64,000 nt of DNA from Lampropedia aestuarii (GTDB taxonomy: Bacteria > Pseudomonadota > Gammaproteobacteria > Burkholderiales > Burkholderiaceae_C): the NCBI RefSeq assembly GCF_004803635.1, contig NZ_SSWX01000010.1, positions 1 through 64,000 on the forward strand. The letters run 5' to 3'. The position numbers and the translations under genes are program-made. The notes below the pieces were generated by a model, which did not search any database, was not told where the DNA came from, and saw nothing but the letters and a program-made list of their open reading frames with translations. This document shows, piece by piece, positions 1-64,000 of the stretch; position 1 is the first letter of the stretch, and every line of letters starts with the position of its first letter.

Positions 1-397
1 GTGCCAATCGGCCAGGGGGTTTTGCTTTGTGGACGGTTTTAAATTCGCATAACTCCTGACCGAGATTTGTAGCGATCTGCTTGGGCTTCTCAACTTCACG
101 CGGCGCCTTTTATGACTTGCGCGACTGCGTGGAGATGAGAAACAGTCTCTGAGGCCCCATGTCCACGCATCGCCAACAATTTCTCGTCGGCAAGAGGCAG
201 TCATGGTGCAGTGGCTTTGCGTGTCCAAGCCAGTCTGGTAGACGCGTTTGGGCCAGCTGCGCTTGCCTATTACTTGCTTGCATGGCTGGTCTGCTGGCCC
301 TGGTTGGGCAATCAAGCCATGTATTCTCCCCGCTTTATTCATATGGCCCTGCGCATGGCCAGATGGGGATCTTGTGCGCATCGGATGCAGCAGCACG
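1..397. other. Stretch without a supportable gene
   Basis: No reading frame here has a convincing start, ribosome binding site and family match. Positions 121-150 match the right end of the dispersed inverted-repeat element described below (GCGACTGCGTGGAG, then AACAGTCTCT). A plus-strand frame at about 211-430 encodes a W/Y/L-rich stretch that vaguely recalls a short membrane protein, but it lacks a start signal and runs into the antisense ridA gene. The plus-strand terminator immediately downstream suggests that an upstream plus-strand gene once ended here. Confidence 0.5.
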
Positions 398-430
398 CCC
401 TCCTGCCTAGGAGGGTGGAGTTTATTTTTG
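398..430 (+). terminator. Rho-independent terminator (plus-strand transcripts)
   Basis: A perfect 7-bp stem (CCCTCCT 398-404, AGGAGGG 409-415) with a 4-nt loop is followed within a few bases by the T-rich run TTTATTTTTG (421-430). The T run lies only on the plus-strand side, so this would stop transcription entering from the left. It abuts the stop codon of the antisense ridA gene. Confidence 0.6.
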
Positions 431-772
431 TACCGCAATCACGGCGATCTCGACCGTGTATTGAGGAAAGGCCAATTTGGATTCCACACAAGCCCGGGCA
501 GGTGTGTGGCCTTGTGGCACCCAGGCGTCCCAGACAGCGTTCATTTCGTTGAAGGTCGCCGCTTCTGCAATCCAAATATTGGCGCTGACGATGTCTTCTT
601 TGCTGCAGCCAGCCTCGGCAAGCAGACGGTCAATTTTGCCCAAGATTTGTTCGGTTTGTCCGGCGACAGAGGCCGATGTGTCGTCTGCGACTTGCCCCGA
701 TAGAAATACAAAACCGTTGGCAACTACAGCGCCACTCATACGGGCATTGGGTTGAATTCTTTGGATGACCAT
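422..772 (-). CDS. RidA family enamine/imine deaminase
   Basis: 116 aa, the usual length for the YjgF/YER057c/UK114 (RidA) family. RidA proteins hydrolyse reactive 2-imino/enamino acids made by PLP enzymes and FAD amino acid oxidases to 2-oxoacids plus ammonia. The conserved anion-binding arginine is in PARACVES (R93) with the glutamate E97 four residues on; the central FLSGQV motif is also typical. The start has a good AAAGGAAA ribosome site. It is divergent from the ferredoxin oxidoreductase operon, which encodes two FAD oxidoreductases of the amine-oxidising type, so clearing their imine products is a reasonable inferred role. The intergenic region carries two TGTCGACA sites that could control both directions. 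The exact substrate is unknown; sequence cannot separate RidA subfamilies securely. Confidence 0.93.
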   Translation of the reverse strand: MVIQRIQPNARMSGAVVANGFVFLSGQVADDTSASVAGQTEQILGKIDRLLAEAGCSKEDIVSANIWIAEAATFNEMNAVWDAWVPQGHTPARACVESKLAFPQYTVEIAVIAVQK

Positions 773-807
773 GGTGATTTCCTTTGGTGTTAAAAGTGAT
801 TATCTTA

Positions 808-817
808 GTGTCGACAC
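808..817. promoter_or_regulatory. Candidate GntR operator, site A (GTGTCGACAC)
   Basis: Perfect 10-bp palindrome, 35 bp upstream of the ridA start, in an AT-rich divergent intergenic region. Its core TGTCGAC also occurs twice immediately upstream of the GntR/FCD regulator gene at the far end of the same locus, which suggests that this regulator binds here. Confidence 0.6.
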
Positions 818-920
818 ATATATTTTAAACAATAGAGCGTATCTGTAAATCTCTCTGCGTCAGTATTTTTACCTATACTTTTTTAAACTTTTTTCTAGAT
901 AATTAACATGAACAAACAAA

Positions 921-928
921 TGTCGACA
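921..928. promoter_or_regulatory. Candidate GntR operator, site B (TGTCGACA)
   Basis: Second TGTCGACA palindrome in the ridA/ferredoxin oxidoreductase intergenic region, 79 bp upstream of the ATG at 1008 and about 110 bp from site A. Two sites flanking an AT-rich core fit control of divergent promoters by one dimeric repressor. Inferred from sequence symmetry only. Confidence 0.55.
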
Positions 929-1007
929 CTTGTGTATTTAATTTGGAATGCATGGCGAGTCGATCAATTGCACAGCAGGGCGATGTGGCCCACGTTGGAG
1001 ACACAAC

Positions 1008-4000
1008 ATGACTTTGAAGACGGTTCAGCTTGACGATAAATACGTTCTGAAAAAAGGCCGCGTCTTTATCACAGGCACCCAGGCGCTGGTGCGCTTGCCG
1101 ATGACTCAGCGCTTGCGTGATGCGGAGGCTGGCAAGAATACGGCGGGCTATATTTCAGGCTATCGAGGCTCGCCGCTGGGCGGCTTGGATGATCAGCTGG
1201 GCAAGGTCAAGAAGTTATTGGCTGAACACCATGTGGTGTTTCAGCCGGGGGTGAATGAGGATTTGGCTGCCACTGCGGTGTGGGGTACGCAGCAAGCCGA
1301 GGCGACAGGCCATGGGCGCTACGATGGGGTGTTTGCCATGTGGTATGGCAAGGGGCCTGGTGTGGACCGCACAGGTGATGCATTCCGCCATGGCAACTTG
1401 GCCGGCTCCTCCAAGCAGGGCGGCGTGTTGGTATTAATGGGCGATGACCATACCTGTGAGTCATCGACGACCTGCCATCAGAGTGAATTTGCCATGCTGG
1501 ATGCGATGATGCCAGTGCTGAGTCCGTCTGGGGTACAAGAAATTCTGGATTTTGGCGTATTCGGCTGGGCGCTGTCGCGTTACAGCGGCTGCTGGGTAGG
1601 TATCAAGTGCGTGAAAGACACGGTAGAGGCGACGGCCTCGATCGATGTTGATATCGACCGTGTGCAGATTCAATGGCCAGAAGGGCTGGTGCTGCCCCCC
1701 GATGGTTTGAATTTGCGCCAGCCAGATACGCCCCATGCGCAAGAAGCGCGGCTGCACCGCTACAAGCTCGGTGCTGTGAAAGCTTTTGCCAGGTGCAATC
1801 AACTCGATCGCATCGTCATTGAGCCTGCTGCGCCAGCGTTAGGCATCATCACCCATGGCAAGAGCTATCTGGATGTGCTGCAGGCGCTCGATGAGTTGGG
1901 CTTGAGTGAGGAGGCCGCCGCTGCGCAGGGTGTGCGTCTGTACAAGGTTGGCATGACGTGGCCGCTGGAGCCTGAAGGCGCGGTCGCATTTGCGCAGGGT
2001 TTGCACACCGTTGTGGTGGTGGAGGAAAAACGCAGTCTGCTGGAGTTCCAGCTTAAGGAGCTGCTGTATGGCCAGGCGGCAGCGCCTGCCATTATTGGTA
2101 AGCAAGATGAGCAGGGGCAAACCCTGTTCCAGTCTGAGATGGCGCTGGACTCCAATCAAATTGCGATTGCCATTGGCGAGCGCTTGGTGGCGCTGGGGCG
2201 GGGCGATGCGCAGGCGCTGCATGCCTTGGAAGAGCGGGTGGCGCAATTGCGCAGTTACCGGGCTCCAAAAGGGGTGATCGATATCGTCTCGCGCAGTTTT
2301 TATTTTTGCAGCGGATGCCCGCATAACTCCTCCACGGTTCTGCCCGAAGGCAGTGAGGGCTATGCAGGCATTGGTTGCAGTTGGATGGCTCAGGCCATGG
2401 ACAGATCGACGACCGGCTATACGCAGATGGGGGCAGAGGGCTTGTCCTGGGTGGGGGAGGCTCCGTTTTCCAAACGCAGCCATATGTTCCAGAACTTGGG
2501 CGACGGCACATATTTTCATTCGGGTTTGCTGGCCATTCGCGCCGCGGTATCCGCCAAAACCAATATCACCTACAAAATTCTGTTCAATGACGCGGTGGCC
2601 ATGACAGGGGGGCAGCGCCATGATGGGCCCTTGGATGTGCCCAGTATTGCGCACCAGGTGTATGCCGAAGGGGTCAAACGCGTCGTGGTGGTCACGGATG
2701 AGCCCGATAAATACCCCAGTGGCATCGTGTGGCCCAAGGGCTTGACCATCCACCACCGCGATAGCCTCAACGACGTGCAAAAACAGCTGCGCGAGATCGA
2801 GGGTACTACGGTGTTGATCTATGACCAGACGTGCGCGGCAGAGAAAAGACGCCGGCGCAAACGCGGCACGTTTCCCGATCCAGCCAAGCGTGTCGTGATC
2901 AACGACTTGGTGTGCGAGGGTTGTGGAGACTGCGGGGTTCAATCGAACTGCGTGTCGGTGCAACCGTTGGAGACGGAATTGGGCCGCAAGCGCACGATTG
3001 ACCAGTCCAGCTGCAACAAGGATTTCTCCTGCGTGAAAGGCTTTTGCCCCAGCTTTGTCACAGTGCTGGGCGGCCAGTTGCGCAAGCCCGAAAAGATCGG
3101 CAGCAGTGGGGTATTTCCAGCTGTGCCAGAGCCAGTGCTGCCCTCGCTGGAAGAGGGCGTCTACAGCATCTTGGTTGCCGGTATGGGGGGCACAGGGGTA
3201 GTCACCATTGGGGCCATTTTGGGGATGGCTGCGCATTTGGAGGGGCGCGGCTGCGGTTTGTTGGACATGGCCGGTTTGGCCCAAAAAGGCGGGTCGGTCT
3301 GGAGCCATCTTCGCTTTGGAAAATCCCCAGAAGCGATCAAGACCATTCGTATTGCGCCGGGTAATGCCGATCTGGTATTGGGCTGCGACATGATTGTGGC
3401 GGGCAACTCCAAAACGCTGGCGCTGACCCGCAAAGGCAAGACCCACATGCTGGTCAATACCGAAGAGACCATGCCGGGTGATTTTGCGCGCAAGGCCGAT
3501 ATGCAATACCCGTCTGGGTCGTTGCAGAACAATATCATCCATGCGGTAGGGGCTGATGCGGCTGAGTTTGTGCAGGCCGGACGTATTGCGCGCGCATTGT
3601 TGGGCGACAGTATTGCCGCGAATATGTTCATGCTGGGATATGCCTACCAGCGCGGCTTGATCCCTATTTCTGCGACAGCGATCGAGGCGGCCATCGAGCT
3701 CAATGGCACTGCGCAGCAAATGAACAAAGACGCCTTTTTATGGGGCCGGCGCACGGCTGTCGATGCGCAGGCCGTCGAGCATGTGTTGTCCGCACGCCAG
3801 AAGAAGAGTGCAACCAGTGTCAGCCCTGCACCGCTCCAAAGTCTGGCGCAGTCGATTGCGTGGCGCAGAGCGTATTTAGTGGGCTACCAGAGCGAGGCGT
3901 ATGCCCAGCGCTACACCGAATTGGTCGAGCGGGTGCAGCGCTGGGAGCACCAGCAATGCGCAGGCAAAGAAGAGGTGACGCAGGCGGTGGCGCGTTATTA

Positions 4001-4511
4001 CTTCAAGTTGCTGGCCATCAAAGACGAATACGAGGTGGCGCGCTTGCACACCGACCCTGCTTTTTTAGACAGCGTGAAACAACGCTTTGAGGGCGACTAC
4101 CGGCTGGTCTTCAATTTGGCGCCACCACTGCTGGCTAAGCGCGATGCCAGTACGGGCGAGCCTAGCAAGCAAGAGTTTGGTGCTTGGATTTTGCCAGTGT
4201 TTAGGGTGCTGGCCCGCATGAAATCACTCAGAGGCACACGCCTGGATGTGTTTGGTTACACCGCCGAACGCCGCCAAGAGCGCGCACTGATTGGGGCCTA
4301 TGAGCAGCATATCGCCGCCGTGCTGGAGGCGGGCCAGAGCGGCCTTGATGCAGCGCAGTACCAGGCTGCCTTGGAGCTGCTGTCATTGCCAGAGCACATT
4401 CGTGGTTATGGCCATGTGCGTGAGCGCCATCTTGCGCAAACTCGCCAACGCGAGGCGGCTTTGTTGCAGGCGCTGCAGCGCCGCGTGATTGCGCTGAAAA
4501 AAGTCGCTTGA
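1008..4511 (+). CDS. Indolepyruvate ferredoxin oxidoreductase family protein (fused IorA-IorB type)
   Basis: About 1167 aa, the length of the large single-chain 2-oxoacid:ferredoxin oxidoreductases of Proteobacteria. These use thiamine diphosphate and Fe-S clusters to convert aryl- or branched 2-oxoacids plus CoA to acyl-CoA, CO2 and reduced ferredoxin. Order seen: N-terminal pyrimidine-binding half (SGYRGSPLGGLD, with VNEDLAATAVWG), central TPP half (GIGCSWMAQAMD and FNDAVAMTGGQ), a cysteine-rich Fe-S region around residues 635-690 (CEGCGDCG, CVKGFC), then a gamma-type domain (VAGMGGTGVVTIG, around 720) and a C-terminal helical extension. The ATG at 1008 is preferred over an upstream in-frame ATG at 948 because GGAG lies 8 nt before it and family similarity starts there. 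First gene of a long operon. The natural 2-oxoacid is not determinable from sequence. Confidence 0.93.
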   Translation: MTLKTVQLDDKYVLKKGRVFITGTQALVRLPMTQRLRDAEAGKNTAGYISGYRGSPLGGLDDQLGKVKKLLAEHHVVFQPGVNEDLAATAVWGTQQAEATGHGRYDGVFAMWYGKGPGVDRTGDAFRHGNLAGSSKQGGVLVLMGDDHTCESSTTCHQSEFAMLDAMMPVLSPSGVQEILDFGVFGWALSRYSGCWVGIKCVKDTVEATASIDVDIDRVQIQWPEGLVLPPDGLNLRQPDTPHAQEARLHRYKLGAVKAFARCNQLDRIVIEPAAPALGIITHGKSYLDVLQALDELGLSEEAAAAQGVRLYKVGMTWPLEPEGAVAFAQGLHTVVVVEEKRSLLEFQLKELLYGQAAAPAIIGKQDEQGQTLFQSEMALDSNQIAIAIGERLVALGRGDAQALHALEERVAQLRSYRAPKGVIDIVSRSFYFCSGCPHNSSTVLPEGSEGYAGIGCSWMAQAMDRSTTGYTQMGAEGLSWVGEAPFSKRSHMFQNLGDGTYFHSGLLAIRAAVSAKTNITYKILFNDAVAMTGGQRHDGPLDVPSIAHQVYAEGVKRVVVVTDEPDKYPSGIVWPKGLTIHHRDSLNDVQKQLREIEGTTVLIYDQTCAAEKRRRRKRGTFPDPAKRVVINDLVCEGCGDCGVQSNCVSVQPLETELGRKRTIDQSSCNKDFSCVKGFCPSFVTVLGGQLRKPEKIGSSGVFPAVPEPVLPSLEEGVYSILVAGMGGTGVVTIGAILGMAAHLEGRGCGLLDMAGLAQKGGSVWSHLRFGKSPEAIKTIRIAPGNADLVLGCDMIVAGNSKTLALTRKGKTHMLVNTEETMPGDFARKADMQYPSGSLQNNIIHAVGADAAEFVQAGRIARALLGDSIAANMFMLGYAYQRGLIPISATAIEAAIELNGTAQQMNKDAFLWGRRTAVDAQAVEHVLSARQKKSATSVSPAPLQSLAQSIAWRRAYLVGYQSEAYAQRYTELVERVQRWEHQQCAGKEEVTQAVARYYFKLLAIKDEYEVARLHTDPAFLDSVKQRFEGDYRLVFNLAPPLLAKRDASTGEPSKQEFGAWILPVFRVLARMKSLRGTRLDVFGYTAERRQERALIGAYEQHIAAVLEAGQSGLDAAQYQAALELLSLPEHIRGYGHVRERHLAQTRQREAALLQALQRRVIALKKVA

Positions 4512-4683
4512 TTCGATTGCCGAGCTCCACAGGCAGCGATGGTGGCCTGACTGGGCCCCAAGAGTGCTTGGCCTTGATGAGCGTGGGCTATTGCAGTTGG
4601 TTTGCAGAGTGTATTGAAGGACGGATCCCCTATTTCAAATAAAAGCGGCCAATGGGTGCATTGGCTGCACGGAGACACGATCT

Positions 4684-5922
4684 ATGAAAACAGTTGTTTT
4701 GGGTGCCGGGCTGGCGGGTATGACCACTGCCTGGTATCTCGCAGCCCAGGGCAGGGCGGTCACAGTGGTCGATCGCCAGGCATTGGCCGCGTCAGAGACC
4801 AGCTATGCCAATGCAGGCATGATTGCGCCGGGCCATGCATACACATGGGCTTCACCACGTGCGCCAGGCATTTTGTGGCGTTCGCTGCGCGATGACACTC
4901 AGGCGCTGCTGCTCAAACCTCGACTCGATCCGACGATGTGGCGATGGTTGTGGCAGTTTCTGCGCAACTGCACGGCGCAGAAGGCGCGCTACAACACCTC
5001 AAGAAAGCTGGTGCTGTGCCGCTATTCGCAGGCGGAGTTGCGCAGCTTGACCCAACAGCTCGCGCTGGAGTACGAACTCTTGAGTACTGGGGCCTTGTAC
5101 CTTTACCGAGATGAGGCGCTTTTGAAGCGCGGGGTGGCCAATATGCAAGTCCTGATGGACGGAGGCATGCCTTTGCGCGGTATTAGCCGAGAAGAGGCAA
5201 TCGAGCTGGAGCCGGCATTGGCCAGCAGTCCCTTTGCAGGGGCCATTCTCAGTCCCACGGATGAAAGCGGTGATGCGCGCATGTTCACCCGCAATCTCGC
5301 CAAAGCCTGTGAGGCTGCGGGGGTGGAGTTTGTCATGGGCACGGCCATTCGCCGCATCGAGGCCCAGGGCGATCGTATTGTGGGGGTGCATACGGACAAA
5401 GGCGTCATTAGTGGCGATGACTATGTGTTGGCGATGGGGTGTGACTCGCCGCTGATGAGTCGCGCGCTGGGGTATCGACTGCCGGTCTATCCCGTCAAAG
5501 GCTATTCGGTCACGTTCCCGATTCGGCCAGAAGATGAGCCGCCGAGCATGTCCGGAGTGGACGAGCAGGCCTTGGTGGCGTGGGCGCGATATGGCAATCG
5601 GCTGCGTTTTACTGCTACTGCTGAATTTACCGGGTATGACCGCAGCCACACGCCAGCCAACTTCGAACCGATGCTGAAGGTGGCGCGCCAGTTGTTTCCC
5701 AATGGCGCCGATTACAGCCAGCCCGACTACTGGGCAGGTTTGCGCCCTATGACGCCGGAAGGCTTGCCGATCTTGGGCAAGAGTCGGCATCGCAATCTGT
5801 ACCTCAACACCGGCCACGGCCATATGGGCTGGACCATGGCCTGTGGGACGGCACGCGTTGTCAGCGACATCATGGCTGGCAAAACCCCTGACATCGACAT
5901 CACAGGAATGACACTGCAATGA
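4684..5922 (+). CDS. DadA-like FAD-dependent D-amino acid dehydrogenase
   Basis: 412 aa, near the usual size for the DadA subgroup of the DAO/glycine-oxidase fold. The N-terminal dinucleotide-binding site is VLGAGLAGM (residues 5-13); the FAD-contact segments SYANAGMIAP and the C-terminal GLRPMTPEGLPILG plus NTGHGHMGW are hallmarks of DadA. The family oxidises D-amino acids to 2-imino acids and passes electrons to the respiratory chain from the inner face of the membrane. Start supported by GGAG 9 nt upstream. The stop overlaps the next start as ATGA, showing translational coupling to the racemase-family gene. With ridA and a 2-oxoacid oxidoreductase nearby, oxidative deamination of a D-amino acid is the most economical reading. 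Substrate unknown; two further FAD amine-oxidising proteins occur in this window. Confidence 0.88.
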   Translation: MKTVVLGAGLAGMTTAWYLAAQGRAVTVVDRQALAASETSYANAGMIAPGHAYTWASPRAPGILWRSLRDDTQALLLKPRLDPTMWRWLWQFLRNCTAQKARYNTSRKLVLCRYSQAELRSLTQQLALEYELLSTGALYLYRDEALLKRGVANMQVLMDGGMPLRGISREEAIELEPALASSPFAGAILSPTDESGDARMFTRNLAKACEAAGVEFVMGTAIRRIEAQGDRIVGVHTDKGVISGDDYVLAMGCDSPLMSRALGYRLPVYPVKGYSVTFPIRPEDEPPSMSGVDEQALVAWARYGNRLRFTATAEFTGYDRSHTPANFEPMLKVARQLFPNGADYSQPDYWAGLRPMTPEGLPILGKSRHRNLYLNTGHGHMGWTMACGTARVVSDIMAGKTPDIDITGMTLQ

Positions 5923-6689
5923 ACGCGATCACTGATACCTCCTACGAGATTTTGCCCTTCACACTGGGGCCAGGCTTGATGTCCCGCGCGGCCATTGGAC
6001 TGGTGGTTTTGGCCACCGATCAAACGATGGAATATGAGTGGCGCAAGATTATGAATCTGCCAGGCGTTGCTTATTTTGCTGCCCGTATGCCCAGTCCACA
6101 AGACATTCAGCCTGACACACTGGCGGCAATGCGCAAAGACATTGCCACTGCCGTTGAGATGATTTTGCCGGGCATTGAATTGCCTGTCGTGGCGTTTGGT
6201 TGCACTTCTGGTGCGATCGTCATTGGCGAGGCACAGGTCTTTGAGGAAATCCGCAAGGGCAAACCGCAGGCTGTTGGCACCAGCCCGATTACAGCTGCCA
6301 AACACGGCCTGGCCAAACTGGGCGCGCGGCGCATCGCTTTGCTGACGCCGTATGTGGCCTCCATCAACCGTTTATTCCAAGAGCATTTGCAGGCGCAAGG
6401 CTTTGAAGTCAGCCGCATTGCTACTTTCAACCACTCCAACGATGCCGAGGTGGCACGCATTGATGCCACTTCGCTCAAGCGCGCTATTTTGCAGGTCGGA
6501 GCGCACGCCGATGTGGATGCGGTGTTTGTCTCATGCACCAGCTTGTGCATGTGCGACCAGACCCGGCAGATTGAGCAGCTCCTGGGCAAGCCCATTGTGT
6601 CCAGCAATAGCGCGATGGCATGGCATGCGCTGCGACTGGCGGGCATCCCTGACACCCTGCCCCAATGGGGCCGATTGTTTGAAGTTTAG
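5919..6689 (+). CDS. Asp/Glu racemase superfamily protein (maleate isomerase/AMDase-like)
   Basis: 256 aa. Two conserved cysteines in opposite halves mark the aspartate/glutamate racemase superfamily: AFGCTSGA (first half) and VSCTSLCMCD (second half). Members include amino acid and hydantoin racemases, maleate cis-trans isomerase, arylmalonate decarboxylase and EutA of ectoine use. All use a cysteine pair for proton transfer at an alpha carbon. Translationally coupled (ATGA) to the DadA-like dehydrogenase, so racemising an imported L-amino acid to the D-form that the dehydrogenase oxidises is plausible, but a decarboxylase or isomerase role is not excluded. No membrane segment or signal peptide is seen. 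Confidence 0.8.
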   Translation: MNAITDTSYEILPFTLGPGLMSRAAIGLVVLATDQTMEYEWRKIMNLPGVAYFAARMPSPQDIQPDTLAAMRKDIATAVEMILPGIELPVVAFGCTSGAIVIGEAQVFEEIRKGKPQAVGTSPITAAKHGLAKLGARRIALLTPYVASINRLFQEHLQAQGFEVSRIATFNHSNDAEVARIDATSLKRAILQVGAHADVDAVFVSCTSLCMCDQTRQIEQLLGKPIVSSNSAMAWHALRLAGIPDTLPQWGRLFEV

Positions 6690-6753
6690 AGACGAGATAC
6701 GAAAAAAAAGTGTTCCCTCAACCGGCAAGCTTCCATCCATTAAGGAGACAACA

Positions 6754-7866
6754 ATGAATAAACGCAACTTTCTCTCACTCTGTGCAGGTGCGGCTCTTTT
6801 GGGCACTCTTCATATTGCAGCGGCGCAAGAAGCCATTCGCATTGGCGCGGTGCTGCCCTTGACCGGGCCATCGGCGACGATTGGTGAAGACATGCGCCGC
6901 GGTCTGCAACTGGGCGTGGAGCGTGTGAATGCCAATGGTGGCGTCATGGGCAAGCAGCTGGCGCTCATTGTGGAGGACTCCGCCAATAACCCCACCACGG
7001 CCTTAACAGCTGCCCGCAAACTTGCCACGGTCGATAAGGTGCCGGTGGTATTGGGTGAGTTTTCTTCCAGTATTACCTTGCCGGTGGCCCAATACTTGGT
7101 CAAAGAAGGCGTGGTACATATGAATATCGGCAGTAGCAGTACCAAAGTGCGCGATCTGGGAGATTCCGCGTTCAATTTGATAGGACTGGAAGATGCCGGC
7201 AATCGCTTTGCCGCTCAAGACGTCTATGCGATGGGCTTGCGCAACGTGGCGGTGATCACGCCCAACAATGCTTATGGGCAGGGGGTGAGCCATGGTTTCA
7301 AGGAAGAGTTTGAGAAGCTCGGTGGCAAGGTGGCTGGACAAATTTTGTACACCGGCGGGCAGTCCTCTTATCGCCGTGAGCTGCAACAGCTGGCGCGTGC
7401 AAAACCCGATGCCTATCTCTACTCTTCGTACGGGCATGAGGCGGCCATCATCAACCGCGAAGCCAAAGAACTGGGTTTGCGTAGCCAGCCTTGGTACGCC
7501 TACATCATGAGCATGTCGGTGTCTGACACACCGGCTGACATTGCAGAAGGTCAGGTCGGCATGGAGCTGGGCGCCTCTAAAGGGGAGTTGGGGCAAGCTT
7601 ATGCACAGGCGTACAACACGGCATTCAAAGAGGGCTTTGCCTCTGTTTTCAACGGCTACGCCTATGACGGTGTTGTGCTGATTGGCGCAGCCATGAATCA
7701 GGCCGCAGGCAGCAGTGCTGCAGATGTGCAAAAAGGACTGAAGGCGGTGAGTGAGCAAGGCTTTACCGGCGTCACAGGACCCATTCATTTCGATGCCAAG
7801 GGCCAGCGCACAGACCCGCCGTACGACAAGCTCAAGCTTGAGAACGGCAAGTTAATTCCGCGCTGA
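6754..7866 (+). CDS. Liv-type ABC transporter periplasmic substrate-binding protein
   Basis: 370 aa. Starts with a Sec signal peptide (NFLSLCAGAALLGTLHIAAA, cleavage after the AAA run) and continues with IRIGAVLPLTGPSATIGEDM, the opening strand of the periplasmic-binding-protein type 1 family used by branched-chain amino acid (HAAT) importers. The start at 6754 has AAGGAG 6 nt upstream; a longer in-frame reading would run through the racemase gene and is rejected. First of five genes encoding a complete importer. Family members bind amino acids, amides, urea or aromatic acids. The intervening stem-loop after the gene fits higher expression of the binding protein than of the permeases. Confidence 0.94.
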   Translation: MNKRNFLSLCAGAALLGTLHIAAAQEAIRIGAVLPLTGPSATIGEDMRRGLQLGVERVNANGGVMGKQLALIVEDSANNPTTALTAARKLATVDKVPVVLGEFSSSITLPVAQYLVKEGVVHMNIGSSSTKVRDLGDSAFNLIGLEDAGNRFAAQDVYAMGLRNVAVITPNNAYGQGVSHGFKEEFEKLGGKVAGQILYTGGQSSYRRELQQLARAKPDAYLYSSYGHEAAIINREAKELGLRSQPWYAYIMSMSVSDTPADIAEGQVGMELGASKGELGQAYAQAYNTAFKEGFASVFNGYAYDGVVLIGAAMNQAAGSSAADVQKGLKAVSEQGFTGVTGPIHFDAKGQRTDPPYDKLKLENGKLIPR

Positions 7867-7884
7867 TTTTTCCCTCTCACTGCT

Positions 7885-7914
7885 CTGAGCGCAACGGCCA
7901 TCGTTGCTGCTCAG
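7885..7914 (+). terminator. Intercistronic stem-loop after the binding-protein gene
   Basis: CTGAGCGCAACG (7885-7896) pairs with CGTTGC and GCTCAG (7902-7914) with a single bulged T and a 5-nt loop. It is followed by CCTTTT rather than a strong T tract. It probably acts as a partial terminator or mRNA-stabilising hairpin between the binding-protein gene and the permease genes. Confidence 0.6.
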
Positions 7915-7935
7915 GGTGCCTTTTGGAGCGCGTGC

Positions 7936-8829
7936 ATGTTGCAATTTTTTATAGATACTTTAATGCGGACCTCAGATTTGGCGCTGGTGGCGCTGGGTCT
8001 GAGCATGCTCTACGGCTTGGTCAAGTTTCCCAATATCGCCCATGTTCAATACGCCATGGTCGGTGCGTTTTTGGCCTACTGGCTGTACGGCTTGGGGCTG
8101 CCCTTGGCACTGGCCCTGGTGGTGGGGGCGGGGCTGACGGGCTTGATTACCTTGTTGGTGCAGTTGCTGGTGTTTGACCGACTGCTGCAAAGCGGCCCAT
8201 CGATTGCCATGATTGGCTCATTGGCGGTGTCCATGTTGCTGGTGGCCATTGTGCTGGGCGTTGCGGGCTCTTTTCCGCACATGTTTGTGTTGCCCAATAT
8301 GGAGCCAGTCCTTATCGGTGATGCCCGCTTGTCGAGGGCGCAGCTGTGGATGGTATTGACCACCGCCGTGTTGCTGGTGGTGTTTCTGGTGCTGTTGTTC
8401 TATACCCAAGCGGGGCGGGCCATGCGGGCCTTGGCCAGCAACCGTGCTTTGGCTGATGCCTCTGGGCTCAATGCCTCGCGCATCACCAATGTGGTCACGT
8501 TGCTCAGTGGCGCCTTGGCGGGATTGGGCGGGGGCATGTTGGCCATCTCTGGCGGTGCACACGTCAATTTGGGCCATGACATGTTGTTGCCCGTGTTTGC
8601 GGCCGCCATTCTTGGTGGTTTGGGTAATCCGATTGGTGCGGTGGCTGGGGCATTTTTGATCGCGCTTGCCGAGACAACGGTTACCAACATCAATTTCGGC
8701 CCGATGCTGGGTGAATCGCTGGTGTTTTTACCGGCTTCCTATATTGGCGCAGCCGCGTTCCTGATCTTGTTGTTGGCATTGCTATTCAAGCCTTACGGCC
8801 TGTTTGACAAGGAGGTGCGCCGTGTTTGA
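7936..8829 (+). CDS. Liv-type ABC transporter permease (LivH-like)
   Basis: 297 aa, strongly hydrophobic, with about eight membrane segments. Sequence is typical of LivH-type HAAT permeases: DLALVALGLSMLYGLVKFPNIAH near the N-terminus, then RAMRALASNRALADASGLN (the EAA-like cytoplasmic loop contacting the ATPase) and a glycine-rich LGGLGNPIGAVAGAF near the C-terminus. It forms the inner-membrane channel with the next gene product. GGAG lies upstream of the ATG. The gene overlaps the next start by 8 nt. Confidence 0.93.
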   Translation: MLQFFIDTLMRTSDLALVALGLSMLYGLVKFPNIAHVQYAMVGAFLAYWLYGLGLPLALALVVGAGLTGLITLLVQLLVFDRLLQSGPSIAMIGSLAVSMLLVAIVLGVAGSFPHMFVLPNMEPVLIGDARLSRAQLWMVLTTAVLLVVFLVLLFYTQAGRAMRALASNRALADASGLNASRITNVVTLLSGALAGLGGGMLAISGGAHVNLGHDMLLPVFAAAILGGLGNPIGAVAGAFLIALAETTVTNINFGPMLGESLVFLPASYIGAAAFLILLLALLFKPYGLFDKEVRRV

Positions 8830-9709
8830 TTTCATCATCTCCGTTGTGACTATTGGCGGGATCTACGCCATCATGACACTTGGCCTGAACATCCAGGCCG
8901 GTTATAGCGGCTTGCTCAATTTCGGCCACATTGCATTTGCCGGAGTGGGGGCATACGCGGTTGGTATCACGCATTTACAAGGCTGGCCGATTGCCTTGGG
9001 CCTGCCAATCGGGGTCGCTGCTGGCGTACTGTTGGGCTGGTTTGTAGCGCGCTTGGGCAAGCGCTTGGCCGCAGATTACTGGGCGATTGCGACCTTGGCG
9101 GTGGCCGAGATTTTGCGCATGATTGCCGTCAACGAGGATTGGCTGACCGGCGGGGCCAATGGCATCACCATGATTCCAGGTCTTTTCGAGACGCTGGCGC
9201 GCCCTTGGAATGCGGTGGCCTTCATGGCATTGATTGTCGGTGTGGTGCTGCTGGTGGCGTTCTTTTCTGCGCGTTTAGGCAATGGCCGTTTTGGACGTGC
9301 CTTGCGCCTGATGCGTGAGCAGCCAGCATTGGCAACCTGCCTGGGCTATAACCTGCAGTCGCTGCGCACGCGGGCGGTAATGAGCAGTGCAGCAGTGACG
9401 GCCTTGGCAGGAGGCTTGTATGCGCATTACTTCAATTACGCGGGCACCGAATTCATGCTGGCAGCCGAGACCTTTGTGCTGTGGACCATGCTGATGATTG
9501 GCGGCATTGGCAGAACTGCAGGGGTATTGCTGGGGGTGGTCTTGGTGCAGGCTGTCTACGCAGCGGTGCCGTTTGTGAAGGACATGCTGAACTTCAGTTC
9601 GGACATGGCCGGTGCACTGCGTATGGGCATGATCGGCTTGATTTTGCTGGTCTGTCTGATGTGGCGCCGTGAGGGGTTGTTGCCAGAAAAACTGAGGGAG
9701 CCAGCATGA
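8822..9709 (+). CDS. Liv-type ABC transporter permease (LivM-like)
   Basis: 295 aa if the GTG at 8822 is used. This start is preferred because AAGGAG lies 7-8 nt upstream (8809-8814) and family similarity (IISVVTIGGIYAIMTLGLN) begins at once; a TTG at 8804 in frame is less likely. Eight or so membrane helices; LNIQAGYSGLLNFGHIAFAGVGAY is the LivM signature, and the RALRLMREQPALATCLGYN loop is the ATPase-contact helix. LivM proteins are often longer; this is a compact form. Overlaps the preceding gene by 8 nt and the following ATPase gene by ATGA. Confidence 0.93.
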   Translation: MFDFIISVVTIGGIYAIMTLGLNIQAGYSGLLNFGHIAFAGVGAYAVGITHLQGWPIALGLPIGVAAGVLLGWFVARLGKRLAADYWAIATLAVAEILRMIAVNEDWLTGGANGITMIPGLFETLARPWNAVAFMALIVGVVLLVAFFSARLGNGRFGRALRLMREQPALATCLGYNLQSLRTRAVMSSAAVTALAGGLYAHYFNYAGTEFMLAAETFVLWTMLMIGGIGRTAGVLLGVVLVQAVYAAVPFVKDMLNFSSDMAGALRMGMIGLILLVCLMWRREGLLPEKLREPA

Positions 9710-10485
9710 GCACAAATGCCATTTTGGAAGTGAAGAACCTGGCCAAAGCATTTGCAGCCAACAAGGTCCTCCATCACGTGAATTTTGAAGTCAAGCAAGG
9801 CGAAATAGTGGGCCTGCTGGGGCCAAATGGATCGGGCAAAAGCACTTTGCTGAACATCATCAGCGGGTTTGTTGGGCCTGATGCGGGTGAGATTCGGCTG
9901 GTGGGGCGATCAATTGCGGGCATGCCAACTTACCGACTTGTTCAGGAGGGCATGGCACGCACGTTCCAGCTCCCCATCATGCCGCAGAAGATGTCGGTGC
10001 TTGAGGTGGCGATGGCAGCGGCCACTGATGCCCACGGAGTGTTTTCGACCCTTTTTCGCACGGCCCGCGACCGTGCAGCCGAGCGCCGCGCTTTAGAGCG
10101 AGCCCGGCACCTGCTCGATGAATTGCTGCTCACGCGGGTGGCGCATTTGCCTGCCTCTGCGATTTCAGGGGGGCAGAAAAAACTCTTGGGCATTGTGTGT
10201 GCGTTAATGGCTGAGCCGCGTTTGCTGATGCTCGATGAACCCACGGCCGGTGTACATCCGAATGTGCGCAACGACATTGTGCAAGCATTGCACCGCCTCA
10301 ATGCCAGTGGTGTGACGCTGGTGATTGTGGAGCACGACATGCACTTTATTCGCGATGCCTGCAGCCGTTGCATCGTCCTTGACCAGGGCGAAATCGTCGC
10401 CAGTTGCCGCCCTGATGAATTGGCCAGCAATGCGCGTGTGGTACAGGCCTATTTAGGCGCTAGTGTGGAGGTGGCCAAAGCATGA
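9706..10485 (+). CDS. Liv-type ABC transporter ATP-binding protein (LivG-like)
   Basis: 259 aa cytoplasmic ATPase. Walker A GPNGSGKST, signature SGGQKKLLGI, Walker B LLMLDEPTAGVHP and the H-loop VEHDM are all present, so it should be active. The DEPTAGV(H)P form is typical of LivG-type HAAT ATPases. Coupled by ATGA overlaps to the LivM-like permease upstream and the LivF-like ATPase downstream; the two ATPases normally form a heterodimer on the permease pair. Confidence 0.95.
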   Translation: MSTNAILEVKNLAKAFAANKVLHHVNFEVKQGEIVGLLGPNGSGKSTLLNIISGFVGPDAGEIRLVGRSIAGMPTYRLVQEGMARTFQLPIMPQKMSVLEVAMAAATDAHGVFSTLFRTARDRAAERRALERARHLLDELLLTRVAHLPASAISGGQKKLLGIVCALMAEPRLLMLDEPTAGVHPNVRNDIVQALHRLNASGVTLVIVEHDMHFIRDACSRCIVLDQGEIVASCRPDELASNARVVQAYLGASVEVAKA

Positions 10486-11207
10486 ATGCAATCGTTCAAG
10501 TCGATCAAGTGGTCGCTGGCTATACCCGCGATGTGGATATTCTCAATGGCATCTCTTTGCACGCGGCCAGCCAAGAAATTGTGACCTTGTTGGGCCCCAA
10601 CGGTTGTGGCAAGTCGACCTTGCTTAAAACCATTGCGGGCTATCTGAGGCCCCGCAAAGGCCGGGTGCAACTCGCTGGCAAAGATGTGTCTGCATTGGCC
10701 GTGCACCAGAAAATCCGCCACTGCAGTTTGGGCTTTGTGCCGCAAACGGAGAATATTTTTACTGCACTGACGGTGCGTGAAAATTTGTTGATTGGCGGCT
10801 ACTACCAATCCAGTGCCCAGCGCCAGCAGCGGATCGAGCAGCTGTGTGCGCTGTACCCGGTGCTGCGGCGAAAAATCGATGCGCCAGCGGCTTCGCTCTC
10901 TGGTGGTGAACGGCAGATCTTGGCGCTGGGGCGGGCGCTGATGCCAAGGCCTGAGATTTTGTTGCTCGATGAGCCCTCTGCCGGTTTGTCCCCCAAGGTT
11001 TTGCACGAAGTCTTTGATGCGATTGTGCGCGTGCGTGAGCAAGAGGGCGTGACCATTTTGATGGTGGAGCAAAACGCCATGGAAGCCATGCGCATTTCAG
11101 ACCGAGCCTACATCCTGTCGTTGGGCACGGTGGCATTGACCGGCTCTACTCAGGAGCTGGTGACAGACCCTAAAGTGCGGGAACTCTATATGGGAGGACG
11201 AGTATGA
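10482..11207 (+). CDS. Liv-type ABC transporter ATP-binding protein (LivF-like)
   Basis: 241 aa. Walker [10 protein letters not shown], signature LSGGERQIL, Walker [15 protein letters not shown]-loop VEQNA. The DEPSAGLSP and VEQNA forms are characteristic of LivF. Completes the five-gene importer. Its stop overlaps the start of the DapA-family gene (ATGA), so transport and metabolic genes are translated as one chain. Confidence 0.95.
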
Positions 11208-12115
11208 CAAGCGAGCAGGCGCATCCACTGCATGTTTTAAGCGGCAGTACGGTGGCATTGGTGACGCCGATGGACGCGGCAGGTGCGGTGGATTACCCCG
11301 CTTTGCGGCGGCTGGTTGATTGGCATATTGAGCAGGGCACTTGTTGTATTTGCGTGGTGGGCACGACGGGGGAGTCCCCCACCGTGACAGTGGACGAGCA
11401 CTGTGAAATCATTCGCGTGGCCGTTGAGCAGGCGGCAGGGCGTATTCCGATCATGGCCGGTTGCGGGGCCAATTCAACCGCTGAGGCCATTGCCCTGGCA
11501 CGCTATGCATCTGAGGTGGGGGCGAAGTTCCAATTGCAGGTGGTGCCTTACTACAACCGGCCCACGCAAGCGGGCATGGTGGCGCATTTCAGCGCCATCG
11601 CTGATGCGACCCCAGAGCTGCCAATGGTGCTCTACAACGTGCCAGGCCGCACGGTCGCAGACATGCAGCATGAGACGGTGCTGCATCTGGCGCAGCTGCC
11701 CAGCATAGTCGGCATCAAGGAAGCAACTGCCGATATGGTGCGTGCGCAATGGTTGATTCGCGAGGCGCCTGCCGGTTTTGGCGTGTACTCTGGCGACGAT
11801 CTCTCCGCTCTGGCGCTGATGCTGTGCGGAGGGCACGGCTGTATCAGCGTCACCGCCAATATTGCACCGCAGTGGATGGCGCGCTTGTGCGCAGCGGCCA
11901 TCCGTGGCGATGCCCACACTGCCAATCGCTTGCAACACCAGTTGCTGCCCTTGCATGAGGCGATGTTTTGCCAGGCCAATCCGATTCCGGTGAAATGGGC
12001 CATGCAGCGTGCCCATTTATGTGGTGCGCATCTGCGTTTGCCATTGACCCCTTTGGAGGCCCCCTACCAGGCGATGGTGGAGCAGGCCATGCATGACTTG
12101 CACTTGCTGCCATGA
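11204..12115 (+). CDS. DapA-family (dihydrodipicolinate synthase-like) Schiff-base lyase
   Basis: 303 aa TIM-barrel enzyme of the class I aldolase/NAL family. Diagnostic residues are all visible: GTTGESPT (Thr pair), VPYYNRP, YNVPGRT (Tyr and the carboxylate-binding Arg) and IKEAT with the Schiff-base lysine. The Arg matches genuine DHDPS more than the hydroxyproline-pathway deaminase LhpC. It is embedded in a catabolic operon between a LivF-like ATPase and a FAD oxidase, with ATGA overlaps at both ends, so a catabolic aldolase or deaminase role on a pyruvate-type substrate is more likely than lysine synthesis. That is inference from context. A housekeeping dapA is presumably elsewhere. Confidence 0.85.
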
Positions 12116-13428
12116 CGCTCGCTCTTGCACCTGCCTCGCATGGGCTGTGGCGCGACACCGCGATCATGGCGCCTGTAACACAGCCACTGCAGCGGCAGAT
12201 CGAGGTCGATATTGCCGTGGTTGGGGCCGGTTTTACAGGACTGTCAACGGCACTGCATTTGGCAGAAGCTGGCCGTGTGTCAGTCGCGGTGCTGGAGGCG
12301 CATGAAATCGGCTTTGGCGCATCTGGACGCAATGCCGGCATGGTCAATGCCGGGGCGTGGATTGAGCCTGATGAACTGCCCAAACGGTTGGGGGCAGAGT
12401 ACGGGGGCAGGTTATTGCGTGTGCTGGGCGATGGACCGGATCTGGTCTATGCGCTGATTGCCCGTTACCGCATCGCCTGTGATGCCCACCAAAACGGCAA
12501 CTTGCATTGCGCCATCGGCCAAAAAGGCTTGGCCAATATCACCGAGCGGGCTCGCCAGTGGGCGCGCCATGGCGTTGCGGTGCAGTTGCTAGATGCCACG
12601 CAAACGGCACGTTTGGTTGGCACCACCGCCTATGCGGGGTCCTTGCTGGATCCGCGCACCGGCACGATTCAGCCGCTCAGTTATGTGCGCGGTTTGGCGC
12701 AGGCGGCCATCGGCTTGGGCGCACAGGTATTTACGCAGTCACCGCTCATTGAGGCGCAACGCGTGGGCGGGCAATGGCATTTGAGTACGGCCAATGGCGG
12801 CATGCTGAAGGCGCGGCAGGTGGTGGTGGCCACGAATACGCAGCAAATCCAAGGGGCCGATGCCTGGCCGCAGTTGCAAGCGGATTTGCTGCGCATGCCC
12901 TATTTCAACGTGGCGACCCAGCCTTTGCCTGCGCATTTGCGCGAACGCCTATTGCCTCAGGGGCGCGGCGCCTGGGATACGGCGGCGGTGTTGTCGTCCT
13001 TTCGCATGGATGCGCGTGGACGCCTGGTGTATGGCAGTGTGGGGGCGATTGGCCGTCAGGGCCAGACTGGCAAAGATGCGCATGTCCAGTGGGTCAGGCG
13101 TTCGATGCGCCAGCTGTTTCCTGAGCTGCACGGTGTTGGCATTGACTACGCCTGGCACGGTTGGATAGATGCGACGGATAACCACCTGCCTAGGCTGCAC
13201 CAGCTGGCCCCCCAGGTTTGGGCACTGACTGGCTACAATGGCCGCGGCATAGGGCCGGGCACGATTTTTGGCCGGGAGCTCGCCCGCATGCTGCTCGGGC
13301 AAATTCGGCCAGAAGAGCTGCCACTGCCTATCAGCCATGCGGTCAAACCCATTCGCTTCAAAGCGGCCAAGGAGCGTTTTTATCTGGATGCCTCCAGGCT
13401 CGCCCATGCTGTGACCCGGCGGATCTGA
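12112..13428 (+). CDS. FAD-dependent amine oxidoreductase (PuuB-like)
   Basis: 438 aa. After an N-terminal leader with LWRDTA (as in gamma-glutamylputrescine oxidase-like proteins) comes the FAD site [14 protein letters not shown] (around residue 35), then [15 protein letters not shown] and the C-terminal [14 protein letters not shown] flavin-contact motif. Members oxidise C-N bonds of amino acids or amines to imines. Last gene of the coupled operon (ATGA overlap with the DapA-family gene). This is the second imine-generating enzyme in the locus, consistent with the divergent ridA. Whether it acts on the same pathway intermediate as the DadA-like enzyme is unknown. Confidence 0.85.
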
Positions 13429-13634
13429 TCCACAAGATGGCGGGCCTGGGCTGGCCCTGTCTTGCAGTGTTTGAAGCAGGTGGGAGGTTGGTAGACTCGT
13501 GCGATCGGGCCTCCTACACCAGTGTAGACAGAGGTTGGAGAGAGGGGGCATAAACCTCGGTGCGGTGCATACCTGGCTGTCGCCCTTGTCCATCCTTGCT
13601 GGTGCCTCAACGTGTGTAATGTGTCGTTTTCTCT

Positions 13635-13797
13635 TGGAACCTGCATACGCTTCTTTTCGCAGTCGCTCAAGGTACAGAAAAGTGGCAGTGCAAGGCGCCT
13701 GTTGCAGCTCAAACACGAGTATGGGCAAAACGGGCAACGCAGTAATGCGCTTTTGTGCGCTTCAACGCGGTCTGCGAAAAGATCGTCAACAGGTTCT
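13635..13797 (+). repeat. Degenerate copy of dispersed inverted-repeat element
   Basis: Interior 13686-13760 (TGCAAGGCGCCTGTTGC, then GAGTATG, GGCAACGCAGT, ATGCGCTTTTGTG) is a clear reverse-orientation match to 40735-40805. The right end 13761-13797 (TTCAACGCGG, CTGCG, GTCAACAGGTTCT) and a weaker left end at 13635-13665 resemble the terminal repeats of the copies at 14718-14824 and 40577-40854. No gene is seen in 13429-13957; this element fills most of it. Confidence 0.6.
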
Positions 13798-13922
13798 TAG
13801 CGTCAGCGCCCAACGCAAGCGTGGTGCGCCCGTGCAGGGTGTATGCCCCTAGCATGGCGTGAGAAAAATGGCGCACATGCCAGCATCGGGGTGTGCTTGC
13901 CTATAATATGCATCCATTGAAC

Positions 13923-13941
13923 TGTCGACGATTGTGTCGAC
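13923..13941. promoter_or_regulatory. Candidate GntR autoregulatory operator (two TGTCGAC)
   Basis: TGTCGAC occurs twice as a direct repeat (13923-13929 and 13935-13941), 12 bp apart, ending 17 bp before the start of the GntR regulator. The same core is present at 808-817 and 921-928 upstream of ridA and the ferredoxin oxidoreductase. This links regulator and target operon. Confidence 0.6.
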
Positions 13942-13957
13942 TATATAGAGATTGAAC

Positions 13958-14716
13958 ATGAAGCCAAGTCAGACCTTGCGGGGGACTAAAACAAAAAACA
14001 CGTTGGTCAGAGATGAGAGCTCTGTGGAGCGCTTGTACGTCACGCTGCGCGATATGGCGATGCGTTATGACTTTCGCCCCGGTGAGCGTATCAATGAGCA
14101 AGCCTTGGGCCGTGAATTTGGCGTGAGCCGCGCGCCCTTGCGTGAGGCGCTCAACCGCCTGGTGGCAGAAGGCTGGTTGAATTTCGTCATGAACAAAGGC
14201 TTTTATCGCAAAGGCATCAGCGTGGACGAAGTGCTGGATTTGTACCAGGTACGCATTGCATTGGAGCGCCGCGCTGTGCTGCTGGCCGTGCAAAAAGCCT
14301 CTGATGCAGAAATCCAGTCCGTGCATGAGTATTGGAGCAGTGTGATGTCCAACTCCAACAGCATGACGGCGGCTGATTTTTTGGCCGCTGATGAAGAATT
14401 TCACCGCCGGATGGTGTCGCTGGCCAAGAACAAGGAGCTGAGCGCTTATTTGGAAATCACGGCGCGGCGCATCCATAGCGCTAGGAGTATTGAGTTGGAG
14501 CAAACCGATTGGAATGCCAAGGCATTTGATGCGCACTACGACGTGTTGAAATACATGCGCCAACGCGAGTTGCAAAAAGCCTTGGATTGCATCACCGACC
14601 ACATTGATATGAGTCTGAACCGGGCCGTGCATATCACCAAGGAAATGGTGGCCAAATTTTTCTTAACGGATGGGGTTTCGGCTCAAAGCAATCCATCTTC
14701 CAAGCCCAAGCTCTAA
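13958..14716 (+). CDS. GntR/FadR-type (FCD) transcriptional regulator
   Basis: 252 aa. Winged-helix N-terminus around residues 28-95 with FRPGERINEQALGREFGVSRAPLREALNRL, the classic GntR recognition region, followed by the all-helical FCD ligand domain (DLYQVRIALERRA, DEEFHRRMV, HYDVLKYMRQRE). FCD regulators usually sense small carboxylic acids through a metal bound by Asp/His residues. The ATG at 13958 follows a weak AGAG site; a TTG two codons upstream is less likely. Adjacent to the end of the amino acid catabolic operon on the same strand; TGTCGAC operators upstream of itself and of the operon suggest autorepression and pathway control. Confidence 0.92.
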   Translation: MKPSQTLRGTKTKNTLVRDESSVERLYVTLRDMAMRYDFRPGERINEQALGREFGVSRAPLREALNRLVAEGWLNFVMNKGFYRKGISVDEVLDLYQVRIALERRAVLLAVQKASDAEIQSVHEYWSSVMSNSNSMTAADFLAADEEFHRRMVSLAKNKELSAYLEITARRIHSARSIELEQTDWNAKAFDAHYDVLKYMRQRELQKALDCITDHIDMSLNRAVHITKEMVAKFFLTDGVSAQSNPSSKPKL

Positions 14717-14717
14717 T

Positions 14718-14824
14718 AGCCTGTTCATATTCTCGACGCAGCCGCGTTGCCGGTTGTGCTCATACAGCCGTATGCGCTGCAACAGGCGCCTTGCGCGGCT
14801 GCGTGGAGGTTGTGAACAAGCTCT
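14718..14824. repeat. MITE-like inverted-repeat element, compact copy
   Basis: About 107 bp. Left arm 14718-14746 (AGCCTGTTCA, then CTCGACGCAGCCGCG) is the inverted repeat of right arm 14794-14824 (CGCGGCTGCGTGGAG, then TGAACAAGCTCT), about 24 of 29 positions matching. It fills the gap between two convergent genes and its right end overlaps the lactate-permease-family stop codon, so it may also serve as a bidirectional terminator. Other copies or ends: 40577-40854, 13635-13797, 121-150, 31443-31481, 44256-44284. Confidence 0.75.
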
Positions 14825-16247
14825 AGGACAGGTGGCCATAAGCCCACGCCACGTTGAGCATGGCCAAAAAGACCAGTGCGACCATTGCAATCAACAGCAC
14901 CCGCGACTGCACCCATTGGTGCTGTTCAGGCGTAGCAGCCAGTTGGCAGGCCATTTCTATTTTGGCAGGCGAGGCCATGAGAAACAGCGCGGCGCTGACA
15001 TTGTGAACTGCCATAAACGGCAAAGGGGCGACACCCAGCGCTTGGGCAATTTCCGCTTGCGTGGCTGCAAACATGGCGTTGGCTCCGGTAGTCGAGCCTG
15101 TGAGAAAACCGCCCAATGCGCCAACCAAAGGGGCTGCAGCCAGGTAGAACATGCCGCTGCGAGCCAGGCTGTGCGCGAGCTCGGCGGCCATGCCTGAGAT
15201 CGCCATCACAATCCCCAGCAGAACAAACCAACCAGTGACTGGCGCAACGTGGGTCCAGGACGTCCAAGCGCGTTGCAGACTGGCTCTTGCGGGTAAGCCA
15301 CGCGAGAACCACAGAGCAGCCACATAGAGCCACAAGGCCGGTGAGGTAAGGGCGCGCCAGGCACCTGTCAGCGCCAAAGTGCGAGTTAGGACTGCGCCTG
15401 CCAGCACGCCGAGCAATAAAACGGCATAAGCGGTGAGCGCACGACGGCTTTGCTGATTGAGGGGGATGGGGGGGCGCGACGCTTGCTGCGCTGATGTGCG
15501 GCGGCCCAGACTCAGCCAGAGCAGCATCATCACCAAAGAACCCAGCGCACCTGCTGGAGCCGTGCCAAACAGGGTGTTGAAGAGCGCAATGAAGCTGGCC
15601 AAGAGCAAACCAGAAAAAGCGCCCTTGAGTAAGCCGCTCCAACGTTGCTCGAGCGGGCTGGTCAGCCAGGCCGCCGCCATGCCCACCACCGCCATTGGCA
15701 CCATGCTCACCAGGGCTGATGCCACGCCCAGCGCATCAAAACTCAACTGGGCCATTGTGGCTGCAACCAAGGTGCCTGGGCCCATCGAACCCCAGGGCAC
15801 GGCACACAAACCTAGCAAGCCCAGCAGCGCCACTTTGTGGGCAGGCAGGCCCAAATGGCGCAACAATGGAATGCCAATCGTGATGCCGATGCCAAAGCCG
15901 GTCAATGATTCTGCAAACGGTGTCACGCCATGCACGACCAAGAGCACCGCTCCTGTGCCTTGGCCGGTTCGACTGACGATCCAGTGGGACAGGGCTTGCT
16001 GTGAGCCGCTCGCGTTGAGGATGTCGGCCAGTAGCAATCCGCCGCCGACAATCAATAGCACCTCCAGGACCATTGGCAGCCAATCGCCAACGGCTGCAAA
16101 GGCTTGCTGCGCCGTGATAGGAAAGGCAATGGCGCTTGCGATCAGCGCTAAGATGACCCCAAGCAAGGCAGCGCGTGCAGAGCGCATGCCCGCAAGCAAG
16201 CCTGCGATGACGGCCAGAATCGGGATGGTGCTGAGCAAGAGAGGCAT
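14823..16247 (-). CDS. L-lactate permease family transporter
   Basis: 474 aa, about 12 predicted membrane helices. The internal TPFAESLTGFGIGITIGIP segment and the late GGFLTGSTTGANAMFA segment match the LctP/LldP family, which imports lactate or glycolate by proton symport. It is shorter than the roughly 550 aa of LldP. The start MPLLLSTIP at 16247 begins directly with the first membrane helix; an upstream in-frame extension runs through the divergent regulator and is rejected. Divergent from an XRE-cupin regulator with a short shared intergenic region, so that regulator is the likely controller. Substrate may be any short hydroxy acid. Confidence 0.85.
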   Translation of the reverse strand: MPLLLSTIPILAVIAGLLAGMRSARAALLGVILALIASAIAFPITAQQAFAAVGDWLPMVLEVLLIVGGGLLLADILNASGSQQALSHWIVSRTGQGTGAVLLVVHGVTPFAESLTGFGIGITIGIPLLRHLGLPAHKVALLGLLGLCAVPWGSMGPGTLVAATMAQLSFDALGVASALVSMVPMAVVGMAAAWLTSPLEQRWSGLLKGAFSGLLLASFIALFNTLFGTAPAGALGSLVMMLLWLSLGRRTSAQQASRPPIPLNQQSRRALTAYAVLLLGVLAGAVLTRTLALTGAWRALTSPALWLYVAALWFSRGLPARASLQRAWTSWTHVAPVTGWFVLLGIVMAISGMAAELAHSLARSGMFYLAAAPLVGALGGFLTGSTTGANAMFAATQAEIAQALGVAPLPFMAVHNVSAALFLMASPAKIEMACQLAATPEQHQWVQSRVLLIAMVALVFLAMLNVAWAYGHLS

Positions 16248-16270
16248 CGGAAGATGGTGTTTGTTTCGTA

Positions 16271-16292
16271 TTTGAAAATTATATTTCCCAAA
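16271..16292. promoter_or_regulatory. Imperfect dyad between permease and XRE-cupin genes
   Basis: TTTG (16271-16274) and CAAA (16289-16292) close an AT-rich 22-bp imperfect palindrome in the 61-bp divergent intergenic region. Its place between both start codons makes it a candidate operator of the XRE-cupin regulator. Symmetry is partial, so this is tentative. Confidence 0.4.
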
Positions 16293-16308
16293 AGAAAAAT
16301 TGCAAACT

Positions 16309-16881
16309 ATGGCATCTGAACACATTGCCTTGGAGATCGAGCCTGATGTGCAGTTTGGCTTGGCCGTGCGGGCTCGCCGTGCCCAATTGGCGATAACGCT
16401 GGACCAGTTGGCGCAAAGCTGTGGTGTGACTGCCGGGGCGTTGTCAAAGGTCGAGCGCGGCCTGCTCAGTGTGAGTTTGCGCAATGCGGTGGCAATTGCC
16501 GAGGGCTTGGGGTGTTCGCTGAGTGATTTGCTGCAAACCACCACGGCTGCGCAGGTCACGCGCGCCGGTGAGCATGCCCGCTTTAGCCATACGGAAACCG
16601 GTATCGTGCGCCAAGGCTTGGCCAGGCCTGCGCCGGGCATTGAGTTGCTGCACTACGAAGTGCCGGTAGGCCAGCAATCGAGCCACTTTGCCGCGCACCG
16701 CAGTGGCACGCGAGAGGTGTTTTATATCCTCAGCGGGCAGGTGCGGGTCTGGATGGGCGGCGAGTCGGTGCTGCTCGCTGCAGGCGATACTGCGTTGTTG
16801 GCGATGGACATCGAGCACCGCTTTGCCAATGAAGGGCAAGAGAGCGCGCGATTCGTTTTATTGGTGGTTCAAGGCCGCTAA
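16309..16881 (+). CDS. XRE-family regulator with C-terminal cupin domain
   Basis: 190 aa. Residues ~14-70 form an XRE helix-turn-helix (RARRAQLAITLDQLAQSCGVTAGALSKVERG), and residues ~110-185 form a small cupin barrel (HFAAHRSGTREVFYILSGQVRVW, AGDTALLAMDIEHRFAN). Such two-domain regulators commonly sense a metabolite in the cupin and control an adjacent transporter or catabolic gene. Divergent from the lactate-permease-family gene. The ATG at 16309 is chosen over a TTG three codons upstream; the ribosome site is weak. The stop codon is overlapped by the recurrent AGAACGTGTT motif. Confidence 0.92.
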   Translation: MASEHIALEIEPDVQFGLAVRARRAQLAITLDQLAQSCGVTAGALSKVERGLLSVSLRNAVAIAEGLGCSLSDLLQTTTAAQVTRAGEHARFSHTETGIVRQGLARPAPGIELLHYEVPVGQQSSHFAAHRSGTREVFYILSGQVRVWMGGESVLLAAGDTALLAMDIEHRFANEGQESARFVLLVVQGR

Positions 16882-16898
16882 GAACGTGTTGACGATCT
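16881..16898. repeat. Gene-end motif AGAACGTGTTgACGATCT (copy 1)
   Basis: Overlaps the stop codon of the XRE-cupin gene. The same motif recurs at 22268-22277, 31361-31380, 39095-39108 and 62164-62177, always next to a stop codon. It may be a remnant of a dispersed repeat or a transcription-end signal. Confidence 0.6.
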
Positions 16899-16931
16899 AA
16901 GCAAGCGCTGCGACGACGTGATCAGGCCTTG

Positions 16932-17693
16932 TCAGGCTGCCGCTGGAATGTTTTTGTAGGCCGCATTCAGGCGTTGCATGGTCTCGGTATTGAGCGTGCG
17001 CTGCGCCCGATCCCAATGGGCGGTGACACGCTCAATATCGCTTTGCAGCTGCTGCGCGGTCTGGATATCGCCCGATTGGGCAGCCCAAATGGCGTATTCG
17101 GCATAGGCCTGAAAGCTGCCAAAACGGGCAATGGTTTCTTCAAACTGGTTGCGCGCCGCATCTTGCTGGCCATTGGCAGACAAGGCCTGGGCCAGCAAAA
17201 TAGCCACTTCTTCGGCGCGTACGCCCTGGTTTTCCTGCTCCAAAAGATCCAAATAATGCAGTGCCTGTGTAGCCTGGCCTGACAGCACATAGGCTTTGGC
17301 CGCGCCCAGCTGGATGTCGACATCGTTGGCAAACGGGCCTTGCAGACAGTCAGTGTAAGACTGTGCGGCTTGGGCATATTCACCTGCCTGCAATTGCGCA
17401 TGGGCTAAGCGCAGGCGATTTTGCGCGGTGGGCGTGTGCTCCCAGGCTTGCCCAGCCTCGCGCAGCTCACGGCCAGGGTCCAGCAGCTGCTCCGCTGCGG
17501 TGACTACCTTATGGCTTTGGCGTTGCATCCGGTAGTCATTCGGATAGTACACGGCGAAAAAGTAAATCGCACTGCCCAGCAACGGAAAGAAGAACAGCAG
17601 CAATAGCCAATATTTAGACTGGCCTGAACGCAATACATGTGCGGCAAAGAAAAGCGCAATGATCAGGTGTAAGCCGACTCCTATATACGGCAT
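16932..17693 (-). CDS. Membrane protein with PLDc_N-type helices and TPR repeats
   Basis: 253 aa. Two N-terminal membrane helices (GVGLHLIIALFFAAHVLR and YWLLLLFFFPLLGSAIYFFAVYYP) resemble the phospholipase-D-nuclease N-terminal hairpin found in cardiolipin synthases, but no catalytic HKD domain follows. Instead there are tetratricopeptide-type helix pairs (residues ~85-240; NRLRLAHAQLQAGEYAQAAQSY, AKAYVLSGQATQALHYLDLL). Likely an inner-membrane anchored cytoplasmic scaffold; the role is unknown. Convergent with the XRE-cupin gene and downstream of the TRAP genes on the same strand with a 128-bp gap, so probably its own transcript. Confidence 0.75.
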   Translation of the reverse strand: MPYIGVGLHLIIALFFAAHVLRSGQSKYWLLLLFFFPLLGSAIYFFAVYYPNDYRMQRQSHKVVTAAEQLLDPGRELREAGQAWEHTPTAQNRLRLAHAQLQAGEYAQAAQSYTDCLQGPFANDVDIQLGAAKAYVLSGQATQALHYLDLLEQENQGVRAEEVAILLAQALSANGQQDAARNQFEETIARFGSFQAYAEYAIWAAQSGDIQTAQQLQSDIERVTAHWDRAQRTLNTETMQRLNAAYKNIPAAA

Positions 17694-17821
17694 ATGGCAC
17701 TCACTTTCTATGGCTGTTACGCAGCGTCAATGACGCCTCGATTGTACTGGGCCGTCGTGCAGCGTGGTCGCTAGCCAGCCAAGGCAGTGCTTGGCATGGC
17801 ATGAGCGCGATGGCTTGGTAT

Positions 17822-18856
17822 TTATTGGCCTGCAGCAATCGCGCTTTCGGCTTTGCCCACCAGGTCTTCGCCAATTTGCTTCTTCCATTTGTCATACACG
17901 CCGCGTGTGGCATCGACAAACTGCTGGCGTTCGGCATCGCTCAGGTGGTGGATTTGTACGCCCTTGGCTTCCAGGTCCTTCCACTGGCTTTGGTCATCAC
18001 CGGTCATGCCTTTGCGGGCAATCGCAATTTGCTGCTGGGCTGCATCCAGGGCCGCCTGGCGCACAATCGCCTGGTCTTCTGGTGTCCAGGTATTCCAGAT
18101 ATTTTCAGCGACGACGAAAATCAATGGGTCAGCGACGTAGCCCCAGGCCGTCAGGTGTTTCTGGTCGACATTTTCCAATTTTGCGGCAGCAAACACCGAC
18201 ACCGGGTTTTCTTGCCCATCGACTGCGCCCGAAGCCATTGCCGGTTGTGCATCGGCCCAGCTCATTTGCACTGGGTTGGCACCCAGGGCCGTCATCGTGT
18301 CCAAGAACAGCGGTGAGCCCACGACACGCAGTTTCAGGCCTTTGAGGTCGGCTGGGGTTTTGATCGGGTGCTTGGAGTTGGAGACTTCACGAAAACCATT
18401 TTCGCCCCAGGCCAGCGGCACGACACCGCGTTTGCTCAGCTGCGCAAACAAGTCCTTGCCAACCTCGCCTTGGGTCAAGGCATCAATGGCTGGGTAGTCG
18501 GGCATCAGAAATGGCAGGGCGAACAGGTTCAGCTCTTTGACTTGTGGCGACCAGTTGATGGTCGAGCCCACGGCCAAATCAATCACACCTTGGCGCAGCG
18601 CCGTGAATTCGCGGGTTTGGTCGCCGCCCACCAGCGAGGTGCCAGGGTAGAGTTTGATGTTAATGCGCCCATCGGTGCGCTCTTTGACCAGATCGGCCCA
18701 AATCTCACCGCCCTTGCCCCAGGGGAATGCGGGGCCCAAGACCAGCGACATTTTGTACTCTGGCTTGTAGTTGGCTTGTGCCATGGCCGGCGCTTGCAGT
18801 GCCAGCCCCAAGCCTGCAGCCGCGCAAAGGCTGAGCATCAGTTGGCGTAATTTCAT
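17822..18856 (-). CDS. TRAP transporter substrate-binding protein (DctP family)
   Basis: 344 aa with a Sec signal peptide (LMLSLCAAAGLGLALQAPAMA). The mature part has the DctP fold signature, including LKGLKLRVVGSPLFLDTMTALGANPVQMSW, where the arginine binds the ligand carboxylate, and AVDGQENPVSV. Periplasmic binder for a small organic acid. AAGGAG precedes the ATG. It is the last gene of a dctQ-dctM-dctP set on the minus strand, an unusual but known order. The neighbouring divergent DadA-like oxidase suggests the ligand may be an amino acid or related acid; this is inference. Confidence 0.93.
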   Translation of the reverse strand: MKLRQLMLSLCAAAGLGLALQAPAMAQANYKPEYKMSLVLGPAFPWGKGGEIWADLVKERTDGRINIKLYPGTSLVGGDQTREFTALRQGVIDLAVGSTINWSPQVKELNLFALPFLMPDYPAIDALTQGEVGKDLFAQLSKRGVVPLAWGENGFREVSNSKHPIKTPADLKGLKLRVVGSPLFLDTMTALGANPVQMSWADAQPAMASGAVDGQENPVSVFAAAKLENVDQKHLTAWGYVADPLIFVVAENIWNTWTPEDQAIVRQAALDAAQQQIAIARKGMTGDDQSQWKDLEAKGVQIHHLSDAERQQFVDATRGVYDKWKKQIGEDLVGKAESAIAAGQ

Positions 18857-18914
18857 GGCTTAGTCTCCTTGTGGTGTGTGCGAAAAAAATCACAGTAGTG
18901 GCGCAGTGCGCCGA

Positions 18915-20219
18915 TCAATAACCCAAATAACGTGGCAAGCCAGTGGCCAGACCTGGCCAGATGATGACCATCATCATCACGCCCAGTAAGGACAACAGGA
19001 ACCAGCCAACCCACGGCATCGTGCTTTGAATATCGACACCGGCCATGCGGCACGACACCATCAGGTTCACGGCCAACGGTGGGGTGAATTGGCCCAGTGC
19101 CACATTCAGTGTGAGCAGCACGCCAAACCACACCAGATCCCATTCAAAAATCTGCGCAATCGGCAGCAGCAAAGGCACAAAGATTAAAAAGACCGAAATG
19201 CCATCGAGGAACATGCCAAACACCACCAGCAGCAAGACCACCAGTGCCAGCACCGCGTACTCGCTCAGGCCACTGCTGGTAATGGCTCGTGCCAGTGGAT
19301 CAATGATGCTCATCGTCGAGAGCGCGTAGGCAAAAATACTCGCCAGGGCCACGATGATCAGGATGATGGCCGACAGCTCTGCGGCTTCACGGAAAATATG
19401 GAACAGGTCTTTGAACTTGATCGTGCGGTAGACCACCATGCCCACAAACAAGCCGTAGTACACGGCCACCACGGCCGCTTCGGTCGGGGTGAACCAGCCC
19501 ATGCGCATGCCGCCAAGAATCAAGAATGGCGCGGCAATCCCCCAGGATGCTTCGCGCAAGCTGCGCCAAAACGGCGGCCGTGGCATATGCGCTTCGCCCG
19601 CGCCCATGCCGTTGCGACGTGAGAGCCAAATGGCCGGCACAATCAAGGCCAGTCCCACCAAAATGCCTGGAACGACGCCTGCGGCAAACAAGGCTGGCAC
19701 CGAGGCACCAGGCACCAGGACGCTGTAGACAATAAAGGCAATCGAGGGTGGAATCAGAATATCGGTCGAGGCGGCCGCGCCAATCACCGTTGCGTTGAAC
19801 GGGGCCGGGTAGCCGGCTTTGCGCATCGCCACCACCATCACACCGCCTACAGCGGCCGCGCAGGCTGGGCCTGAGCCAGAAATGCCGCCCAGGAACATCG
19901 CCACCAAAATCGCCACCATCGGCAAAATACCTGGGCCACGGCCGAAGATCGCGACAGCCAGATTGACCAAGCGCGCAGCGACGCCAGAGCGGTCAAAAAT
20001 CGAGCCGACCAGCACAAACATCGGAATCGCCATCAGCGGGTATTTGGCAATGCCGGCATAAAAGTTTTGCGGAATGGCCATCAAGCCAAACATGGGGGCA
20101 TCCCAGTTGGCCATCGCAATCGCGGCAGCGCCGCTAAAGCCCAAGGCCACACCGATCGGCACGCCCACCACCATCAACACGGTAAAGACCGCGAACATCA
20201 TCAAGGCGATTTCGGTCAT
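18915..20219 (-). CDS. TRAP transporter large permease (DctM family)
   Basis: 434 aa, 11-12 predicted membrane helices, the ion-coupled transport subunit. Starts MTEIALMMFAVFTVLMVVGVPIG and contains GGISGSGPACAAAVGGVMV and DILIPPSIAFIVY, conserved in DctM, as well as GQFTPPLAVNLMVSC near the C-terminus. The start at 20219 overlaps the dctQ stop (ATGA), which supports it over a longer in-frame reading. Works with the DctQ- and DctP-type neighbours for sodium-driven uptake. Confidence 0.93.
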   Translation of the reverse strand: MTEIALMMFAVFTVLMVVGVPIGVALGFSGAAAIAMANWDAPMFGLMAIPQNFYAGIAKYPLMAIPMFVLVGSIFDRSGVAARLVNLAVAIFGRGPGILPMVAILVAMFLGGISGSGPACAAAVGGVMVVAMRKAGYPAPFNATVIGAAASTDILIPPSIAFIVYSVLVPGASVPALFAAGVVPGILVGLALIVPAIWLSRRNGMGAGEAHMPRPPFWRSLREASWGIAAPFLILGGMRMGWFTPTEAAVVAVYYGLFVGMVVYRTIKFKDLFHIFREAAELSAIILIIVALASIFAYALSTMSIIDPLARAITSSGLSEYAVLALVVLLLVVFGMFLDGISVFLIFVPLLLPIAQIFEWDLVWFGVLLTLNVALGQFTPPLAVNLMVSCRMAGVDIQSTMPWVGWFLLSLLGVMMMVIIWPGLATGLPRYLGY

Positions 20220-20797
20220 ACGGCTTCTTGGTTGTTGGCGCTCTTGTTGGGTGCGCGCCAGGCACGCCAGGCCACGCCCAGCGCTCTGAGCGCAATGGCC
20301 AGCGACAGGATCGGCAGCCAAACGGTGTAAATCCATTTGGGCAGACCCAGGCCCGGCGAGGTTTCTTCAAACCGGAATTCATCCCAGGCGAGCTGGCCGC
20401 CCAGCCAGACCATCATCGCAAACATCGCCACCACCGCCAGCGCTGCAAACACCGCCAGAAAGCGGCGTGGGCCGGGGCCAACGCGGCTGGAGAGGTAGTC
20501 GATCTGAATGTGGTTGTTGCGCGCAGCCGCCGCACTGCCGGCCACCAGGGCCAAGAGCATCATCAGAAAAATGGATATTTCTTCGGTCCAGGCAAACGAG
20601 GTGCTGGTGAAGTAGCGGGTCAGCACATTGCCCAAGGTAATCAAACTCAGCAGCGCCAGCAAGGCCACGGAGATGCAGTCCTCAATCGCCAGCGGGACTT
20701 TGGTTGTAGGCTCGGCAGGGAGGGCGAGGATGTCCAGATCCTGCGCTGGCGAGTCGCTGGCGCTCGCTGTCGTGTGGTGGGGCTCAGAGGGGGTCAC
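20216..20797 (-). CDS. TRAP transporter small permease (DctQ family)
   Basis: 193 aa if the GTG at 20797 is used; GGAG sits 5 nt upstream and the reading further upstream has no family similarity. After a ~45-residue hydrophilic leader come four membrane helices with the DctQ pattern FTSTSFAWTEEISIFLMMLLALVAGSAAAARNNHIQIDYL. It bridges DctM and the membrane. First gene of the minus-strand TRAP operon, overlapping dctM by ATGA. The start is less certain than the family assignment. Confidence 0.85.
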   Translation of the reverse strand: MTPSEPHHTTASASDSPAQDLDILALPAEPTTKVPLAIEDCISVALLALLSLITLGNVLTRYFTSTSFAWTEEISIFLMMLLALVAGSAAAARNNHIQIDYLSSRVGPGPRRFLAVFAALAVVAMFAMMVWLGGQLAWDEFRFEETSPGLGLPKWIYTVWLPILSLAIALRALGVAWRAWRAPNKSANNQEAV

Positions 20798-21032
20798 AGT
20801 CTCTCCAACGTATTCGAATGCAGCAATCTTTATGTTGCAGTGCAGCGGCACGACCTTAGCATGGCTTGCCTGGGTGCTGGGATAGGGAAGTCCGGGATGC
20901 GAATACAAAAAAATTGTCCCAAAAGTGTGCTTGGCGGCCTTTGGCAACACATGGCGGCAAGAGCCGCGAGTACCATGTGCATGAGGCGGCCTATCGCGGA
21001 CAGCCGCCAGTATTTCGCTGTGAAAGGAAGGT

Positions 21033-22265
21033 ATGGGCAAAACGGTCATTGTTCTGGGCGCTGGTATGGTGGGCGTCAGCACGGCAGTGCAGCTGCGTAT
21101 GCGCGGCGATCAGGTGATCTTGCTCGATAGGCGTGGCCCTGGGCAAGAAACCTCGTATGGCAATGCCGGTTTGATTCAAAGCGAGGCCGTGCAGCCCTAT
21201 GGCTTTCCGATGGGCCTTGCGCCGCTGTGGAAGGTGGTGCGCAAAGCCGGTGTCGATGTCAACTACCACCTCGATGCGCTGCCCAGCCTGGCGGGGGTAT
21301 TGGCGCAGTACCGGCGCAATTCGCAGCCCGCATCCTATGCCCGCATTGCGCTGGAGTTCAGCCGCTTGGTCGCGCACGCGATTGCCTCGCACCAGGAGTT
21401 GATGGATGTGGCTGGCGGCCAGCATTTGGTCAGCCAACATGGCTGGATCAAAGTTTTGCGCGCTCCACGTGATGTCGCGGCTTTGGTGGCACTGGCCCAA
21501 ATTTTGGAGCGCGAATTTGGCGTGCCCCACCAGGCATTGGATACGGCAAGCCTGGCGCAGCTAGAGCCCCAATTGCGTGGCTTTGCTGGTGGCGTGCACT
21601 GGACCGAACCCTGGGCCGTGAATGATCCCGGTGCCTTGGTGCAGCAGTACAGCGATTATTTTGTCCAACAAGGCGGCCAGCTGGTGCGTGGCGATGCGCT
21701 GAGCCTGCGCGCTGACGGCAGTGGCTGGCAGGTCGACAGCCAGCAAGGACCTGTATCGGCTGAACAAGTGGTCATCGCGCTGGGGCCTTGGGCCCCGGAA
21801 TTGACACGCCCCTTGGGTTATCGACTGCCGCTCTTTATCAAACGCGGCTACCACATGCATTACCAATGCCAACCGCTGAGCCGCCCGGTCCATGATGCGG
21901 ACAACGGCTTCATGCTGGCACCGATGCAGCGTGGCTTGCGTTTGACCACCGGGGCTGAGTTTGCACGCATGGGGAGCCCAGCCACGCCTGTGCAGTTGGC
22001 CAAAGCCGAGGCCATTGCCCGCACGATGGTAGATCTGGGGCCTGCCGTGGAAGACCAGCCCTGGCTGGGCGCGCGGCCTTGCACGGCCGATATGAAACCA
22101 GTGATTGGTGCTGCGCCCAAACACCAGGGCTTGTGGTTCCATTTTGGCCATGCCCACCAAGGCTTTACATTGGGGCCAGCAACGGCCAAGCTGCTGGCGC
22201 AGCTGATGCATGGCGAAGCGACCTTGGTCGATCCCGAGCCATACAGCCCACTGCGCTTTATGTGA
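21033..22265 (+). CDS. DadA-like FAD-dependent amino acid oxidoreductase
   Basis: 410 aa. FAD site IVLGAGMVGVSTA (residues 6-18), SYGNAGLIQSEAVQP and the C-terminal GARPCTADMKPVIGAAP with GHAHQGFTLGP place it in the D-amino acid dehydrogenase group. AAGGAAGG-like ribosome site just before the ATG. Divergent from the TRAP operon, suggesting oxidation of the imported compound. It is distinct from the DadA-like enzyme at 4684-5922 (different active-site and C-terminal motifs), so not a recent duplicate. Convergent with radA; the AGAACGTGTT motif lies between the stops. Confidence 0.85.
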   Translation: MGKTVIVLGAGMVGVSTAVQLRMRGDQVILLDRRGPGQETSYGNAGLIQSEAVQPYGFPMGLAPLWKVVRKAGVDVNYHLDALPSLAGVLAQYRRNSQPASYARIALEFSRLVAHAIASHQELMDVAGGQHLVSQHGWIKVLRAPRDVAALVALAQILEREFGVPHQALDTASLAQLEPQLRGFAGGVHWTEPWAVNDPGALVQQYSDYFVQQGGQLVRGDALSLRADGSGWQVDSQQGPVSAEQVVIALGPWAPELTRPLGYRLPLFIKRGYHMHYQCQPLSRPVHDADNGFMLAPMQRGLRLTTGAEFARMGSPATPVQLAKAEAIARTMVDLGPAVEDQPWLGARPCTADMKPVIGAAPKHQGLWFHFGHAHQGFTLGPATAKLLAQLMHGEATLVDPEPYSPLRFM

Positions 22266-22267
22266 TG

Positions 22268-22277
22268 AACACGTTCT
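22268..22277. repeat. Gene-end motif (copy 2, reverse orientation)
   Basis: AACACGTTCT between the convergent stops of the FAD oxidoreductase and radA genes; reverse complement of the AGAACGTGTT motif seen at four other gene ends. Confidence 0.5.
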
Positions 22278-23656
22278 TACAGCGAGCGCAAACACTCCAG
22301 CGCTTGCTCAATCCGTTCGACCCCATGCACTGTTAAACCTTCAATCGGTTTTTTAGGGGCGTTTGCTTGCGGCACGATGGCCACGGTAAAGCCCAGCTTG
22401 GCCGCTTCGCGCAAGCGCTCCTGGCCGCGCGAGGCGGGCCGCACCTCACCTGCCAAGCCGACTTCGCCAAAGGCGAGAAAGCCTTTAGGCAAGGCCTGGC
22501 TGCGCAGTGATGACTGGATCGCCAGCAAGATCGCCAAGTCGGCCGCAGGCTCGCTGATGCGCACACCGCCCACTGCATTGATGAACACGTCCTGGTCGTA
22601 GGTCGCCACGCCCGCATGGCGGTGCAGCACGGCCAGCAGCATGGCCAGGCGTTCACGGTCCAAACCGACCGATAAGCGCCGTGGACTGGGGCCGCCGGTG
22701 TCCACCAGGGCCTGGATTTCCACCAGCAGGGGGCGGCTGCCTTCTAGCGTCACCAAGACGCAACTGCCAGGCACAGGTTCGTTGTGTTGGCTCAAAAAGA
22801 TCGCGCTGGGGTTGGAGACACCTTTAAGGCCAGTCTCGGTCATCGCAAACACGCCAATTTCATTGACTGCACCAAAGCGGTTTTTGATCGCGCGCACCAG
22901 GCGGAAGCTGCTGTGCGTATCGCCCTCAAAATACAGCACCGTATCGACCATGTGCTCGAGCACGCGCGGACCGGCAATCGTGCCTTCCTTGGTCACATGG
23001 CCTACCAAGACCACGGCAATGCCTGTGTTTTTGGCCAGGCGCGTCAAATGGGCGGCGCATTCACGCACCTGTGCGACTGAGCCAGGCGCCGAGCTGAGCT
23101 GGTCCGAGTACAGCGTTTGGATTGAGTCGATCACCGCCACTGCGGGCTGGTGGGTCTCAATCGCTTGGGTGATCTTTTCCAGGCCAATTTCGGTCAGGAT
23201 GGGCACCTGGCTGTCAGGCAGACCCAGGCGGCGTGCGCGTAGCGCGACCTGCGCGCCACTTTCTTCACCGCTGATGTAGAGCGTGGGCAAGCCCATGCGT
23301 TGCAGCCGATCAAGCGCTTGCAGCAACAGCGTGGATTTGCCAATGCCGGGATCGCCACCGATCAGCACCACCGAGCCCTCGACAATGCCGCCACCCAGCA
23401 CGCGGTCCAGCTCGCCCAAGCCGGTGGCCGAGCGCGCCACATCATTGGCTTGAATTTGCGACAAGGGCGTAATGGGCTGGGCACTGGCGCCGGCGTAATG
23501 GGCGCTGGCCAGCCGGTTCTTGCTCTCGGCCTTGGGCGCGGCAGCGGCGGTTTCGACCAGCGTATTCCAGGCCTCACAAGCTGGGCAGCGGCCCAACCAG
23601 CGCGGCGAGCTGGCGCCGCAGTTCGAGCATACATAGGTGGATTTATCGCGTGCCAT
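22277..23656 (-). CDS. radA: DNA repair protein RadA
   Basis: 459 aa, full length. N-terminal C4 zinc finger (CSNCGASSPRWLGRCPACEAW), RecA-like core with Walker A GGDPGIGKST, the RadA-specific KNRFG motif (KNRFGAVNEIGVF) and a Lon-protease-like C-terminal domain (FGEVGLAGEVRP). RadA is a hexameric helicase that extends heteroduplexes during homologous recombination. Start MARDKSTYVCSNCG is standard. Upstream of it on the same strand is a GtrA-like gene, 23 bp away, so the two may be cotranscribed. Confidence 0.97.
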   Translation of the reverse strand: MARDKSTYVCSNCGASSPRWLGRCPACEAWNTLVETAAAAPKAESKNRLASAHYAGASAQPITPLSQIQANDVARSATGLGELDRVLGGGIVEGSVVLIGGDPGIGKSTLLLQALDRLQRMGLPTLYISGEESGAQVALRARRLGLPDSQVPILTEIGLEKITQAIETHQPAVAVIDSIQTLYSDQLSSAPGSVAQVRECAAHLTRLAKNTGIAVVLVGHVTKEGTIAGPRVLEHMVDTVLYFEGDTHSSFRLVRAIKNRFGAVNEIGVFAMTETGLKGVSNPSAIFLSQHNEPVPGSCVLVTLEGSRPLLVEIQALVDTGGPSPRRLSVGLDRERLAMLLAVLHRHAGVATYDQDVFINAVGGVRISEPAADLAILLAIQSSLRSQALPKGFLAFGEVGLAGEVRPASRGQERLREAAKLGFTVAIVPQANAPKKPIEGLTVHGVERIEQALECLRSL

Positions 23657-23679
23657 ACAGACTCCCTGTCATCGTGGAC

Positions 23680-24123
23680 TTAGTGTTCATGCGGATGCCG
23701 GCGAAACAGCCAGGTGCTGCGGATCGCGAACGAGGCAATGTACAGCAGCACATCCACCCCGGCCTTGGTGATCACCGGTGGCCAGTGCCAGCTACTGACC
23801 AGCCATTGCACCGAGCTGGCTGAGGCCAGCATCATCGCCACGGCCAGCACCACATAGCCCAGCACCTGGTGGTGCAGTGCGTGGCGGTGCTTGCCTTTGA
23901 AGACAAACAGGCGGTTGCCAATGAAGTTGAACAGGGCCGAGAGCAGGCGTGCCAGCACGACCGAGCCAAACACATGGCCAGTGATGTGCAGAAACAGCGC
24001 AAACAAGGCCAGGTCGAGCACAAACGAGGAGCCCGCCAGCGCCAGATCCTTGAGCAAGGTGCCATAGCGTTGCCAGGCCTTGTGCCACTGTGGGGGCAAC
24101 CAGGAAGGGGGCAATGGGGTCAT
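23680..24123 (-). CDS. GtrA-family small membrane protein
   Basis: About 147 aa from the ATG at 24123 (a longer start at 24195 is possible; neither has a clear ribosome site). Four membrane helices with the GtrA/DPMS pattern: LALAGSSFVLDLALFALFL, RLLSALFNFIGNRLFVFKG and KAGVDVLLYIASFAIRSTWLFRR. GtrA proteins are thought to help flip lipid-linked sugars for cell-surface polysaccharide modification. No glycosyltransferase partner is next to it. Lies just upstream of radA on the same strand. Confidence 0.8.
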   Translation of the reverse strand: MTPLPPSWLPPQWHKAWQRYGTLLKDLALAGSSFVLDLALFALFLHITGHVFGSVVLARLLSALFNFIGNRLFVFKGKHRHALHHQVLGYVVLAVAMMLASASSVQWLVSSWHWPPVITKAGVDVLLYIASFAIRSTWLFRRHPHEH

Positions 24124-24378
24124 ACAATCAATCGCGGTTGGGGCGATCAAGCCAGTGGGCCAGTACGGCGCTTGCAGTATGCGCCGCAGTGGCATGGCTT
24201 GTGTGCCTGCCTGCCCGCATAGCAGAGGGCAAAGCCGCGATCATACCGACAGATGCGCCGCTGGCGCAGGCTGTGTGTGACGGAATGTGCGTGCAGGCCC
24301 AGGCGCCGGCATTGGGATGCCCGCTTGCGTATTGCGCTAAAGTATGGCGATCCATTCAACTGCAGTGTGAGACCTTGT

Positions 24379-24747
24379 ATGATCAAATTCACTGCGCACT
24401 CCAGTGCGCCGATCCAGTATCTGAACGCCGATGCCAAACACCTGCTGAGAATCATCGGCAAAGACGACAGCAGCGCCCAGGGCATCATTACCGAAGAGCA
24501 ATTGCCCGCTGCGCTGCAGGCGCTGGAGCAAGCGATTGAGCGCGAAGAAGCCGCACCAGAAGCGGGCACTGGCTCGCCGCAGCATCTGCCTGAGCACGCG
24601 TCCGACCACAACCCGCATGCGCACGATGCGGATGACAAAGATGGGCCAGCCCAGGCTAGCGTGTCCTTGAGAAAACGGGCCTTGCCTTTTCAACAATTGT
24701 TGCGCCAGGCGCAGCAAGACAAGGAGTTTGTGGTCTGGCAGGCCTGA
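24379..24747 (+). CDS. DUF1840 family protein
   Basis: 122 aa hydrophilic protein. The opening MIKFTAHSSAPIQYLNADAKHLLRIIGKD and the end RALPFQQLLRQAQQDKEFVVW match DUF1840, a small cytoplasmic family of Burkholderiales and relatives with unknown function. The middle (residues ~55-95) is acidic and His/Pro/Ala-rich, probably disordered. A longer in-frame reading upstream has no similarity, so the ATG at 24379 is used. Ends in a strong bidirectional terminator shared with the slyD-like gene. Confidence 0.88.
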   Translation: MIKFTAHSSAPIQYLNADAKHLLRIIGKDDSSAQGIITEEQLPAALQALEQAIEREEAAPEAGTGSPQHLPEHASDHNPHAHDADDKDGPAQASVSLRKRALPFQQLLRQAQQDKEFVVWQA

Positions 24748-24800
24748 GATGATGAACAGTCTTCAGAGGGCCGGAGCAATAGGCTTACTGTCGCTAGAAT

Positions 24801-24838
24801 AAAAGCCAAGTGCCCATTGCGTGGGAACTTGGCTTTTT
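24801..24838. terminator. Bidirectional rho-independent terminator
   Basis: AAAAGCCAAGT plus CCCA (24801-24816) pairs with TGGG plus ACTTGGCTTTTT (24822-24838); T run on the right, A run on the left. It lies between the convergent DUF1840 and slyD-like genes. Confidence 0.85.
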
Positions 24839-24869
24839 AACAGGCGCAGGCAGCTGAGCTGCCGATCAA

Positions 24870-25355
24870 TTAATGGTGGTGGCCATGTTCGCCATGGGCG
24901 TGGCGGTGCTGAATTTCTTCATCGGTGGCCGCGCGCAAGCCCAAGACGCGCACGACAAAGCGCACGTGCTGGCCAGCCAGTGGGTGGTTGCCATCGAGCT
25001 CGACCTGGGCGCCCTTGATTTTCACAACGCGAAAAACCTGGGGCTGGCCTTGCTCGTCAGCGGATTGCAATTGGCCGCCGACCTTGGTGCCCGCAGGCAA
25101 TTCGGCTTTGGGAATCAAACGCACCAGGCTTTCGTCGCGCACCCCAAAACCGTCTTCTGGGGGCAAGTCCACGGTGGTGGAGTAGCCCACGCTTTGGCCT
25201 TCAAGAGCTGCTTCAATTTTAGGCAGCAGGTTGTCGTAGCCGCCATGCAAGTAGGCCACTTCTTCGGCTTTGTTTTGCATGGGATTGCCCTTGGCATCGT
25301 CGATGCGGTAGCGGATGGTGACGACGGAGTTGGCTTGAACGGTTTCAGAGGACAT
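24870..25355 (-). CDS. SlyD-like FKBP peptidyl-prolyl isomerase
   Basis: 161 aa. FKBP-type fold interrupted by an IF chaperone domain: VVTIRYRIDDAKGNPM, then AYLHGGYDNLLPKIEAALEGQ, then the IF insertion around LPPEDGFGVRDESLVRLIPKAELPAG, then GNHPLAGQHVRFVVRVLGL. These are SlyD motifs. The tail HRHAHGEHGHHH is a short histidine-rich metal-binding segment, shorter than in E. coli SlyD. Acts in the cytoplasm as a folding catalyst and probable nickel carrier. Confidence 0.93.
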   Translation of the reverse strand: MSSETVQANSVVTIRYRIDDAKGNPMQNKAEEVAYLHGGYDNLLPKIEAALEGQSVGYSTTVDLPPEDGFGVRDESLVRLIPKAELPAGTKVGGQLQSADEQGQPQVFRVVKIKGAQVELDGNHPLAGQHVRFVVRVLGLRAATDEEIQHRHAHGEHGHHH

Positions 25356-25512
25356 AAGGGCTCACAAAGGAACGATTGAACGCACAGAGTACAGGGCAAC
25401 TGAGACCATGCATTCAGATAAAACAAAAATAACAGTGGTATTTTAGGTGCTGTGCGCGATGTGCACACAGGCTGCGCTAACGGCCATGCTGTGCACAAGG
25501 CTGGATGCGTGC

Positions 25513-28458
25513 TCAATTCTCGGCAGGGCTGTCTTTCAAATGCGGGCCCAAAAGACCCGCCAAGGCAAACATGCCGACGCGGTCCTGGCCCAGCACAGCG
25601 CGCAGCTTGTCGTCGGCGACGATGGTGCGTTTGTCTTTGGGGTCTTGCAGGTTATGGGCCTTGATGTAGTCCCAGATCTTTTTCATCGCCTCGGTGCGCG
25701 CAACTGGCTCTTGGCCAATCACCGCTGCCAAAGCTGCGCTGGGCTGTTTGCCTGCTGCGGGTTTGCGGGTGCTGGTTTTCTTGGCTGCAGCTTTCTTGGC
25801 CGGTGCTTTCTTGGCGGCGGCTTTGGTCGCTGCTTTGGTCGCAGTTTTTGCTGCAAAACGGCTGGGCTTGCCACCTTCTCGCGGCTCAAACGCAAAACCG
25901 ACCTTGCCCGCCTCCGCATCCCAGGTCAAACGGGCTTTGAAGGTGCGGCGTGTGCGGTTGGAGACAAACTTGTCCAACACATCGGTTTGGCCCTCTGCCA
26001 GCAATTTGCGGATCTGCTCAGGCTCAATCGGCTGCTGCAAAATGATTTTGCCCACTTTGAATTGGCTGCTGGGCTTGGGGTTTTGGACGGTAGGCACGGC
26101 CAACTCGCTCACATAGCTATTGCCCCATTCGTAGACCTGACCTTCGTCGGCAGGCGATTTGCCCAGCGGTGTCAGGCCGCTGAAATCGGCCAGCTCGCCG
26201 CTTTCGGCGGCTTTGTCGTCGCCAAAGTCAAACTCCAGCTTGAAGTTGTTGCGCTCGGCATCTGGCACCAGCGTCAGCTCGGCCGTGAATGGCCAGCCGG
26301 CTTTGGAGCGGAAACCTTCCAGCGGGCCAATCTTGTGGTCGCGCACCAGTTGTTCGGCTTCAGCGATCTCAAAGGTGCGGCCTGCGGGTGATTTGGTGAA
26401 CGAGAAGCCGCAGCCTTCGCTGTGGCCGTCCTGGCCGGTGCACGCAAAGCGGCGGTAGTTTTCCTTGACGATGCCGCCGCAATGCGGGCAAGGCGCACTC
26501 AAGGTCGCGTAGTCACCAGGGATGGTGTCGCGGTCGTATTCTTTGGCTTTTTTGACAATGCGCTCGGTCATCGCCGCGATGTCAGCCATGAACGTGGCCC
26601 GGCTGAGCTCGCCTTTTTCAATCTGGCTGAGTTTGTATTCCCAATCGCCAGTGAGTGCCGCCTGTGACAGCTCAGGCACTTCCAGGCCGCGCAGCAAGGT
26701 CATCAGCTGGAAGGCCTTGGCTGTGGCAATCAGCTCACGGCCTTCACGCAGCATGTATTTCTCGGTCAACAAGCCTTCAATGATGGCCGCGCGTGTCGCT
26801 GGTGTGCCCAGGCCTTTTTCCTGCATTGCAGCGCGCAGCTCTTCGTCTTCAATGTGCTTGCCAGCGCTTTCCATGGCTGACAGCAAAGTCGCTTCGCTGT
26901 AGCGTGCAGGCGGTTTGGTTTTGAGCGCTTTGACCTCGGCGTGCTCGGTCAGCACCTGCTCATTGGCCTGTACCGCGACCAGAGATTTGCCCTCGTCCTT
27001 GCTTTTGCCGTCGCCCAGCTCGCCCTCGGCTTCTTTGCCGTAAATGGCCAGCCAGCCGGCTTTGACCAGCACCTTGCCTTCAGATTTGAAGTGCTGCAGT
27101 GGGCTGGGCAAGGCAGGCGTGGCGACCTTGCTGATGCGGGTTGTGACCATGTACTCGGCGTTCGGGTAGAACACCGCCATAAAGCGGCGTGTGACCAGGT
27201 CGTAGATTTTTTGCTCGGCCTCTGACAGGCCCGATGGTGGCTGCGTGGTCGGGATGATCGCAAAGTGGTCACTCACCTTGCTGTTGTCAAAAATGCGGCG
27301 GCTGGGTTTGACAAAGCCGTTGTCCAGCGCATGCGTGGCGTGTGGCGCCAGATGCGTGATGCGGCTTTGCGACAAGGCCATGAAGGTTTCTTTGGCAACG
27401 GCCAAATAGTCCTCAGGCAGGTAGCGCGAATCGGTACGCGGGTAGGTCAGCGCCTTGTGGCGCTCGTACAAGGCCTGTGCCAGCGACAAGGTGGTTTTGG
27501 CCGAGTAGCCAAACTTGCTGTTGGCTTCGCGCTGCAAGCTGGTCAAATCAAACAGCAGCGGGCTGGCCTGGGTGGTGGGTTTGCTGTGCTCTTCGATCTG
27601 GGCCGGTTGTTGGCGCACCGCCTGGGCAATCGCCTCGGCTTGGGCGGCATCCCACAGGCGGTCGGCTTTGGCGTGTTCGTCCTCGCTCTTTTTGAAGGCG
27701 GGGTCAAACCACTTGCCCAGGTAGTGCCCGGCCTGGGCAGCAAAGTCGCCGTGGATTTCCCAGTAATCGCGGCTGATGAATTTGCGGATTTGTTCTTCAC
27801 GCTCAACCACCAAGGACAGCGTCGGCGTTTGCACACGGCCCACGGTGGTGAGGAAGAAGCCACCATCGCGGGAGTTGAACGCGGTCATTGCCCGGGTGCC
27901 GTTGATGCCCACCAGCCAGTCCGCTTCCGAGCGGCTGCGTGCGGCATCTGCCAAGCCTTGCATTTGCTGGTTGCTGCGCAGGTTGTTGAAGCCATCGCGA
28001 ATCGCTTGTGGCGTCATCGACTGCAGCCACAGCCGCTTGACCGGTTTGCCCAGCGGCTGGCGCACGCCGCCTTTGACGGGGCCGGCGTATTGCTCGATCA
28101 GGCGAAAAATCAGCTCCCCTTCGCGGCCCGCGTCGCAGGCATTGATCAGCTCGGTCACGTCGGCGCGCTTGGCCAGCTTGGTGACAGCGTTCAGACGCGA
28201 CTTGGTTTTTTCAACCGGCTTGAGGTCAAAGTGCGGCGGAATCACCGGCAAATTGGCAAAGCTCCATTTGCCGCGCTTGACGTCGAACTCTTCGGGTGCC
28301 TGGATTTCGACCAAGTGGCCCACGGCGCTGGTCACTATATAAGAGTCATTCTCGAAATGTTCGTCGTGCTTGGCGAATGCGCCGGAGACAGGCGTGAGTG
28401 CGCGCACAATGTCTTGTGCGACAGATGGCTTTTCGGCGATGACCAATGATTTGGACAT
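25513..28458 (-). CDS. topB: DNA topoisomerase III with C-terminal SWIB domain
   Basis: 981 aa, much longer than E. coli TopB (~650). Type IA topoisomerase: TOPRIM at the N-terminus (SLVIAEKPSVA; DAGREGE at 109-115) and the catalytic tyrosine Y339 in ALTYPRTDSRYLP. A C-terminal zinc-ribbon-like segment (CPHCGG, CTGQDGHSEGC) is followed by repeat-like domains. A lysine/alanine linker (~871-907, KKAPAKKAAAKK type) leads to a SWIB/MDM2-like domain (~908-981; IWDYIKAHNLQDPKDKRTIVADDKL). The start MSKSLVIAEKPSV at 28458 matches the family; the upstream extension does not. Decatenates single-stranded crossings during replication and recombination; what the SWIB domain binds is unknown. Confidence 0.95.
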   Translation of the reverse strand: MSKSLVIAEKPSVAQDIVRALTPVSGAFAKHDEHFENDSYIVTSAVGHLVEIQAPEEFDVKRGKWSFANLPVIPPHFDLKPVEKTKSRLNAVTKLAKRADVTELINACDAGREGELIFRLIEQYAGPVKGGVRQPLGKPVKRLWLQSMTPQAIRDGFNNLRSNQQMQGLADAARSRSEADWLVGINGTRAMTAFNSRDGGFFLTTVGRVQTPTLSLVVEREEQIRKFISRDYWEIHGDFAAQAGHYLGKWFDPAFKKSEDEHAKADRLWDAAQAEAIAQAVRQQPAQIEEHSKPTTQASPLLFDLTSLQREANSKFGYSAKTTLSLAQALYERHKALTYPRTDSRYLPEDYLAVAKETFMALSQSRITHLAPHATHALDNGFVKPSRRIFDNSKVSDHFAIIPTTQPPSGLSEAEQKIYDLVTRRFMAVFYPNAEYMVTTRISKVATPALPSPLQHFKSEGKVLVKAGWLAIYGKEAEGELGDGKSKDEGKSLVAVQANEQVLTEHAEVKALKTKPPARYSEATLLSAMESAGKHIEDEELRAAMQEKGLGTPATRAAIIEGLLTEKYMLREGRELIATAKAFQLMTLLRGLEVPELSQAALTGDWEYKLSQIEKGELSRATFMADIAAMTERIVKKAKEYDRDTIPGDYATLSAPCPHCGGIVKENYRRFACTGQDGHSEGCGFSFTKSPAGRTFEIAEAEQLVRDHKIGPLEGFRSKAGWPFTAELTLVPDAERNNFKLEFDFGDDKAAESGELADFSGLTPLGKSPADEGQVYEWGNSYVSELAVPTVQNPKPSSQFKVGKIILQQPIEPEQIRKLLAEGQTDVLDKFVSNRTRRTFKARLTWDAEAGKVGFAFEPREGGKPSRFAAKTATKAATKAAAKKAPAKKAAAKKTSTRKPAAGKQPSAALAAVIGQEPVARTEAMKKIWDYIKAHNLQDPKDKRTIVADDKLRAVLGQDRVGMFALAGLLGPHLKDSPAEN

Positions 28459-28630
28459 GGGAATTCTTGGGGCAAAGTGGCCAAATGGCTTTGAATGAGG
28501 GACTGCGCCGGCAAAAGCGGTATCGCGCTGGTGCCTGCGGGCAGTGAGGCATCCTACAATGGCTACCGCCCCATGGGAGCGGTCCACCGTCAAGGTTCTT
28601 TTTTATAAACTAACAGAGTTTCAACTGGCT

Positions 28631-29524
28631 ATGGCAAAAACTGCAAAAACGACCTCGCAAGTGCAAGCGCCTTCTCAGGCCAAAGCCAAGCCGAGAGCGC
28701 GCATCCAAGTGCGTCGCTCAGGCGTGCATGGTAAGGGAGTTTATGCCTTGCAGGCCTTTGAACCCGGGGATTTTGTCATTGAATACAAGGGTGAGCACAT
28801 CAGTTGGGAAGAGATGGAGCGCCGCCACGAAGCCAAAGAAGGCGATCCGTTTCACACCTTCTTTTTTCAGACCGAGAGCGGCAATGTCATTGATGGTGGT
28901 GGCGTAGGCCGCAACGCCGCGCGCTGGATCAACCACTCGTGTGAGGCCAATTGCGAGACCCAGGAAGACGATGACGGTCACGTATTCATTACCGCCATCG
29001 CACCGATTGCGCCAGGCGAAGAGTTCTTCTACGACTACGCGCTGGAAATTGGCGAGCCGCTGACCGCCGAGCTGAAAAACGACTATGCGTGCCGTTGTGG
29101 CAGTGCCAACTGCCGTGGCACGATGCTCAAGACCCGCCGCAAGGCGGCTAAAAAGGGCGCCAGCAAGGCCGCCGCTGCACCTGCTGCTGAGCCAGCCGGG
29201 GCGCCATCGAGCAAAGCGCCCAGCGCGAGCCAAGCACCGGTGAAAGCCAAACGCCAGTCTGCCCGCAAAGAACGGCCGGTTGAGGCTGCGCCGCAGCTTG
29301 CGACCAAAGCACCAAAAGCACCAAAAGCACCAAAAGCACCAAAAGCAGCCAAAGCTCCGCCAGCTGCAAAACCAGTTGCTAAACCAGTTGCCAAAGAGGC
29401 GCAAGCCAAAGCGCCGGTGAAGACCAAGCCGGCCAAAACGGCCAAGACTCCGCAGGCGGCTCAAAAAGCGAAAGCGGCCAAACCTGCAGCGAAAAAAGTG
29501 CCAAGCCGTGCTGCTGCGCAGTGA
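28631..29524 (+). CDS. SET-domain protein-lysine methyltransferase with AKP-rich tail
   Basis: 297 aa. SET core residues ~23-145: HGKGVYAL, the cofactor/active-site NHSCEANC (101-108), the catalytic tyrosine segment EFFYDY (131-136), and a post-SET zinc cluster CRCGSANC (154-161). After residue ~165 the protein is almost only K, A, P, T and S, with APK repeats, closely resembling histone-H1-like tails. Such proteins methylate lysines in basic chromosomal proteins in Chlamydia and archaea; the target here is unknown. ATG 28631 is used since similarity and a lysine-rich leader begin there. Divergent from topB, 172 bp away, next to another chromatin-type domain (SWIB). Confidence 0.92.
   Translation: MAKTAKTTSQVQAPSQAKAKPRARIQVRRSGVHGKGVYALQAFEPGDFVIEYKGEHISWEEMERRHEAKEGDPFHTFFFQTESGNVIDGGGVGRNAARWINHSCEANCETQEDDDGHVFITAIAPIAPGEEFFYDYALEIGEPLTAELKNDYACRCGSANCRGTMLKTRRKAAKKGASKAAAAPAAEPAGAPSSKAPSASQAPVKAKRQSARKERPVEAAPQLATKAPKAPKAPKAPKAAKAPPAAKPVAKPVAKEAQAKAPVKTKPAKTAKTPQAAQKAKAAKPAAKKVPSRAAAQ
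29303..29349 (+). repeat. 9-bp tandem repeat inside the SET gene
   Basis: About four to five copies of a 9-bp unit (ACCAAAAGC) encode the Ala-Pro-Lys repeats of the tail. The unit is a multiple of three, so slipped-strand changes would lengthen or shorten the tail without frameshift. Confidence 0.85.
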
Positions 29525-29550
29525 ATGATTGAGAAAAGGACGCCAGCCTT

Positions 29551-30462
29551 ATGCCCGCATTGACCGCGACTACGCCGCAAAGCCCTTGGGATTTGCCTGC
29601 CTTGTCCCACTGCGCCCAAGCCGCATGGCCTGGCATTGCGCTGCAATGGCTGGCCAGCATCGACTCCACCAACAGCGAGTTGATGCGCCGTGCAGCGAAC
29701 GGCCAGCAGCAGCCCTGTGTGCTGCTGGCGCAAGAGCAAACTGCTGGCAAAGGGCGTTTGGGTAAACCGTGGCACATGCAGTCGGGCCAGGCCTTGGCGC
29801 TGAGTATCGGCCTGCCATTGGCGCCACGCGACTGGTCTGGCCTGTCCCTGGTGGTGGGGCTGGCCGTCGTCTCTGCGCTCTCCCAGTGGGCGCGCCAGGC
29901 CGGTGCTGCGCCCGAGCACATGGCTGCGCAGCGCCTTGGCTTGAAGTGGCCCAACGATGTGTGGTTGATGGGCGCCGATGGACAGGGCCAGAAAATGGCC
30001 GGGATTTTGATTGAGACAGTAAGCCATGCGGCGGCTGTGATGGCGGCGCCCCAATCAGCGGCTTCGGCTGCGCGCTATGTGGTGATTGGCATGGGTTTGA
30101 ACCTCAAGCCGCAAGACCTACAAGATACCTCAGTGCCGCCAGCCAATGTGCAGGACTGGGCCGGTGTGGCCGTGAACCCCCAGGACCTGCTTGCGCACCT
30201 GATTGCCGCTGTGCTGCCGGCGGTGCAGCAGTTTGAGCGTGAGGGCTTTGCCGCCTACCAAAGCGCGTTTTCTGCCTGGGACTTGCTGGCCGGACGCGCG
30301 GTGCGCCTGAGCGATGGCCGTGTTGGCGATTGCCTGGGCGTGGACGCGCAAGGCGAATTGCTGCTGGCGCTGGACGGCGAAGTCGTGCAAATCACCAGCG
30401 GTGAGGTCAGTGTGCGCCCGCTGCCGGGTGCTGGTGGCGATCACACAGTCAAAGGAGTCTGA
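29551..30462 (+). CDS. birA: Biotin--[acetyl-CoA-carboxylase] ligase
   Basis: 303 aa. Activates biotin with ATP and attaches it to the biotin carboxyl carrier lysine. Motifs: SIDSTNSELMRR, the ATP/biotin loop AGKGRLGKPW (a variant of GRGRRGR with Lys for two of the arginines), LKWPNDVWL, and the C-terminal SH3-like domain (GDCLGVDAQGELLLALDGE). It lacks the N-terminal helix-turn-helix of E. coli BirA, so it should not act as a repressor. Followed 3 bp later by a SPOR-type membrane protein, a pairing common in Comamonadaceae. Confidence 0.93.
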   Translation: MPALTATTPQSPWDLPALSHCAQAAWPGIALQWLASIDSTNSELMRRAANGQQQPCVLLAQEQTAGKGRLGKPWHMQSGQALALSIGLPLAPRDWSGLSLVVGLAVVSALSQWARQAGAAPEHMAAQRLGLKWPNDVWLMGADGQGQKMAGILIETVSHAAAVMAAPQSAASAARYVVIGMGLNLKPQDLQDTSVPPANVQDWAGVAVNPQDLLAHLIAAVLPAVQQFEREGFAAYQSAFSAWDLLAGRAVRLSDGRVGDCLGVDAQGELLLALDGEVVQITSGEVSVRPLPGAGGDHTVKGV

Positions 30463-30465
30463 GCC

Positions 30466-31332
30466 ATGTTGCGCATGCTGGTGGTGGTATTGTTGTTGGC
30501 CAATGGCCTGTATTTTGCGTGGGCGCAAGGCCATCTGGACACCTGGACCCAGGCTTTGGGCCTGGGCAGTCCGCAGAGCGTCCAGCCGGTTGCGCAGGAC
30601 CAAAGCGCCCAGTACGCGCCGCTGCAGCCAGATGTGATTGAATGGGTTGATGCTGCGGCGCCAATGGTGGGCGCAGAGCCGCCTGCGCAGGCACCAGCAC
30701 CAGTACCAGCACCTGTGGTGGTGGCTGCGCCGCCGCCTGCTGCTGCCCTGCCACAGCCAGAAGAAGCAGAAGACCTGCCCGATGCGCCAGCGGCAGCCGA
30801 ACCTGAGCCAGAAGCGCAAGCCGTGGTCGCTGCGCCCACCCCGGTTGAGCCAGAGGCGCCTGCAGTGGCCGCCTTGCCCCCGGCACCTAAGCAATGCATG
30901 GCCATTGGCGTGTTTTCATCTGAGCAAATGGAGCCGATTCGCGCGGCCTTGCAAGGCATTGCCCGCAACCAGTGGCGTATCAAGGACAGCCCGGTCAGTG
31001 GCCGTTGGATGGTGTTTTGGGGGGGGGCTACGGATGAGCTGGTCTTGAGCGCACGCCGTGGTGAATTGCAAAGCAAAGGCGTGCCACATGAGCGGCTGCG
31101 CTCCAGCCCGGTCGGCATTGGTTTCTCGCTGGGCCGTTTCTCGTCCGAGGCGGCGGCCCATCAGCATAAGAAAGACGTGGAGCGCAAAGGCATTCGCGCC
31201 GCCACGGTCGAGGTTGAACGCGCACCGAGCACGGCCTACACCATCGAGTTTCCCGATTACGGTGCGGTCAAAGAGGTGGTGCGACGCGATTTAGGCCGCT
31301 ATATCGGCGCGCGTACTTGGCAGGCCTGCTGA
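30466..31332 (+). CDS. SPOR-domain-like membrane protein
   Basis: 288 aa. One N-terminal membrane helix (MLVVVLLLANGLYFAWAQG), then a long Pro/Ala/Val-rich periplasmic linker (~60-140), and a C-terminal domain beginning CMAIGVFSSEQMEPI with the SPOR-type beta-alpha pattern (VFWGGATDELVLSARRGELQSKGV, GFSLGRFSSEAAAHQHKKDVERKGI). SPOR domains bind denuded peptidoglycan at septa, so a role in cell division or envelope maintenance is likely. In an apparent two-gene operon with birA. Followed by repeat motifs. Confidence 0.85.
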   Translation: MLRMLVVVLLLANGLYFAWAQGHLDTWTQALGLGSPQSVQPVAQDQSAQYAPLQPDVIEWVDAAAPMVGAEPPAQAPAPVPAPVVVAAPPPAAALPQPEEAEDLPDAPAAAEPEPEAQAVVAAPTPVEPEAPAVAALPPAPKQCMAIGVFSSEQMEPIRAALQGIARNQWRIKDSPVSGRWMVFWGGATDELVLSARRGELQSKGVPHERLRSSPVGIGFSLGRFSSEAAAHQHKKDVERKGIRAATVEVERAPSTAYTIEFPDYGAVKEVVRRDLGRYIGARTWQAC

Positions 31333-31360
31333 TTGGCCCGATTGGCCCAGTCAGCGCAAA

Positions 31361-31380
31361 GATCGTAAACACGTTCTAAG
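31361..31380. repeat. Gene-end motif (copy 3, reverse orientation)
   Basis: GATCGTAAACACGTTCTAAG is the reverse complement of the AGAACGTGTTTACGATC motif; it lies 28 bp after the SPOR-gene stop. Confidence 0.6.
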
Positions 31381-31442
31381 ACTGCCAACACGCTCTAAGC
31401 GTGCTCCAGCCGCACGCTGTCCATGTGCTTTTTGAGGAGGCT

Positions 31443-31481
31443 CCAACGCGGCTGCGTGGAGACGCTGGACAGGTGCTTAAG
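31443..31481. repeat. Solo end of the inverted-repeat element
   Basis: CCAACGCGGCTGCGTGGAG followed by GGACAGGTGCTTAAG matches the right arm of the MITE-like element. It overlaps the stop codon of the convergent metH-type gene, so the end of the element now forms part of that gene end. Confidence 0.6.
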
Positions 31482-32565
31482 CCTGGTAGCCTTGCCAAAC
31501 GCCCGCTGCACCGGCTGGGCTTACGCTTCTGCGCTGCTCGCCTGCCACTGCACGGCTAATGGCGCCAATGTGGTCAGGCGTCGTGCCGCAGCAGCCGCCC
31601 ACGATATTGACCAGGCCCTCGGCGGCAAACTCATGCACCAGGCGGCTGGTGACTTCCGGGGTTTCGTCAAAGCCGGTATCGCTCATGGGATTGGGCAGGC
31701 CGGCGTTTGGGTAGCAGCTGATGAAGGTGTCTTTGGCCACATTCGACAGCTCCTGGATATACGGGCGCATCAAGGCCGCGCCCAATGCGCAATTGAGGCC
31801 TACCGCCAAAGGTTTGACATGGCGCACGCTGTGCCAGAATGCGGTCACGGTTTGGCCCGACAAAATGCGGCCTGAGGCATCGGTGACGGTGCCGCTGATG
31901 ATGATGGGCAGGCGCTCGCCGGTTTGCTCAAACGCCTCTTCAACCGCAAACAGGGCTGCTTTGGCATTGAGTGTGTCAAAAATCGTCTCGACCAGAATCA
32001 CATCGGCGCCACCGGCAATCAAATCCAGCGTTTGCTCCAAGTACGCCTGTCTGAGCGTTTCAAAATCCACATTGCGTGCGCCAGGATCGTTCACATCGGG
32101 GCTGATGCTGGCGGTTTTGGGGGTAGGGCCCAAAGCTCCGGCGACAAAACGCGGCTTGTCTGGCGTGCTGAACTTGTCGCAGGCCGCGCGTGCCAACTGG
32201 GCCGAGCGCAGATTCATCTCGCGCGCCAGCTCGGCCATGCCATAGTCTTCCTGCGCGACCGTGGTGGCACCAAAGGTATTGGTCTCAATCAGGTCGGCGC
32301 CAGCGGCCAGATAGCCTTCGTGGATGCTGCTGATGACATCAGGGCGGGTCAGTGACAGCAATTCGTTATTGCCTTTGACATCGCGGGCAAAGTCCTTAAA
32401 GCGCGCGCCGGCCGCGTCCGGACCGTTGTAGCCTTCACCACGGTACTGGGCTTCGCCCAGCTTGAAGCGTTGAATCATCGTGCCCATTGCGCCATCGAGA
32501 ATGGCAATGCGCTGTTGCAAGATCGTAGGCAGCGCCTGGGCGCGGGTATAGCGTGGTGAAGACAT
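31477..32565 (-). CDS. metH: Homocysteine S-methyltransferase (N-terminal module of split MetH)
   Basis: 362 aa. Matches only the homocysteine-binding N-terminal module of cobalamin-dependent methionine synthase: [10 protein letters not shown] at the start, [12 protein letters not shown], and the zinc-binding cysteines GLNCALG and [12 protein letters not shown]. The folate-, cobalamin- and AdoMet-binding modules (about 850 aa in E. coli) are absent, and the region upstream is the unrelated nrd locus. A split MetH with the remaining modules as a separate polypeptide is known in Burkholderiales; its partner must lie outside this window. The ORF itself is intact, with no sign of truncation, and ends with a repeat-element arm. 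Confidence 0.9.
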
Positions 32566-32615
32566 AGGCCGCTATTGTAGAGTTGCCGCTGAGCTTGTGC
32601 GCACAGATGGGTTTC

Positions 32616-32630
32616 TGAACAGGCTCTGAC
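32616..32630. repeat. Short fragment of inverted-repeat end
   Basis: TGAACAGGCTCTGAC matches the outer tip of the MITE-like repeat (TGAACAGGCTCT). Only the tip is recognisable. Confidence 0.35.
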
Positions 32631-32724
32631 AGCGCTGATGGACCGCAGCAATACCTGTCGCTTGCGGCGCTGCTGGAGTCGGTGCTGCTGGCGCGCAAGC
32701 AGCGTATACTCGCGCCCCGTTGCT

Positions 32725-32755
32725 GGCTGAGCGGACAGGCTTGCCGGGCTCAGCC
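32725..32755. other. Perfect 8-bp inverted repeat upstream of metH module
   Basis: GGCTGAGC (32725-32732) and GCTCAGCC (32748-32755) are separated by 15 nt. No T tract follows on either strand, so it is not a standard terminator. It could be leader RNA structure for the metH-type gene or an operator; no known riboswitch core was recognised. Confidence 0.35.
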
Positions 32756-32881
32756 GATGCCTGGTACTTGTCAATTTAATGTTCAAAAAGTCAAGTCCGC
32801 GCCAGTTGTGGTTTTGACGACATAAACGGGCTGCAAATCCTTATCAGCACTGGTTTTTATTTTTTCCACAAAGTGAAAAAG

Positions 32882-32928
32882 TCACTAGATTTAGTGTTTT
32901 TTTATTTTTTGAACACTACTGGTAGTGT
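32882..32928 (+). promoter_or_regulatory. Tandem NrdR boxes of the nrd operon
   Basis: Box 1 (32882-32897, TCACTAGATTTAGTGT) and box 2 (32913-32928, ACACTACTGGTAGTGT) fit the NrdR consensus acaCwAtATaTwGtgt; centres are 31 bp apart, three helical turns, as is usual for paired NrdR boxes. A possible -10 (TACGAT, 32947-32952) places box 2 over the -35 region. NrdR-ATP/dATP would repress nrdHIE. Confidence 0.85.
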
Positions 32929-33070
32929 TTGCTTGGCCGCCCGTGGTACGATCGCCCCTGTTGTGTTTTGTGAGGGACGCTTTGCAAAACGCCACTCAGC
33001 AAGCGGCTGCGCAGAGCGCCTGAGCTGCTCTACCCGTGTTGTTTTTATTGAATCCAAGGAGTTTTTTCTA

Positions 33071-33301
33071 ATGCAAGTCACGGTTTACAGCACCCCTTCA
33101 TGTGTTCAATGCACCGCCACCTACCGCGCGCTCGATCGCCAAGGTATCGCCTATGAAGTGGTTGACTTGAGCCAAGATCCGGCGGCAATGGAAAAAGTCA
33201 AAGCACTGGGCTATGCGCAAGCCCCAGTGGTGATGGTTGGTGATGACCACTGGAGTGGTTTTCGCCCTGACAAGATTGGCAGCTTGATCGCTGCTGCTTA
33301 A
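33071..33301 (+). CDS. nrdH: NrdH glutaredoxin-like redoxin
   Basis: 76 aa, normal for NrdH. Redox motif CVQC (C11, C14) after VTVYSTPS; C-terminal WSGFRPDKI is the NrdH thioredoxin-reductase-contact signature. Reduces the C-terminal cysteines of class Ib ribonucleotide reductase NrdE. The ATG at 33071 has AAGGAG 9 nt upstream; a longer upstream reading is rejected. First gene after the NrdR boxes, 74 bp before nrdI. Confidence 0.95.
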
Positions 33302-33375
33302 AAGCCTGCAGTTTCTGCAAATTAGCCGCTTTTCTTGTTGGTTGCAGCTTTTTGGCTGCAAAAAAGGAAGAAGCT

Positions 33376-33798
33376 ATGTTGGTGTACTTTTCCAGTGTGT
33401 CTGAGAATACCCATCGGTTCGTGCAGAAGCTGCAAGTGCCGGCCCAGCGCATCCCCATCAAAAGCGATGAAGCTGCAGTTTGGACGGTGGATGCGCCCTA
33501 TATTTTGGTGGTGCCCTCGTATGGTGGGGGCAATGTCAAAGGGGCTGTGCCCAAGCCGGTGATCCAGTTCCTGAACCAGGAGCACAATCGCCGCCTGATT
33601 CGCGGTGTGATTGCTGCCGGCAATACCAATTTCGGCACTGCTTACTGCATGGCTGGCGCGATCATTGCACACAAGTGCCAAGTGCCGCTGATGTACAAAT
33701 TCGAATTATTAGGCACCCCTGAGGATGTGGACAAAGTGCGCGCCGGTGTGCGTGCGTTTTTCAATACGCCCCAGGCCGAGGATGCCTGTACCGCATGA
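33376..33798 (+). CDS. nrdI: NrdI flavodoxin-like activator of class Ib RNR
   Basis: 140 aa. [16 protein letters not shown] and [14 protein letters not shown] are the NrdI FMN-binding loops; [17 protein letters not shown] completes the signature. NrdI supplies the oxidant needed to assemble the Mn(III)2-tyrosyl radical in NrdF. The start at 33376 follows AAGGAAG. Standard order nrdH-nrdI-nrdE is kept. Confidence 0.96.
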
Positions 33799-33886
33799 AG
33801 CGGCGGCAAGGTGAAAAGCCTTGTTTTGTAAAAACTGAACTGGTTTTTAAGATCTTTTAAGAACTCTTATTTTGATTGGACGCGAT

Positions 33887-36085
33887 ATGTCATCTGCCAC
33901 CGTACACGCCATTCGTCCGAATGATGAGTCTGCTGCCAAAGTGGTAGGTCAATCGCCTGCCAGCAAAGAACAGACCGATTTGGACTACCACGCTCTGAAC
34001 GCCATGCTCAACCTGTTTGGGCCCAATGGCGAGATCCAGCTTGACAAAGACCGCTTGGCTGCGCGCCAGTATTTCTTGCAGCATGTGAACCAAAACACCG
34101 TGTTTTTCCATAATTTGAAGGAAAAACTCGACTACTTGGTCGAAAAAGGCTACTACGAAGGCCAAGTGCTGGAGCAGTACAGCTTTGCCTTCATCCAGAA
34201 ACTGTGGGATGCCGCTTGGGCCCATAAATTCCGTTTCCCCACGTTCCTGGGCGCGTTCAAGTACTACACCAGCTACACGCTCAAAACTTTTGATGGCAAG
34301 CGTTACCTGGAGCGCTATGAAGACCGTGTGTGCATGGTGGCCTTGGCGCTGGCGCAAGGCAATGAGCAAATGGCGCTGGAGTTGATGAATGAAATCATCA
34401 CCGGCCGCTTCCAACCTGCCACGCCGACTTTCCTGAACTGCGGTAAAAAACAACGCGGTGAGCTGGTTTCGTGCTTTTTGCTGCGTATTGAAGACAATAT
34501 GGAGTCCATTGGCCGCAGTATCAACTCGGCGCTGCAACTCTCCAAACGCGGTGGCGGCGTCGCGTTCTGCCTGACCAATATCCGTGAAGCGGGCGCACCG
34601 ATCAAGCACATCGAGAACCAGTCTTCGGGCGTGATCCCGATCATGAAACTGCTCGAAGATGCGTTTTCCTACGCGAACCAGCTGGGTGCACGCCAGGGGG
34701 CAGGTGCGGTGTACATGAGTGCGCACCACCCAGACATTCTGAAGTTTCTGGACACCAAGCGTGAAAACGCCGACGAGAAAATCCGCATCAAGACCTTGTC
34801 GCTGGGCGTGGTGATTCCGGATATCACCTTCGAGTTGGCCAAGAACAACGAGGACATGTACCTGTTCTCGCCGTATGACGTGCAGCGCGTTTATGGCCTG
34901 CCGATGTCGGATATTTCGGTCAGCGAAAAATACCGCGAAATGGTGGACAACCCCCAAATTCGCAAAAAGAAAATCAACGCGCGCGAGTTCTTCCAGACCC
35001 TGGCAGAAATCCAGTTTGAGTCGGGCTACCCCTACATCATGTTCGAGGATACGGTCAACCGTGCCAATCCGATCAAGGGCCGCATCAATATGAGCAATCT
35101 GTGCTCAGAAATTTTGCAGGTCAATACCCCATCGGTGTATAACGAAGACTTGGGCTACGAGACCATTGGAAAGGACATTTCCTGCAATCTGGGCTCGCTC
35201 AATATCGCCAAAACCATGGATTCGCCCGATTTTGCCAAGACGGTCGAAGTGGCCATTCGCGCGCTGTCCTCGGTGTCGGACCAGAGCCATATCAGCTCCG
35301 TGCCTTCGATTGAAAAGGGCAATGACGATTCGCACGCGATTGGCCTGGGTCAAATGAACCTGCACGGCTACCTGGCACGTGAGAAGATTTACTACGGCAG
35401 TGAAGAAGGCATCGACTTCACCGACCTGTACTTCTACACCATCACCTACCACGCAATCAAGGCCTCGAACCGCATTGCGATGGAGACTGGCACGACCTTC
35501 AAAGGCTTTGCCGATTCCAAATACGCCAGCGGCGAGTATTTCGACAAGTACATCTTCCAGAAATACGAGCCCAAAACGCAGAAAGTGCGTGAGCTGTTTC
35601 TGAAATCCGGCATTGCGATTCCAACGCAGGACGACTGGAAAGCGCTCAAAGCCTCGGTGCAAGAGCACGGCATTTACAACCAGAACCTGCAGGCCATCCC
35701 GCCAACAGGCTCGATCTCCTATATCAACAACTCCACCTCGAGTATCCACCCGATCGTGGCCAAGATCGAGATCCGCAAAGAAGGCAAGGTCGGCCGCGTT
35801 TACTACCCAGCGCCCTATCTGGCACAAGACAATCTGGATTACTACCAGGATGCCTATGAGATTGGCCCTGAGAAAATCATCGACACCTATGCGGCGGCCA
35901 CCAAGCACGTCGATCAGGGCCTGTCTTTGACACTGTTCTTCCGTGACACAGCCACCACCCGTGACGTGAACAAAGCGCAAATCTACGCATGGCGCAAAGG
36001 CATCAAAACCATTTACTACATCCGCCTGCGCCAAATGGCGCTGGAGGGCACCGAGGTGGAAGGCTGCGTGTCCTGCTCCCTGTAA
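33887..36085 (+). CDS. nrdE: Class Ib ribonucleoside-diphosphate reductase alpha subunit
   Basis: 732 aa, near normal NrdE length. Reduces ribonucleoside diphosphates to deoxy forms with Nrd[23 protein letters not shown] carries an active-site cysteine; NLCSEI holds the second; the radical-transfer tyrosine pair is in TIYYIRLRQ. The C-terminus EGCVSCSL carries the CxxC that NrdH reduces. No N-terminal ATP cone is present, as expected for class Ib. An upstream TTG start is also possible; the ATG at 33887 is preferred. nrdF is not adjacent: about 2 kb with three unrelated genes intervenes. Confidence 0.97.
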
Positions 36086-36291
36086 AGTCTGGGGCAATAG
36101 TTGGCTAGCTCATGGCAAGGCCCATTCATCTATTAGAGTACTGATACCGACGGATTTCAAACGGATTCTTTGCGCATCAAGGCGTGCGGTGCATGCACCG
36201 CGCAGCTGGCACAGGGAATTCATGCTTTGCTGAACACGGGGGGCGGTCTCCCGATCTGATCATTTCACTTGATTTCAAAAGGGCTGATTCC

Positions 36292-37272
36292 ATGCGCAAT
36301 CTCACTGTTAATCGTCGTCAAGTACTGTTGGCTGCCACCCTGGCTTCGGTCGCTGCCGCTCAGCCAGCCAGGCTGTGGGCCGCTGCCCCTAAGGCAGGCC
36401 AGCAAGCGCTGGCCTACTACGTCACGCCGGTGGGCGACTACCAGGTGACGGCGTTGCTCGACCGCACGATGGCGATGCCAAGCGACCAATTGCTGGCCGG
36501 AGCCTCGCCAGAGCAAATCCGCGCTTGGCTGGCTGCGCGTGCGCGCAGCGTGCCTACGCCGACCTCATTGAATTCGTTCTTGATCAATACCGGCTCTGAG
36601 CTGCTGTTGGTTGACAGCGGCGGTGGCGAGTTGATGGGCGCTGGCGGTGCGTCGCTGCAGCCCACCTTGCAGCGCGCAGGCTACCAGAATGCGCAGATCG
36701 ACAAGGTCTTGCTGACGCATTTGCATGTCGACCACATAGGCGGCATCAGCCAGGATGGCAAAGCGCGGTTTGAGAATGCCGAGCTGTGGGTGCCGCAAGT
36801 CGAGCTCGATTACTGGTTGAGTGATGCAGAACGCGACAAAGTGCCTGAGGCGCAGCGCGATGCGTTTGAACGTGCCCGCACAGCGATTGCTCCTTACCAA
36901 GAAGCCAAGCGTTTGCGCGCTTTCCAATGGGGAGACGAAGTCGCGCCTGGCGTGCGTGCAGTTGACCTGAGCGGCCACACACCCGGTCACACCGGCTTTG
37001 ATGTGCAGCGCAATGGTGAGCGGCTGCTGATCTGGGGCGATGTGGTCCATGTGCAGGACGTGCAGTTTGACCACCCCGACATCACGATTGCCTTTGACAT
37101 TGACCAGGCGGCTGCCAAATCGCGCCGTTTGGCCACCTTCAAAGACGCTGCAAGTGGCGGTTACCGCGTCGCTGGCATGCACATGGCATTCCCTGGCATT
37201 GGCCATGTACGCGCCAAAGGCCAGGACGCTTATGAGTGGCTGCCGGAGTCGTTCTCTGCACAAATCAATTAA
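36292..37272 (+). CDS. Exported metallo-beta-lactamase-fold hydrolase
   Basis: 326 aa. N-terminus NRRQVLLAATLASVAAA looks like a twin-arginine signal peptide, so the folded metalloprotein is probably exported by Tat. Zinc motif LTHLHVDHIGG (HxHxDH), then GHTPGHTGF, WGDVVH (bridging Asp) and GMHMAFPGIGH. Matches the quorum-quenching/hydrolase-like MBL group, substrate unknown. The start at 36292 opens the signal peptide; upstream codons have no similarity. It sits between nrdE and nrdF with its own 200-bp upstream region, so may be independently transcribed. A second MBL protein with HAHTDH lies at 55213-56148. Confidence 0.88.
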   Translation: MRNLTVNRRQVLLAATLASVAAAQPARLWAAAPKAGQQALAYYVTPVGDYQVTALLDRTMAMPSDQLLAGASPEQIRAWLAARARSVPTPTSLNSFLINTGSELLLVDSGGGELMGAGGASLQPTLQRAGYQNAQIDKVLLTHLHVDHIGGISQDGKARFENAELWVPQVELDYWLSDAERDKVPEAQRDAFERARTAIAPYQEAKRLRAFQWGDEVAPGVRAVDLSGHTPGHTGFDVQRNGERLLIWGDVVHVQDVQFDHPDITIAFDIDQAAAKSRRLATFKDAASGGYRVAGMHMAFPGIGHVRAKGQDAYEWLPESFSAQIN

Positions 37273-37301
37273 GCATGTGCGTTTTTTCACAATAGAGTTG
37301 T

Positions 37302-37679
37302 ATGCCTCAAGTCCATCTCGAATATTCGGCCAATCTGCCTATCGATGCCGCCAAAGTGCTCAAGGCCGTGAACGCGGCCTTGTTTGCCACTGGCCAATTC
37401 AAGTTGCCGCAAGACATCAAAAGCCGCGCACAGGCGTTTGACGCCTTTGTGGTTGGCGACGACTTGCCTCACCAGGCCTTTGTGCATCTGCGCGTAGCCG
37501 TGATTGATGGCCGCAGTGTCGAGGTGCGCAAAGCCATTGCGGATGCCGCTTTGGCAGCGCTGCAAGTGGCCCACGACTGGCAGGCCTTGCCACTGCAAGT
37601 GCAACTGGGCGCTGAAGTGCATGAAATCACGTTGGCAACCTACGCGCGCGCCATCACCACGCCCCAAGTGGCAGTCTAA
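37302..37679 (+). CDS. 5-carboxymethyl-2-hydroxymuconate isomerase-like tautomerase
   Basis: 125 aa. Begins MPQVHLEYSANLP, with the N-terminal proline that acts as catalytic base in the tautomerase superfamily after Met removal. Length and pattern (AFVHLRVAVIDGRS) match the CHMI (HpaF/HpcD) family of homoprotocatechuate degradation. None of the other homoprotocatechuate genes are nearby, so its cellular role here is uncertain. Located between the MBL gene and a GNAT gene, 30 bp and 26 bp gaps. Confidence 0.85.
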   Translation: MPQVHLEYSANLPIDAAKVLKAVNAALFATGQFKLPQDIKSRAQAFDAFVVGDDLPHQAFVHLRVAVIDGRSVEVRKAIADAALAALQVAHDWQALPLQVQLGAEVHEITLATYARAITTPQVAV

Positions 37680-37705
37680 ATCAATCATTATTCAAGGAGG
37701 GTGTG

Positions 37706-37993
37706 ATGCCTGAAGTGCGCAACAACACGGCCGCTGGCCGCTATGAGATTTACTTGGACGATGGCACAGAAGCCGGCTTTGCCGACTACCGCGTGCGTGG
37801 CAAAGAGGTCGAGCTGCCGCACACGGTCGTCAAGCCCGAATTCAATGGCCAAGGTCTGGCCGGGCAATTGGTGCAGCGGGCTTTGGAGGATATTCAGGCC
37901 AACGGCCAATGTGTGGTCCCTTCTTGCTCTTATGTGGCCGCCTATATTCAGCGCAAACCTCAGTGGCAAAGCCTGCTTTGCAAGCTGGACTGA
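37706..37993 (+). CDS. Small GNAT-like N-acetyltransferase (YjdJ type)
   Basis: 95 aa. Matches the minimal GNAT proteins: GRYEIYLDDGTEAGFADYRV, then the acetyl-CoA loop HTVVKPEFNGQGLAGQLVQRAL (a Q/GxGxxG/A form) and CSYVAAYIQRKPQW. AAGGAGG lies 5 nt before the ATG at 37706, which decides it over a GTG one codon upstream. Such small acetyltransferases act on unknown small molecules or proteins. Precedes nrdF by about 100 bp. Confidence 0.88.
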   Translation: MPEVRNNTAAGRYEIYLDDGTEAGFADYRVRGKEVELPHTVVKPEFNGQGLAGQLVQRALEDIQANGQCVVPSCSYVAAYIQRKPQWQSLLCKLD

Positions 37994-38088
37994 GTTGCCA
38001 CTGGTGTATTTTTGATGGGGTGCGTTGCTGGTATGAATCTATAGCGGTGTTGGCAGCGGCCCTGGTCTTTTTTCTTCTGTGATTTTGA

Positions 38089-39087
<999 letters not shown>

Positions 39088-39402
39088 TCGCCGCAGAACG
39101 TGTTTACGCACCAGTGAGCGTTGCTAGCGTATTGAGTAGACGGTAGGCGCATGCCTTGCCGATGCCTTTGCGCCCGGCCAACTCACTCACGCCCGGGGCG
39201 GGGGCTCTGCGATCAGAAACAGCAAGGCGATGGTTTCATCGACGCCATAGTTCGGCTTGGCTGCTGACCCACCAGATTCAGAGCGTTGCCCTAGCTAGTT
39301 GATTGTGTCGACCGATGCAGTCGTAGTTCGCATAGGCCGAACATCACAATAAAAGCCTGGATAGCGAGGCAATGCTTGGCCGCATGGCCTCGATGACTTG
39401 GC
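39088..39402. other. Intergenic region after nrdF
   Basis: Apart from the AGAACGTGTTTACG motif (39095-39108, copy 4, 8 bp after the nrdF stop) and one isolated TGTCGAC half-site (39306-39312), nothing recognisable is seen. No gene is supported. Confidence 0.5.
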
Positions 39403-40419
39403 TCAGAAGTTATGGAGAATTCCCGCCCCAAACCCGTTGATGCGAACATTGTCGCGGCTCGAATCTACGCTATCGCGGTCATAGTAGGCCTGCAGTTGCG
39501 TGCGTTTGGTCAAAGTATAAACATAGCTCAACTGGTAGCGGCGGCGCTCGCTACTCAGGCTGTTTTGCACCTCGCGCTCGGCGGTATTGGCAGTAATCGC
39601 ATGCGGGCCGATGCTGTAGCGCGCGCCGACAATCCAGTAGTTCACATGGCGGCGCGTGCTGGTTGTTGCACGGTAGCTGTCACGGCCATAAAACACATAA
39701 GGCTGGAAGTCGCCCAGCGCCAGCAAACGCAGTCCGGCCTGCCATTTGGCATCGAACTCATTGTTTTCTAAGCCGCCCTTGCGCTTGTCCTTGCCGTAAC
39801 CAAGCGCTGCACGCACCAGCTTGTTGTTGTATTGCACGCCCATATCGAAGGACGAGGCATCATCCTGCGAGGTCGTTGCGGTGTTCTCTCCGCGTTGGTA
39901 ATAGCGGGCGCGAAAACTCCAGCCCGCCCAGTCAGGCGACATATAGCCCAGCGCATTCGAGACGCGGTTGCGGGCATTGGCAATCGTAGTGCCTATCGCG
40001 GTCAGGCCCGCATCATTGGGCGCGTAGCTGACAATCGCGCCGAGTTGCGAGTACAGGGGCGAGCCACCGACCGCGGCAGAGTCAAGCCGGCCAGCGACCA
40101 GGCTGCCCAGGCTAGCGTGTCTCAGGCCTACATAGGAGTTGCGTAACTGGGAGGTTTGTGCGCCGGTCGTGGCATTGAGGCCATATTCCATGCCCCAGAC
40201 CGCCGTCAGGCCATTGCCAAGCGATTCTGTGCCTTTAAAGCCCAGGCGGGAGGCGTTGTCGGCCATTTCCGTTGTAGACGATTGCTGGCCCACTTTGACG
40301 TGGTTGATGGCCAGCCGTATCGAGCCATACAGCTGGGTCGATTGGGCCGCTGCTGGGGTGCCGCACACACCCGCTGCCAAAGCGGCGCTGGTGGGGAGAA
40401 GCCATATTGCTTTTTTCAT
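39403..40419 (-). CDS. Gram-negative general porin (outer membrane)
   Basis: 338 aa. Sec signal peptide (MKKAIWLLPTSAALAAGVCGTPAAA), then TQLYGSIRLAINHV, DNASRLGFKGTESLGNGLTAVW and a terminal phenylalanine (GILHNF), all typical of the Bordetella/Comamonas OmpC-like trimeric porin family with 16 beta strands. The ATG at 40419 is preferred over a TTG four codons upstream. Faces the repeat-rich region on its upstream side; no promoter was assigned. Confidence 0.93.
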   Translation of the reverse strand: MKKAIWLLPTSAALAAGVCGTPAAAQSTQLYGSIRLAINHVKVGQQSSTTEMADNASRLGFKGTESLGNGLTAVWGMEYGLNATTGAQTSQLRNSYVGLRHASLGSLVAGRLDSAAVGGSPLYSQLGAIVSYAPNDAGLTAIGTTIANARNRVSNALGYMSPDWAGWSFRARYYQRGENTATTSQDDASSFDMGVQYNNKLVRAALGYGKDKRKGGLENNEFDAKWQAGLRLLALGDFQPYVFYGRDSYRATTSTRRHVNYWIVGARYSIGPHAITANTAEREVQNSLSSERRRYQLSYVYTLTKRTQLQAYYDRDSVDSSRDNVRINGFGAGILHNF

Positions 40420-40576
40420 AATCCAATTCAAGGGAGAGGAAAGTCAATCCAGTTTGGCTAAAGTGTGGCGTGCCGCTTGCACGTGGTTCTCAAGCTTCAC
40501 TTCATCGCCTGACCAGCAGGAGTGTGCAACTCTTGCGCCATGACTGAAATTGACGGGGTGCTGAATCAATGTGCAT

Positions 40577-40854
40577 GAGCCTGTTCACCATCTCGACGCA
40601 GCCGCGTTGAAGCCCCAAATGGTTGCAATGCGCGGCAAACCACCGCAGTCAGGCTTTCTGTTTTGTAGGAATTTTTAACAAAACAGTGTGCCTTTGGGGC
40701 TACAAACCTCAACACCAAAAGGAACTGCAAGGCACAAAAAAGCGCATGACTGCGTTGCCTGTTGCCGCTCATACTCATGTCTGAACGGCAACAGGCGCCT
40801 TGCACCGGCTCTTTTTGGGCCTTGCTCGCCTGCGTCGAGACTTTGAACAGGCTC
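40577..40854. mobile_element. MITE-like element with 24-bp terminal inverted repeats
   Basis: Left end 40577-40600 (GAGCCTGTTCA, then TCTCGACGCA) and right end 40831-40854 (TGCGTCGAGA, then TGAACAGGCTC) are inverted repeats matching at about 21 of 24 positions. The interior 40735-40805 matches 13686-13760 in reverse orientation and shares CAACAGGCGCCTTGC with 14718-14824. No transposase is encoded inside. About 80 bp beyond it, at 40935, the sequence GGCCTGTTCAAAATTTTTG starts the decayed IS5-type region and shares GCCTGTTCA with these ends, suggesting that an IS5-type transposase mobilised the family. Confidence 0.75.
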
Positions 40855-41009
40855 TAAGAAAGGCCAAATGCTCACGCCGAGGTGGCCAAGTGTACGCAAG
40901 CTCAAGCTCGAAGTGGCCAAGGCCTGCGGCTTAAGGCCTGTTCAAAATTTTTGATCTGGTGGTCTGAGGCTAAGCGGATGAGCTGATGCAAGCCAAAGAC
41001 CCAAGCGGC

Positions 41010-41442
41010 CTCAGCCCAAGCAATTGGAACCCATCCGAGCACTGCTGGCGAATGCTGGAAAGAGTACTCGTCCACGCAAAGTAGGCCTTGATGGTATTTT
41101 GTGCGGAGCTGTCTTTGCTGCGCACAGGACGCTATTGGCGCGCGCTGCCTGGCGACTTCCCAAAGTGGCGCACGGTACATGCGAGGGATAGGGCGCAGCG
41201 CCTCAAGTGCGTTCTTGATCATGGGCGCACAGAGCGTCAAGAACACGGATACGACTGGTTTGAGGGGCTGTGACGCGGGTCAACAATCGTGGGCATGACG
41301 CGTGCACATTGCGGTCGATACATAGGGGCTGGCCCACGCGGTGGCTGTGGGCATGGCCAATGTGCCTGCTCCCCATGGCGGCTTGCAAGCACTGCAGCAC
41401 TGCTTGCCGAGCCTGAGCAAATCTTCCTGGCGCTCTTGCTAA
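41010..41442 (+). pseudogene. Decayed IS5-family transposase
   Basis: Transposase similarity is spread over three plus-strand frames in order: KQLEPIRALLANAGKSTRPR (from 41018), then LLRTGRYWRALPGDFPKWRTVHA (around 41110-41185), then AQSVKNTDTTGLRGCDAG (around 41224-41280), and VHIAVDT-stop-GLAHAVAV (from 41302) to a stop at 41440. These are conserved blocks of IS5-group transposases common in this family. At least two frameshifts and two in-frame stops (TGA, TAG) occur and the C-terminal third is missing, so it is inactive. Confidence 0.8.
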
Positions 41443-41568
41443 AAGATTTGGAACAGGTTTTTGGATGCAGCCATGCCAGGCGGTTGGAGATTCAACGTGC
41501 TGCGCCATTGGCCCCCAGGTGCGCCAGAGGCACTTGGGGGTTCAATGCTGGCAGAGTGCGCTCTGGGC

Positions 41569-42012
41569 TTACTGCATGACCACGCTATAGCGGATATCTG
41601 CAGCCGCACCTGCTGTCAGATCGCCTGGTTTGACGTTTCGAAAAGCATTTTCCTCATCCGCACCTGCTTTGGCCACTTCACTCACTTTTGCCAGCAGGTC
41701 TTCAGGGCTGATGCCTGATTGCGGATTGAGTTTGACGACAAACTTGCCGTCAGAGGCAATCGAATTGACGGAGTTACCGCCCGTCAGCTCTGAGACGGTA
41801 TAGCTGCCTAATGGCAGGCCCGCTGCCTGTAGTTTGATGATGGATCTGGCGGCGGCGTGCAATGCGCTGGTGCGGCCGTAGTTGCTGCTGCTATGGCCGC
41901 CGGGGCCTTGAAACTCCACAAGAATAGATGCAGCTGTTTGGGCGTGTCCCGCGCTAAGAAGGCTGGTGCTGCAAGCCAATGCGACCAAGGTGGTAAGAAG
42001 AATCTTTTTCAT
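41569..42012 (-). CDS. Secreted stand-alone M20 peptidase dimerisation (lid) domain
   Basis: 147 aa. A Sec signal peptide (LLTTLVALACSTSLLSAGHA) is followed by a sequence that resembles only the dimerisation domain of M20 zinc peptidases: VEFQGPGGHSSSNYGRTSAL, the helix HAAARSIIKL, YTVSELTGGNSVNSIA and KFVVKLNPQ. The catalytic domain and its zinc ligands (HxD, D, EE) are absent. It lies 23 bp downstream of a complete M20 lipoprotein peptidase on the same strand, so both are probably cotranscribed. It may pair with or modulate that enzyme, or be a remnant under selection; the ORF is intact with a good start. Function unknown. Confidence 0.85.
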   Translation of the reverse strand: MKKILLTTLVALACSTSLLSAGHAQTAASILVEFQGPGGHSSSNYGRTSALHAAARSIIKLQAAGLPLGSYTVSELTGGNSVNSIASDGKFVVKLNPQSGISPEDLLAKVSEVAKAGADEENAFRNVKPGDLTAGAAADIRYSVVMQ

Positions 42013-42035
42013 AGTAGTACCTGAGGTGTTGGTGC

Positions 42036-43793
42036 TTATTGAACTTCGCGGGTGCGTGCGCCGATAGGGCCGACGGCAGGCTCAATGACGCTGCCATCTG
42101 CCAAGTGGTAGCCAGACGCAATGAGAACGGCAGTCAAGGCGCGCTGGATGCGTTTCGTTTCTATGGCTGGGTCGCCCTTGGTTCCCCATTCCCAGAAGGC
42201 ATGCGTGCCTGCGACCACCGCATTGGAGCCCAGTGACCAGTTGTAGGTAGGCACACCGGTATTGGCTGGAACGTTGTCATTGAGGCTGGTGGAGCCACTT
42301 GGCACTTTTTCTGCCATATCCACATCGGCTGCGCGCGCAGCTTGCCAGCCCGCTTGCAGCGCGAGGTTGGCGGTGTCGCCGTTGACGAACGCCGGGCGCA
42401 AGCCATACCACATTTGCTCAATAGAAACGGCTTGTTGCACGCCGTCTGCTTGACCCCAGCGCTGGTTTTCAGCTGTCATGCCTGCCACGAACGTCGGCTC
42501 GATGCTTGCGCGCACTTCGTTGAGGGTTTCGGTGCGCTCGGAGCGCATATCGACCAGCAGCGTGCAGCTAGGGATCACATCAGAGCCGAGCTGCGGCGAT
42601 TCACAGCTGGCCTGGCCTACGGTGTAGGTGGTTTTCAAGGCGTCGCTGCGCAACTCAGAAGGTGTTTTGATATCGGCAATGCGCGCAATGGTGGCGGCCA
42701 TGGCTTCAACCGGATTTGGCCCACTGCCTGGAATGGCCGGTGCCTTGAACTTCATCTCAAAACGATAACTGCCCGTGAAATTGATAGTGCCACCGCCCTC
42801 AGAGCCGAAGTTCGTGACAAAATTCAGCGGATTGGAGCCCGTGCCCAGATCTTGGTCAAAACCATACAGCTGCTTCATGCCCGCGAGGTTGCCTTTGCCT
42901 TCTTCTCCACCGGTTCCGCAAATCCACACGTCATACACTGGCTGCAACTTGTATTTTTTGAACATATGCGCCAGCGTGAACAGGGCAGACGTATTGCTCA
43001 TGGCATCAGAGTAGCCTGGTACATAGATGCGTACACCGCCACCTTCACGGGCCGCCTTTTCATTGGCAAACCATTTTCTTGCTTGCGCATATTGAGCGTC
43101 TTCAATGATGCGACCGTTGCTGTCAAATTGCAGCTGCGTCTCGATGGCTGCAAGCTCCTGGGGTGTCTTCACCACCGGCTCGGTGAGGGGTTGAAGCCTA
43201 ATTGGCAGATAGGGGTTGCTCTCAGGAGGCAGAACCTCTGGGTTGACCACGTCGATGTGTGACTCAATCAGCACCTTCGGATATTGGCCGTTGTAGGCTT
43301 TGGCGTTGGGGCTGCTTGAATAGCTGCCCTTGATTTCAACGCAGGCGTTATAAACCGGCAGCCCATCCACTATTTGGACATCAGAGCCTGGTAGCAGGCC
43401 CGCGGCATTGGTCTTCACTTCGCTGGCGTTAAACCCCCATTCATTGAGCATGCGCTTGTGTATTTCAGCCGCCATGCGGTGTTCATAGCGCGATGGAGAG
43501 GCAATGCGCACCAGTTCCATATGCTGGTTGAAACGCGCCTTCTCTCCCGCTGGCGTATTCAACTCAGCGGCGATGGCTTGGATTTTGGCGTCGGCGATAA
43601 TTTTCTCTGCGGCATTGGCAACCAGTGGATCAACGCCAGGAACGCCATTGATGATTTGGGTCGCTTGCGGCCTTTGGGGGACTGGGGGCGAGGTGCTGTC
43701 ACTGTCGCTACCTCCACCGCAAGCACTGAGCAGCACGGCAACTGATGCGGCACTCCATAAAGGGGAAAAGCGAAAGGCTGGGGCAGTAGTCAT
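42036..43793 (-). CDS. M20-family zinc peptidase, lipoprotein
   Basis: 585 aa. Starts with a lipoprotein signal (VAVLLSACGGG, lipidated Cys 25), preceded by an AAAGGAAAG ribosome site. M20 zinc residues: H179 and D181 in ESHIDVV, bridging D263 (YSDAMSN), base E297 and zinc E298 in GTGGEEGKG, and a late His in AGTHAFWEW. The dimerisation domain (~345-450) is present but lacks the usual GGHSS, having PAIPGSGPNPVEAM instead. Predicted to cleave peptides or hydrolyse an amide in the periplasm at the membrane. The 3' neighbour encodes a separate secreted domain with the missing GGHSS motif. Substrate unknown. Confidence 0.9.
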   Translation of the reverse strand: MTTAPAFRFSPLWSAASVAVLLSACGGGSDSDSTSPPVPQRPQATQIINGVPGVDPLVANAAEKIIADAKIQAIAAELNTPAGEKARFNQHMELVRIASPSRYEHRMAAEIHKRMLNEWGFNASEVKTNAAGLLPGSDVQIVDGLPVYNACVEIKGSYSSSPNAKAYNGQYPKVLIESHIDVVNPEVLPPESNPYLPIRLQPLTEPVVKTPQELAAIETQLQFDSNGRIIEDAQYAQARKWFANEKAAREGGGVRIYVPGYSDAMSNTSALFTLAHMFKKYKLQPVYDVWICGTGGEEGKGNLAGMKQLYGFDQDLGTGSNPLNFVTNFGSEGGGTINFTGSYRFEMKFKAPAIPGSGPNPVEAMAATIARIADIKTPSELRSDALKTTYTVGQASCESPQLGSDVIPSCTLLVDMRSERTETLNEVRASIEPTFVAGMTAENQRWGQADGVQQAVSIEQMWYGLRPAFVNGDTANLALQAGWQAARAADVDMAEKVPSGSTSLNDNVPANTGVPTYNWSLGSNAVVAGTHAFWEWGTKGDPAIETKRIQRALTAVLIASGYHLADGSVIEPAVGPIGARTREVQ

Positions 43794-43951
43794 TGTCTGT
43801 ATCTTTCCTTTAGAAGTGAATTGGCATGCAAGGCGCGCGCCATAGCCGCAGGCAGGCCACTCAATCGGCACAAAGGGCCATGAGTGTTAACAATCTGCGG
43901 ACAAAGCCTTGTGGATCATAAATAGCCCGCTGGAGGATTGACAACGCGCAG

Positions 43952-43969
43952 ATGTCACTTAATTGACAT
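43952..43969. promoter_or_regulatory. Near-perfect 18-bp dyad upstream of M20 operon
   Basis: ATGTCACTTAATTGACAT, 16 of 18 positions symmetric, lies about 160 bp upstream of the M20 peptidase start in an otherwise featureless 500-bp intergenic region (43794-44294). Candidate operator for an unknown regulator. Confidence 0.5.
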
Positions 43970-44255
43970 TTGGGTAAGAAGCTTCGGGGCAGAAGCATAT
44001 TTCATGCCTATTTTTTGCCTGGTGAGCGGCAGGAAATGGATGAAGGGCAGGCCGAGCAGTGCGCAATACAGGCTGTAGTCCACTCAGACTTGCCTGACTA
44101 GGTGCACAAAAAACTGGCGCTGACACTGCGGCTGATCGGCGCGGCAGGTGCCTTTATTCTTGTCTCTATCCCGAAGACGGCAGGCCAAGCCTTGCCGTTA
44201 GGCTGGCACTCTATGGTCGGCTACTTGCAGCTGAAGACGGCCCCGCTTGGGCTTG

Positions 44256-44284
44256 GAGCCTGTTCAGAATCTCCGCGCAGTCGC
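44256..44284. repeat. Solo end of the inverted-repeat element
   Basis: GAGCCTGTTCAGAATCTCCGCGCAGTCGC resembles the left arm of the MITE-like element; it ends 11 bp before the stop codon of the GntR gene on the minus strand. The minus-strand small ORF 44102-44287 beside it is not considered a gene. Confidence 0.6.
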
Positions 44285-44294
44285 TGAGCCCGCA

Positions 44295-44981
44295 TCAACT
44301 GCGCTGCAAGATCGAGGTGCGAAATGACTCGATATGCTCGGCCACCAGCTTGGCTGCAGCCTCACCATCATGGGCGGCCAACGTATCGACGATGAGGCTG
44401 TGCTCGTCCAGGATGTGCTGCATATGGCCCGCTGCAGTCATGGAGATGGCCCAAAAGCGCTGAGCGCGGGCATGCAAAACGCGCAGAACATCGATCAGAA
44501 CCGGGTTGGCACAGGCCAGCGCGATGTATTCGTGAAATACCCGGTCAGCTTGCATGCAGCCAACGATGTCGCGCTCGTGCATGGCCGCTTCAAACTGGCG
44601 CACGCTGCTGTGCAGCGCATCGATCTGGTCGGCGGTGATGCGCTGAGCGGCCAGGCGCGCGCACAGCGTTTCATTGACCAGGCGCACATCAATCAGGTTC
44701 AGAGCGTCATCAATCGACAAGGGGGCCACCAGCACGCCCTTGCGCGGCAGAATTTGCACCAGGCCTTCAGTGGCCAGGCGATGCAGCGCGTGGTTGATGG
44801 GCGTGCGGCCATAGCCCAGGCTCTCCATCACCGCGGCCGTGTTCAGGTATTCGCCTGGTTTGTATTGCAGCGTGACGATGCGATTTTGCAAGGTCAGGTA
44901 TGCACTTTCATTTTGCGAAATATCAGCAGGCGCAGCCAATTCGGTCAAAAGGGAGGCAGTTAAAGCAGGGGATTCGGCCAT
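44295..44981 (-). CDS. GntR/FCD-type transcriptional regulator
   Basis: 228 aa. Winged helix around residues 30-90 (LQYKPGEYLNTAAVMESLGYGRTPINHALHRL) and a helical FCD domain (RLVNETLCARLAAQR, DRVFHEYIALACANPVLI, HSLIVDTLAAHD). Divergent from the TRAP/DUF2848/amidase genes and thus their likely regulator. A 12-bp palindrome (GTGAAATTTCAC) lies in the intergenic region. Distinct in sequence from the GntR at 13958. The effector is probably a carboxylic acid. Confidence 0.92.
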   Translation of the reverse strand: MAESPALTASLLTELAAPADISQNESAYLTLQNRIVTLQYKPGEYLNTAAVMESLGYGRTPINHALHRLATEGLVQILPRKGVLVAPLSIDDALNLIDVRLVNETLCARLAAQRITADQIDALHSSVRQFEAAMHERDIVGCMQADRVFHEYIALACANPVLIDVLRVLHARAQRFWAISMTAAGHMQHILDEHSLIVDTLAAHDGEAAAKLVAEHIESFRTSILQRS

Positions 44982-45189
44982 GGGCGAGCTGTCACGGTTG
45001 TCAAAGCGGGAGGCGAAAGTGCCAATGCAAGCGAGCGGTGCACGGCTAGGAAGCCAAGCAAAGCCAGTCCTGTCATGGGATTGTTGTCAGGCAATGGCCT
45101 AATTGTAGAGTGGGATTGCCTGAAAACAAGCGATGCATGCCATGCAGTGTACTTGGCATATTCATTGCTGAAATAAGGATAACCCTATA

Positions 45190-45201
45190 GTGAAATTTCA
45201 C
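45190..45201. promoter_or_regulatory. 12-bp palindrome GTGAAATTTCAC
   Basis: Perfect 12-bp palindrome between the divergent GntR (start 44981) and TRAP dctP (start 45357) genes, flanked by AT-rich sequence. Candidate operator for the adjacent GntR regulator. The rest of 44982-45356 shows no gene. Confidence 0.5.
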
Positions 45202-45356
45202 AATAAGGGCAATAATGCGCTAAATTGTTAATCGAAGCGGTGTTGCGTTCATGGAAATAGGCCTTGACGCCCCAAGCCGTATCAGTACGGCGCACTGGTT
45301 TCGTGCAATTGATGTCTTAATCGCACCACTTTGGTGGTTCCTGTCTGGAGTATTGA

Positions 45357-46403
45357 ATGCCTCGTTTTTTCTTTTCCTCGCTGATCGTTGCTGCTGCCGC
45401 ACTGACCGGCTCCGTCATGGCGCAAGACTATCCTGCAACCAAAGTCAAAGTGGTGGGCGCTTTGAGCAATCTGAGCCTCTACAACGATTATGAAAAACCG
45501 TTCTGGACCACCGTGATCCCAGAAGCTTCGGGCGGCAAGGTCACAGCCGATATCAAAGGCTTTAACGAAATGGGCTTGAAAGGCCCGGAAGTGCTGCGTC
45601 TGATGTCGCAAGGCGTGATTGAGTTTGGGACGTCCACACTGGCGTATTTCGCCTCTGACAACCCGATCAACGAAGCGATTGACCTGGCTGGTCTGGCCCC
45701 TAATGTGGAAGACGCACGCAAAATCACCGACGCCTATTTGCCTGCCTACCAGAAGTTCTACGACAAAAGCGGCGTGAAAGTGCTGGGCCTGTCCACCTAC
45801 CCAGCACAGGTGCTGTTTTGCAACGGCAATTTTGGCGGTCTGGCAGACTTGAAAGGCAAGAAAGTGCGCACCAGCAGCCGCACCCAGGCCGAGTTCGTTG
45901 AGGCGTTTGGTGGCACCAGCGTGACCATGCCTTTCGGTGAAGTTGTGCCGGCGCTGCAAAACAAGGTGGTCGATTGTGCGATCACCGGCTCGCTGTCGGG
46001 CTTTGATGCCAAATGGTACGAAGTGGCCACGCATTTGTATGCCTTGCCAATCAACTGGAACCAGCAAATCCATGCCGTCAATGCCAAGGCCTGGGACAAG
46101 CTGAACCCGCAAGTGCAAGAGCTGATCAGCGCCAAGTACGAAGGCCTGATCAACGACATCTGGACTGCTGCGGCTGAGCAGACCGAGCAAGGCTACGCTT
46201 GCAACACGGGGGGTGATACCTGCAGCGCTGAAGTCAAAGGCAAGATGACCCTGGTCACGCCAAGCGATGCCGACAAGGCCTTGCTGAAAGAAACCTTCTC
46301 TAGCGTGGTGCTGCCCAAGTGGGCCGCGCGTTGCTCGGCCGAATGCGTGAGCGACTTCAACGCCACGATTGGCCAGATCACGGGCTACACCGCGGCCAAG
46401 TAA
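45357..46403 (+). CDS. TRAP transporter substrate-binding protein (DctP family)
   Basis: 348 aa with a signal peptide (FFFSSLIVAAAALTGSVMA). DctP core LKGKKVRTSSRTQAEFVEAFGGTSVTMPF, with a ligand-binding Arg, and AITGSLSGFD. Four cysteines near the C-terminus (ACNTGGDTC and ARCSAEC) may form disulfides in the periplasm, an unusual detail in this family. First gene of a TRAP set; a strong stem-loop follows it. Regulator GntR is divergent. The downstream DUF2848 and amidase genes suggest that an amide or hydroxy acid is imported. Confidence 0.92.
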   Translation: MPRFFFSSLIVAAAALTGSVMAQDYPATKVKVVGALSNLSLYNDYEKPFWTTVIPEASGGKVTADIKGFNEMGLKGPEVLRLMSQGVIEFGTSTLAYFASDNPINEAIDLAGLAPNVEDARKITDAYLPAYQKFYDKSGVKVLGLSTYPAQVLFCNGNFGGLADLKGKKVRTSSRTQAEFVEAFGGTSVTMPFGEVVPALQNKVVDCAITGSLSGFDAKWYEVATHLYALPINWNQQIHAVNAKAWDKLNPQVQELISAKYEGLINDIWTAAAEQTEQGYACNTGGDTCSAEVKGKMTLVTPSDADKALLKETFSSVVLPKWAARCSAECVSDFNATIGQITGYTAAK

Positions 46404-46423
46404 CCGGAGCCGATGCCATCAGA

Positions 46424-46462
46424 CCTGCCGCGTAATTCTCACGAAATTGCGCGGCAGGTTTT
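46424..46462 (+). terminator. Stem-loop with T run after TRAP binding-protein gene
   Basis: CCTGCCGCGTAATT (46424-46437) pairs with AATTGCGCGGCAGG (46445-46458; one G-T wobble), loop of 7 nt, followed by TTTTA. As an intra-operon terminator it would lower dctQ/dctM expression relative to the binding protein, or it may end the transcript if dctQ has its own promoter. Confidence 0.75.
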
Positions 46463-46532
46463 ATGGTTTGCACCTACGCTGAACACGGCCTGTTGAGACC
46501 GTGGTAATTTCAATTCAACAGACTTCTCGACT

Positions 46533-47144
46533 ATGACGACTTCTGTGTCATTGTTGGCCCGCCTCTATGGTTGGGCCAACCAAATATCGCGTTATGCGGT
46601 GTGGTTTGGTGGTGCCATCACCATTGCCAGCGTATTGCTGGTCAGTTTTGATGTGCTGGCACGCAAGTTTTTTGGCTGGAATCTGGGCGGCGCCGATGAG
46701 CTCTCCAGCTACGCCTTTGCAATCAGCACGACCTGGGCGTTTGCCTTTGCATCGCTGCAGCGCGCCAACGTGCGCGTAGACGTGCTCTACCACTTTTTGC
46801 CGGTTCGCATTGCCGCCGTGGTCGACTGGCTGGCGCTGGTGGGCCTGGGCGTTTTCATTGCCTTCTTGACTTTTTATGCCAAAGACCTGGTGCTGGCGTC
46901 CTATCTGCAAGGCTCGACCGCCAACAGCACGATGGCCACGCCGCTGTGGATTCCACAAGGCCTGTGGTTTATCGGCCTGGTGTGGATGTGCTTGGTGCTG
47001 GCCTTGATGCTGATTCGCGCATCACTGGCCTTGGTGACCGGCGATATCAGCACCCTCAACGCCATTTGCGGCGTGCGCTCTGCGCAAGAGGAAGCTGAAG
47101 AAGAAGCCGCCAATGGCGAGCGCATGGTAAATGGGAGCCGCTAA
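46533..47144 (+). CDS. TRAP transporter small permease (DctQ family)
   Basis: 203 aa with four membrane helices. RKFFGWNLGGADELSSYAFAISTTWAFAFASLQRANVRVDVL is the DctQ consensus region. The tail after residue ~175 is charged and acidic (QEEAEEEAANGE). Stop (47142-47144) directly abuts the dctM start at 47145. Works with the DctP and DctM neighbours. Confidence 0.92.
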   Translation: MTTSVSLLARLYGWANQISRYAVWFGGAITIASVLLVSFDVLARKFFGWNLGGADELSSYAFAISTTWAFAFASLQRANVRVDVLYHFLPVRIAAVVDWLALVGLGVFIAFLTFYAKDLVLASYLQGSTANSTMATPLWIPQGLWFIGLVWMCLVLALMLIRASLALVTGDISTLNAICGVRSAQEEAEEEAANGERMVNGSR

Positions 47145-48428
47145 ATGGTTGTAACGACTTTGATTGTCTTGCTCGTCCTGATTGGACTGAGCATTCCGGT
47201 GGGCGCGGCTCTGGGCTTGCTGGGCCTGTTTTTGGACCACGAGTTCTCAATGCTGCCGCTCACGCGTGCAATGGGCGAGCTGGCCTGGGGCACGAACAAC
47301 GAGTTCTTGCTGGTGGCGATTCCGCTGTTCATTTTGCTTGGCGAGATTTTGCTGCGCTCGGGCTTTGCCGAGAAGATGTACCACGCGATGAGTCTGTGGC
47401 TGTCGTGGCTGCCAGGCGGTTTGATGCATGCCAATATCGGCGCCTCGACGCTGTTCTCGGCCACCTCGGGCTCCAGCGTGGCAACCGCTGCGACCGTGGG
47501 CACCGTGGCCTTGCCGCAAATCCACAAGCATGGCTACAACGAGCCGCTGTTTTTGGGCAGCTTGGCCGCTGGCGGCACCTTGGGTATTTTGCTGCCGCCA
47601 TCGATCAACCTGGTGATGTATGGCGTGCTGACCAATACCTCGGTGCCCAAGCTGTATCTGGCGGGCATTATTCCGGGCCTGCTGATGGCCGGTTTGTTTG
47701 TACTGACGATCATCGTCGCCTGCCTGATCAAACCGAAATGGGGCGGCAAAAAAGTCCAGGCCAGCTGGGGCGAGCGCTTCAAATCCCTGGTGTATTTGAT
47801 TCCGCCGCTGATCATTTTCTTGCTGGTCGTGGGCTCGATCTATGCCGGTTTGGCCACTCCCACGGAAGCTGCGGCTTTGGGCGTGACAGGCGCTTTGATC
47901 CTGGCTGCTTGCTACGGCCGCCTGACGCTGACCATGCTGCGCGAATCGGTTGAAGGGGCCATGCGTGCCTCGGCGATGATCATGCTGATCGTGATTGCCT
48001 CTGGCTTTTTGAACTTCGTCATGGCTGCGACCGGCATCACCAATGCATTGACCTCAGCGATTGAAGGCCTGGGCTTGTCGCCTGTGATGATGCTGGTGGC
48101 CTTGGTGGTGTTTTATCTGATCTTGGGTTGCTTCATGGAAACCCTGTCAATGATGATCACCACGATCCCAATCGTTGCCCCGATCATGTTTGCGCTGGGT
48201 TACGACCCGATCTGGCTGGGTATTTTGATCATCGTGTTGGTCGAGATGGCCTTGATCACACCACCGGTGGGCCTGAACCTGTTTGTCGTGCAGAGCTTGC
48301 GCAAAGCGGGCTCGATGACTGCCGTGATTATTGGTGCAATGCCATTTGTTGCAGCGATGCTGCTGATGGTGGTGTTGCTGACGCTGCTGCCGGGCATTGC
48401 GCTGTGGCTGCCTAATTTGGCCGGCTAA
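47145..48428 (+). CDS. TRAP transporter large permease (DctM family)
   Basis: 427 aa, about 12 membrane helices. SATSGSSVATAATVGTVALPQI, GILLPPSINLVMYGVLTNTSVPKLYLAG and ITPPVGLNLFVVQSL are DctM hallmarks. Starts immediately after dctQ with no gap. Imports the DctP ligand using the sodium gradient. Downstream, 72 bp away, lies the DUF2848 gene on the same strand. Confidence 0.94.
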   Translation: MVVTTLIVLLVLIGLSIPVGAALGLLGLFLDHEFSMLPLTRAMGELAWGTNNEFLLVAIPLFILLGEILLRSGFAEKMYHAMSLWLSWLPGGLMHANIGASTLFSATSGSSVATAATVGTVALPQIHKHGYNEPLFLGSLAAGGTLGILLPPSINLVMYGVLTNTSVPKLYLAGIIPGLLMAGLFVLTIIVACLIKPKWGGKKVQASWGERFKSLVYLIPPLIIFLLVVGSIYAGLATPTEAAALGVTGALILAACYGRLTLTMLRESVEGAMRASAMIMLIVIASGFLNFVMAATGITNALTSAIEGLGLSPVMMLVALVVFYLILGCFMETLSMMITTIPIVAPIMFALGYDPIWLGILIIVLVEMALITPPVGLNLFVVQSLRKAGSMTAVIIGAMPFVAAMLLMVVLLTLLPGIALWLPNLAG

Positions 48429-48499
48429 GAGCGGCCCCTTTTTGCGAGCAGCCAATACCGGCTGCGCGCATCCGTTGGTGTGTTTTGAAAGTGTTTGAG

Positions 48500-49198
48500 A
48501 TGACAACCCTGAATTTCCAAGTGACGCCCGTAGCTGGCGCAGCCTTCCAAGCCGATGTGGTATTCCAAAACCTGGTCGTGGCCGGCTGGGCTGGCCGCGA
48601 TCTGGCTGCGATTGAACACCATATTGAAGAGCTGGCCGAGCTGGGCGTGCCGCGCCCAAGCAGTGTGCCTTTGTACTACCGCGTGGCCGTGAACCAATGC
48701 ACGCAAGCGGCTCGCGTGCAAGTCGTGGGTCAAGAAAGCTCCGGTGAGATCGAAGTGTTTGTGTTTCAGCACCAAGGCCAGTGGCTGGTCTCGATTGCCT
48801 CTGACCACACTGACCGCAAACTCGAAGCGCACAGCGTGGCCATGTCCAAGCAAGTGTGCATCAAGCCTGTGGCAACGACTGCGTGGCTGCTCGATGACGT
48901 CAAAGCCCATTGGGACCAGATTGTGCTGCGCTCATGGATTGACGAGAATGGCACCCGCACGCTGTACCAGGAAGGCCCATTGGCATCGCTGCGCACACCA
49001 GATGACCTGGTTGCGGGCTACCTGAAATCCCTGGACGCGGCACAATGGCCAGCTGGCACTGGCATGACCTGTGGCACCGTCAGTGCGATTGGTGGCATCC
49101 GCGCTGCAGGCAATCTGGAGATGGAATTGTTTGACCCGGTGCTCAAGCGCAGCCTGACTTGGAACTACCAGGTCGAATGCCTGCCTGATGTGGCCTGA
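48500..49198 (+). CDS. DUF2848 family protein
   Basis: 232 aa. Similar throughout to DUF2848, proteins related to the fumarylacetoacetase-like superfamily and of unknown reaction: GRDLAAIEHHIEELAELGVPRPS, YYRVAVNQCTQAARVQVVG, GEIEVFVFQHQGQWLVSIASDHTDRKLEA and GMTCGTVSAIGGIR. DUF2848 genes often neighbour amidases, as here. ATG 48500 is used; the TTG/GTG codons just upstream are weaker and the ribosome site is poor. Likely cytoplasmic and part of the imported-compound catabolic operon. Confidence 0.85.
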   Translation: MTTLNFQVTPVAGAAFQADVVFQNLVVAGWAGRDLAAIEHHIEELAELGVPRPSSVPLYYRVAVNQCTQAARVQVVGQESSGEIEVFVFQHQGQWLVSIASDHTDRKLEAHSVAMSKQVCIKPVATTAWLLDDVKAHWDQIVLRSWIDENGTRTLYQEGPLASLRTPDDLVAGYLKSLDAAQWPAGTGMTCGTVSAIGGIRAAGNLEMELFDPVLKRSLTWNYQVECLPDVA

Positions 49199-49250
49199 GC
49201 AGCGCAGCAACTGCCAAGTCCTATGGACAGATAAACACAAGCCCTTGGCC

Positions 49251-49269
49251 GGGTAGCCTCCCGCTACCC
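49251..49269 (+). other. Hairpin between DUF2848 and amidase genes
   Basis: GGGTAGC (49251-49257) and GCTACCC (49263-49269) form a 7-bp stem with a 5-nt loop, about 50 bp upstream of the amidase start. No strong T tract. Possible attenuator or mRNA-stabilising structure. Confidence 0.4.
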
Positions 49270-49320
49270 CGTCTGGGGCTGTTTTCATTGTGATCTTCTG
49301 AATTGAAAGTGAAGTGCCCC

Positions 49321-50619
49321 ATGAGCCGTTCATTACAAGTATTAGAGCAATGCCTGGCCGCCATCCACGCCGATGCAGCCCGCAGCCAAGCGATATTCAC
49401 GCATGTGTTTGAAGCGTCGGCCCGTGAAGAAGCCGCAGCCGCAGACGCCCGAGCAGCGCGCGGGCAGTCGCTGAGCCCCTTGGATGGGCGCATTGTCAGC
49501 GTCAAGGATTTGTTCGATGTGGCAGGCGTGACCACCACGGCTGGCTCCAAGCTGCTGCAAACAGCGGCGGCTGCCGAGCATGATGCGGTAATTGTCGCGC
49601 GCTTGCGCGCCGCCGGTGCAGTCATTATTGGCAAAACCAATATGACCGAGTTCGCCTTCTCAGGCATTGGCATCAACCCCCATTACGGCACGCCTGGCAA
49701 TGCCTGCGATGCCAGCCGCATCCCTGGCGGCTCCTCGTCAGGTGCAGGCGTGGCTGTGGCGCTGGGCATGTGTGAGATTGCGATTGGCTCAGACACCGGC
49801 GGCTCGGTGCGCATTCCTGCCGCGCTCAATGGCATCAGCGGCTTCAAACCCACTGTCAGCCGCGTACCACGCGCGGGTGCGTTCCCATTGTCTTTCACGC
49901 TCGACACCGTGGGGCCTTTGGCTGGCAATCTGGCCGATTGCGCCGCCACCGATGCGGTGTTGGCTGGCCTGCCTGCTGCGGCCAGCCAATTGCCTGAGCG
50001 CAGTGTCAAAGGCTTGCGCATTGCCGTACCACGTGGCTTTTTGTTCACCGAGATCGAGCCGGCTGTCAGCCAGGCGTTTGAGCATGCGCTGGCGCGCCTG
50101 CAGGACTTGGGCGCGGTGGTCGAGGAGGTGGAGTGGGATGACCTGCTGACGGCCCCGTTCGCGCTGCAGCAAAAAGGCACTTTGATTGCTGCTGAGGCTG
50201 CGGCAATCCACCAGCCGTATTTGCCTGCCCGTGCGAGCGAATACGATCCGCTGGTGCGCAGCCGCATTGAGCGCGGCCAAACCCTGGATGCGGCTAGCTA
50301 CGTGCATATCCAACAGCAACGCAGCGCCCTGCACGCACAGTGGGATGCGCGCGCGGCCAATTACGACCTGGTATTGGCGCCTACGGTGGTGTTTGCTGCA
50401 CCAACGATTGACAGCCTGGCTGCCGAAGACGCGTTCATGAAGGCCAACGCGCTGATTTTGCGCAATACCTCGGTGTTCAACTTCTACGACCTGCCGGCCT
50501 TCTCGATTCCTGCACCACAACGCGCGCAAGCACTGCCCGTGGGCCTGATGTTTGCCGGTCAGCGCTTGAGCGACCGCACGTTGCTGGCTGTGGGCATTGC
50601 CTTGCAAAAGGCGTTGTAA
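49321..50619 (+). CDS. Amidase-signature hydrolase
   Basis: 432 aa, cytoplasmic. Complete Ser-cisSer-Lys machinery: SVKDLF (catalytic Lys), PGGSSSGAGVAVA and GSDTGGSVRIPAALNGI (Ser nucleophile and cis-Ser). Amidase-signature enzymes hydrolyse many amides, including carbamoyl, aryl and N-acyl compounds. Sequence does not tell the substrate. The ATG at 49321 is used (upstream codons have no similarity). Next to DUF2848 and downstream of a TRAP importer; ends in a strong terminator, so it is the last gene of this transcript. Confidence 0.93.
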   Translation: MSRSLQVLEQCLAAIHADAARSQAIFTHVFEASAREEAAAADARAARGQSLSPLDGRIVSVKDLFDVAGVTTTAGSKLLQTAAAAEHDAVIVARLRAAGAVIIGKTNMTEFAFSGIGINPHYGTPGNACDASRIPGGSSSGAGVAVALGMCEIAIGSDTGGSVRIPAALNGISGFKPTVSRVPRAGAFPLSFTLDTVGPLAGNLADCAATDAVLAGLPAAASQLPERSVKGLRIAVPRGFLFTEIEPAVSQAFEHALARLQDLGAVVEEVEWDDLLTAPFALQQKGTLIAAEAAAIHQPYLPARASEYDPLVRSRIERGQTLDAASYVHIQQQRSALHAQWDARAANYDLVLAPTVVFAAPTIDSLAAEDAFMKANALILRNTSVFNFYDLPAFSIPAPQRAQALPVGLMFAGQRLSDRTLLAVGIALQKAL

Positions 50620-50643
50620 AAGCCTGCGGCAGCCCAAGGCGCT

Positions 50644-50684
50644 AAAAAACGGCCACATCCGGTTTGGAATGTGGCCGTTTTTTT
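50644..50684 (+). terminator. Strong rho-independent terminator after amidase
   Basis: AAAAAACGGCCACAT (50644-50658) pairs with ATGTGGCCG (50669-50677) followed by seven T residues (50678-50684). Confidence 0.92.
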
Positions 50685-50847
50685 GCATGCCTAGTAAACG
50701 CTCGCATGCAAAAAACCAGCCCGTGCAGGCAGGCTAAGCCGCACTCGCTTAGTCACGTATTGCTGCTTTGCAGCCTGTTTGCTGCGCACTGGTGTATCTT
50801 GCCAGCCGTTTCATTTACTTGCTTTGATCGCTCTGCACCACGCGTTT

Positions 50848-51198
50848 ATGTCTACTTTGCCCCATTGCCCCCAATGCCAATCCGAATTTGTCTATGCCGA
50901 CGGCCCCCTGCTGATTTGTCCTGAATGCGCGCACGAGTGGCCAGCTGAGGGCAATAACGCCGATGCCTCTGAGGACGACGCTGCGCGCGTGGTGCGCGAT
51001 GCGGTGGGCAACGTCTTACAGGACGGCGATGCAGTCACAGTGGTCAAGGATTTGAAGATCAAAGGCTCTTCGCTGGTGGTCAAGGTTGGCACCAAGGTGC
51101 GCAGCATCCGTTTGATTGAGGGCGACCACGACATCGATTGCAAGATCGATGGCATTGGCCCTATGCAATTGAAATCCGAGTTCGTCAAGAAAGCCTGA
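50848..51198 (+). CDS. PhnA/YjdM-like zinc-ribbon protein
   Basis: 116 aa. An N-terminal zinc ribbon ([21 protein letters not shown]) plus the PhnA C-terminal domain ([52 protein letters not shown]). Named after the E. coli phnA/yjdM gene, but the family's function is not tied to phosphonate use. ATG 50848 is preferred; a longer upstream frame has no similarity. Lies between the amidase terminator and the next catabolic gene, so has its own transcript. Confidence 0.92.
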
Positions 51199-51525
51199 GC
51201 GGCTTCTGCCCAAGGCTGATTGGCGTGTGCGCTCTTCGCCAAAGCACGCTCTGCAAAACCCGCGTGGCAGGGATGCACGCGGTATCGAGAAGGGCTGCGA
51301 GGCAACTTTCGCAGGCCATAGCCGCCGCTATGGACGACAAAGGCCACAGCGTGAGCTTTGCCGAGTTGGCCTAGAGCTGCCTTGCGTTTCGCTCAAGGCC
51401 TGGCTTGAGCAAATTCGTCTTCCGTGCAGCCTGCAAGTCTCGTTATAGTGGCCAGTCAATACTTGGCATGGCGCAGGCCTGGTGGCAGTGGCGCTTGTCG
51501 ACAACGACAACGAGACGGAGACACA
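51199..51525. other. Intergenic region before the dehydrogenase operon
   Basis: 327 bp without a supportable gene. The only distinct feature is the TTGTCGACAA palindrome near its right end (51495-51504). Confidence 0.5.
51495..51504. promoter_or_regulatory. Candidate GntR-type operator TTGTCGACAA
   Basis: Perfect 10-bp palindrome 21 bp upstream of the start of the 3-hydroxyisobutyrate-dehydrogenase-like gene. Its TGTCGACA core equals that of the sites at 808-817 and 921-928, so a FCD-type GntR regulator (either of the two in this window, or another) may control this operon. Confidence 0.5.
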
Positions 51526-52404
51526 ATGACAATACAAGTCGGCCTGATTGGTGTGGGCCTGATGGGCCATGGCATTGCCCGCAATATCCTCAAGGCCGGT
51601 TATGCCTTGCATTTTCTCGAACACGCTGGCAACCAGCCGGTAGATGATTTGCTTGCAGCTGGCGCTGTGCCTTGCCTGCAACTGCAGCAAGTGGCCCAGG
51701 TCGCAGATGTGCTGATTCTGTGTGTGACAGGCGCTGAGCAAGTGCAGGCGATTCTGACTGGCCCAGAGGGTGTAGTGGCGGCTTTGCGCCCTGGTTGCAC
51801 GGTGGTCGATTGCTCGACCTCGGTGCCTGCGGTCTCCAAACAGATGGCTGAGCTGGTCCGTGCAGTAGGCGGCAACTACCTCGATGCGCCGATGACACGT
51901 ACCGCCCAGGCCGCGCATGACGGCACCTTGCACTTGCTGGTTGGCGGCGATGCGGCCGTGCTGGCGCATGTGCGCCCAGTGCTAGCTGCATTCACCGAGC
52001 AAGTGCACCATGTGGGCGAAGTCGGCAATGGCCACAGCCTCAAATTGCTGCACAACTTTGTCTCTTTGGGCAGCATTGCGCTGATTGCCGAGGCTGCGGC
52101 TTGCGCGCAGCACAACGGTGTTGATGCGGCGCGTTTTGTCGATATTTTGGCCGCTGGCGGCGGCGCCGGTGTGCCGCTGGAGCGCCTGCGCCCTTACATC
52201 GTCTCGCAAGACGCCTCGGGCCTGCCGTTTGCGATGGCCAATGCGTATAAAGATTTGAACTACTACGTGCAAATGGCTGGCGACAGCCAGTCGGCCCAGC
52301 GCATTGGCCAGGCCGTGCAGCAGACCTATGGCGCAGCGGTGGACAGCGGCGGCGCCAATACTTTTGTGCCCGAGCTGGTGCGCTTGCTGGCTGAGAGCCG
52401 CTAA
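51526..52404 (+). CDS. 3-hydroxyisobutyrate dehydrogenase-like NAD(P)-dependent oxidoreductase
   Basis: 292 aa. Rossmann motif VGLIGVGLMGHGIARN at the N-terminus, substrate-binding DAPMTRT (after the conserved VDCSTSVP), and the catalytic lysine in GNGHSLKLLHNF. The family reduces or oxidises beta-hydroxy acids such as 3-hydroxyisobutyrate, tartronate semialdehyde and glycerate. An upstream ATG at 51424 is rejected since the family similarity begins with MTIQVGLIGVG. Starts a run of catabolic genes with the tartrate dehydrogenase-like gene 157 bp downstream. Confidence 0.9.
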   Translation: MTIQVGLIGVGLMGHGIARNILKAGYALHFLEHAGNQPVDDLLAAGAVPCLQLQQVAQVADVLILCVTGAEQVQAILTGPEGVVAALRPGCTVVDCSTSVPAVSKQMAELVRAVGGNYLDAPMTRTAQAAHDGTLHLLVGGDAAVLAHVRPVLAAFTEQVHHVGEVGNGHSLKLLHNFVSLGSIALIAEAAACAQHNGVDAARFVDILAAGGGAGVPLERLRPYIVSQDASGLPFAMANAYKDLNYYVQMAGDSQSAQRIGQAVQQTYGAAVDSGGANTFVPELVRLLAESR

Positions 52405-52561
52405 ACACCGTGCATTTGCGCTGGCACGTGGGCCTGTGGCCTGGCTGCCAGCGGCATGCTGCCATGAACTCCCGCCCAGCAAGGCGCGGATCTTTTTCTT
52501 ATTGCCTGGACGTGCGCTGAGCGCAGCCGCACGCCGCACCTCTCGTCTGGAGCCTATTGGA

Positions 52562-53641
52562 ATGGTCAAGAAAATTGCAGTCATTGCCGGTGATGGCATT
52601 GGGGTCGAAGTCATGTCCGAGGGCTTGCGCGTGTTGCAAGCTGCTGGCCGAAAGTTCGGCATCGAGCTGGCGTTTGACGAGTTTCACTGGTGCAGCAGCT
52701 ACTACCAGCAGCACGGCACGATGATGCCCAGCGACTGGCAGGCACAGATCCAAGGCCATGACGCCATCTATTTTGGTGCCGTTGGCATGCCGAATTTGAT
52801 TCCCGACCACACAGCCGTGTGGGAGTCCATCATCAAAATCCGCCGCGAGTTTGACCAGTACGTGAATATCCGCCCGGTGCGCTTGATGCCCGGCGTGCCA
52901 GCACCGCTGGCCAACCGCCAGCCCGGTGACATCGATTTCATCGTGGTGCGCGAGAACACCGAGGGCGAGTACTCGTCGGTTGGCGGTTTGATGTTTGAAG
53001 GCACAGAGCGCGAATTTGCCACGCAGCAAGCAGTGTTCAGCCGCCACGGCGTTGACCGGGTGCTGCGCTATGCGTTTGAGCTGGCGCGCTCGCGCCCGGC
53101 CAAATCGCTGACGGTGGCGACCAAGAGCAATGGCATCTCGATCACGATGCCGTACTGGGACAGCCGGGTCGAAGTGGTCGCCAAAGACTACCCCGATGTG
53201 CGGGTGAAGAAATTCCACATCGACATTTTGACTGCGCACTTTGTCCAGCACCCGGACTGGTTTGATGTGGTCGTGGCCTCGAACCTGTTTGGCGACATCC
53301 TCTCTGACCTGGGGCCTGCCTGCACCGGCACGATTGGCATTGCGCCATCGGCCAATCTGAACCCCGATGGGCGCTTTCCCTCGCTGTTTGAACCGGTGCA
53401 CGGCTCAGCGCCCGATATTGCCGGCCAAGGCATTGCCAACCCGATTGGCCAGATCTGGTCGGGCGCGTTGATGCTGCAGCACCTGGGCCAGGGCGATGCG
53501 CGCTTTGAGCAAGCGGCAGAAGCGATTGTGCAAGCGGTAGAGTATGTGACCGAGCACGGCCCGCGCACCCCCGACATGGGCGGCCAGGCGCGCACTACCG
53601 ATATTGGTCAGGCGATTGCCCAGCGCATTGAGAATGCCTGA
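52562..53641 (+). CDS. Tartrate/D-malate dehydrogenase-like (isocitrate/isopropylmalate dehydrogenase family)
   Basis: 359 aa. IAVIAGDGIGVEV at the N-terminus, RENTEGEYSSVGG (substrate loop) and DILSDLGPACTGTIGIAPSANLNPDG with the metal-binding Asp residues mark the decarboxylating hydroxyacid dehydrogenases. The sequence is closest by pattern to TtuC/DmlA (tartrate, D-malate). Mg/Mn- and NAD-dependent. The start at 52562 is chosen; a longer frame to 52304 overlaps the dehydrogenase gene and lacks similarity. Followed 41 bp later by the aldehyde dehydrogenase gene. Confidence 0.9.
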   Translation: MVKKIAVIAGDGIGVEVMSEGLRVLQAAGRKFGIELAFDEFHWCSSYYQQHGTMMPSDWQAQIQGHDAIYFGAVGMPNLIPDHTAVWESIIKIRREFDQYVNIRPVRLMPGVPAPLANRQPGDIDFIVVRENTEGEYSSVGGLMFEGTEREFATQQAVFSRHGVDRVLRYAFELARSRPAKSLTVATKSNGISITMPYWDSRVEVVAKDYPDVRVKKFHIDILTAHFVQHPDWFDVVVASNLFGDILSDLGPACTGTIGIAPSANLNPDGRFPSLFEPVHGSAPDIAGQGIANPIGQIWSGALMLQHLGQGDARFEQAAEAIVQAVEYVTEHGPRTPDMGGQARTTDIGQAIAQRIENA

Positions 53642-53682
53642 TTGCACCGCCTGTGCCCAACCCCCAAGAACAAGGAGCAGCC

Positions 53683-55131
53683 ATGCGTAAAAACCATTTC
53701 ATCGCCAACGCCTGGGCCCAGCCCAGCGCCGGCCAGTATTTAGACAGTTTCGACCCCAGCAATGGCGAGGTGCTGGCGCAATTGGCCCAGGGCCATGCCG
53801 CTGACATCGATCTGGCCGTGCAAGCCGCCCAGGCCGCTTTGGGCGAGAGCTTTGATGGCCCCTGGGGCCGGTTGTCGGCGCTGGAGCGCAGCCGCTTGCT
53901 GATGAAGCTTGCCGCAGCTGTGACCGAACACGCACAGGAATTGGCCGAGCTCGAAGCCATCGATTGCGGCAAGTCTTTCAAAACCGCCCAGGCCGATGCG
54001 AACGCCTTGGCGCGCTACTTTGAATACTATGCGGGCGCAGCCGACAAGCTGCATGGCGAAACCCTGCCATTCAATGCCGGGTATACGGTGCTGACGGTGC
54101 GTGAGCCGCATGGCGTCACAGCCCACATCGTGCCTTGGAACTACCCGATGCAAATCTTTGGCCGCACGGTAGGGGCTGCATTGGCCGCCGGTAATGCCTG
54201 CGTGGTCAAGCCGGCGGAAGACGCCAGCCTGTCCTTGCTGCGCCTGGCCGAGCTGGCCGCAGAAGTGGGCTTTCCAGCAGGCGCCTTGAACGTGGTGACA
54301 GGCTATGGCCGTGAAGCAGGCCAGGCGCTGACCGAGCACCCAGGCGTGGCACATATCTCGTTTACCGGCTCAACCCAAACCGGCCGCATGGTCGCGCTGG
54401 CTGCTGCAGAAAGACACTGTCCCGTGACTTTGGAGCTGGGTGGCAAGTCACCACAAATCGTCTTTGAAGACGCTGATTTGGCAGCCGCCGTGCCGGTGCT
54501 GGTCAACGCGATTGCGCAAAATGCCGGCCAGACCTGCTCGGCTGGCAGCCGAGTGCTGGTGCAGCGCACGATTTACGAGCAGGTGCTGGCCGCCCTGGTG
54601 CCGCGTTTTGAAGCCTTGCAAAGCGGCCCACCTGCGCTGAACCTGGACATGGGCCCGCTGGTCAACCGCAAGCAATACGAGCAGGTGCGCGGTTTTGTCG
54701 GCCAGGCCGAAGCCCAAGGTTTGACCGTGGCTGCGCGTGGGCGCATCCATGCCGAGGCCAGCAGCAAAGGCTTCTACCAGGAAGCCGTGTTGTTCCGCGA
54801 TGTCCCGGCCGACAGCGCCTTGGCCCAGCAGGAAGTGTTTGGCCCGGTGCTGGCGGTGATGCCGTTTGACACTGAGGAAGAAGCGGTGCGCCTGGCCAAT
54901 GGCACGGACTTTGGTTTGGTTGCGGGCATCTGGAGCCGCGACGGTGCACGCCAATTGCGCGTGGCGCGCAAAATGCGCTGCGGCCAGGTCTTTATCAACA
55001 ACTACGGCGCAGGCGGTGGCGTGGAGCTGCCGTTTGGCGGCGTCAAAGCCAGTGGCCACGGCCGTGAAAAAGGCTTTGAGGCACTGTACGGTTTCACCGT
55101 GCTCAAGACGATTGCAATTCACCACGGATAA
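53683..55131 (+). CDS. Aldehyde dehydrogenase (NAD(P)-dependent)
   Basis: 482 aa. Catalytic residues: Glu in TLELGGKSPQ and Cys in QNAGQTCSAGSRV; cofactor-site Lys in VVKPAEDASLSLL; C-terminal NNYGAGGGVELPFGGVKASGHGREKG. Oxidises aldehydes to acids. Similar to betaine-aldehyde, succinate-semialdehyde and related enzymes; substrate unknown. AAGGAG precedes the ATG at 53683. With the dehydrogenases upstream it probably finishes breakdown of a hydroxy acid or aldehyde. Confidence 0.92.
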   Translation: MRKNHFIANAWAQPSAGQYLDSFDPSNGEVLAQLAQGHAADIDLAVQAAQAALGESFDGPWGRLSALERSRLLMKLAAAVTEHAQELAELEAIDCGKSFKTAQADANALARYFEYYAGAADKLHGETLPFNAGYTVLTVREPHGVTAHIVPWNYPMQIFGRTVGAALAAGNACVVKPAEDASLSLLRLAELAAEVGFPAGALNVVTGYGREAGQALTEHPGVAHISFTGSTQTGRMVALAAAERHCPVTLELGGKSPQIVFEDADLAAAVPVLVNAIAQNAGQTCSAGSRVLVQRTIYEQVLAALVPRFEALQSGPPALNLDMGPLVNRKQYEQVRGFVGQAEAQGLTVAARGRIHAEASSKGFYQEAVLFRDVPADSALAQQEVFGPVLAVMPFDTEEEAVRLANGTDFGLVAGIWSRDGARQLRVARKMRCGQVFINNYGAGGGVELPFGGVKASGHGREKGFEALYGFTVLKTIAIHHG

Positions 55132-55212
55132 TGCGTAGCTGGCCTTGAGGCAGCAAAGACTGCTTGGGCCCTGCCATCACAGGCAACACAGGCATCACAG
55201 GAGACAAACACC

Positions 55213-56148
55213 ATGACTACAGCCACTTCAACGCGCACGAACAACGCTGCCCCACGCCCGCTTGCCGCGATCAAGAATCCGGCCTACCACCGTTTCACGC
55301 TGGGCGATTTCCAATGCCTGGCCGTGTCAGACGGCATGCTGTCGATTCCTATGGATGGCGTGTACGCTGACTCCGACCCCGAAGAGCGCAACCGCCTGCT
55401 GGCCATGCATGCGATGTCGCTGGACACCTACACGATGGACATCAATTTTTTGCTGGTCGACACCGGCAGCGAGTTGGTCCTGATTGACACCGGTTTGGGC
55501 GAGAGTGGCCTGTTCGGCAATACCGGTGGGCGCTTGCGCCAGCACCTGGCCGAGGTTGGGATCACGCCCGACATGATCGACTGGGTCTTGCTCACCCATG
55601 CGCACACCGACCACTACTTTGGCTTGATCGATGCGCATGGCGCGCCGGTGTTTCCACGCGCGCGCATTGCGATCAACCAGGACGATTTTGACTATTGGAC
55701 CGATGCGAGCCAAGTCGATGCCGAAGGCCATCGTGGCCTGTGTACGCGTGGTGCCAGAGCGGCTTTGCTGCCTTACCGCGATCGCATGGAGTTTTTGCAA
55801 TACGACCAGGATATTGTGCCGGGCTTTCGCCCCATGCTCACGCCAGGCCATACGGTCGGACACACCTCTTTTTTGATTCAAAGCGCTGGCCAGACCTTGC
55901 TGAATCTGGGCGATGTCTCGCACCACGCCGTGATTGAACCCGCCCACCCTGAATGGTCGTTCAGCTACGACAGCGATATTGCGCTGGCCAAAGTCACGCG
56001 CGCCGATGTGTTCCAGGACATTGCCGCCAAAGATTACCTGATCCTCGGCTGCCATTTCCCATTCCCAGGTCTGGGCCGCATTGTGCAGCAGGGCGATGCC
56101 TATGTGTTTGTGCCAAGGCCGGCGCTGCCGCTGTTTGAGGCGCCATGA
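55213..56148 (+). CDS. Metallo-beta-lactamase-fold hydrolase (cytoplasmic)
   Basis: 311 aa. Zinc motif LLTHAHTDHYFGL (HxHxDH), GHTVGHTSF, LGDVSHHAV (bridging Asp) and LGCHFPFPGLGR; no signal peptide. The same architecture occurs in the exported MBL protein at 36292-37272, but the two differ in leader and in motif details. Function of this MBL group is not fixed. Last gene of the catabolic run; 10 bp separates its stop from the convergent LysR stop. Confidence 0.88.
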   Translation: MTTATSTRTNNAAPRPLAAIKNPAYHRFTLGDFQCLAVSDGMLSIPMDGVYADSDPEERNRLLAMHAMSLDTYTMDINFLLVDTGSELVLIDTGLGESGLFGNTGGRLRQHLAEVGITPDMIDWVLLTHAHTDHYFGLIDAHGAPVFPRARIAINQDDFDYWTDASQVDAEGHRGLCTRGARAALLPYRDRMEFLQYDQDIVPGFRPMLTPGHTVGHTSFLIQSAGQTLLNLGDVSHHAVIEPAHPEWSFSYDSDIALAKVTRADVFQDIAAKDYLILGCHFPFPGLGRIVQQGDAYVFVPRPALPLFEAP

Positions 56149-56158
56149 GCGGCCTGAT

Positions 56159-57049
56159 TCACTGAGCAGGCAAGGGCTGCAGCAAGTGCTGAACAAAACG
56201 CGCCAGCGGCGCAGCCAGGCTGCCCTGGCGTGTGCAGACAAACATCTGGCGCTGCTGGGCCCATTCGTCATCCAACTCCAATAAACGAAATGCGCCCGGC
56301 TGGCGAAAGCCGGTCGCGACGACCTTGGGCAAAATCGCCACGCCTTGTTGGGCGGCGACCAGGCGGCACATGGCCTCAAACGACTGCACCTGGATCGATT
56401 GCCTGAGCGGTTGGCCCAGGCGCTGGGCTTGCTGCAGCATTTGCTGGGTCGAGGCAGCGTCTTTGTCCAGACCAATGAAGGGCTCGCCCAGCAGGTCTGC
56501 AAAGCGCAGGTGCGTGTGCGGCCACGCATGGGCCAGCGGCACAATCGCGCACAGTGGGTCGCTGACGTAAGGCGTGTACTTCAAGCTGGGCTCGGGCAGA
56601 GCGGTCACGATGCCCAGATCAGCAATGCCCTGGCGCACCCAATCGACAATCACGGCACTGCGCGCCTCGCTGACTTCGATGCGGATATTGGGAAACAGCT
56701 GCGACCACGCACCCAATTGCTCGGGCAGGTGGTGGCTCAGGGCCGAGACGTTGGCGGCCAAATGCAGCTTGGCCATCGCGCCTTGGGCGTAATCGCTGAC
56801 GGCGCTGCGCATTTGCTCAACCTGCGCCAGCAAAACCTCGGCGTACTGCACCAGCGTCTGGCCAGCGGCAGTCGCGCTGACGCCATCGGCACGGCGCTCA
56901 AGCAGCGCCACACCAAAGCGGTGCTCCAGTTGGGACAGGCGGCGGCTGGCAGCCGACAGCGAGATGTGGTTGATCTCAGCAGCTTTGGAGATGCTTTTGG
57001 ACTGCACCGCGCAGAGAAACAGCTGGATCGAATCTAAATTGGGCAACAT
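56159..57049 (-). CDS. LysR-family transcriptional regulator
   Basis: 296 aa. N-terminal helix-turn-helix (QLFLCAVQSKSISKAAEINHISLSAASRRLSQLEHRFG) and a periplasmic-binding-protein-like C-terminal effector domain (VDWVRQGIADLGIVTALPEP). Starts 6 bp downstream of the cyclase stop codon on the minus strand, so the two are probably cotranscribed, which is less common than divergent LysR placement. Probably controls the cyclase gene or the convergent metabolic genes. Confidence 0.93.
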   Translation of the reverse strand: MLPNLDSIQLFLCAVQSKSISKAAEINHISLSAASRRLSQLEHRFGVALLERRADGVSATAAGQTLVQYAEVLLAQVEQMRSAVSDYAQGAMAKLHLAANVSALSHHLPEQLGAWSQLFPNIRIEVSEARSAVIVDWVRQGIADLGIVTALPEPSLKYTPYVSDPLCAIVPLAHAWPHTHLRFADLLGEPFIGLDKDAASTQQMLQQAQRLGQPLRQSIQVQSFEAMCRLVAAQQGVAILPKVVATGFRQPGAFRLLELDDEWAQQRQMFVCTRQGSLAAPLARFVQHLLQPLPAQ

Positions 57050-57055
57050 CGGTGA

Positions 57056-57793
57056 TCAGGGCTGCGGCACGATCGCAATTGCGCGCACCGGGAAGCCCGG
57101 CGCATCCTTGAAGTCGGGGAAGGCAATCGAGATCAGCGCGCCAGTGGCAGGCAGCTCGTAGAGTTTGTTGAGCACCTCGACTTGAAAGCCATGCTCGAGC
57201 ACATAGTACTCGCCAATCAGGGCATTATTGTGGCGAAACGCCACGGCCGAATCGGTGTCCAGCGTCTCGTGGCCTACGGCCTTGATCTGGCGCTGCTCAA
57301 ACAGGAATTTCAACGCGTCCAGGGACCAGCCTGGCACGTGCGCATGGCCATGTTCGTCGGCATTGGCAAACGCGGCCTTGTCAGGCCAGCGGCGGCTCCA
57401 GCCGCTGGCAAAGGCGACAAAACTGCCTGCGGGAATGCGGCCATGTTCTTGTTCAAAGGCATCAATATCGGCCACGCTCAGCTCGTAGTCGGCGTTGGCC
57501 TGCACTGCTGCTTCGCGGTTGATCACATACAGCGGCAGCAGCAGGTCTTTCAAATCCAGCGACTCCAGCATGCCACTGCCAGCCACAAAGTGGCCTGGCG
57601 CATCGATGTGCGTGCCCGTTTGTGTCGCAAACGCAAAGCGCCTGGCGTAGAAGCCATGCTCTTGAACTGTGAACAAGGTTTCAACGCTAGGGGCTTCAAA
57701 GGCCGAGAACATCGGAATATCGGCATCGATGCGGTGGCTGAGGTTGACCCATTGGGCTTGTTTGAGTTCGGTCAGAAGATGCAGAAGGCTCAT
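57056..57793 (-). CDS. Cyclase/kynurenine-formamidase-like metal hydrolase
   Basis: 245 aa. Contains the KynB/cyclase signature TQTGTHIDAPGHF (HxGTHxDxPxH) and a central DEHGHAHVPGWSLDALKFL with further histidines. Members hydrolyse N-formylkynurenine, isatin or cyclic amides, or cyclise polyketides. No other kynurenine gene is adjacent, so the name is only a family assignment. First gene of a two-gene operon with LysR. Confidence 0.87.
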   Translation of the reverse strand: MSLLHLLTELKQAQWVNLSHRIDADIPMFSAFEAPSVETLFTVQEHGFYARRFAFATQTGTHIDAPGHFVAGSGMLESLDLKDLLLPLYVINREAAVQANADYELSVADIDAFEQEHGRIPAGSFVAFASGWSRRWPDKAAFANADEHGHAHVPGWSLDALKFLFEQRQIKAVGHETLDTDSAVAFRHNNALIGEYYVLEHGFQVEVLNKLYELPATGALISIAFPDFKDAPGFPVRAIAIVPQP

Positions 57794-58263
57794 GGCGGTG
57801 CTGGTGAAGAAAAGGGCGTAGACAGCGCAGCATTGGTTGGCATGCGTGTAAAAGTGCCAGTGTATTAGGCTGCACAGTCAGCGTGTGGTGCGGTGTTTTT
57901 TACGCTGTCCTGGCGTGCTGTGGCTAAGAGTTTGTGCCATCAGTTGTTTTGCAAAATTGCATTGTTCATGGACACTCCTTCAAAAAATAACATTAATTTG
58001 CATTTCTTGCTATCCATTGATGCTTGAGTCGGCAGCGGCCATGCCCAATGGCCGGCCACCCGATACGAAAGCCTGTTGGAGCGATGATTCAGCAGGTTTT
58101 TTGGTTATTACTGTGCAGGTGGTATGCACGCAAGGTCGCCGTTTGTCATGGCGACGTGCATGATTGGTACCGTTTTTTAATACTTTCTCTCCCTCTGTTG
58201 GAAACAGGGCGCGTATCCACTACGATGCAGCCCATTCCCAGTTTCAACGCCAGAGAGATTGTT
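57794..58263. other. Intergenic region between cyclase and fadD
   Basis: 470 bp separating divergent genes. AT-rich at 57975-58010; a purine-rich AGAGAG ribosome site at 58251-58256 belongs to fadD. No operator or repeat was recognised, and no gene is supported. Confidence 0.5.
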
Positions 58264-59979
58264 ATGCACGCATCCAGCAACGCTTTTGTTCCATCTCACG
58301 CTGAAGCGCTACAGCGCCCTTGGCTCGCACATTACCCAGCTGGCGTGCCTGCCGACATTGATGCCAGCGAATATGCATCGCTGGCGCACCTGCTCGAAGA
58401 TGCATTTGCCCGTTTTTCTGAGCGCTCTGCATTCCGCTTCATGGAGCGCGAATACAGCTACGCCGAGATCGACCGCTACAGCGCCCAGTTGGCCGCTTAC
58501 CTGCAGTCGCTGGGCCTACAAAAAGGCGATCGGGTCGCGGTCATGCTGCCCAATACCATCCACTACCCGATCGCTGCCGCAGCGGTGATGCGCGCCGGTC
58601 TGGTGCTGGTCAATGTCAATCCGCTCTATACGCAGCGGGAGTTGGAGCACCAATTGCAGGACTGCGGCGCCAAGGCGATGGTGGTGCTTGAGCAATTTGC
58701 CGCTAGCGTGCAGCAGTGCATGGCCCATACGCCCCTGGAGCACGTGGTGTTGGCCTCGGTCGGCGATTTGCTCGGACCGATCAAGGGCAGGTTGGTGAAT
58801 TGGGTGCTGCGCAAACGCCACAAAGCGGTTCCCGCGTTTGACTTGCCGGGGGCTGTGCGTTTTAGAGCAGCCATGCGCATTGGCGAGCGTGCAGGTTTGC
58901 GCACACCAGTGATGGCCCATGGCGATCTGGCCTTGCTGCAATACACCGGCGGCACGACCGGGGTCAGCAAGGGCGCCATGCTCACGCATGGCAATGTGAT
59001 TGCCAATGCACTGCAATCCGAAGCCTGGAACCGCCCAGCGATTGCGGATATTGAAGGGCGTGAGCAGATCACCAGCGTCTGCGCCCTGCCGCTCTACCAT
59101 ATCTTCGGTTTCACCGTGGGCATGATGATGTCGATGCGCAATGGTGGCAAGGCGATTCTGATCCCTAATCCACGCGATCTGGATGCGACTTTGAAAGCGC
59201 TGCGCGGCCAGCGCATCCATATTTTTCCTGCGGTGAACACCTTGTTCAATGCGCTGCTGCACCATCCGCAGTTTGACTCGGTTGACTGGAGCCATTTGCG
59301 CATTGCTGGCGGTGGTGGCACAGCGGTGCAGCAGGCGGTGGCCAAAGAGTGGCTGGCGCGCACCGGCTGCGCGATTTGCGAGGGCTATGGCCTGTCGGAA
59401 GCCAGCCCTTCGGTGTCGTGCAATCCGGTGGACTCCAAAAACTTCACCGGCACGATTGGCTTGCCGATGTCCAGCACCTGGCTGCAATGCATTGACGAAA
59501 GCGACCAGCCAGTGCCACTGGGTCAGCCCGGTGAGATTGCGATCAAAGGCCCGCAACTGATGGTCGGCTACTGGCAGCGGCCAGAAGAAACGGCTGCGTC
59601 GATGACCGCCGATGGCTATTTCCGCACCGGCGATATTGGTGTGATGGACGAGCGCGGCTTCGTCAAGATTGTGGACCGCAAAAAAGACATGGTGCTGGTC
59701 AGCGGCTTCAACGTCTACCCGAACGAAGTCGAAGACGTGGTTGCGATGCTGCCCGGCGTGCGCGAGTGCGCGGTGGTTGGCGTGCCTGATGCCACAACGG
59801 GTGAGGCGATCAAGCTGGTGGTCGTGCGCAAAGACAAGGCGCTGACTGAGGCCATGGTGCGCAGCTACGCCAAAGAGCACTTGACCGGCTATAAACGGCC
59901 CAAGATTGTCGAGTTCCGCGATGAGCTGCCCAAAAACGCAGTGGGCAAAGTGCTGCGTCGAGAGTTGCGCAACGCCTGA
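58264..59979 (+). CDS. fadD: Long-chain-fatty-acid--CoA ligase
   Basis: 571 aa. Adenylate-forming enzyme that activates fatty acids to acyl-CoA at the membrane. Motifs: YTGGTTGVSKGAMLTH (P-loop), GYGLSEASPSVSCNP, YFRTGDIGVMDE and DRKKDMVLVSGFNVYPNEVE, and the acyl-adenylate Lys near PKNAVGKVLRREL. The ATG at 58264 with AGAGAG 7 nt upstream matches the family start; upstream codons have no similarity. A single gene, followed by a convergent MocR regulator. Confidence 0.93.
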   Translation: MHASSNAFVPSHAEALQRPWLAHYPAGVPADIDASEYASLAHLLEDAFARFSERSAFRFMEREYSYAEIDRYSAQLAAYLQSLGLQKGDRVAVMLPNTIHYPIAAAAVMRAGLVLVNVNPLYTQRELEHQLQDCGAKAMVVLEQFAASVQQCMAHTPLEHVVLASVGDLLGPIKGRLVNWVLRKRHKAVPAFDLPGAVRFRAAMRIGERAGLRTPVMAHGDLALLQYTGGTTGVSKGAMLTHGNVIANALQSEAWNRPAIADIEGREQITSVCALPLYHIFGFTVGMMMSMRNGGKAILIPNPRDLDATLKALRGQRIHIFPAVNTLFNALLHHPQFDSVDWSHLRIAGGGGTAVQQAVAKEWLARTGCAICEGYGLSEASPSVSCNPVDSKNFTGTIGLPMSSTWLQCIDESDQPVPLGQPGEIAIKGPQLMVGYWQRPEETAASMTADGYFRTGDIGVMDERGFVKIVDRKKDMVLVSGFNVYPNEVEDVVAMLPGVRECAVVGVPDATTGEAIKLVVVRKDKALTEAMVRSYAKEHLTGYKRPKIVEFRDELPKNAVGKVLRRELRNA

Positions 59980-60034
59980 GCACCAAGCTGCTTGGAAGCT
60001 GCAGGCTCTTACCGCCAGTGGCCGGTCTAAGCTG

Positions 60035-61513
60035 TTAGTGCGATGTGGGCGCAGCAGCCAGTCGGGCCATGCATTCGGCCAGAATGGCAATGCCTTGCTC
60101 GATCTGTTCTTCTGACACCGCGCCAAATGACATACGTAAAAAATGCGCCATGCGCGGCTTCGACGAGAACATTGGACCGGGTGAAGTCAGCACGCCTTGC
60201 TCCAATGCCAACTGGCTCAGCTGCAGCGCTGGCACATGGTCGGGCAGACGCAGCCACAGCATCATGCCCCCTGTGGGGTCAAGCATTTGCACCTGGTTGC
60301 CAAAATGCTGGGCAATGGCTTGCACCGCGCGCTGGCGCAACTGTTGCAGGCGGGCTTGAAAACGCGCCAGATAGCGGTCGTAGGCTTGGCTGTCCATGAA
60401 GGTCGCAGCCGTCAGTTGGCCCAATTCATCCAGGTAGCGGCTTTGGCTGTATTTGAGCATCTCGACCCGGGCCTGCCATCGGCCTGCGGCCATCCAGCCC
60501 AGGCGCAGGCCAGGGGCCAGTATTTTGTTCAAGGATGAGCAGTAAATCACGCTGCCATCGCTGTCCCAGGCTTTGGCGGGCTTGCTGTGCACATGCTCGG
60601 CACTGGTTTGGGCGTATATATCGTCTTCAATCAAAGGCACCTGGTAGCGCCGGCACAGCGCGACCAGTGCTTCTTTGTTGGCGTCACTCATTGAGCAGCC
60701 CAGGGGGTTGTGCAAGGTCGGCATGCAGATGACGGCACGCACCGGCGGTTGCTGGCTGTCGAGGGCCATCTCCAGCGCGTCGAGTGACAGGCCATGCTCA
60801 GCGCTGGTTGGGATTTCCAGCGGCTGCAAACCCTGGGCTTCCAGCGCCTGCAAGACGCCATAAAAGGTCGGCGACTCGACGGCGACCACGTCGCCTTTGC
60901 TGCAGACCGCGCGCAGCGCCAGGTTCAGGGCTTCGATGCAGCCGTGGGTGATGGTGAGGTCGCCCGCTTGCAGCGTCATGCCGCGCTCGGCCGAACGCCG
61001 CGCCAGTACGGTGCGCAGTTTGGGGTGGCCATAGCGGCGTGCAAAGGTGGTCAGGATATCCGGGTGCTGGCGCAATACGCTGGCTGCCGCCCGGTTGAGC
61101 TGCGCAGTCGGGTAAGAGCGGGGCGCGGCCACGGCGGTCATGAAGTCGATGCTGACCGGGTATTGCTCGGCCTTGGCCATCCATTCAGAAATAAATTGGT
61201 GCAAGCCATCATAGCGTTGGCTCAGGTCTTGCTGCGGCTTGGCGGTTGTGTCATTGGCCGCAGGCCTGAGTCCGCTGGCAACAGGTTGGTGCGCGTCGGT
61301 ATTCTCGACAAAATAACCAGCGCGCGGTTTGGCGCGCAGCAGGCCCCAGTCCTCCAGGACATGGCAGGCTTGCACGGCGGTGCTCATGCTCACTTGCTGG
61401 GTTTGCATGATGTGCCGAATCGATGGAAAGCGGTCGCCGCGCTTGAGCCCACCGGCGTGGATGATGCGCTGGTACTGGTCAGCAATTTGCAGGTAAAGCG
61501 GTAATGGGGGCAT
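60035..61513 (-). CDS. MocR-type regulator (GntR HTH fused to aminotransferase)
   Basis: 492 aa. N-terminal GntR winged helix (PLYLQIADQYQRIIHAGGLKRGDRFPSIRHI) and a fold-type I aminotransferase domain with the PLP lysine in SSLNKILAPGLRLGW and the phosphate-binding TLHNPLG. MocR proteins sense PLP or amino/keto acids and bind operators with direct and inverted repeats; such a site (61577-61620) lies upstream of the start. The gene is divergent from DUF2917, which is a frequent neighbour of such regulators in Burkholderiales. Confidence 0.93.
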   Translation of the reverse strand: MPPLPLYLQIADQYQRIIHAGGLKRGDRFPSIRHIMQTQQVSMSTAVQACHVLEDWGLLRAKPRAGYFVENTDAHQPVASGLRPAANDTTAKPQQDLSQRYDGLHQFISEWMAKAEQYPVSIDFMTAVAAPRSYPTAQLNRAAASVLRQHPDILTTFARRYGHPKLRTVLARRSAERGMTLQAGDLTITHGCIEALNLALRAVCSKGDVVAVESPTFYGVLQALEAQGLQPLEIPTSAEHGLSLDALEMALDSQQPPVRAVICMPTLHNPLGCSMSDANKEALVALCRRYQVPLIEDDIYAQTSAEHVHSKPAKAWDSDGSVIYCSSLNKILAPGLRLGWMAAGRWQARVEMLKYSQSRYLDELGQLTAATFMDSQAYDRYLARFQARLQQLRQRAVQAIAQHFGNQVQMLDPTGGMMLWLRLPDHVPALQLSQLALEQGVLTSPGPMFSSKPRMAHFLRMSFGAVSEEQIEQGIAILAECMARLAAAPTSH

Positions 61514-61576
61514 GGCAGCGGTTCCTGGGCCTTGGACGAATAAGCGGCCGGTGGTCAGAGTGTGCCACTGTGCGCA

Positions 61577-61620
61577 GTATCTGTACCGATACAGATACCG
61601 GCTTTCTTGACCGATACAGA
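61577..61620. promoter_or_regulatory. MocR-type operator, inverted plus direct repeats
   Basis: Perfect 8-bp arms GTATCTGT (61577-61584) and ACAGATAC (61591-61598) are separated by ACCGAT. The unit ACCGATACAGA occurs at 61585-61595 and again at 61610-61620, a direct repeat 25 bp apart. It lies 64-107 bp from the divergent MocR start, in keeping with autoregulation and control of DUF2917. Confidence 0.7.
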
Positions 61621-61754
61621 GCGGCTAGCCAGCCGCTGTGCACGCCAACTGATGGCGGCGCTGTGGCTGTTGGGCGTTCAGGGTAAATACTACAGTTGCG
61701 CCATGCCCAAGACCGTTGTGGTCAGGCGTTTATGGCAGCGATTGCTGAGCGACT

Positions 61755-62144
61755 ATGACTGATAAAACCTTGCCTACCCGTGCCACCTTGGCGCCAGCCT
61801 CTCAAGCGTTGCGCGTGGCCATCAAACCTGTGTTCAGAAGGCTTTGGCAGCGCCTGCTGGCAGGTGGCCGCAACCCGTCTGCGGGCCGCACCAGCATCGA
61901 TCTGTCAGCAGCGCACAGCACCGAGCACTACCTGAAACGCGGCCACTGGCTGCTTGTCCAGCAAGGCAGTTGCACCATCATCTTGCCCATGCAGTGGCAG
62001 GCCGAATGGGTGGTGCAGCGCCAGCAGGTTGTGCATGAGGGCGATGCCTGGCTGGTGCCCGTATCTGGCTACTACCAGCTCAGCCAGCGCGCTGGGCCGC
62101 AGGCGGCCGCCAGCGGCCGTGTAGTGATTTGCAAAGCCCGTTGA
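61755..62144 (+). CDS. DUF2917 family protein
   Basis: 129 aa. Core STEHYLKRGHWLLVQQGSCTIIL, then GDAWLVPVSGYYQL, is the DUF2917 pattern: a small cupin-like beta domain of unknown function, with an N-terminal extension of ~45 residues rich in K/R. Divergent from the MocR regulator with a shared operator region. Convergent with an IclR regulator. Confidence 0.8.
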   Translation: MTDKTLPTRATLAPASQALRVAIKPVFRRLWQRLLAGGRNPSAGRTSIDLSAAHSTEHYLKRGHWLLVQQGSCTIILPMQWQAEWVVQRQQVVHEGDAWLVPVSGYYQLSQRAGPQAAASGRVVICKAR

Positions 62145-62163
62145 GTCTTGTCAACTGGTTCTT

Positions 62164-62177
62164 AGAACGTGTTTAAG
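62164..62177. repeat. Gene-end motif AGAACGTGTTTAAG (copy 5)
   Basis: Lies between the convergent stops of the DUF2917 and IclR genes. A variant of the AGAACGTGTTTACGATCT motif seen at 16881, 22268, 31361 and 39095. Confidence 0.55.
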
Positions 62178-62180
62178 TTC

Positions 62181-62939
62181 TTACACCAAGGTCCGCCCCA
62201 AGGCTTTGGCGGCCTCTTGCAAGCGTGGCAGGCGCTCCAGCAATTGCGCCAGACCCATGCGCGCTACAGGCGCCTGCACGGCCACCGCACAGCGCACACT
62301 GCGCGCGTCCTGGCCAAACACCGGCACGGCCACGCAAACCAGGCCGTCGACAAATTCTTCGGCATCGACCGCATAGCCTTCTTTGCGGATACCGCGAAAC
62401 TCCTCGTCCAAGGCCTCAAGCGTGGTCAGCGTGGTGGTGGTGTAGCGTGTCAGCGGCAGCGCTTGCAGCAGGCCATGGCGCTGTGCGGCTGGCATGTGCG
62501 CCAGCAGCAGTTTGCCACTGGCTGAGCAATGCACCGGCACATGGGTGCCAGGGCGCAAATTCAATTGCAGCGGAAAAGCCGATTCAATCCGGTCCAAATA
62601 CACGACTTCTACGCCTGCCAGCGCGGTGAAGTTGCAGCTCTCGCCAATGTCGGCCACCAGTTGGCGCAGCACCGCATGCCGCACGCTTTGCTGGGCGCTG
62701 CCTGCCAAAGTTGCTTCAGCCAAACGCAGCAGGCGCGGTGCCAGCGCATAGCGGCGGCCATCGGGTTCGCGCACCAGCAGCCCACCAGCCTCCAACTGCG
62801 CCAATTGCCGGTGCACGCTGGGCTTGGGCCAGCCACTGGCGGCCACGGCTTCGGCCAGTGTCAAAGGGCGGGCTTCTTGCACCAGAATTTCCAGCAAATC
62901 AAACAGGCGCAGGCCAGGGGTTAGAGGTGGTTTTGTCAT
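62181..62939 (-). CDS. IclR-family transcriptional regulator
   Basis: 252 aa from the ATG at 62939. N-terminal winged helix (RLFDLLEILVQEARPLTLAEAVAASGWPKPSVHRQLAQLEAGG) and C-terminal IclR effector domain (VVYLDRIESAFPLQLNLRPGTHVPVHCSASGKLLLAHM and YAVDAEEFVDGLVCVAVPVF). Divergent from the SDR gene. A TCTCAA/TTGAGA inverted repeat in the short intergenic region is its likely operator. An upstream in-frame extension to 63842 overlaps the SDR and is rejected. Confidence 0.95.
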   Translation of the reverse strand: MTKPPLTPGLRLFDLLEILVQEARPLTLAEAVAASGWPKPSVHRQLAQLEAGGLLVREPDGRRYALAPRLLRLAEATLAGSAQQSVRHAVLRQLVADIGESCNFTALAGVEVVYLDRIESAFPLQLNLRPGTHVPVHCSASGKLLLAHMPAAQRHGLLQALPLTRYTTTTLTTLEALDEEFRGIRKEGYAVDAEEFVDGLVCVAVPVFGQDARSVRCAVAVQAPVARMGLAQLLERLPRLQEAAKALGRTLV

Positions 62940-62942
62940 AAA

Positions 62943-62957
62943 TCTCAATATTTGAGA
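62943..62957. promoter_or_regulatory. Candidate IclR operator TCTCAA-TAT-TTGAGA
   Basis: Perfect 6-bp inverted repeat with 3-nt spacer, 4 bp upstream of the IclR start in the divergent IclR/SDR intergenic region. Confidence 0.55.
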
Positions 62958-63038
62958 CGATTTAATAATAATTTTCAGGATTTTAACCATCTCAGCTAGA
63001 GTCGTGGCAAGTACTATTTTTTGCAAAGGAGGCCACAG

Positions 63039-63911
63039 ATGCCTGCTGTCCAGACTGACTCTTCTGCGGCCCACGGCTTTCGCAACGCCGTGCTCACCGG
63101 TGCCTGTGGTGGCTTGGGCCAGGCACTGGCCCGACAGCTGATCGCGCAAGGCGCGAAGGTGGCGCTGCTGGGCATGCACGAGCCCGCGTTGGCCGAGCTG
63201 GTCGCACTGGCGCCTGAGCGCACCCGCAGCTACCGCATCGATGTGGCCGACAGCCAGGCGATGCAGGCAGTGGCGCAGGACTGGCTGGCCTTTGCTGGTA
63301 TGCCCGATCTGGTGATTGCCAATGCCGGAGTCGCCAGTGGCTTTGACACCGCCCAGGCCGAGGACCTTCAGGTGCTGCGCCGCATGCTGGAGATCAATGT
63401 GCTGGGCCCGGCCACTACCTTCCAGCCGTTTGTGCAGGCCTTGCACAACCACGGTGCCTCGCGCTGCGCGCTGGTGGGTGTGGCCAGTATTGCCGGTTGG
63501 CGCGGCATGCCGGGCAATGGCGCATATTGCGCGAGCAAAGGTGCGCTGATTCGTTACTTGGAAAGCCTGCGTGCCGAGTGGCGCACGACGCCGGTGAGTG
63601 TGCACACGGTCTGCCCCGGCTATCTGCGTACGGCGCTGACCGCCCACAACCAGTTTGCAATGCCCGGTTTGATGGAGCCCGATGCGGCAGCACGCACGAT
63701 GCTGGCGCGCATTGCCAAAGGCCATACGCACATCGTGGTGCCCCGGCGCACTGGCTGGCTTTCGTGTCTGGTGAACTGCTTGCCCGATGCCTGGGCCGAT
63801 GCCTTGCTGCGCAAACAGCCGCGCAAGGCACGCTGGGGCCAATCAGGGAGCAACCCGATACCAGGCCTGGATGCGCACCGCGATACTGAACTGCGCGCAA
63901 AAAACAAATAA
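63039..63911 (+). CDS. Short-chain dehydrogenase/reductase
   Basis: 290 aa. SDR cofactor motif AVLTGACGGLGQALA (TGxxxGxG), NAG at IANAGV, catalytic serine region VASIAG and the catalytic YCASK. NAD(P)-dependent reduction or oxidation of a hydroxyl group; substrate unknown. AAAGGAGG (63025-63032) lies 6 nt before the ATG at 63039, which decides against an earlier in-frame TTG. Divergent from IclR, which probably controls it, and followed 53 bp later by another gene on the same strand. Confidence 0.93.
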   Translation: MPAVQTDSSAAHGFRNAVLTGACGGLGQALARQLIAQGAKVALLGMHEPALAELVALAPERTRSYRIDVADSQAMQAVAQDWLAFAGMPDLVIANAGVASGFDTAQAEDLQVLRRMLEINVLGPATTFQPFVQALHNHGASRCALVGVASIAGWRGMPGNGAYCASKGALIRYLESLRAEWRTTPVSVHTVCPGYLRTALTAHNQFAMPGLMEPDAAARTMLARIAKGHTHIVVPRRTGWLSCLVNCLPDAWADALLRKQPRKARWGQSGSNPIPGLDAHRDTELRAKNK

Positions 63912-63964
63912 ACCGCTGATGCATGAGCCGCAATCACACCACCACCATGACGGAGACAAACCCG

Positions 63965-64000
63965 ATGCGCAACCCCAACCATATTGGCCCTGCCCCTGTG
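63965..64000 (+). CDS. Start of a gene cut by the window end
   Basis: ATG 63965 follows GGAGA (63952-63956) and opens the frame MRNPNHIGPAP, cut at the window end. Too short to assign a family. It may belong to the SDR operon. Confidence 0.5.
   Translation, partial: MRNPNHIGPAPV

Follow-up and report, generated by a model that had tools for sequence, protein, structure and literature searches.

A putative heteromeric M20 metallohydrolase in Lampropedia divided between a catalytic lipoprotein and a small exported lid protein

Two adjoining genes of Lampropedia aestuarii encode separately exported proteins that we propose to be one heteromeric M20-type metallohydrolase, in which a small lid subunit gives the catalytic histidine in trans to a larger partner. 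We put the probability of this reading at about 0.82, in the absence of binding or activity data, and base it on the complete lid fold observed in the small protein, the conserved metal ligands of its partner, the partition of lid residues between the two and their co-inheritance. M20 enzymes are hydrolases of a large family, and their lid histidine can act across the homodimer interface; here nature seems to have run the experiment of dividing such a shared active site between two genes. In some bacteria a zinc enzyme appears to have been broken up into a secreted protein that holds the metal site and a second secreted protein, a small detached lid with the missing histidine; neither secreted half should work without the other, a point on which there are no activity data.

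The exported lid protein and its M20 partner

The small protein is encoded at positions 41,569 to 42,012 on the minus strand of the window, the 64,000-nucleotide stretch analyzed here, as a stand-alone ORF of 147 aa with an ATG start, not inserted within a catalytic chain. Its N terminus reads by eye as a Sec-type signal peptide (residues 1 to 24; 41,941 to 42,012, minus strand), with a KK n-region, a hydrophobic core and cleavage between GHA and Q, and its relatives mostly carry Sec-type signals or similar hydrophobic N termini (alignment, by eye). The M20 dimerization domain (Pfam M20_dimer, PF07687) spans residues 27 to 119 and scores 31.4 bits, above its cut-off of 21; no second Pfam family was found at E values up to 1. 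An AlphaFold2 model (24 rows; pLDDT 82.9, pTM 0.75) has the beta-alpha-beta-beta-alpha-beta order of a complete lid, and a Foldseek search with that model placed the M20 enzyme PahZ2 (chain 7ljh_A; E = 2.1e-7, 26% identity, TM 0.53 by query length) at the head of the 50 best PDB matches. The lid carries a GGHS motif (residues 38 to 41; 41,890 to 41,901, minus strand), whose His40 is the proposed in-trans catalytic histidine, a second lid histidine, His52, within SALHAA (41,857 to 41,859, minus strand), and a GGNSVN motif (residues 78 to 83; 41,764 to 41,781, minus strand), whose Asn83 corresponds to Asn275 of carboxypeptidase G2 (CPG2) in an alignment to 1cg2.

The small gene lies 23 nt downstream of its partner (gap 42,013 to 42,035) on the same strand, probably in one operon, and at the probable starts of the relatives examined the gap ranges from 9 to 41 nt, with a 4-nt overlap at locus L004. 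The partner is a predicted exported M20 metallohydrolase, without activity data, of 585 aa from its likely start at ATG 43,793 (42,036 to 43,793, minus strand), with an LSAC lipobox; the frame itself is open to GTG 43,871 (42,036 to 43,871, minus strand). It falls just under the Pfam cut-offs, at 22.9 against 24.6 for M20 and 19.6 against 21 for M20_dimer, and its membership of the family rests on its motifs and on its PDB match to PahZ2 (7ljh, E = 2.2e-9). The metal ligands and catalytic positions are all present (H179, D181, D263, E297, E298, E332 and H531): H179 and D181 are kept in 65 of the 65 rows with a letter there, D263, E297, E298 and H531 in 66 of 66, and position 332 is Asp or Glu in all 66. 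Its own lid domain (about residues 338 to 460; 42,414 to 42,782, minus strand) is without GGHS and GG..N and keeps DxR, with Arg417 of VDMRS (42,543 to 42,545, minus strand) corresponding to CPG2 Arg288 as the proposed carboxylate-binding residue. The first-pass annotation had described a 147-aa protein with a signal peptide and lid motifs, lacking a catalytic domain, beside a full M20 lipoprotein with catalytic motifs and a lid without GGHSS; both descriptions are borne out, the former by the ORF and its sole Pfam match, PF07687, and the latter by the intact ligands and the lipobox. A partner without GGHS and below the Pfam cut-offs could be a dead M20 pseudo-enzyme serving as a binding protein or scaffold, with the small lid as a decoy or remnant, but we judge this very improbable indeed, given that all seven metal and catalytic positions are conserved and that an invariant motif across lineages is not expected of a remnant.

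Outside the Duodenibacillus massiliensis family, a lipobox is plausible in 12 of the 18 Burkholderiales-type partner rows examined. A further match, in L065, seems to be spurious, a near-lipobox (AAGC) stands in L059 and L060, and none was seen in the stretch examined of L045, L056 and L066. The Acidobacteria-type rows (L039 to L042, L044, L096 and L098) showed a lipobox in 0 of 7. Partners of the D. massiliensis family have, by eye, ordinary signal peptides, and the two lipobox pattern matches among them (L105 and L114) both lie before the likely start.

Reciprocal partition of lid residues

The lid alignment comprised 36 rows from ordinary M20 relatives, 50 from small proteins and 66 from partners, or 32, 46 and 41 distinct rows, respectively, at less than 95% identity. 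The rows are related rather than independent, some coming from overlapping loci of one gene, and the ordinary rows favor GGHS because they were collected by similarity to the small protein. The GGHS histidine is present in 36/36 ordinary rows and 50/50 small proteins but in 0/66 partners, and the second lid histidine gives the same counts (36/36, 50/50 and 0/66), with the GGxSVN asparagine following at 34/36, 50/50 and 5/66. The arginines run the other way, the DxR Arg being found in 36/36 ordinary rows, 1/50 small proteins and 66/66 partners, and the GSxR Arg likewise in 36/36, 1/50 and 66/66. Among the ordinary relatives a single chain retains each of these residues in 34 to 36 of the 36 rows.

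GGH occurs in none of 66 rows across partner residues 340 to 372, any histidine occurs there in only 4 of 66, and the only invariant or nearly invariant histidines in a 21-row alignment are H179 and H531, both metal ligands, so that no cis substitute for the lid histidine is visible. A cysteine stands at the first Gly of the ordinary GG..N in 66/66 partners, and another Cys that never varies follows 13 residues later (C397 and C410); the pair is perhaps a disulfide, itself inferred, that staples the emptied loop.

The available portion of a carnosinase review describes Arg288 of the lid of one CPG2 monomer as meeting His229 and Asn275 of the lid of the other (PMC6271292). Set against the ordinary relative L014, the His, Asn and DxR Arg fall by hand count at CPG2 chain positions 207, 253 and 266, which with a constant offset of 22 are His229, Asn275 and Arg288. 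Judged by alignment alone, the residues split between the two genes are those that stand on opposite monomers in the CPG2 homodimer. In a tree of 119 lids, the small and partner rows each formed one side of a branch with 100/100 support; the tree rests on few columns and its bootstrap had not settled, and it fits a single origin for each type of lid without showing which came first.

The same counts bear on a possible inhibitory or regulatory role, in which the small protein would sit at the partner's dimer interface and hold the partner in a monomeric or closed state. A lid domain would be expected to bind lid surfaces, and separate export from the same probable operon is in keeping with such a role, but inhibition does not call for the Asn and both histidines, the catalytic one included, to be kept in 50/50 rows, nor would it lead one to expect the loss of both histidines from 66/66 partners, and we consider it quite unlikely.

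Conservation and co-inheritance of the pair

The small protein and its partner are a conserved two-gene unit with the same arrangement in three lineages. Scanning 399 genomes of the family to which the window belongs with the small protein gave a match in 40, of which 13 hold a stand-alone small gene (15 intact copies and one degenerate, G387:C11), one match being found in the window's own genome; in the other 27 the match lies inside open frames of at least 449 aa, and the loci fetched from these (L014 to L030) are M20-type by blastp. A partner profile scan (E up to 1e-60) returned the same 13 of 399 genomes and 15 copies, each adjoining a small gene by coordinates. The small protein of L002 (genome G384, from the same genus as the window) is identical in sequence to that of Lampropedia puyangensis L031. 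The degenerate copy is a third, frame-broken small gene (L121:3087-3293) in a genome, G387, that also has two intact pairs, and no partner was found in the 6.5 kb around it.

A scan of GTDB contigs with the small protein found 17 loci, with the partner directly upstream in 16, although in L043 and L035 the contig end truncates it, and in L035 its frame is also broken close to that end; the exception is L047, from D. massiliensis. The D. massiliensis family has the partner in 19 of 67 genomes (20 copies, 20/20 beside a small gene by coordinates) and the small gene in 21 of 67 (22 copies, E up to 1e-22), including a match in G949 that was reported with an internal TAA, although in L112 its frame stays open over 153 codons. 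Of 247 genomes in the phylum of the Acidobacterium MAG L042, 4 hold the partner and all four hold the small gene, two of them (G403 and G404) having been known before the scan. The record of L041 is titled as a Cyanobacteria MAG; its genome, G403, falls in the same phylum draw as L042, and the label is probably wrong.

The pair is sparsely distributed at wider scale. A phylum-wide draw gave 1 of 398 genomes, the window's own, and none beyond it; an order-wide draw (E up to 1e-15) gave a match in 14 of 300, stand-alone only in the window's genome and D. massiliensis; in the other genomes the match lay within open frames of 412 to 508 aa. A plasmid collection gave no match to the small protein at E 1e-10, in a search that may omit the window's own and near genomes. 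Only three partner candidates per genome were scored in the 399-genome family scan and the phylum-wide draw, and five in the scan of the L042 phylum, so further partner copies may be missed.

Across all loci examined, a redundant set, 87 have the partner and none of these is without the small gene, while 92 have the small gene, five of them without a full-scoring partner: L043, at a contig end; L047, L072 and L078, all from D. massiliensis; and L124, from G987. In G987 the small gene is intact and only the C-terminal 152 aa of a partner were found upstream, which may be decay or an assembly fault in this 560-contig genome. In the D. massiliensis genome no partner of this type was found, though the small gene is intact, and this orphan (L047:3935-4345), which lies beside DinB-like and transporter-like genes (names by eye), could be a relic or could work with another M20 enzyme. 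Such an orphan, in a genome that also has ordinary M20 enzymes, is in line with the small protein acting elsewhere, by pairing with itself or with other M20 enzymes or by binding a ligand, and sharing an operon with the partner only for expression. We think this unlikely: of the 34 genomes in which the two family scans found the small gene, one is without the partner and one has it truncated, and action elsewhere leaves the reciprocal loss of residues unexplained.

Two trivial origins were ruled out. A chance ORF or annotation artefact is rejected, as three lineages conserve the small protein and its motifs do not vary. For this pair, a single gene broken by a frameshift is excluded by the partner's own lid region, by the start and signal peptide of the small gene and by both genes being open in many genomes; no ORF strongly matching both profiles was found in the loci examined.

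A proposed heteromeric enzyme and its setting

The first-pass annotation had left three options for the small protein, namely, donating or replacing the lid in trans, regulating dimerization or inhibiting the enzyme, and had pointed to a search for lid-only ORFs beside M20 genes and for the pair in relatives; the pair indeed proved to be conserved in three lineages, and of the options the first is strongly favored, with physical donation inferred, the other two not predicting the partition. Three observations favor donation of the lid in trans: the small protein is invariant at the His and Asn, which the partner has lost or does not conserve; the partner retains the Arg that in CPG2 acts from the opposite lid; and the two genes are inherited together. 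We propose that the large lipoprotein would comprise a catalytic domain with two metals and a lid retaining the cis-acting residues, the Arg of DxR, and that the small protein would be a second, detached lid that docks on the partner lid as the two lids do in M20 homodimers, supplying in trans the Asn and the GGHS His, the latter for the oxyanion and stabilization of the transition state. Since both halves are exported separately, assembly would follow export, and the active enzyme would arise only outside the cytoplasm. PahZ2 and other M20 enzymes suggest, by analogy, an amide or peptide substrate bearing a free carboxylate. Complex, stoichiometry, activity and substrate all remain inferences. 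An AlphaFold model of the L. puyangensis L031 pair, fused by reading through the stop (28 rows; mean pLDDT 71.3, pTM 0.59, without an inter-domain error estimate), shows the same order of strands and helices in both lids. Its GGHSS loop and one loop of the active site fall below 50, and it gives no reliable interface and counts neither for nor against one; a Foldseek search with it returned M20 enzymes in poor overall superposition (rmsd 9.4 to the best).

Among the matches listed, PahZ2, a poly(aspartic acid) hydrolase (7ljh), is the solved structure nearest to both proteins in the sequence and fold searches, sharing the M20 fold, the GGHS lid and a DMRS motif in the lid, but its catalytic domain, GGHS, GG..N and DxR are all in one chain. 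The PepV lid has an internal second half that mimics the lid of the other subunit; both lid parts of PepV are in one chain, whereas in the Lampropedia pair the second lid is a separate gene. PepV is described in the available part of its source as monomeric owing to different features of the lid, with lid residues Asn217, His269 and Arg350 (PMC6271292). Homodimeric M20 enzymes (CPG2 1cg2, DapE, aminoacylase-1 and MsAA) resemble the pair in that the lid His acts with the other monomer, and in CPG2 the Asn also acts across monomers, with the Arg coming from the other lid, as far as the accessible sections of the papers go (PMC6271292, PMC13058870); there, identical subunits swap lids, whereas the exchange proposed here is one-way and between unlike subunits. 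The portion at hand of one report states that DapE without its lid has its activity abolished (PMC4012986). A functional parallel comes from aminoacylases, in which the lid His works in trans and a mixture of E157A and H226A variants recovers 13% of wild-type activity via heterodimers, His-deficient and His-bearing subunits being jointly active (PMC13058870, in the part available); those were engineered point variants of full-length subunits, not a natural lid-only protein. Among the matches listed, we found no description of a lid-only M20 subunit in the open-licence literature.

We lean, without great assurance, toward the stronger view that the pair is an obligate natural heteromer, descended from an ancestral homodimer with reciprocal lids that gave rise to a catalytic subunit minus the trans residues and a lid-only subunit minus the cis residues, each inactive alone and assembling only after separate export; the loop of the catalytic subunit is possibly now held by the Cys pair. 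On this view the hydrolase would be kept off in the cytoplasm and its activity would depend on the amount of the small protein. The pair also makes the in-trans role of the lid directly testable, since the two proteins are unlike and expressed separately. Because the partner scores just below the Pfam thresholds and the only match of the small protein is to the dimerization domain, neither would be readily recognised as a half-enzyme, and such split M20 halves are easily missed in annotation.

No larger operon shared across lineages was found in 41 loci (L031 to L047 and L111 to L134, with flanks of unequal length). In the gut lineage, two other gene families (clusters 3 and 4) recur beside the pair at 8 loci each, and two more (clusters 5 and 6) at 5 each. 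Beside the pair in the window, positions 44,295 to 48,428 hold a GntR/FCD regulator (minus strand, Pfam) and a TRAP transporter set (plus strand), the solute-binding protein of which was assigned by Pfam and the two membrane parts by eye; these adjoining TRAP and GntR genes did not recur in the same 41 loci. On the other side, positions 33,872 to 39,087 hold genes that we take, by eye, to resemble two ribonucleotide reductase subunits, and between them lies what is presumably a metallo-beta-lactamase-like exported protein (36,184 to 37,272), together with small ORFs.
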